From the IMG/VR virus record IMGVR_UViG_3300042934_000479, positions 1 to 21,024 of that record: 21,024 bases of DNA; one strand, written 5' to 3'. The stretch is from a virus. The position numbers were made by a program, and so were the translations under genes. Position 1 is the first letter of the stretch. Each line of letters opens with the position of its first letter. The notes beneath the pieces were generated by a model. That model saw only the letters and a program-made list of their open reading frames with translations. It made no database searches and was not told the DNA's origin. This document shows, one piece after another, positions 1-21,024 of the stretch.

Positions 1-81
1 CCTGTTTTTTTTCTCTCCCCGGCCCGTCCGGGGGCCCGCCATGACAGCGGGTCGGACCTCGGCGTAGTAGGGGAGGCGATC
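1..81. other. Leader upstream of the late operon
   Basis: No gene is supported here. A run of eight T at 5-12 opens the window and could be the tail of a terminator whose stem lies to the left; this is inference. A GC hairpin follows (CCCCGG 17-22 with CCGGGG 28-33). Because the T run precedes the stem on the plus strand and would be an A run on the minus strand, this hairpin is not an intrinsic terminator by itself. A GGGGAGG ribosome binding site at about 70-76 serves the gene starting at 82. No clear -10/-35 pair was found. Confidence 0.35.
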
Positions 82-630
82 ATGGCGGCTCGCGCACTCC
101 AGATCGGCGAGGCTGGCGGTTGCGTCGCGGCCTCCGTCGTCGCTCACCGGCAGCGCCGCGGCTGGGACCAGGCCCACCTCGCCCAGCGCGTCACCGAGGC
201 CGGCCGCCCCATGAGCACGTCCGTCCTGGGCAAGGTCGAGAGCGGCACGCGCCGGGTCGACGTGGACGACCTGGTCGCGCTCGCCGCGGCCCTCGAGGTC
301 TCGCCCGTGCAGCTGCTACCCGGCGGTGAGGGGGCCGAGGCCAAGGACTCCGATCCGTTCGAGGACGCCGCCAGCCCGGGCCTGGTCCGCGCGCGCGTGC
401 TCGACGACATCGCCGCGCTCGGCGACCTCGAGGTCCTGGACCCCACCGCGCCGACGCTGGCCGCCGTCGCGGTACGGCTGGCCACCGAGGTCGACGCGCC
501 CGCGTCGCTCGGCAACTCCCTGCACTCGCTGTCCAAGGAGCTGCGCCAGGTCCTCGCGGAACTGCGCTCCCTCGCACCAGAGGAGCCGGACGATGACGAC
601 GACCTTGACGACCTGGCGTCCCCCGACTGA
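82..630 (+). CDS. XRE-family HTH protein in the small-terminase position
   Basis: A 182-residue protein. Residues about 15-80 read as a Cro/C1-type helix-turn-helix, with the sequence SVLGKVESGTRRV in the recognition-helix region and the helix-ending VSPVQLL. The middle is Ala/Leu-rich and predicted helical. The C-terminus is strongly acidic (EEPDDDDDLDDL). The ATG has a good GGGGAGG site just upstream. The gene lies immediately before the large terminase and overlaps it by 38 nt, which is where a small terminase (DNA recognition subunit of the packaging motor) normally sits. A DNA-binding head, helical middle and charged tail fit that role, but classical small terminases use a different helix-turn-helix fold. 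It could instead be a regulator of late genes. The HTH call is firm; the packaging role is inferred from position. Confidence 0.7.
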   Translation: MAARALQIGEAGGCVAASVVAHRQRRGWDQAHLAQRVTEAGRPMSTSVLGKVESGTRRVDVDDLVALAAALEVSPVQLLPGGEGAEAKDSDPFEDAASPGLVRARVLDDIAALGDLEVLDPTAPTLAAVAVRLATEVDAPASLGNSLHSLSKELRQVLAELRSLAPEEPDDDDDLDDLASPD

Positions 631-2137
631 GTTCGCCGAGCAGTGCCGCGAGTTGTACGGGCTGGAGTGCCCGCCGATGTGGGGGACGCCGCGCCGGCCG
701 GAGCTGCCGACGCTCGGCGGCAAGGTCGCCAAGGTCATGGAGCGGCTGGGCTTCGCGCCGATGCCGTGGCAGCGCTACGTGTGGGACGTCGCCCTGGAGA
801 TCGACCCGACGACCGGCCTGTTCTGGCACCGCAACGTGGGTCTGAGCGTGCCGCGTCAGCAGGGCAAGACGCAGGGCGTCCTCGCGGTGAAGGTTCACCG
901 GGCCTCGGCCTGGAAGCGGCAGCGGATCGTCTACGCAGCCCAGACCCGGTCAATGGCGAGGGAGCGCTGGGAGGACGAGTTCTGGGCCACGATCGAGGAG
1001 TCCCGGCTGGGGCGCCGGTTCGTCGCCCGGAAGGCCAACGGGCACGAAGCGATCATCCACCGCAATACCCGCTCGCGGATCGGCATCACGTCCAACACCG
1101 AGCGTGCCGGGCACGGTCCGCCGCTGGACCTGGGCGTGATCGACGAGGCCTTCGCGCACGAAGACGATCGCCTCGAGCAGGCTTTCTCTCCCGCCATGCT
1201 GACGCGGCCGATGGCCCAGCTGTGGTGGGCGTCGGCCGGCGGCACGGAGAAGAGCCGGTTCCTGAACAAGAAGCGGGAGCAGGGCCGGGCCATGATCGAG
1301 GAGTTGTGGCGTACGGGCGTGCATCCGAGGGCCGCCTACTTCGAGTGGTTCGCCCCGGACGAGATGCCCCGCGACGATCCCGCCACCTGGTGGGCGACGC
1401 TGCCCGCCATGGGGCACACGGTCACCGAGGACGTCATCAGGGCGGAGCTGGAGAAGCTGGACCCTGGCGAGTTCGACCGGGCCTACCTCAACCGCACGCG
1501 GAAGGCCACCCCGCCGCCTGACCCGAATGTGCCGCGCGCACGCTGGGCCGGGCTGGTCGATCCGAAGAGCAAGCCGACCCGGGACGCGGTAGCCCTGGCC
1601 GTGGACGTCTCGCAGGCCCGGGACTCGTCCACGATCGCGGCGGCCTCGCTGCGGCCCGACGGCCGGGTCCATCTCGAGGTCGTGGCTCGGCGCCCGGGCA
1701 CGGACTGGGTGGTGCCCGCGGTCGCCAAGCTGCACAAGCTGTGGAACCCCGTAGCCGTGGCGATCGCCTCGGCCGGGGCGCCCGCCGGGTCGCTCATCGA
1801 CGACCTGGTGGCCGCCGGCATCGACGTGCCCAAGGACCGCGAGCACCCGCAGCGCGGCGACCTCGCCGTCATGCGGACCGGTGACATCACCGAGGCGTGC
1901 GGCCAGCTGGCCGACGCCATGAACCAGGGCACCGCCCGGCACATCGACCAGGTGCCGCTCACAGCCGCCGTGAACGGGGCTCGCACGCGCCGCAACGGGG
2001 ACGCCTGGCAGCTGGACCGCACGGCATCGCTGGTCGACATCAGCCCGCTGTGCGCGGCCACGTTCGCCCGCTGGGCGCTGCTGATCCGGGGACCGCACGT
2101 CATCGAGGACTACGACATCGCGGACTCGTTCGCGTGA
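593..2137 (+). CDS. Terminase large subunit
   Basis: A 514-residue packaging motor that pumps DNA into the prohead through the portal and cuts the genome. The N-terminal ATPase has a Walker A motif PRQQGKT (residues 87-93) and a Walker B motif VIDEA (182-186). The C-terminal RNase H-like nuclease begins near AVDVS, with Asp338 as the likely first metal ligand, and ends with acidic residues in DYDIADSFA. The open frame extends upstream to 326, but that part is antisense-like to normal composition and overlaps the previous gene. The ATG at 593 has an AGAGGAG site at 580-586 and gives the usual family length. The position where related actinophage terminases, as I recall them, carry a second Asp in the nuclease core reads VAIASAGAP here, which is worth checking. 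Identification is secure from motifs and order (next gene is portal). Confidence 0.93.
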   Translation: MTTTLTTWRPPTEFAEQCRELYGLECPPMWGTPRRPELPTLGGKVAKVMERLGFAPMPWQRYVWDVALEIDPTTGLFWHRNVGLSVPRQQGKTQGVLAVKVHRASAWKRQRIVYAAQTRSMARERWEDEFWATIEESRLGRRFVARKANGHEAIIHRNTRSRIGITSNTERAGHGPPLDLGVIDEAFAHEDDRLEQAFSPAMLTRPMAQLWWASAGGTEKSRFLNKKREQGRAMIEELWRTGVHPRAAYFEWFAPDEMPRDDPATWWATLPAMGHTVTEDVIRAELEKLDPGEFDRAYLNRTRKATPPPDPNVPRARWAGLVDPKSKPTRDAVALAVDVSQARDSSTIAAASLRPDGRVHLEVVARRPGTDWVVPAVAKLHKLWNPVAVAIASAGAPAGSLIDDLVAAGIDVPKDREHPQRGDLAVMRTGDITEACGQLADAMNQGTARHIDQVPLTAAVNGARTRRNGDAWQLDRTASLVDISPLCAATFARWALLIRGPHVIEDYDIADSFA

Positions 2138-2149
2138 GGGGAGGCAGCC

Positions 2150-3370
2150 ATGGGCGCCTGGGCACGGATGCGACGCGCCTTCACCCGCGACGCGAACATC
2201 ACGTCGGCGGAGGACCTGCTGATGCAGGCCCGGGAGGGCCGCACCGGCGGGGGCCGGGTGCACGTCACCGACGACAGCGCGCTGCGACAGTCTGCGGTCT
2301 GGGCGTGCCTGCGTCTGCGGGCCGACCTCATGTCGTCGTTCCCGATCGACGTGTACCGCAAGGTGCAGGGCCTCCAGGTGGAGGTGGCCAAGCCTCCCGT
2401 CCTCGTGTCGCCAGGCGGCAGCGAGGTCGGGATCAGGGAGTGGGTGTGGGCTACCGAGTTCGACCTGGACCGCGCCGGGAACGCCTTCGGGATCATCACC
2501 GAACGCACCGGCGTGATCGGCCCGGACGGGCGCGGCCTGCCCGGCCGTATCGATCTCGTGGAGCTGGGCTCCGTGACCGTGCGCGCCAACGGCTCGCAGA
2601 TCAAGAAATACAGGATCGCCGGGAAGGAGTACGACCCGTGGGACGTGTGGCACGAGAAGCAGTACACGCGGGCCGGTTTCCCACTGGGTCTCTCCCCCGT
2701 CGCGTACGCGGCCTGGGCGATCGAGGCATCCCTGACCGCGCAGCAGTTCGCCCGTGACTGGTTCGCCGCCGGCGTCGTTCCCTCAGGCACGCTGAAGAAC
2801 AGCCAGAAGACGATCGACAAGCGGCAGGCGCGCGAGGCCCGGGCCGCGTTCCGCGCGGCCGTCTCCAACGGCGACGTGTTCGTCCACGGCCAGGACTGGG
2901 AGTACAAGCCAGTGCAGGCCGTGGCCCAGCAGGCCCAGTTCCTCGAGGCCCAGCAGTACGGCAACACCGACATCGCCCGCTTCTTCGGCTGCCCCGGCGA
3001 CCTGATCGACGCCGCGGTGTCGGGCAGCAGCATCACCTACGCCAACATCAGCCAGCGCAACCTCCAGTTCCTGATCATGAATCTCGGCCCGGCCGTCGGC
3101 CGACGCGAGGACGCGTTCAGCCGGCGCCTGGTGTCCGGCCCGCGCTTCGTGAAGCTGAACACCGACGCGCTGCTGCGCATGGACCCGGCGGCCCGCGCCC
3201 AGGCGCTCAAGACGCAGATCGACTCCAGGACGCTCGCCCCGTCCGAGGCGCGCGCCCTCGAGGACCGGCCGCCGTTCACCGAGGACCAGCTCGCCGAGTT
3301 CGACCGGCTGTTCGGCACGCGGTCCGTCCCCACTCCGCCCACGTCCGCCGTACCGGGAGCTACGCCATGA
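2150..3370 (+). CDS. Portal protein (HK97 family)
   Basis: A 406-residue protein that forms the dodecameric ring at one capsid vertex, through which DNA enters and leaves. The order of recognisable segments matches the HK97-like portal family: an N-terminal region with SAVWACLRLRADLMSSFP (about 45-63), a central wing region, the conserved AWAIEASLTAQQFARDWF (about 185-202), and the clip/stem region with FFGCPGDLID (about 281-290) and YANISQRNLQFL (about 299-310). Length is normal for the family. Translation starts at ATG 2150 behind GGGGAGG. The 3' end overlaps the protease start by ATGA, which suggests translational coupling. Confidence 0.93.
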   Translation: MGAWARMRRAFTRDANITSAEDLLMQAREGRTGGGRVHVTDDSALRQSAVWACLRLRADLMSSFPIDVYRKVQGLQVEVAKPPVLVSPGGSEVGIREWVWATEFDLDRAGNAFGIITERTGVIGPDGRGLPGRIDLVELGSVTVRANGSQIKKYRIAGKEYDPWDVWHEKQYTRAGFPLGLSPVAYAAWAIEASLTAQQFARDWFAAGVVPSGTLKNSQKTIDKRQAREARAAFRAAVSNGDVFVHGQDWEYKPVQAVAQQAQFLEAQQYGNTDIARFFGCPGDLIDAAVSGSSITYANISQRNLQFLIMNLGPAVGRREDAFSRRLVSGPRFVKLNTDALLRMDPAARAQALKTQIDSRTLAPSEARALEDRPPFTEDQLAEFDRLFGTRSVPTPPTSAVPGATP

Positions 3371-4044
3371 CCACTCCAGCGCTCGCCGCCGCCGCGGCCG
3401 AACGATCCCAGCACATTCGCCAGCGCGCGGACCGCCCTTCGCAGCGGCGCTGCGCCGAACCGACCGCCGCCCGTGCCGCCGTCCGTACCCGCCTGTCCGG
3501 CGTGCAGCTACGCGAGAGCGGTGAAGGCGACGGCACCCTGGAGTTCGCCGGGCACGCGTCGGTGTACGAGCAGGCATACGAGATGTGGGACATGTTCGGC
3601 CCGTACACGGAGATCGTCAGCGAGGGCGCCGGCGCGGACTCCCTCGCGCGCGCCGACCTGGACGTCCCCCTCGTCCTCGGCCACGACCAGCTGCGCCGCA
3701 TGGCCCGCACCAGCACCGGCACGCTGTTCCTGGTGGAGGACGCCAACGGCCTGTCCGTGCGCGCCCCGGCCCTGGACCCCAGCGACCACGATGTCGCGTA
3801 CATCGCGCCGAAGCTGAAGGCCGGCCTCATCGACGAGATGAGCTTCGCCTTCCGGATCGAGTCGGGCCAGTGGTCCCCGGACTACACCGAGTACCGGATC
3901 AACCGGTACGACATCCACCGCGGGGACGTCGCGATCGTCGGCTACGGCGCCAACCCGTACACCGGGGCGAGCATGCGCCAGCCCGCGGCCACGCCGCCGA
4001 ACAGCCGGGCCCGGGCGCTGCTGGAGATCGCGCTCGCCCGCTGA
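3367..4044 (+). CDS. Prohead protease (HK97 family, peptidase S78/U35)
   Basis: A 225-residue maturation protease that removes the scaffolding arm of the capsid protein during prohead assembly. An N-terminal Ala/Arg-rich stretch of about 50 residues precedes the protease domain, which opens with LEFAGHASVYEQ. The likely catalytic residues are His106 in VLGHDQ and Ser159 in DEMSFAF, matching the family's His and Ser motifs. The conserved end is RGDVAIVGYGANPYT. Its start overlaps the portal stop (ATGA, 3367-3370), and the capsid gene follows after a 137-nt gap. Assignment is supported by motifs and by the portal-protease-capsid order. Confidence 0.93.
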   Translation: MTTPALAAAAAERSQHIRQRADRPSQRRCAEPTAARAAVRTRLSGVQLRESGEGDGTLEFAGHASVYEQAYEMWDMFGPYTEIVSEGAGADSLARADLDVPLVLGHDQLRRMARTSTGTLFLVEDANGLSVRAPALDPSDHDVAYIAPKLKAGLIDEMSFAFRIESGQWSPDYTEYRINRYDIHRGDVAIVGYGANPYTGASMRQPAATPPNSRARALLEIALAR

Positions 4045-4055
4045 CCCCTCACGCT

Positions 4056-4073
4056 TCCCGCCGTCCGGCGGGA
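4056..4073 (+). terminator. Short GC hairpin after the protease gene
   Basis: TCCCGCCG and CGGCGGGA form a perfect 8-bp inverted repeat separated by TC, starting 11 nt after the protease stop. There is no T run downstream, so this may be a weak terminator, an attenuator, or an mRNA processing or stabilising element rather than a full stop. Confidence 0.45.
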
Positions 4074-4102
4074 TCTCTGCCCTGCGCTCTGCGCGCACGA
4101 GC

Positions 4103-4128
4103 CCACCCGGCGCCAAGGCCTCGGGTGG
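4103..4128 (+). other. Second hairpin in the protease-capsid gap
   Basis: CCACCCG (4103-4109) and CGGGTGG (4122-4128) are perfect complements around a 12-nt loop. It lies about 50 nt before the capsid start codon and would sit in the 5' part of a capsid transcript if the mRNA is cut or restarted in this gap. No T run follows. The rest of the gap holds only the AGAAGGGACG ribosome binding region; no convincing promoter was seen. Confidence 0.4.
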
Positions 4129-4181
4129 CCGTCTGACCTGGACACGGGGCGCCTGTCACCAACGACCAGAAGGGACGAGCC

Positions 4182-5570
4182 ATGACGCTCGCCGAACTGA
4201 TCGCCCAGGCGCGCACCGCGCTGGACACGGCGATCACCGCCCGACAGCAGGAGCAGGACGCGCTGATGGCGCTGCGCTCCGACGAGAACCTGACCGAAGA
4301 GGCGGTCGCCGCGCGGGTCGCCACCCGCGACGCGGCCGACGCCGAGGTCACCCGCCGCCAGGAGGCGCTCGCCGAACTGGAAGCCGAGCAGGCCCGCGAG
4401 GCCGAGCTGGCGGCACTGTCCGCCCGCACCGTCCCCGCGGCCGGCCGCGCCCCGGCGTACGACCAGGTCCACCGCGTGGGCGCCGAGGAGCGCACCTACC
4501 GGCCCGACCAGGACCGGCGCGGCGCCCGCTTCGAGCAGGACGTGGCCGCCGCATTCCTCGGCGACTACGAGGCCCGCGACCGGCTCGCCCGGCACATGCG
4601 CGAGGAGCAGGGCGAGCGCGGCGACCAGCTGCGCGCGGCTGGCACCGGAGCTTTCGCCGGCCTGGTCGTGCCGCAGTACCTGACCGACATGTACGCCCCG
4701 GCGGCGCAGGCCAACCGGCCGTTCGCCGACGCCATCCGCCGACACGACCTGCCCGCGCAGGGCATGCAGGTCAACATCTCCCGCGTCACGACCGGCTCCG
4801 AGGTCGACAACCAGGCCTCGGAGAACACCGAGGTCGCCGAGCAGGACATGGACGACACCAACCTGTCCATCCCGGTGCAGACCGCGGCTGGCCAGCAGAC
4901 CATCTCCCGGCAGTCCGTGGAGCGCGGCGCCGGCGTGGAAGCCGTCGTCCTGGACGACCTCTTCCGCCGGTACAACACCAACCTCGACAACAAGCTGCTG
5001 AACCAGGCGACCACCGGCCTGTCCGCCGTGGCCACCGCCATCACCTACACGGACACCGACCCGACCGCCGCCGAGCTGTACCCGAAGGTCGTCGAGGGCC
5101 TGGCCGGCGTCGAGGCCGCCATGCTCGACATGGCCTCCGGCGACAACCTCGCGGTGATGCACTCGCGGCGCTGGTACTGGATGCAGAACGCCATGGGCTC
5201 CACCTGGCCGCTCATCACCCAGCCCGGCGTCATCGCGCAGACCCTCGGCGCGAACTACGCCACGGCCTACGGGCGAGGCATCCGCGGCATCCTGCCCAAC
5301 GGGACCCCGGTCGTGGTGGACAACAACATCGCGACGAACCTCGGCGCCGGCACGAACGAGGACGAGATCTACCTCGTGGACCGCCAGGAGTGCCACGTGT
5401 GGGAGGACCCGGACGCCCCGATGTACATCCGGGCGGAGCAGGCCAAGGCCTCCAGCCTCGGCGTGCTGCTGGTCGTGTACGGCTACTTCGCCTACACCCA
5501 CGCCCGCTACCCGCAGGCCCGGAAGATCAGCGGCACCGGCCTGGTCACGCCGACCTTCACCGGCGCCTGA
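4182..5570 (+). CDS. Major capsid protein (HK97 fold)
   Basis: A 462-residue shell protein. Residues 1 to about 90 are an Ala/Glu/Arg-rich predicted coiled coil (EALAELEAEQAREAELAAL), the delta or scaffolding arm that the neighbouring protease would remove; the exact cut site cannot be read from sequence. The HK97-fold part follows: FAGLVVPQYLTDMYAP and RRHDLPAQGMQVNISRV (N-arm/E-loop region), TISRQSVERGAGVEAVVL (spine helix), a central P/A domain with MHSRRWYWMQNAMGSTW, and a C-terminal VYGYFAYTHARYPQARKISG that closes the A-domain. Length is normal for a member carrying its own scaffold. ATG 4182 follows GAAGGGACGAG. A strong hairpin lies immediately after the stop. Confidence 0.95.
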   Translation: MTLAELIAQARTALDTAITARQQEQDALMALRSDENLTEEAVAARVATRDAADAEVTRRQEALAELEAEQAREAELAALSARTVPAAGRAPAYDQVHRVGAEERTYRPDQDRRGARFEQDVAAAFLGDYEARDRLARHMREEQGERGDQLRAAGTGAFAGLVVPQYLTDMYAPAAQANRPFADAIRRHDLPAQGMQVNISRVTTGSEVDNQASENTEVAEQDMDDTNLSIPVQTAAGQQTISRQSVERGAGVEAVVLDDLFRRYNTNLDNKLLNQATTGLSAVATAITYTDTDPTAAELYPKVVEGLAGVEAAMLDMASGDNLAVMHSRRWYWMQNAMGSTWPLITQPGVIAQTLGANYATAYGRGIRGILPNGTPVVVDNNIATNLGAGTNEDEIYLVDRQECHVWEDPDAPMYIRAEQAKASSLGVLLVVYGYFAYTHARYPQARKISGTGLVTPTFTGA

Positions 5571-5578
5571 TCCCCTCC

Positions 5579-5607
5579 GCGGGGCCCGCCAGGCAGGCGG
5601 GCCCCGC
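5579..5607 (+). terminator. Strong hairpin directly after the capsid gene
   Basis: GCGGGGCCCGCC (5579-5590) and GGCGGGCCCCGC (5596-5607) form a perfect 12-bp stem with a 5-nt AGGCA loop, 8 nt after the capsid stop. Only a CATCTTC stretch follows, with no long T run. It could act as a partial terminator that raises capsid mRNA over downstream genes, or as a 3' stabiliser. Confidence 0.65.
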
Positions 5608-5635
5608 GCCATCTTCACCACCCAGGAGTGAGGCA

Positions 5636-5932
5636 ATGAGCGACACCCCGCAGACCGACGACCCGATGATCGCCGCGCTGCTGCGCGAGCGCGAGGGGTA
5701 CAGCCGACGCGGCATGGACCAGCGTGTAGCCGCGGTCGACGAGCAGCTGCGCATGCGCGGCTACAAGGCCCCGCGCCGCGGCACGCAGAAGCCGCCGGCA
5801 GGCAAGAGCGACGCCGAGAAGGAAGCGGCGGAGAAGGCGGCCGCCGAGAAGGCCGCGGCCGAGAAGGCCGCGGCCGAACAGCGGGCGGAGCAACCCAAGG
5901 GCCGCCAGCAGCAGGCCAAGAGCGAGACCTGA
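5636..5932 (+). CDS. Small Ala/Glu/Lys-repeat protein after the capsid
   Basis: A 98-residue protein of unknown function. The N-terminal half (MIAALLREREGYSRRGMDQR, then AVDEQLRMRGY) is a predicted helical segment that looks like a real domain. A basic linker (KAPRRGTQKPP) leads into a C-terminal helix made of EKAAA-type pentapeptides, then a polar end. It starts at ATG 5636 behind AGGAGTGAGG; the open frame continues upstream inside the capsid gene in another frame, which is not credible as coding. Position between capsid and connector suggests a virion or head-assembly role, which is inference only. Confidence 0.75.
   Translation: MSDTPQTDDPMIAALLREREGYSRRGMDQRVAAVDEQLRMRGYKAPRRGTQKPPAGKSDAEKEAAEKAAAEKAAAEKAAAEQRAEQPKGRQQQAKSET
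5816..5875 (+). repeat. In-frame 15-bp tandem repeat (four units)
   Basis: Four consecutive 15-bp units each encode EK(E/A)AA. The last two (5846-5860 and 5861-5875, GAGAAGGCCGCGGCC) are identical and the first two diverge. Being in frame and a multiple of three, the repeat can expand or contract without breaking the gene. Confidence 0.9.
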
Positions 5933-5933
5933 C

Positions 5934-6530
5934 GTGGCCACGGAGTACGTCACCCGCGACGAGCTGAAGGCCCAGTTCGAGATCCCGGAGGACGACACCA
6001 GCCGGGACACGCTGCTGGACCGGGCGATCAGGGCCGCGTCCCGTGGCATCGACCGGGCCACCGGCCGCCGCTTCTGGCTGGACGAGGCAGCCACCACCCG
6101 CACCTACCGGCTGCCCGGCCGCATCGCGTGCGAGGCGGACGGAGACGTGCTCCTGGTCGACGACATCGGCACCGGCGACGGCCTGGTCGTGGAGACCGGA
6201 TCGGGCTCCTCGTTCACGGCCATCACCGGCTACGAGACAACCCCCGACAACGCCCTCGCGGATGGCACCCCGGTCACCGGACTGCTCCGCGTGAACGGGT
6301 CCTGGGGGACGTCCGCCACCCGCGTCCGTGTCACCGCCCGCTTCGGCTGGCCGTCCGTCCCCGACGACGTCGCCGAAGCGTGCCTGATCCAGGCCTCCCG
6401 CCTGGTCAAGCGGAAGGACTCCCCGGAGGGCGTCATGGGTTCTGCGGAGTGGGGCGTCGTCCGCCTGTCCCGCCGGGACCCGGACGTGTGGAACCTGATC
6501 GAGCCCTTCGTATCGCCCGGCTTCGGATAG
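5934..6530 (+). CDS. Head-tail connector / adaptor protein
   Basis: A 198-residue protein starting at GTG 5934, one base after the preceding stop. The N-terminus (YVTRDELKAQFEI, DTLLDRAIRAASRGIDRATG) has the all-helical layout of gp6/gp15-type adaptors that bind under the portal ring. A beta-rich insert follows (TYRLPGRIACEADGDVLLVD), then VRVTARFGWPSVPDDVAEAC with a final helix LIQASRLVKRKD, a pattern seen in actinophage head-to-tail adaptors. Position after the capsid genes fits. The shine-dalgarno signal is weak and lies inside the previous gene, suggesting coupled translation. The connector role is confident; the exact structural class is less so. Confidence 0.82.
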   Translation: MATEYVTRDELKAQFEIPEDDTSRDTLLDRAIRAASRGIDRATGRRFWLDEAATTRTYRLPGRIACEADGDVLLVDDIGTGDGLVVETGSGSSFTAITGYETTPDNALADGTPVTGLLRVNGSWGTSATRVRVTARFGWPSVPDDVAEACLIQASRLVKRKDSPEGVMGSAEWGVVRLSRRDPDVWNLIEPFVSPGFG

Positions 6531-6538
6531 GAGACGCC

Positions 6539-6988
6539 ATGCAGATCTCTGCCGTCCGCGACGCAATCGCGGCCGCGGCCGCCGTCGTTGTCCTGCCCGC
6601 CGGCGTCGGGAGGCTGAAGTGCACCGGCTACGTCCCGGACGCCATCCTCGCCCCGTGCTTCTTCGTCGGCGAGGTCGAGGTCACCTTCGACAAGGCCATG
6701 GGCCGCAAGCTCGACGAGCTGGTGTTCACGTGCCGCGTGCTGGCCGGCCGCCAGGACGACCGCGCGTCGCAGCGCATCGTCGACGCGCTGCTGTCCGGAT
6801 CGGGCCCGGCCTCACTGAAGCAGGCCATCGAGAAGGCACGCGGCGCCCCCGGCGAGATGGCTCTCGGAGGTCTGGCCGACGACCTCCACCTCCAGCGCGT
6901 CCAGGGCTACCGCTGGTTCGAGCACGGCAGTTCCACCTACGTCGGCGCCGAACTGATCATCAAGGTCATCGGAGACGGGAGCACCTGA
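6539..6988 (+). CDS. Probable tail terminator / neck protein
   Basis: A 149-residue protein starting at ATG 6539 behind GGAGACG. The layout is an N-terminal helix (VRDAIAAAAAV), a YVPDAILAPCFFVGEVEVTFD segment split across the first strands, a core strand ELVFTCRVLAGRQDDRASQR, a helix with SLKQAIEKAR, and a C-terminal strand VGAELIIKVIGDG. This resembles the small alpha/beta proteins annotated as tail terminators in actinobacteriophages, which cap the tail tube and join it to the head. The frame is open further upstream, but that part overlaps the connector gene and is shadow. Its stop overlaps the next start by one base. Confidence 0.7.
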   Translation: MQISAVRDAIAAAAAVVVLPAGVGRLKCTGYVPDAILAPCFFVGEVEVTFDKAMGRKLDELVFTCRVLAGRQDDRASQRIVDALLSGSGPASLKQAIEKARGAPGEMALGGLADDLHLQRVQGYRWFEHGSSTYVGAELIIKVIGDGST

Positions 6989-7185
6989 TGAGAATCCGGA
7001 TCCTGACCGCCGGCCAGCCCGGGGCCGTCCTATACGACCGGCCCTGGCCCGCGGTGGGCGACGTGGTCGAGGACCTGCCGACCACGGTCGCCGCGCACCT
7101 GGTCGCCTCCGAGGTCGCCGAGGAGATCAGCGAGGCGCCGCCCGCGCGGCGTCCCAAGACCAGGAAGGGGGACGACGATGCCTAA
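6988..7185 (+). CDS. Small protein of unknown function in the neck-tail region
   Basis: A 65-residue protein. The N-terminal 45 residues look folded (MRIRILTAGQPGAVLYD, a Pro/Trp turn RPWPAVGDVV, helix VAAHLVASEVAEEI). The end is basic then acidic (RRPKTRKGDDDA). Its ATG at 6988 shares a base with the preceding TGA, and its last 8 nt overlap the next gene's start, so it sits in a tightly coupled series. Small proteins with this Val/Gly-rich layout are common between tail terminator and tail tube genes in actinophages. No function is assigned. Confidence 0.7.
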   Translation: MRIRILTAGQPGAVLYDRPWPAVGDVVEDLPTTVAAHLVASEVAEEISEAPPARRPKTRKGDDDA

Positions 7186-7915
7186 GTCCGTCCTGCTCAA
7201 CGTCAGGTGTTTTGCGGTCGGACTGGACCTGACGAGCCGCTCCAACAAGATCGAACTCTCCAGCTCGGTGGAGGAGAAGCCCAGCACGAACTACGGCTCG
7301 GACGGCTGGGGCGAAGTCGTCGGCGGACTGGCCTCGGCGGAGATCGCAGGCGAGGGCCAGTGGGAAGCTGGTGACGAATCCAAGGTCGACGACGCCACCT
7401 GGGCGCAGCTCGGCGGTGTCGGCCCCTGGTCCATCAGCGCCAACAACAGCGCCGCCGTCGGCGCGCTGGCGTACTTCACCCAGGCGATGCGAGCGGACTA
7501 CACGCTGGTCGGCGAGGTCGGCGAGGTCGCCCCGTGGGCGTCCACCGCAAAGTCATCCTGGCCGCTGGTGCGCGGTCAGTTCGCCCACCCGCCCGGTACC
7601 GCACGAACCGCCACCGGCACCGGCACCGCTCTTCAACTCGGCGCCGTCCCGGCTCGCAAGCGGGTCTACGCCACGCTGCACGTCCTGTCCGTGGCGGGCA
7701 CCACGCCGTCCCTGACCGCCCGCGTGGAGTCGGCCGCCGACAGCGCGTTCACCGCCCCGACCACCCGCGCGACCTTCGACGCGGCGACCGAGGCCGGCGG
7801 GCAGGCCGTGCGCACCGACGGCACGGCCATCACTGACACCTGGTGGCGCCTCGCCTGGAACATCACCGGCGACGGCCCATCGTTCCTGTTCGCCGCTGCC
7901 CTCGGCATCGGCTGA
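7178..7915 (+). CDS. Tail-tube-like protein with extra C-terminal domain
   Basis: A 245-residue protein. Residues 1 to about 120 match the whole of the shorter protein at 7986-8396: both begin MP..VLL, share a VEEK...TNY...GW.EVVGGL block, and keep similar spacing through the rest of the fold. This points to a tail tube fold. Residues about 125-245 are an added beta-rich domain (RGQFAHPPGTARTATGTG, LHVLSVAGTTPSLTARVES, WWRLAWNITGDGPSFLFA) of a type often attached to actinophage tail proteins, perhaps exposed on the tail surface. The start at ATG 7178 overlaps the previous gene by 8 nt. Which of the two copies is the main tube subunit is not clear from sequence. Confidence 0.75.
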   Translation: MPKSVLLNVRCFAVGLDLTSRSNKIELSSSVEEKPSTNYGSDGWGEVVGGLASAEIAGEGQWEAGDESKVDDATWAQLGGVGPWSISANNSAAVGALAYFTQAMRADYTLVGEVGEVAPWASTAKSSWPLVRGQFAHPPGTARTATGTGTALQLGAVPARKRVYATLHVLSVAGTTPSLTARVESAADSAFTAPTTRATFDAATEAGGQAVRTDGTAITDTWWRLAWNITGDGPSFLFAAALGIG

Positions 7916-7932
7916 TCCCAGTTCCGTTCCTT

Positions 7933-7957
7933 GCCCGGCCCGTCCACGGGCCCGGGC
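7933..7957 (+). terminator. Hairpin between the two tail-tube-like genes
   Basis: GCCCGG-CCCGT (7933-7943) pairs with ACGGGCCCGGGC (7946-7957) around a 2-nt CC loop, leaving one bulged G. A short CTCTCGTC tract follows. It begins 17 nt after the stop of the preceding gene and ends 28 nt before the next start. It may be a partial terminator or a transcript-end stabiliser. Confidence 0.5.
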
Positions 7958-7985
7958 CTCTCGTCATGCCTGAAAGGGGCCAGCC

Positions 7986-8396
7986 GTGCCAACGATGGTT
8001 CTGCTTGCCGAGTACCTGTCCATCAACAGCAACGACCTCTCCGGGCACACCCGCAAGGCGGAGATCGCCGTCGAGGTCGAGGAGAAGGACGTCACGAACT
8101 ACAAGAGCCTGGGCTGGAAGGAAGTCGTCGGCGGCCTCAAGTCCGGCACGCTGGCCTGCGAGTTTCTCCAGGACTTCGCCGCCACCAAGCTGGACGCGAT
8201 CATGTGGCCGCTGCTGGGCACGGTCGTCCCGTTCGAGGTGCGCGCCGACCAGGCCGCCGTGGGCACCAGCAACCCCGCCTACAAGGGCAACATCCTGATC
8301 AACGGCTGGTCCCCGGTCACCGGCTCCGTCGGTGACGAGGCCACCGTGGGCCAGGACTTCACCACCTCCGGGGCCGTGACCCGGGCCACCGCCTAG
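7986..8396 (+). CDS. Major tail (tube) protein, short copy
   Basis: A 136-residue protein, the size of a single tail-tube domain such as those forming the stacked hexameric rings of siphovirus tails. GTG 7986 is preferred over ATG 7995 because it has AAAGGGG six bases upstream and because the resulting MPTMVLL lines up with MPKSVLL of the upstream paralogue. Shared residues include VEEK, TNY, GW and EVVGGL. The C-terminal half (NPAYKGNILINGWSPVTGSV) is beta-rich. Tape-measure chaperone and tape measure genes follow within 1.2 kb, the usual place for the tube gene. Confidence 0.78.
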   Translation: MPTMVLLAEYLSINSNDLSGHTRKAEIAVEVEEKDVTNYKSLGWKEVVGGLKSGTLACEFLQDFAATKLDAIMWPLLGTVVPFEVRADQAAVGTSNPAYKGNILINGWSPVTGSVGDEATVGQDFTTSGAVTRATA

Positions 8397-8406
8397 GACG
8401 GCGGCG

Positions 8407-8913
8407 ATGGCGGACACGTCCGGGCTGGGGCTGGAGCTGACCTCGTCGAACCTGCGCGCGGTCGGCCGGGCGCTGCGGGCCGAGGAGGACGGCAAGGAGC
8501 TGCGCAAGGAACTCACGAAGAACATGCGTGAGGCCCTCAAGCCGGGGGCCGCACGCGCCAAGTCGTCGATCATGTCGATGGCGTCCACGACACCGCACGC
8601 GGGGCCGGCTCTGAAGACGTCGATCGCTCGCAAGATCCGGCCCGAGGTCCGCATCACCGGCAAGTTCCCCGGCGCGAAGATCAAGGCCTTCAAGACGAAG
8701 AACCTGCGGAACTTCCCCAACGCCCCGAAGCGCACCAACCGTGCGTCCGGCTGGCGGCACCCGGTCTACGGCAACCGCGAGGTGTGGGTGCAGCAGACCG
8801 GAAAGATCGAGTGGTTCGACCGGGCCTTCGAGGGCCAGGACGCCCACTACCGCCGACAGGTCCAGTTCGCCCTGGCGGCGATGGTCAACCGCATCGCATC
8901 CCGATCCGACTGA
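8407..8913 (+). CDS. HK97 gp10-like tail/neck protein
   Basis: A 168-residue basic protein. The N-terminal helical part contains ELRKELTKNMREALKPGAAR. A glycine/lysine-rich middle follows, then the recognisable GWRHPVYGNREVWVQQ block (about residues 115-130) and a C-terminal helix. This block marks the HK97 gp10-like family, thought to act in tail completion or head-tail joining. Here it sits after the tube genes rather than before them, an arrangement I also associate with some actinophages. The ribosome binding site is only GGACGG. Confidence 0.75.
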   Translation: MADTSGLGLELTSSNLRAVGRALRAEEDGKELRKELTKNMREALKPGAARAKSSIMSMASTTPHAGPALKTSIARKIRPEVRITGKFPGAKIKAFKTKNLRNFPNAPKRTNRASGWRHPVYGNREVWVQQTGKIEWFDRAFEGQDAHYRRQVQFALAAMVNRIASRSD

Positions 8914-8931
8914 TACCGAAAGGCGGGCCTC

Positions 8932-9321
8932 GTGAAGGTCACGTACAGCCCCGAAGACGGCGACGAGCAGACGTTCGACTACAACCCGAACCGGCTGCTG
9001 TCGGCCGAGCGGGAGGCCCTGGAGAAGCGCACCGGCCGGGCCTTCAACCAGTTCGCCCAGGGTGTGCTCAAGGGGGACTCGCTGTGCCGGCGTGCGCTGC
9101 TGCACGTCCTGCTCAAACGGCAGCACCCCACGATCGCGTTCGACGACGTCGACTTCTGCTGGGACGAACTCAAGGTCGAGATGACCAAGGGCGAGATCAC
9201 CCTCGCGGTGGAGCGGCTGCGGGAGAAGAACGGTGACGAGGACCTGGCCGAGGCCATGCTGAAGGGCTACGACGAGGCCCCGGACGACGAGGGAAAAGCC
9301 CGGCTGCCGTTCGCCGTCTGA
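8932..9321 (+). CDS. Tail assembly chaperone, short (zero-frame) product
   Basis: A 129-residue protein starting at GTG 8932 behind GAAAGGCGG. It holds an N-terminal strand region (VTYSPEDGDEQTFDYN), then helices (ALEKRTGRAFNQFAQGVL, RRALLHVLLKRQHP, GEITLAVERLREKN). It occupies the place of lambda gpG, the chaperone that coats the tape measure during tail assembly. Near its end is a canonical slippery heptamer (9291-9297) which would let a fraction of ribosomes shift to -1 and make a longer protein, listed separately. Confidence 0.82.
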   Translation: MKVTYSPEDGDEQTFDYNPNRLLSAEREALEKRTGRAFNQFAQGVLKGDSLCRRALLHVLLKRQHPTIAFDDVDFCWDELKVEMTKGEITLAVERLREKNGDEDLAEAMLKGYDEAPDDEGKARLPFAV

Positions 9322-9464
9322 AGCACCTGGGCAACGCGGCCCACCTGCTGCACATCACTCCCCGCGACTGGGACCTGCTCACGGTCGAAGAGGCCGATCA
9401 CCTCCTGGCCTGGCTGGACGAGTACCTCGCACAGATGGAGAAGGCCGCCAAGAAGCGGCGATGA
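8932..9464 (+). CDS. Tail assembly chaperone, -1 frameshift fusion (gpG-T analogue)
   Basis: The predicted product joins 8932-9297 to 9297-9464 by a -1 shift at G GGA AAA and is about 177 residues. The added 55 residues begin SPAAVRRLKHLG, contain HITPRDWDLLTVEEADHL, and end in a basic tail (KAAKKRR). The -1 frame is open from the slip site to TGA 9462-9464 and lacks a useful start of its own, so it has no other way of being expressed; it ends 24 nt before the tape measure start. This is the layout of the lambda G/GT pair, where the fusion recruits the tube protein to the tape measure. Frameshifting efficiency cannot be judged from sequence. Confidence 0.8.
9291..9297 (+). promoter_or_regulatory. 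-1 ribosomal slippery site GGGAAAA
   Basis: In the chaperone frame the bases read GAG GGA AAA GCC, so the heptamer is G GGA AAA, an X XXY YYZ slippery sequence. Both tRNAs can re-pair in the -1 frame as GGG AAA. The zero-frame stop is 21 nt downstream. No convincing pseudoknot was seen by eye just after it. Confidence 0.82.
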
Positions 9465-9488
9465 CGCCCGTACTGAAGGGGGTTCGCC

Positions 9489-11765
9489 GTGTCGGACACC
9501 AGTCTGGTCTTCGCCCTGTCCACCCGGGACGACACCGGCCAGGGCCTGCGCTCGGCCCGGGAGAGCATCGACTCCGAGACGGAGGGGATGGCCGACGACG
9601 TCGCCGCCAACGGGTCCCGGATGGGGCCCGCCCTGGCGGCGGCCGGCGCCGCAGCCGGGGCCCTGGCCGGGGCGGCGATCATGTCGACGCTGGCGCAGGC
9701 GATGGACGTCTCGCAGGCGACCACGCGCCTCGAGGCGCAGCTGGCGAACACGACCGCGGACGTGTCGGCGGCGACGGACACGATGACGAAGGTCTTCACC
9801 GACGGGTGGGGGGAGTCCGCCACCGAGGTCGGCGACGCGATCAAGTCCGTGACGCTGAACATGGACGAGTTCACGGGGCAGCAGGGCCGCCTGGAGGACA
9901 TGACCAAGGCCGCGCTGGCCCTGTCCCAGGCCTTTGACCAGGAGGTCAACAAGACCACCGCGGCCGCCGGGCAGCTGGTGAAGACCGGCCTGGCCGACTC
10001 CTTCGAGGAGGCGATGGACCTCATCGCCGCCGGTCTGGGCAGCGTCGCGAACAAGAGCGACGACCTCCTGGACACGCTGAACGAGTACAGCACCTTGTTC
10101 CGACGGGTTGGCTTGGATGGCGAGACGGCTCTGGGCCTGATCAACCAGGGCCTCCAGGCGGGCGCCAGGGACTCCGACGCCATCGCGGACGCCATCGGCA
10201 TCTTCAGCGAGATGGCCCTCGCCGGGGGCAAGCAGGTCAACGACGCGTTCGGGTCGATCGGCCTGAACGGCGAGGACATCGGCCGGCGGATGCGGGCGGG
10301 AGGCGACGAGGCCACCTCCGCGCTGCAGGACACGATGGACGCCCTGCGCGGCACCGACGACGCCACCACCCGGCTGACCGCCGCGCAGGTCCTGTTCGGG
10401 GACCTCGCCAACACGCAGGCGGACGCCCTGTACGCGCTGGACCCGGCGAGCGCGGCGGCCGCGGGCGGCTTCGACGACGTCGCGGGCGCGGCCGACAAGG
10501 TCGTGAAGAAGCTGGAGAACTCCCCGGCGATGAAGCTGGAGGCCTTCAAGCGGACCGTGCAGCAGAACGTCATCGACTTCCTCGGCGGCCAGGTCCTCCC
10601 GGCGGTCGTCGACTTCAAGGACCGGTTCGGCGCGGCCGCACGCGAGGCGTGGGCCGCGGCCGGGGACGGCGGCGCCGAGGGCGTCGACCGCGTCCTGACC
10701 TTCGTCGCCCTCCTCGGGCAGCGCATCGCCGAGAAGATCGTCACCGACCTGGTGCCGAAGGCGGCCGAGGGCCTGGCGCACTTCGGGCAGCGGCTCGCCG
10801 AGTACGCGATGCAGGACCCCATGGCCCTGTTCAAGGTCGCGCTGATCGCGGGCGCGCTCATCCTCGCCCTCACCCAGCTTCCGATCCTGCTGATCGCAAC
10901 TCTCGGCACGGTCGCCGGGCTCATCATCGGCGGCTTCGTCGCCGAAATGCTGATGAAGCTGGAGGAGAAGGGGCCCGAGTGGTGGCAGGCCTTCGTCGAC
11001 TGGCTGTCCGCCCTGCCCGCCGGTCTGTGGTCCGCCTTCACGGGCCTCGGCCTGTTCATCCAGGCCTGGTTCTCCAGCCTGTGGGACACCTACATCGCCG
11101 ACCCGGTCAGCCAGCAGTGGAACAACCTGATCAACAGCGTCGGCGGACTGCCCGGCCGGATCCTCGGCTCACTGACCGCGCTGGGCACGATGCTGTGGCG
11201 CACGGGCTGGGACAGCTTCCAGGAGCTGACCCTCGCCGGTATCGACCGGGCCCTGGCGCTGGTGTCGTGGGTGCGCGGCCTGCCCGAGACCATCGCGGGC
11301 GCCCTGACCAGCGGCGCCTGGCGCATGTACAACGCGGGCCTGGACTTCGTCTACGGCATCTGGAACGGCATCAGCGCCGCGGGCGGCTGGCTCTGGTCGA
11401 AGATCCAGAACTTCACCAGCGACTACATCGTCGACCCGGTACAGGACTTCCTCCACATCGGCTCCCCGTCCAAGCTGGCCGCCGACCAGATCGGCCACTG
11501 GATCCCCGCCGGTATCGCCATGGGCGTGGAGGACAACGCGGGCATCGTCGACCAGGCGATGCGGGACGTCGTCGATCCGGCCTCCTACCGGCCCGCTCCC
11601 GGCCTCATGCCGGGCCCGTCGTCCGCAGCCACGCTCGGCGCCAACGCGGCCCAGGTCCGGATCGTGATGGAGCTGGTCGGCGGCAGCCGGGCGTTCCGGG
11701 AGTTCTTCCAGGAGTCCGTCCGCCTCACCACGGGCGGCGACGTCGTCAAGTTCGCGAAGGGATGA
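9489..11765 (+). CDS. Tail tape measure protein
   Basis: A 758-residue protein that sets tail length and is ejected during infection. GTG 9489 follows GAAGGGGG. The N-terminal 350 residues are Ala/Thr/Asp-rich helical sequence, with MSTLAQAMDVSQATTRLEAQL and TMTKVFTDGWGESATEVGDA typical of the tape-measure core. Hydrophobic segments lie at about 445-488 (ALIAGALILALTQLPILLI, TVAGLIIGGFVAEML), with further Trp-rich amphipathic helices to about 630. The C-terminus has the family signature DFLHIGSPSKLAADQIGHW near residue 655. At about 0.15 nm per residue, the known rule for siphovirus tapes, tail length would be near 110 nm. Its stop overlaps the next start as ATGA. Confidence 0.95.
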   Translation: MSDTSLVFALSTRDDTGQGLRSARESIDSETEGMADDVAANGSRMGPALAAAGAAAGALAGAAIMSTLAQAMDVSQATTRLEAQLANTTADVSAATDTMTKVFTDGWGESATEVGDAIKSVTLNMDEFTGQQGRLEDMTKAALALSQAFDQEVNKTTAAAGQLVKTGLADSFEEAMDLIAAGLGSVANKSDDLLDTLNEYSTLFRRVGLDGETALGLINQGLQAGARDSDAIADAIGIFSEMALAGGKQVNDAFGSIGLNGEDIGRRMRAGGDEATSALQDTMDALRGTDDATTRLTAAQVLFGDLANTQADALYALDPASAAAAGGFDDVAGAADKVVKKLENSPAMKLEAFKRTVQQNVIDFLGGQVLPAVVDFKDRFGAAAREAWAAAGDGGAEGVDRVLTFVALLGQRIAEKIVTDLVPKAAEGLAHFGQRLAEYAMQDPMALFKVALIAGALILALTQLPILLIATLGTVAGLIIGGFVAEMLMKLEEKGPEWWQAFVDWLSALPAGLWSAFTGLGLFIQAWFSSLWDTYIADPVSQQWNNLINSVGGLPGRILGSLTALGTMLWRTGWDSFQELTLAGIDRALALVSWVRGLPETIAGALTSGAWRMYNAGLDFVYGIWNGISAAGGWLWSKIQNFTSDYIVDPVQDFLHIGSPSKLAADQIGHWIPAGIAMGVEDNAGIVDQAMRDVVDPASYRPAPGLMPGPSSAATLGANAAQVRIVMELVGGSRAFREFFQESVRLTTGGDVVKFAKG

Positions 11766-14700
11766 CCATGCCGAGCCTGCCCCCGCCCGTGTGGGCTGAC
11801 CTCTGGTACGACGGGGCCTGGAACGACATCACCGAGGACGTGCGTGTGACGACGGCCCCGGTGACCGTCACCCGGGGCCTGTCCTCGGAGTCGTCCACCG
11901 AGGCCGACCCGACGTCGGGCACGTGCGACCTGGACTCCCGGGACAACCGGTACGCCCCGCGGAACCCCATGTCGCCGCTGTACGGGAAGATCGGCCGCAA
12001 CACGCCGTTCCGCTGGGGGTACAACACCGGCTCGCCGTGGGTGGAGATGCGCACGGTCGAGAACGCGCTCACCACCCCGGGCAGCACTAGCTTTGCGGTG
12101 GGCGACCTTGACTTGCGCTTGGACGTCGCTCTGAACGTCTGGGCCAGCCGGGACCTGGCCGGCCGCTACCTGCCCACGGGCGACAACCGGGCTTGGGCCG
12201 TGACCGTGCTGTCCACCGGGCAGCTGGCGTTCTACTGGACCCCGATCGGCATCCTGGAGAGCAGGATCGCCGTGCTGTCCACCGTCCCGGTGCCCGCGCA
12301 CAACGGGCAGCGGCTTGCGATCCGGGTGACGCTCGACGTGGACAACGGCGCCAGCGGCTACACGGTGCGGTTCTACACGGGCCGGGCCGTGGACGACACC
12401 GACTGGGAGCTGCTGGGGGACCCGGTCGTCGGCGCGTCGACCACGTCCGTGTTCGACGGGATCGCCGATATCGAGCTGGGCAGAGTCGTGTACCTCGACG
12501 GCGCCGCCCTGGCCGGACGCCTGTACGCCTTCCGGCTCCTGAACGGCATCGGCGGCACGGTGGTGGCGTCCATGGACGCGTCCGACGCCGAGCCCGGCGA
12601 CTCCTCGTTCACGTCCGGCGGGCTCGTCTGGACGGCCGTCAACGGCGCCTCCCTGTCAAACCGGCACGTGCGTATGGCCGGGGAGATCCCGGCCTGGCCG
12701 CCCACCCGGGACCTGTCCGGCCAGGACAACATCGTCTCCATCGCGCCGACCGGGATCACGCGGCGGATGGACGCCGGGAACAAGCCACAGGACTCCGCGC
12801 TGCGCCGCTTCATCCAGGACCGGGGGCCGCTGGAGTGCTGGCCGCTCACGGACGGCGTGGACTCCCGGACCGCCAAGAGCCTGCTGGGCGGACGGGACAT
12901 GGTGCTCTCGCTGAGGGAAGGGGACGTCGCTCCCGCGTGGGCAGCGGGGACGCTCGCCGACTGGATCGAGCCCGTCGCAGCGAGCAGGACCGGGAAAGCC
13001 ACCAGCCTTCTCGGCTACACCCCCCGCGTGACGAACACGGGCGGCAGCTGGTCGGTGGACATGTTCGTGACCGGGGGCGGTACCGCTGGCATCTGGTCGT
13101 GGACCGTGTTCGACAGGGGCGCCGGGACCAACGCCGACAACGAGGTCAGCATCATCATGCTGCTCAACAGCAGCCTCCAGCAGGCCACCATGATCCGCCA
13201 CTCGGAGGGATCGGACAGCAGCAGCGAGGCCCACCTCGGCAACTACTTCTTCGACGTCGACATCTTCGACGACCAGCCGCACTACCTGCGGCTGACCGTG
13301 GACACAACCCCCTTCTGGACGCTGTACGTGGACGGGGTGTACATGGCGTCCGGTCCCCTGGGCGTCGCCATGAAGCCCGTCAGCCGGGTCCGGCTCGGCT
13401 GGGGCGGCCCCAACCCCGACCTCACCCCCCAGTCGATCGGCTACCTCACCTACTGGGACAGCACCGGCCCGACACCGGCCGAGATGTGGACCGCCTACAT
13501 GGGGTTCCAGGGTGAGCGCGCCGGTGACCGGATCCTCCGGCTGACGAGCGAGGCCGGATACCCCGCGTCGGTGTCCGGACTGGCTGCCTACCAGCAGCGG
13601 ATGGGTATCCAGGACCAGGCGAAGCTTCTGTCGCTGCTCAACGAGGCCAACGCCACCGACTTCGGGTATCTGCTGGACCGGCGGGACGCCGTCGAAGTGA
13701 TCCAGCGGGGCGGCTCCACGCTGTGGAACCAGCCGCCGGCGCTCACCCTCGACTACTCGGCCGGTCTGATCGGCGCGCCCTTCAAGCCGGTCGACGACGA
13801 CAAGCTGACCGAGAACGACGTCTCCGTGAAGCGCGCCTACGGCTCGGTCCCGGCGCGCTGGGTCCTCGAGGAAGGGGAGCTGTCCGTCCAGGACCCGCCG
13901 AACGGGGTGGGCCGCTACGACAACGAATACACGTACTCGCTGGCGACGGACACGCAGGCCGACCATGTCGCGTCGATGCGGCTGCACCTGGGCACGTACA
14001 ACGGCGTCCGCTACACGCGGCTGACGCTGAACCTCGCGAACGAGCGTGTGCACGCGATGATCGACGACATCCTCCGCATCGATGTCGGCGACAAGATCCG
14101 GCTCACCAACTTGCCTGCCGATCACGGGCCGGACGCCGTGGACGTCCTCGTGCACGGCTACGAGGAGGAAGCCGGGCCGGACGCCTGGACGATCACGTTC
14201 AACTGCCGTCCCGGCGAGCCCTGGACCGCAGGCGTAGCGGACGGCGCCGACAGCCGCGCGGACATCGGCGGCTCGCACCTGGCGGCCGCCATCGACGCCG
14301 ACGACACCACCGTGCCGCTCACCGTCACCGGCGAACGAGCCTGGACCAGCGATCCGGCTGACATGCCGTTCGACGTGCGGATGGGCGGGGAGGTGATGCG
14401 GGTGCAGGCGGTCACCCCGTTCGTCCGCGACACCTTCAGCCGGACCGTGGCCAGCGGGTGGGGGACGGCCGACAGCGGCGTCGCCTGGTCCACGTCGGGC
14501 GGCAGCGCCTCCGACTACAGCGTGAGCAACGGCGTCGGCCGCCACTCCATGAGCACCAAGGCCGTCGCGCGGATCACCTCGATCACGGGCCTGAGCATGG
14601 CAACCGTCGACATGCAGGTCACCATGTCGGTGCCGGTCTTCCCGGCCGGAAACGGGGTCTATGCCTTCCTCCTGGTCCGCGCCGATATCGCCGCCGACCG

Positions 14701-15127
14701 CTCCTACCTCGCCCGCCTGTACTTCGGCCAGGACGGCCTCGTCGACCTGAGCCTTCGCAAACGGTCGCCAGAGATCGAGCTTGCCAACGCGGACAGCGTG
14801 GTCGCCTTCACCGCAGGGACGCGGGTTCGCGCCCGGCTCCAGGTGCAGGGCGCCACCCTGCGGGCCAAGGCGTGGGCGGCGACCGCCGCCGAACCTGCGG
14901 CCTGGCAGGTGACTGCCACCGATAGCGACATCACCAGCCCAGGCACCATCGCCGTCCGCTCCTACGTGGCCACGTCGAACACCAACCCGACCCCGGTCGT
15001 CGTCGAGTTCGACGACGTGACAGTCGCCCAACAGGCCACGGTGGACCGCTCCACCAACGGTGTCTCGAAGGGGCACCAGGCGGGCTCCGACGTGCGCCTG
15101 GCCACCCCCAACTACGCGGCCCTTTAG
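11762..15127 (+). CDS. Large minor tail protein with three beta-sandwich-like modules
   Basis: A 1121-residue tail-tip or baseplate protein. ATG 11762 overlaps the tape measure stop (ATGA); a second in-frame ATG lies at 11768. The first 95 residues (WADLWYDGAWNDITEDVRVT, then CDLDSRDNRYAPRNP) are the usual opening of Streptomyces phage minor tail proteins. Residues about 96-295 look like a concanavalin/LamG-type sandwich. Residues about 415-580 form a second (GSWSVDMFV, WTLYVDGVYMASGPLG). The following part (LNLANERVHAMIDDILRIDV, VHGYEEEAGPDAWTITFNC) resembles tail-hub domains. A third sandwich begins at DTFSRTVASGWGTADSG (about 889) and runs to about 1086. Such modules commonly bind cell-wall carbohydrate, so host recognition is likely but inferred. 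Confidence 0.88.
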   Translation: MTMPSLPPPVWADLWYDGAWNDITEDVRVTTAPVTVTRGLSSESSTEADPTSGTCDLDSRDNRYAPRNPMSPLYGKIGRNTPFRWGYNTGSPWVEMRTVENALTTPGSTSFAVGDLDLRLDVALNVWASRDLAGRYLPTGDNRAWAVTVLSTGQLAFYWTPIGILESRIAVLSTVPVPAHNGQRLAIRVTLDVDNGASGYTVRFYTGRAVDDTDWELLGDPVVGASTTSVFDGIADIELGRVVYLDGAALAGRLYAFRLLNGIGGTVVASMDASDAEPGDSSFTSGGLVWTAVNGASLSNRHVRMAGEIPAWPPTRDLSGQDNIVSIAPTGITRRMDAGNKPQDSALRRFIQDRGPLECWPLTDGVDSRTAKSLLGGRDMVLSLREGDVAPAWAAGTLADWIEPVAASRTGKATSLLGYTPRVTNTGGSWSVDMFVTGGGTAGIWSWTVFDRGAGTNADNEVSIIMLLNSSLQQATMIRHSEGSDSSSEAHLGNYFFDVDIFDDQPHYLRLTVDTTPFWTLYVDGVYMASGPLGVAMKPVSRVRLGWGGPNPDLTPQSIGYLTYWDSTGPTPAEMWTAYMGFQGERAGDRILRLTSEAGYPASVSGLAAYQQRMGIQDQAKLLSLLNEANATDFGYLLDRRDAVEVIQRGGSTLWNQPPALTLDYSAGLIGAPFKPVDDDKLTENDVSVKRAYGSVPARWVLEEGELSVQDPPNGVGRYDNEYTYSLATDTQADHVASMRLHLGTYNGVRYTRLTLNLANERVHAMIDDILRIDVGDKIRLTNLPADHGPDAVDVLVHGYEEEAGPDAWTITFNCRPGEPWTAGVADGADSRADIGGSHLAAAIDADDTTVPLTVTGERAWTSDPADMPFDVRMGGEVMRVQAVTPFVRDTFSRTVASGWGTADSGVAWSTSGGSASDYSVSNGVGRHSMSTKAVARITSITGLSMATVDMQVTMSVPVFPAGNGVYAFLLVRADIAADRSYLARLYFGQDGLVDLSLRKRSPEIELANADSVVAFTAGTRVRARLQVQGATLRAKAWAATAAEPAAWQVTATDSDITSPGTIAVRSYVATSNTNPTPVVVEFDDVTVAQQATVDRSTNGVSKGHQAGSDVRLATPNYAAL

Positions 15128-15136
15128 GAGGCGAAG

Positions 15137-15649
15137 ATGACGGACTGGCGCGGCGGCATGCGCACGACCGCAGACCGCCTGTACGAGACCGACCTCATCG
15201 GCAGGCTGGTCTTCCTCGCCAACCGCAACGCCAACCAGACCATCAGCAGCGGCGGCGACACCGCCTCCAACGCGATGCAGTGGGACGCGGTGGACCTGGA
15301 CGTCCTCGGCGGCTGGAAAGTGGGCCAGCCCACCCGCTGGACGGCGCCGAGGGCTGGCTGGTGGACCTTCCAGGGCGCCGTCGGCTTCAACAGCTCGACC
15401 GCCGGCACCGTCCGGGAGTGCAGCTGGTACGTCAACGGCGGCCTCATCAGCATGGGCCGCTCGCACCCGATCAACATGTCCGGCATCGTGTCCGGCGCGC
15501 TGACCGTGGACGCCCGCTCCATCCCGCGGCTGATGGTCGTAGGCGACTACGTGGAGCTGGTCGCGGGCCAGAACAGCGGCTCTCCACTGGACACGGCCAC
15601 CGGCTCCTACCGGCCGTACATCTCGATCACCTACTCCGGTCCTGCATAA
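15137..15649 (+). CDS. Minor tail protein, probable receptor-binding jelly roll
   Basis: A 170-residue protein with a near-perfect AGGAGG site 7 nt before ATG 15137. After a short N-terminal attachment segment (RTTADRLYETDLIGRLVFLAN) it is beta-rich: WTAPRAGWWTFQGAVGFN, ECSWYVNGGLI, VDARSIPRLMVVGDYVELVA, SYRPYISITYSG. This pattern of alternating strands with a W..P.AGWW.F motif resembles C1q/TNF-like trimeric jelly rolls found at the tips of actinophage tails. Its place after the large minor tail protein supports a host-contact role. The fold is inferred from pattern, not from a search. Confidence 0.72.
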   Translation: MTDWRGGMRTTADRLYETDLIGRLVFLANRNANQTISSGGDTASNAMQWDAVDLDVLGGWKVGQPTRWTAPRAGWWTFQGAVGFNSSTAGTVRECSWYVNGGLISMGRSHPINMSGIVSGALTVDARSIPRLMVVGDYVELVAGQNSGSPLDTATGSYRPYISITYSGPA

Positions 15650-15660
15650 GGGAGATACGC

Positions 15661-15912
15661 ATGTCCGAGATCACCGACGGCTACCGGCCTCTGGAAGCCA
15701 CCGGCAACGTCTACGTCTTCGACGAGTCCCTCACACCGCGCCTCCAGATCAACGTGGCCCTCAAGGCAGACGTGGGCGAGTACCCGGCCGAGGCTGCGGC
15801 CGCCGTCATTGCGGGTGTGGAGGCCGTCAAGGAGTCGCTGGCGGCGTCGTTCCCCAGCGTCACCGCGGATATCACCCCCACGGTCCTCGTCGGGGCCCGG
15901 CAGATGCAGTAG
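15661..15912 (+). CDS. Small conserved-looking protein before the lysis genes
   Basis: An 83-residue protein starting at ATG 15661 behind AAGGGAGA. It has a beta-rich N-terminus (GNVYVFDESLTPRLQINVAL), a helix (EAAAAVIAGVEAVKESLAAS) and a final strand region (VTADITPTVLVG). No signal peptide, membrane segment or catalytic motif is visible. It lies between the tail fibre-like gene and the endolysin and may be a minor virion protein. No function is assigned. Confidence 0.7.
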   Translation: MSEITDGYRPLEATGNVYVFDESLTPRLQINVALKADVGEYPAEAAAAVIAGVEAVKESLAASFPSVTADITPTVLVGARQMQ

Positions 15913-15929
15913 CCCGTCCCCCACCGTTT

Positions 15930-15960
15930 GCCCCGCGCCACCCTGGCCCGGGGCCTTTCT
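15930..15960 (+). terminator. Probable intrinsic terminator between tail and lysis genes
   Basis: GCCCCG (15930-15935) pairs with CGGGGC (15949-15954), with an inner GCC/GGC step across one C/C mismatch and an ACCCT loop, followed by CTTTCT. It is the only hairpin inside the late operon followed by a short pyrimidine tract rich in T. It ends 17 nt before the endolysin start, so read-through is probably needed for lysis genes unless a promoter lies within the tail genes. Confidence 0.6.
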
Positions 15961-15976
15961 CATCTCTGGAGGCCTC

Positions 15977-16903
15977 ATGGCCACACCCATGTCCGCGTCC
16001 GCGTTCCTGAAGGCCCTGGAGGACGAGGGCCTGGTCGTCGTCCAGGAGGGCGACTGGCGCGACCACAACCGCAACCACAAGGGCCCCTGGGGGCCCGTGC
16101 ACGGCGTGATGATCCACCACACCGTCACCCGGGGCACCGCCGCCACGGTCCGCATCGTGAAGGACGGCTACAGCGGCCTGCCCGGCCCGCTCTGCCACGG
16201 CATGATCGCCAAGGACGGGCGCGTGCACTTGGTCGGCTACGGCCGCGCGAACCACGCCGGCCTGGGGGACCCGGACGTCTTGTCCGCGGTCATCGCCGAG
16301 CGCGCCCTGCCCGGCGACAATGAGGCGTCGGTGGACGGCAACCGGCACTTCTACGGCTTCGAGTGCGAGAACGAGGGCGATGGCGAGGACCCCTGGCCCG
16401 CGGCCCAGCTCGAGGCGATCGTGCGCGCGGCCGCCGCACTCTGCAGACACCACGGCTGGAACGCCCGCTCCGTCCTGCGGCACCTGGACTGGCAGCCCGG
16501 CAAGGTCGACCCGCGCGGCGTCGACTGGGACGACATCGAGGCCCGCATCGCCAAGCGCCTGGGCAGCAAGCCGCCGGCCACGCCGCGGCCGACGCCGTCC
16601 CGGCCGGTCGTCGACCTGTCCGAGCTGGTGAAGGCAGCCCGCTCGAACCCGGGCATGCGCGGCACGCCGGTCACGTACAGCGGCGCCCGCGCCGTGGAGG
16701 CCGCCCTGGTCGACGAGGGCCTCCTCGCCTCGAAGCGCCTGGACGGGCACTTCGGCTCGGACACGGTCGCCGCCTACTCCCGCTGGCAGCTGCGGCTGTA
16801 CCCCGGCTCCAGCACCCGACCGGGCGGCGCCGCCGACGGCATCCCTGGCAAGGAGTCGCTGGTCAAGCTCGGACAGCGACACGGCTTCGACGTGAGGAAC
16901 TGA
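15977..16903 (+). CDS. Endolysin: N-acetylmuramoyl-L-alanine amidase with C-terminal wall-binding-like domain
   Basis: A 308-residue enzyme that cuts the bond between MurNAc and L-Ala in peptidoglycan to release progeny. The N-terminal Amidase_2 domain (about 1-190) has MIHHT (His47 likely zinc ligand), LCHGMIAKDGRVHLVGYG, and RHLDWQPGKVDP, with His169 and Asp178 as the other likely zinc ligands. A Pro-rich linker (PPATPRPTPSRP) joins a C-terminal domain of about 90 residues with VEAALVDEGLLASKRLDGHF, a peptidoglycan-binding type helical motif. No signal peptide is visible, so export would depend on the holin encoded next. ATG 15977 follows TGGAGG. Confidence 0.93.
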   Translation: MATPMSASAFLKALEDEGLVVVQEGDWRDHNRNHKGPWGPVHGVMIHHTVTRGTAATVRIVKDGYSGLPGPLCHGMIAKDGRVHLVGYGRANHAGLGDPDVLSAVIAERALPGDNEASVDGNRHFYGFECENEGDGEDPWPAAQLEAIVRAAAALCRHHGWNARSVLRHLDWQPGKVDPRGVDWDDIEARIAKRLGSKPPATPRPTPSRPVVDLSELVKAARSNPGMRGTPVTYSGARAVEAALVDEGLLASKRLDGHFGSDTVAAYSRWQLRLYPGSSTRPGGAADGIPGKESLVKLGQRHGFDVRN

Positions 16904-16908
16904 TCGAC

Positions 16909-17130
16909 ATGGCTGCACCCGTAGAGAAGAAGGTCACCGCCGCCACCGCCGGCACGTACGTCGGGAGCACCGCGCTGCTCGCCGGCCTGGAGGCGGTCGA
17001 GGACCATGCCGAGCTGGTGAGCTGGATGCCGCCCGGGCTGGCCCCGTTCGTCCTCGCCCTGGTCCCGGCCGCGATCACCTTCGTGTCCGGCTGGGCCACG
17101 AAGCACAGCCCGCGCGGGGTGATCGAGTGA
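16909..17130 (+). CDS. Holin
   Basis: A 73-residue membrane protein 5 nt after the endolysin stop. It has a charged N-terminus (APVEKK), a first weakly hydrophobic helix (AGTYVGSTALLAGLEAV), a short polar turn (EDHAELVSWMPPG), a second membrane segment (LAPFVLALVPAAITFVSGW) and a basic end. Two membrane segments, small size and position after the amidase are the normal signs of a holin, which forms lesions in the cytoplasmic membrane at lysis. The SD is weak, so translation may be coupled to the endolysin. Its stop overlaps the next start (GTGA). Confidence 0.8.
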   Translation: MAAPVEKKVTAATAGTYVGSTALLAGLEAVEDHAELVSWMPPGLAPFVLALVPAAITFVSGWATKHSPRGVIE

Positions 17131-17456
17131 GCGACAGCACCGGCGTTCCAGCCGTCGACACCATCGTCGTCTGGTGCGTAGCAGGTACCGCCCTGGCCGG
17201 GATCCTGGTCCTGCTCTGGCGTCTGGTCCGCGGCGTCCGCCAGGTCGTCGTCCGCGTGGACGACTTCGTGGACGACTGGCAAGGCGTGCCGTCGCGCCCC
17301 GGGGTCCCCGAGCGCCCGGGGGTCATGGCCCGCCTGGACGCCATCGAGGGACGCCTCAGCAACGTGGAGCACGAGCTGCACCCCAACAGCGGCTCCTCGC
17401 TCCGGGACGCCGTGGACCGCGTCGACCGGCGCACCCGACAACTCACCGACGAATGA
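17127..17456 (+). CDS. Single-span membrane protein of the lysis cassette (DUF2746-like)
   Basis: A 109-residue protein starting at GTG 17127, which overlaps the holin stop by 4 nt. One membrane segment (TIVVWCVAGTALAGILVLLW, about 12-31) is followed by a basic stretch, a Pro-rich linker, and a predicted coiled coil (MARLDAIEGRLSNVEHEL) ending in HPNSGSSLRDAVDRVDRR. The NSGSSLRDAVDR ending is what I associate with the actinophage DUF2746 family. Topology (membrane anchor plus helical coil) would suit a holin partner, antiholin or spanin-like factor, but the role is not established. Confidence 0.72.
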   Translation: MSDSTGVPAVDTIVVWCVAGTALAGILVLLWRLVRGVRQVVVRVDDFVDDWQGVPSRPGVPERPGVMARLDAIEGRLSNVEHELHPNSGSSLRDAVDRVDRRTRQLTDE

Positions 17457-17459
17457 GAC

Positions 17460-17491
17460 GGCCCCCTCTCGCCTTCGGGCGGGAGGGGGCC
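17460..17491. terminator. Strong hairpin with cUUCGg loop closing the late operon
   Basis: A 14-bp stem (17460-17473 with 17478-17491, one U-G wobble) is capped by a TTCG tetraloop closed by C-G, an exceptionally stable loop. It begins 4 nt after the stop of the last lysis gene and ends 19 nt before the stop of the convergent minus-strand regulator, so it probably ends transcription from both sides. Confidence 0.88.
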
Positions 17492-17509
17492 GCTTCGTCG
17501 TGCCTGGGG

Positions 17510-18367
17510 TCAGCGTGCGGTCAGGGCCCGGCGCGCACGGTTGATGACGTTCTGCGCGTCGGTTCCGTACACGGCCGACTCGCTAAGGGTGTCCCACACT
17601 CGCTGGTACGTGGCCACGGAATCCGTGTCGTCCAGCCACAACTCGGCGTGCCAGTCCTCTACGACCACGCGCCGGTCATCGTAGATCCAGAACGAGTTGC
17701 CCGCGTAGATCTTCAGGGACGCCGAGAACGGCACGATGCCGAACTCCACGGTGTCCAGGCCGATGACGCTGGCGAGGCGGTCCAGCTGGGCGGCGAGCAC
17801 GGCGGGCGGGCAGACGAGGGCGAAACAGGCTGCCTCCCACATCAGGATCCGGTAGGTGCGGCCCGGCTCCCACAGCCCGTCCTGTCGGCGGATGCGGGCG
17901 CGTACGGCCTCCTCGGTGTCTCGTGGGGACTGCATGAGGTTGGCGTGCCGGGTGAGGACGTGGCGGGCGTACTCCGGGGTTTGGAGCATGCCGGGGACGA
18001 GGTTGTTCTCCCAGATGGTGAGCACGCGTGTGCGGTCGTGCTCTGCGGTGATGGCCTCCTGTACGGGGCGGTGCCCAGAGGCGAGCTGCCGCCGCCAGGA
18101 CCGAATGCGTGACTCGAAGCCCCGGAGCTGGGCGAGAAGTCCCTCGTACGCTTCGGGACGGCCGGTGGCGTCGGCCCATGCCCGGAGTTCGTCGGCGTCG
18201 GCTGTCTGCCGGCCGTTCTCCAGCTTGGAGACCTTGGACTTGGTCCAGCCGTTGCCGAGACGCTCGGCGAGCTGGGCGCCGGTGAGCCGACCGGTTGGGC
18301 ACGCTAGCCGGAGTTCCCGGAGCCGTATCCCGAGGGCTTCGCGTGCCTGCTGGTAGTCAGTGCTCAC
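17510..18367 (-). CDS. XRE-DUF5753 transcriptional regulator
   Basis: A 285-residue regulator, GTG start at 18367. An N-terminal Cro/C1-type HTH (about residues 12-70; LTGAQLAERLG, WTKSKVSKLENGRQT) is followed by the C-terminal DUF5753 domain with its usual motifs: IWENNLVPGMLQTPEYAR, RIRRQDGLW, ILMWEAACF, IVPFSASLKIYAGNSFWIYD. These regulators are abundant in Streptomyces and usually work with a small DUF397 or DUF6879-type neighbour; some pairs affect antibiotic production and differentiation. Here the partner lies just upstream (11 nt gap), so the two are one operon on the minus strand. A role in prophage control or host adaptation is inference. Confidence 0.92.
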   Translation of the reverse strand: MSTDYQQAREALGIRLRELRLACPTGRLTGAQLAERLGNGWTKSKVSKLENGRQTADADELRAWADATGRPEAYEGLLAQLRGFESRIRSWRRQLASGHRPVQEAITAEHDRTRVLTIWENNLVPGMLQTPEYARHVLTRHANLMQSPRDTEEAVRARIRRQDGLWEPGRTYRILMWEAACFALVCPPAVLAAQLDRLASVIGLDTVEFGIVPFSASLKIYAGNSFWIYDDRRVVVEDWHAELWLDDTDSVATYQRVWDTLSESAVYGTDAQNVINRARRALTAR

Positions 18368-18378
18368 CGGGCCTCACG

Positions 18379-19113
18379 TCAGCGCTTGATCTCGAACTGT
18401 GCGTACGGGACTGCATGGTGCCAGGCCGCGTCGCGGGCTTGGCAGTACCGGTTCACCGCGGCCGGTTCCGTGATCAGCTCGGCGCCGGTCAGATGGTCGT
18501 CGTCGTCGAAGAGGAGTCGGGCGACTAGGCGGGAGTCGAACAGCCAGAAGTCCTCGGTGGGCAAGTGGAGGTCGTCGGCCTGGGCGCGGGAGAGGTTACG
18601 GATGTCCTCGCCCACGGCGCAGTTCCGGGCCGCATTGCTGCGGAGGTACAGCTGCCCCGGGGTGATGGGGTCGTCGACCAGGCGCACGCGCTCGAAGCGT
18701 TTCCCCTGCGCGGTCTGGGCGCGGACGTTGTGGCACCAGTCGTCGTCGTAGTCCCAGTCGATGGGCTGGCCGGCCTCGAACTGGGCCCACTCCGGGGTGG
18801 CCTCGTCGCTGGCGAAACGGCGGCGCGTCTCCAGCCGCCAGGCCGTGTGCTCGAAGGTGCTGAAGAGCCGGTCGAACTCGTCGCTCGCGTTGATGAGCCT
18901 GGGCTCCTCGTCTCGCGGGCCGAAGTCGACGAGGGTGTTGCGGGGGACGATGACGGCGACTTCGCCTTCGTCCAGGTGCCGGAGCTGGGCGAGGTCGTCG
19001 GGGGCTGTGAGCGGCGGCCCGTGGACGATGACCTCGCCGCTGTCGAGGTCCTCGTGTACGGCCGGGCAACCGCCGCCGCCTGATCCGGTGCCGTTGAAGC
19101 GGAGTCGGCGCAT
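18379..19113 (-). CDS. DUF6879 protein with N-terminal partner-like domain
   Basis: A 244-residue protein, ATG at 19113 with a GGGAGGGG site upstream on the minus strand. The first 65-70 residues (RRLRFNGTGSGGGGCPAVHE, VIVHGPPLTAPDDLAQL, EVAVIVPRNTLVDFG) look like the stand-alone small proteins that often sit beside DUF6879 genes in Streptomyces. The rest is DUF6879: FDRLFSTFEHTAWRLETRRR, RVRLVDDPITPGQLYL, AVGEDIRNLSRAQADDLHLP, EDFWLFDSRLVARLLFDDD, VNRYCQARDAAWHHAVPYAQF. So two usually separate components appear to be fused here. Biochemical activity is unknown; it is presumed to work with the downstream XRE-DUF5753 regulator. Confidence 0.88.
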   Translation of the reverse strand: MRRLRFNGTGSGGGGCPAVHEDLDSGEVIVHGPPLTAPDDLAQLRHLDEGEVAVIVPRNTLVDFGPRDEEPRLINASDEFDRLFSTFEHTAWRLETRRRFASDEATPEWAQFEAGQPIDWDYDDDWCHNVRAQTAQGKRFERVRLVDDPITPGQLYLRSNAARNCAVGEDIRNLSRAQADDLHLPTEDFWLFDSRLVARLLFDDDDHLTGAELITEPAAVNRYCQARDAAWHHAVPYAQFEIKR

Positions 19114-19150
19114 GGGATTCCCCTCCCGTTGGTGGTCTGGTGTGGGGCCA

Positions 19151-19191
19151 GCCTCCCCGACGTTCCGAGACGGAACACACCGTCAGGAGGC
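19151..19191. promoter_or_regulatory. Nested inverted repeats in the DUF6879 leader
   Basis: GCCTCC (19151-19156) and GGAGGC (19186-19191) enclose GACG/CGTC and a central GTTCCG-AGA-CGGAAC (19162-19176). The outer and inner pairs make a plausible folded leader RNA or a cluster of protein-binding sites. It lies downstream of the proposed minus promoter and 38 nt before the DUF6879 start codon. Confidence 0.5.
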
Positions 19192-19202
19192 CCCGCACGG
19201 GA

Positions 19203-19231
19203 AACATTGCGCAACTCGGCGGAGGGGTCAA
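19203..19231 (-). promoter_or_regulatory. Candidate promoter of the DUF6879/XRE-DUF5753 operon
   Basis: On the minus strand, TTGACC (19231-19226) is followed after exactly 17 bp by AATGTT (19208-19203). The -35 is close to consensus and the -10 is a weaker match. The perfect palindrome TTGCGCAA (19207-19214) overlaps the -10, a placement suited to autorepression. Confidence 0.5.
19207..19214. promoter_or_regulatory. Palindrome TTGCGCAA, candidate operator
   Basis: An 8-bp perfect palindrome overlapping the proposed minus-strand -10 element. GCGCAACT-type words are, as I recall, frequent upstream of Streptomyces XRE-DUF5753 genes. Binding by the local regulator is inference. Confidence 0.45.
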
Positions 19232-19237
19232 GAAACT

Positions 19238-19253
19238 ACGCGAAACTTCGTGT
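19238..19253. promoter_or_regulatory. Inverted repeat ACnCGAA-AC-TTCGnGT, candidate operator
   Basis: ACGCGAAACTTCGTGT has 6 of 7 complementary positions in each arm around a 2-bp centre. It lies between the divergent start regions, just upstream of the proposed plus-strand promoter. GAAACT is also directly repeated here (19232-19237 and 19242-19247, 10 bp apart). Confidence 0.45.
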
Positions 19254-19275
19254 GCTTCACGCCACTCCGCACTCC

Positions 19276-19281
19276 TACGGT
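19276..19281 (+). promoter_or_regulatory. Candidate -10 element of a leaderless transcript
   Basis: TACGGT fits the actinomycete TAnnnT -10 and ends 6 nt before the ATG at 19288, so transcription would begin at or very near the A of the start codon. No ribosome binding site precedes that ATG. No good -35 was found, as is common for activator-dependent or extended -10 promoters. Confidence 0.45.
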
Positions 19282-19287
19282 CCTCGC

Positions 19288-19491
19288 ATGGCCACTCCGC
19301 AGCCGACCGTCGACCCTTTCACGGCCGTCGAGTCCCTCCGCGCAGCCCTCGACGGCGCCGGCATTGTCCTGCCCTCGCTCGCTGTGGACCCGGGCTCGCC
19401 GACCCTCGGCCTGGTGGATCTGGGCCGGGTCCGGGCGGACGTCGCGCTGCGCCTGGCCGACGCCTTGCAGCCAAGGGGGACCGCCGCATGA
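19288..19491 (+). CDS. Small protein, first gene of the Cys-rich operon
   Basis: A 67-residue protein: helix FTAVESLRAALDGAGIVLPS, a VDPGSPTLGLVDLGRV loop and strand, and a final helix ADVALRLADAL. Similar small proteins with a GIVLPSL...LV.LGR core occur beside XRE-DUF5753 regulators in Streptomyces, from memory. The frame is open upstream, but the ATG at 19288 is the sensible start given the -10 element just before it. It overlaps the next gene as ATGA. Its divergent orientation from DUF6879 suggests shared control. Function is unknown. Confidence 0.72.
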   Translation: MATPQPTVDPFTAVESLRAALDGAGIVLPSLAVDPGSPTLGLVDLGRVRADVALRLADALQPRGTAA

Positions 19492-20027
19492 GCACCACTG
19501 CCGACGACACCACCGGATCCGGCGACCGTCTACGCGTCATCGGCTGGTGCGCCTGGTGCAAGGACGCGGCCGACGACTGCCGCGTCATCCAGGTCGCCAA
19601 GCAGAGCTCCGGCAGGGGTGGCGTCCGCTACGCCTGCGGGCCGTGCCGCAAGAGACACCAGTTGGTGCCGCTCATCGAGCAGGAGACGCGCGCGACGGCC
19701 CCGGCTGCCACCGGCCCGGAGGCGGCTGGCGCGTCAATGATCATCATGGCGGGCATGGTCCCGACCATGTCGGACGCTCAGCGCGAGGGCCGGTCCTGCC
19801 CCTGGTGCAACGTGCCAATCACGGCCGAGACCGGCATCGACCTCGGCGAGGAGGAACTCCCCCGCCTCGGCGTGACCGTGCACCCGGTCGCCTGCCGCCC
19901 TTGCGCCATCCGCGAGGCCCGCGAGTCTTTTGCCCACCACTGCCGCATGTGCGAGCGGTGCAACCGGGGCGACTACTGCCCAGAGAAGGCGCCGCTGCGG
20001 CGCTTCGTCCTGGAGGTCCGCTCATGA
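19488..20027 (+). CDS. Cys-rich putative zinc-binding protein
   Basis: A 179-residue protein with 13 Cys in three groups: C21-x2-C24, C31 and C50-x2-C53; C104-x2-C107 with H132 P133, C136 and C139; and C152-x2-C155-x2-C158 with C164. These spacings suggest two or three zinc-binding folds. A low-complexity Ala/Met linker (about 68-95; MIIMAGMVPTMS) separates the first from the rest, so the gene may be a fusion of two shorter ones. A basic CGPCRKRHQL follows the first cluster, as in nucleic-acid-binding or adaptor zinc proteins. ATGA overlaps join it to both neighbours. No enzyme motif is seen and no function is assigned. Confidence 0.78.
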   Translation: MSTTADDTTGSGDRLRVIGWCAWCKDAADDCRVIQVAKQSSGRGGVRYACGPCRKRHQLVPLIEQETRATAPAATGPEAAGASMIIMAGMVPTMSDAQREGRSCPWCNVPITAETGIDLGEEELPRLGVTVHPVACRPCAIREARESFAHHCRMCERCNRGDYCPEKAPLRRFVLEVRS

Positions 20028-20182
20028 GGATCTGCGACACGTGCGGCGAACTGATCGAAGGCGGCGCCCGGAAGATCCCGATCGACTCGCCATCGGGCGC
20101 AGCCCCGAACCTGTGGGTGCACCCGTACCCGTGCAAGGCGTCCCCGCCGCGGCAGACCTACCCGGCCAGGAGCAGCAGATGA
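20024..20182 (+). CDS. 52-residue zinc-ribbon-like protein
   Basis: A short protein starting at ATG 20024 within an ATGA overlap and ending in another ATGA overlap. C4-x2-C7 near the start and H33-P-x2-C37 later give a likely single zinc site. The layout C-x2-C, I, G, I, L, VHP, C matches residues 104-136 of the preceding protein almost residue for residue in spacing (25 versus 26 residues from the second Cys to His). The C-terminus is basic and Pro-rich. The coupling on both sides supports it being real despite its size. Confidence 0.7.
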   Translation: MRICDTCGELIEGGARKIPIDSPSGAAPNLWVHPYPCKASPPRQTYPARSSR

Positions 20183-20586
20183 GCGGCTTTCGGTGCACGG
20201 CCACGACCGGTGTGCACGCGGAGATCCGGGCGATGGCAGAGAAGATTGCGTCCCCGTTCGGCGCCGTGGACTGGGCGCCGGACAGGGTGCTTCAGTGCCT
20301 CGTCGAGGACGTACCCCACGACTTTCACGCAGCGTTCCTCCGCACCGGCGCTCACGAGGACCCACCCTCGGACGTCTACCTGTGCTGGAAGGACGGGGCC
20401 CCGGACCAGAGCCTGGCGGATCTCGACTGCTGCATGGCCCGAAGCAGACCGCTGGACGCCGGGTGCACGATCTTCAAGCACCACCCGGGCCGCTGCTACG
20501 AGGACTACATCGACCCACCCGCGGTGGCCGCGTCCGCGTACGCCGACCAGCTGCTGAAGGAGCTGGGCATATCGCTGTCCACCTGA
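20179..20586 (+). CDS. Unknown 135-residue protein ending the Cys-rich operon
   Basis: Starts at ATG 20179 in an ATGA overlap. It has an N-terminal helix (VHAEIRAMAEKIASPFGAVD), then VLQCLVEDVPHDFHAAFLR, a segment with SDVYLCWKDGAPDQS, a Cys/His-containing stretch (LDCCMARSRPLDAGCTIFKH, then HPGRCYEDY) and a C-terminal helix ending LLKELGISLST. The Cys-Cys...Cys...His-His...Cys arrangement (residues about 83-114) might bind a metal. It is not recognised. A perfect 12-bp hairpin begins 3 nt after the stop. Confidence 0.75.
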   Translation: MSGFRCTATTGVHAEIRAMAEKIASPFGAVDWAPDRVLQCLVEDVPHDFHAAFLRTGAHEDPPSDVYLCWKDGAPDQSLADLDCCMARSRPLDAGCTIFKHHPGRCYEDYIDPPAVAASAYADQLLKELGISLST

Positions 20587-20588
20587 CC

Positions 20589-20625
20589 CCCGCTGGTGCC
20601 ACAGGGCGGACGGGGCACCAGCGGG
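20589..20625 (+). terminator. Hairpin after the Cys-rich operon
   Basis: CCCGCTGGTGCC (20589-20600) and GGCACCAGCGGG (20614-20625) form a perfect 12-bp stem with a 13-nt loop immediately after the operon's last stop. No T run follows, as is common for terminators in high-GC genomes. Confidence 0.72.
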
Positions 20626-20633
20626 TCTGACGT

Positions 20634-20668
20634 CACCAGCGCGGCGCTGTTCGCCGATCGCGCTGGTG
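20634..20668. terminator. Second hairpin in the convergent gap
   Basis: CACCAGCGCG (20634-20643) and CGCGCTGGTG (20659-20668) form a perfect 10-bp stem with a 15-nt loop. It shares the CACCAGCG core with the neighbouring hairpin, so the arms of the two could also pair with each other. Confidence 0.6.
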
Positions 20669-20676
20669 GCTCGCGG

Positions 20677-20715
20677 GCGGCCCGTTCCCCGCACCCCCCG
20701 TCGGGGGCGGGCCGC
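20677..20715 (-). terminator. Hairpin directly after the minus-strand repressor gene
   Basis: GCGGCCCG (20677-20684) and CGGGCCGC (20708-20715) enclose CCCCC/GGGGG (20695-20699 with 20703-20707). It abuts the stop codon of the minus-strand XRE gene, so it is the likely end of that transcript. Confidence 0.6.
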
Positions 20716-20943
20716 TCACTCCACCAGGTCCCGTACGGGCACACCGATGGCCCGGGCTACACGCAGCAGGGTCCGCAGCGTCGGATTCGCGCGGCCGGCC
20801 TCGATGTCCTGGTAGTGCGCGCGGTTCATCGGGACCGCCAGGAAGACAGCCTCCTGGGTCAGGTTGTGGTGCTCGCGGACTTCGCGGATGCGCCTGCCGA
20901 TGCGCTGCCCCTCGCCGTCCAGCCACTCATCGTTGTCAGGCAC
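20716..20943 (-). CDS. Small XRE-family repressor-like protein
   Basis: A 75-residue protein that is almost entirely one Cro/C1-type HTH: IGRRIREVREHHNLTQEAVF, then MNRAHYQDIEAGRANPTLRT and LLRVARAIGVPVRDLVE. No other domain is present, so it would bind DNA as a small dimer. GTG at 20943 (minus strand) is the upstream-most sensible start; no good ribosome binding site precedes it. A perfect 11-bp inverted repeat begins 10 bp upstream, a likely autoregulatory operator. Position at the edge of the late and accessory block, facing away from a gene outside the window, would suit a lysis-lysogeny or accessory-gene repressor, but this is inference. Confidence 0.85.
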   Translation of the reverse strand: MPDNDEWLDGEGQRIGRRIREVREHHNLTQEAVFLAVPMNRAHYQDIEAGRANPTLRTLLRVARAIGVPVRDLVE

Positions 20944-20952
20944 CCGATAAAC

Positions 20953-20991
20953 GCTGTGACCAGCGATGATCTATGTCAGCCTGGTCACAGC
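20953..20991. promoter_or_regulatory. 11-bp perfect inverted repeat, candidate XRE operator
   Basis: GCTGTGACCAG (20953-20963) and CTGGTCACAGC (20981-20991) are exact complements separated by 17 bp. The repeat lies in the start region of the minus-strand XRE gene, in the most AT-rich stretch of the window (CTATGTCAG, CTTTATTTGATC). It likely holds divergent promoters, but no single -10/-35 pair was convincing. The last 33 bases of the window beyond it hold no visible gene. Confidence 0.65.
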
Positions 20992-21024
20992 AGGCTTTAT
21001 TTGATCTTCGTGCGCCGCCTGCAC

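Follow-up and report, generated by a model that had tools for sequence, protein, structure and literature searches.

Known tail-chaperone frameshifts

The lambda type of tail-chaperone frameshift has been known for three decades, and the chaperones of the G/GT type that it yields are absent from the finished virion. In lambda, a -1 slip produces gpG and gpGT in a molar ratio of about 30:1, with G binding the tape measure protein and T binding the tail tube protein, and the mechanism is widely conserved among long-tailed phages (PMC5009743). According to the PRFect paper, SEA-PHAGES genomes contain 2,397 tail assembly chaperone genes in joined form, others having been left unjoined (PMC10274946), and a tail-chaperone frameshift arrangement has been annotated in Streptomyces phage Salutena (PMC8407740).

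The locus considered here lies in a 21,024-nucleotide stretch of viral DNA (IMG/VR record IMGVR_UViG_3300042934_000479, positions 1 to 21,024; hereafter the window), which carries the head and tail module of a tailed phage, including terminase, portal, capsid, head-tail adaptor and tail genes. Its gene at 8932-9464 resembles lambda G/GT in spanning two frames immediately ahead of the tape measure gene, in having a short and a predicted extended form, and in a putative -1 slip late in the first frame (PMC5009743). Lambda G/GT and this gene nevertheless share no detectable sequence relation. The lambda slip site is G GGA AAG, as against G GGA AAA in the window.

Two other Streptomyces phages offer parallels in part. 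Genes 15 and 16 of AxeJC also contain GGGAAAA and form a joined CDS just before the tape measure gene, whose product is 35% identical to the tape measure protein of the window. However, the AxeJC heptamer is separated from the zero-frame stop by 138 nt, and the chaperone sequences have no detectable relation. In phiC31, gp41 and gp42 are likewise encoded by a joined CDS, annotated with 'ribosomal slippage', directly before the tape measure gene. Unlike the window's gene, the phiC31 chaperone is shorter, its sequence similarity is too low for tblastn, and gene 41 has no in-phase XXXYYYZ heptamer. The candidate site near the end of gene 41 (gp41/gp42 at L073:1407-1879) is AAG GGG AAG.

Anatomy of the locus

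Along the window, the chaperone gene follows the genes for a tail tube protein and a phrog_11991 protein and precedes the tape measure gene (Table 1). Its codons GAG (9289), GGA (9292), AAA (9295) and GCC (9298) place the heptamer in the phase G_GGA_AAA, with 21 nt (9298-9318) between it and the zero-frame stop. The -1 frame translates from 9297 as SPAAVRRLKHLGNAAHLLHITPRDWDLLTVEEADHLLAWLDEYLAQMEKAAKKRR, followed by TGA at 9462-9464. Joining residues 1-122 of the zero-frame protein to the 55 codons of the extension gives a fusion of 177 amino acids. With 9489 as the first base of the tape measure ORF, 167 nt (9322-9488) are left between the two annotated ORFs, and the extension occupies most of this gap. 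A sequence-only reading of the window had proposed this heptamer, spacing, -1 frame and gap, and every coordinate proved correct to the base.

Table 1. Features of the probable frameshift locus and adjoining tail genes, in window coordinates
Feature	Position	Strand	Details
Tail tube / major tail protein	7986-8396	+	phrog_4574, E 3.5e-35
Conserved 168-aa protein upstream of the chaperone, phrog_11991 (function unknown)	8407-8913	+	E 1.7e-47
Putative zero-frame tail assembly chaperone (G-like), 129 aa	8932-9321	+	GTG start at 8932, TGA at 9319-9321
Slippery heptamer G GGA AAA, correct phase	9291-9297	+	Identical across the 32-sequence set
-1 frame extension (T-like), 55 aa + TGA	9297-9464	+	Conservation, substitution pattern, no stops, helical model
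Dual-frame coding stretch, heptamer to zero-frame stop	9298-9321	+	ARLPFAV-stop / SPAAVRRL; length unchanged at 21 nt + stop across 32 relatives
Tape measure protein, 758 aa	9489-11765	+	phrog_1272, E 1.5e-40; PF10145, E 3e-15

The heptamer is not a product of chance, as two rare codons are required to form it. Across ten structural ORFs from the window, lysine is encoded by AAA in 3 of 102 codons and glycine by GGA in 18 of 284. With this codon usage, the probability of GAG-GGA-AAA for Glu-Gly-Lys is approximately 0.0017. The site at 9291-9297 is the sole in-phase heptamer of the form X XXA AAN or X XXT TTN in these ten ORFs, and GGGAAAA is unique in the 21-kb window on either strand.

Other features of the window are of separate interest. 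Two tail tube homologues (7178-7915 and 7986-8396) adjoin one another and share 42% identity over 95 aa (BLASTP E 3e-16); the first is extended at its C-terminus by about 110 aa. The pair represents a duplicated tail tube gene with one copy decorated. Further along, on the minus strand, an HTH_31-DUF5753 regulator lies beside a DUF6879 protein (17510-19113), directly preceded by a holin-like gene (17127-17456). Pairs of this regulator and DUF6879 are common in Streptomyces chromosomes.

Protein family and fold

Residues 2-129 of the zero-frame protein align with positions 2-128 of the 128-position profile phrog_17335, 'tail protein' (E 4e-47), which is also matched by 25 of the 26 aligned relatives. 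Together with its position among tail genes, this match fits a tail assembly chaperone. AlphaFold2 confidently models the chaperone as a small fold (pLDDT 86) and the extension as helical (pLDDT 92). In Foldseek searches of BFVD, the chaperone model showed weak similarity to phiC31 gp42 (E 0.27, probability 0.97, TM 0.37).

Other searches returned little. No credible match, and no chaperone model, came from scanning the chaperone family against Pfam and NCBIfam, and the extension matched no PHROG or Pfam profile. Neither the chaperone nor the extension had a match among INPHARED phages in DNA and protein searches, including tblastn. Sequence and fold searches of the PDB gave no significant match, only short, unrelated ones with VIA Z under 4.

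Conservation among relatives

Relatives were sought by scans of IMG/VR and bacterial genomes and by a profile search of 393 Streptomyces genomes. The close relatives, found in viral contigs and two Streptomyces genomes, are 72-97% identical. The profile search matched 25 of the 393 genomes at 26 places, all with an in-phase slippery site: 16 resemble the window and 10 belong to a remoter clade. A set of 32 sequences was assembled from the window, 16 close relatives and 15 prophages with approximately 45-50% identity.

Throughout this set, GGGAAAA and the G that follows are invariant, down to about 45% protein identity, and the distance from heptamer to zero-frame stop is 21 nt in every sequence. 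The extension keeps the pattern LGxAAHLL...W...T.E..D..L.WLD.Y. The earlier reading had named failure of relatives to conserve the heptamer or the -1 frame as evidence against a frameshift. Such failure was looked for and not found; both are retained in 32 of 32.

The extension evolves as a coding sequence. Beyond the zero-frame stop, the -1 frame contains stops in none of the 32 sequences, the zero frame in 19 and the +1 frame in 6. Among codons with a one-base difference in this region, the synonymous share is 52% for the -1 frame, as against 26% for the zero frame and 12% for the +1 frame. Because sequence pairs share ancestry, these counts are descriptive and do not represent independent events. 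In 200 column shuffles, the synonymous share averaged 27% and reached at most 37%, with none at 52%.

Consequently, the notion that the extension is a decayed remnant, or that a one-base sequencing error split a once continuous gene, was rejected and has practically no remaining probability: abutting frames of this kind would also arise by an indel, which is nothing specific, but the same two-frame arrangement, with a coding substitution pattern, occurs in 32 relatives from viral contigs, bacterial genomes and plasmids.

The remoter clade comprises ten matches in Streptomyces prophages, at about 25% identity. Here the heptamer is C CCA AAA in eight and G GGA AAA in two. Between it and the zero-frame stop are 42-150 nt, and in each case a -1 extension of like character follows. 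Most zero-frame proteins of this clade end in a Ser/Thr-rich tail after the slip site, and this tail shares coding bases with the start of the extension.

Probable route to the extension

The gene at 8932-9321 is very probably a tail assembly chaperone in which a minority -1 slip at 9291-9297 would yield a 177-aa form. The mechanism, an ordinary one, would be that of the lambda G/GT type, a reading proposed from the sequence at the outset and now supported by conservation, gene position and the phrog_17335 match, with the fusion product predicted. The analysis establishes the anatomy, its conservation, the coding character of the extension and the lack of a separate start codon for it; the slip, its efficiency and the roles of the two products are inferred.

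Two other routes to the extension deserve consideration, and both are very improbable. The first is that it constitutes a short gene in its own right, with an independent start, and involves no frameshifting. There is precedent for this, as several Microbacterium cluster EA subclusters have two chaperone ORFs that are apparently expressed separately, without an evident frameshift (PMC7302621). In the window, however, the last upstream stop in the -1 frame is at 9234, and from there to 9434 the frame lacks ATG, GTG and TTG, leaving only CTG codons. The first normal start codon comes at 9435, 9 codons from the end of the frame, and an ordinary separate start of the extension is therefore excluded. 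The invariance of the heptamer also argues against a separate gene, as does the conservation of the extension, which in the aligned relatives starts right at that site.

The second route, to be given equally little credence, is that transcriptional slippage, and not the ribosome, changes the frame. The site does contain a run of four A, but transcriptional slippage requires longer homopolymer runs. Moreover, the two-codon phase X XXY YYZ is kept throughout, and the remoter clade swaps GGG for CCC yet retains the layout for tandem slippage.

Under ribosomal frameshifting, most ribosomes would end at 9319-9321 and produce the 129-aa form. A few would move back one base at G_GGA_AAA (9291-9297) by a tandem slip, in which the P-site tRNA on GGA re-pairs with GGG and the A-site tRNA on AAA re-pairs with AAA. 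These ribosomes would then read AGC CCG GCT and onwards to 9464, giving the 177-aa form with its predicted helical C-terminal extension. If the two products act as in lambda, the short form may coat the tape measure protein and the extension may recruit the tail tube protein. The ratio of the two forms, as set by the slip, would then matter for tail assembly.

Possible stimulators of the slip were also sought. The 103 nt folded downstream of the heptamer showed no excess RNA stability (z = 0.31). Similarly, five folding windows in 30 relatives gave mean z values of -0.2 to -0.9, with no significant downstream structure, and the RNAalifold consensus was weak (-4.0 kcal/mol over 75 columns). Judged by eye, the sequences of the relatives showed no conserved Shine-Dalgarno-like element upstream of the heptamer. 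With neither significant RNA structure nor such an element, no stimulator was identified; because the folding methods are blind to pseudoknots, the missing stimulatory structure is an absence of evidence. One speculative and rather doubtful suggestion is that the heptamer, without a downstream stem-loop or pseudoknot and perhaps aided by slow decoding of the very rare AAA, would suffice to fix the ratio of chaperone forms in high-G+C actinobacteria.

Annotation of the family and implications

The arrangement is also present on plasmids. Both pFP3 and NBC_01335 unnamed2 carry direct homologues of the gene, in which GGGAAAA precedes the stop by 21 nt and the extension is conserved. They differ from the window in annotation, being labelled only 'hypothetical protein' with the extension left out, and their records show an empty 164 or 154 nt between the homologue and the tape measure gene. 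The suspicion that gene callers miss such extensions holds for these two PGAP-annotated relatives, since the heptamer and extension lie in the unannotated plasmid gaps.

Close relatives of the window's tail module are found on two 34-kb Streptomyces plasmids (NC_023067.1 and NZ_CP108372.1). On pFP3, terminase, portal, capsid and tail genes occur with genes for ParA, DnaB, an integrase and FtsK/SpoIIIE. The 34-kb Streptomyces plasmids thus look like phage-plasmids, given this combination of phage and plasmid genes.

What is new is a firm assignment, together with the missing half, for a family labelled only 'tail protein'; the frameshift is unannotated in the records examined. Proteins known as 'tail protein' or 'hypothetical protein' thereby gain a functional assignment and their missing C-terminal half. 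In addition, the family has two types of heptamer, lying 21 to 150 nt ahead of the stop, and offers a natural series for the upkeep and movement of slip sites in high-G+C phages.
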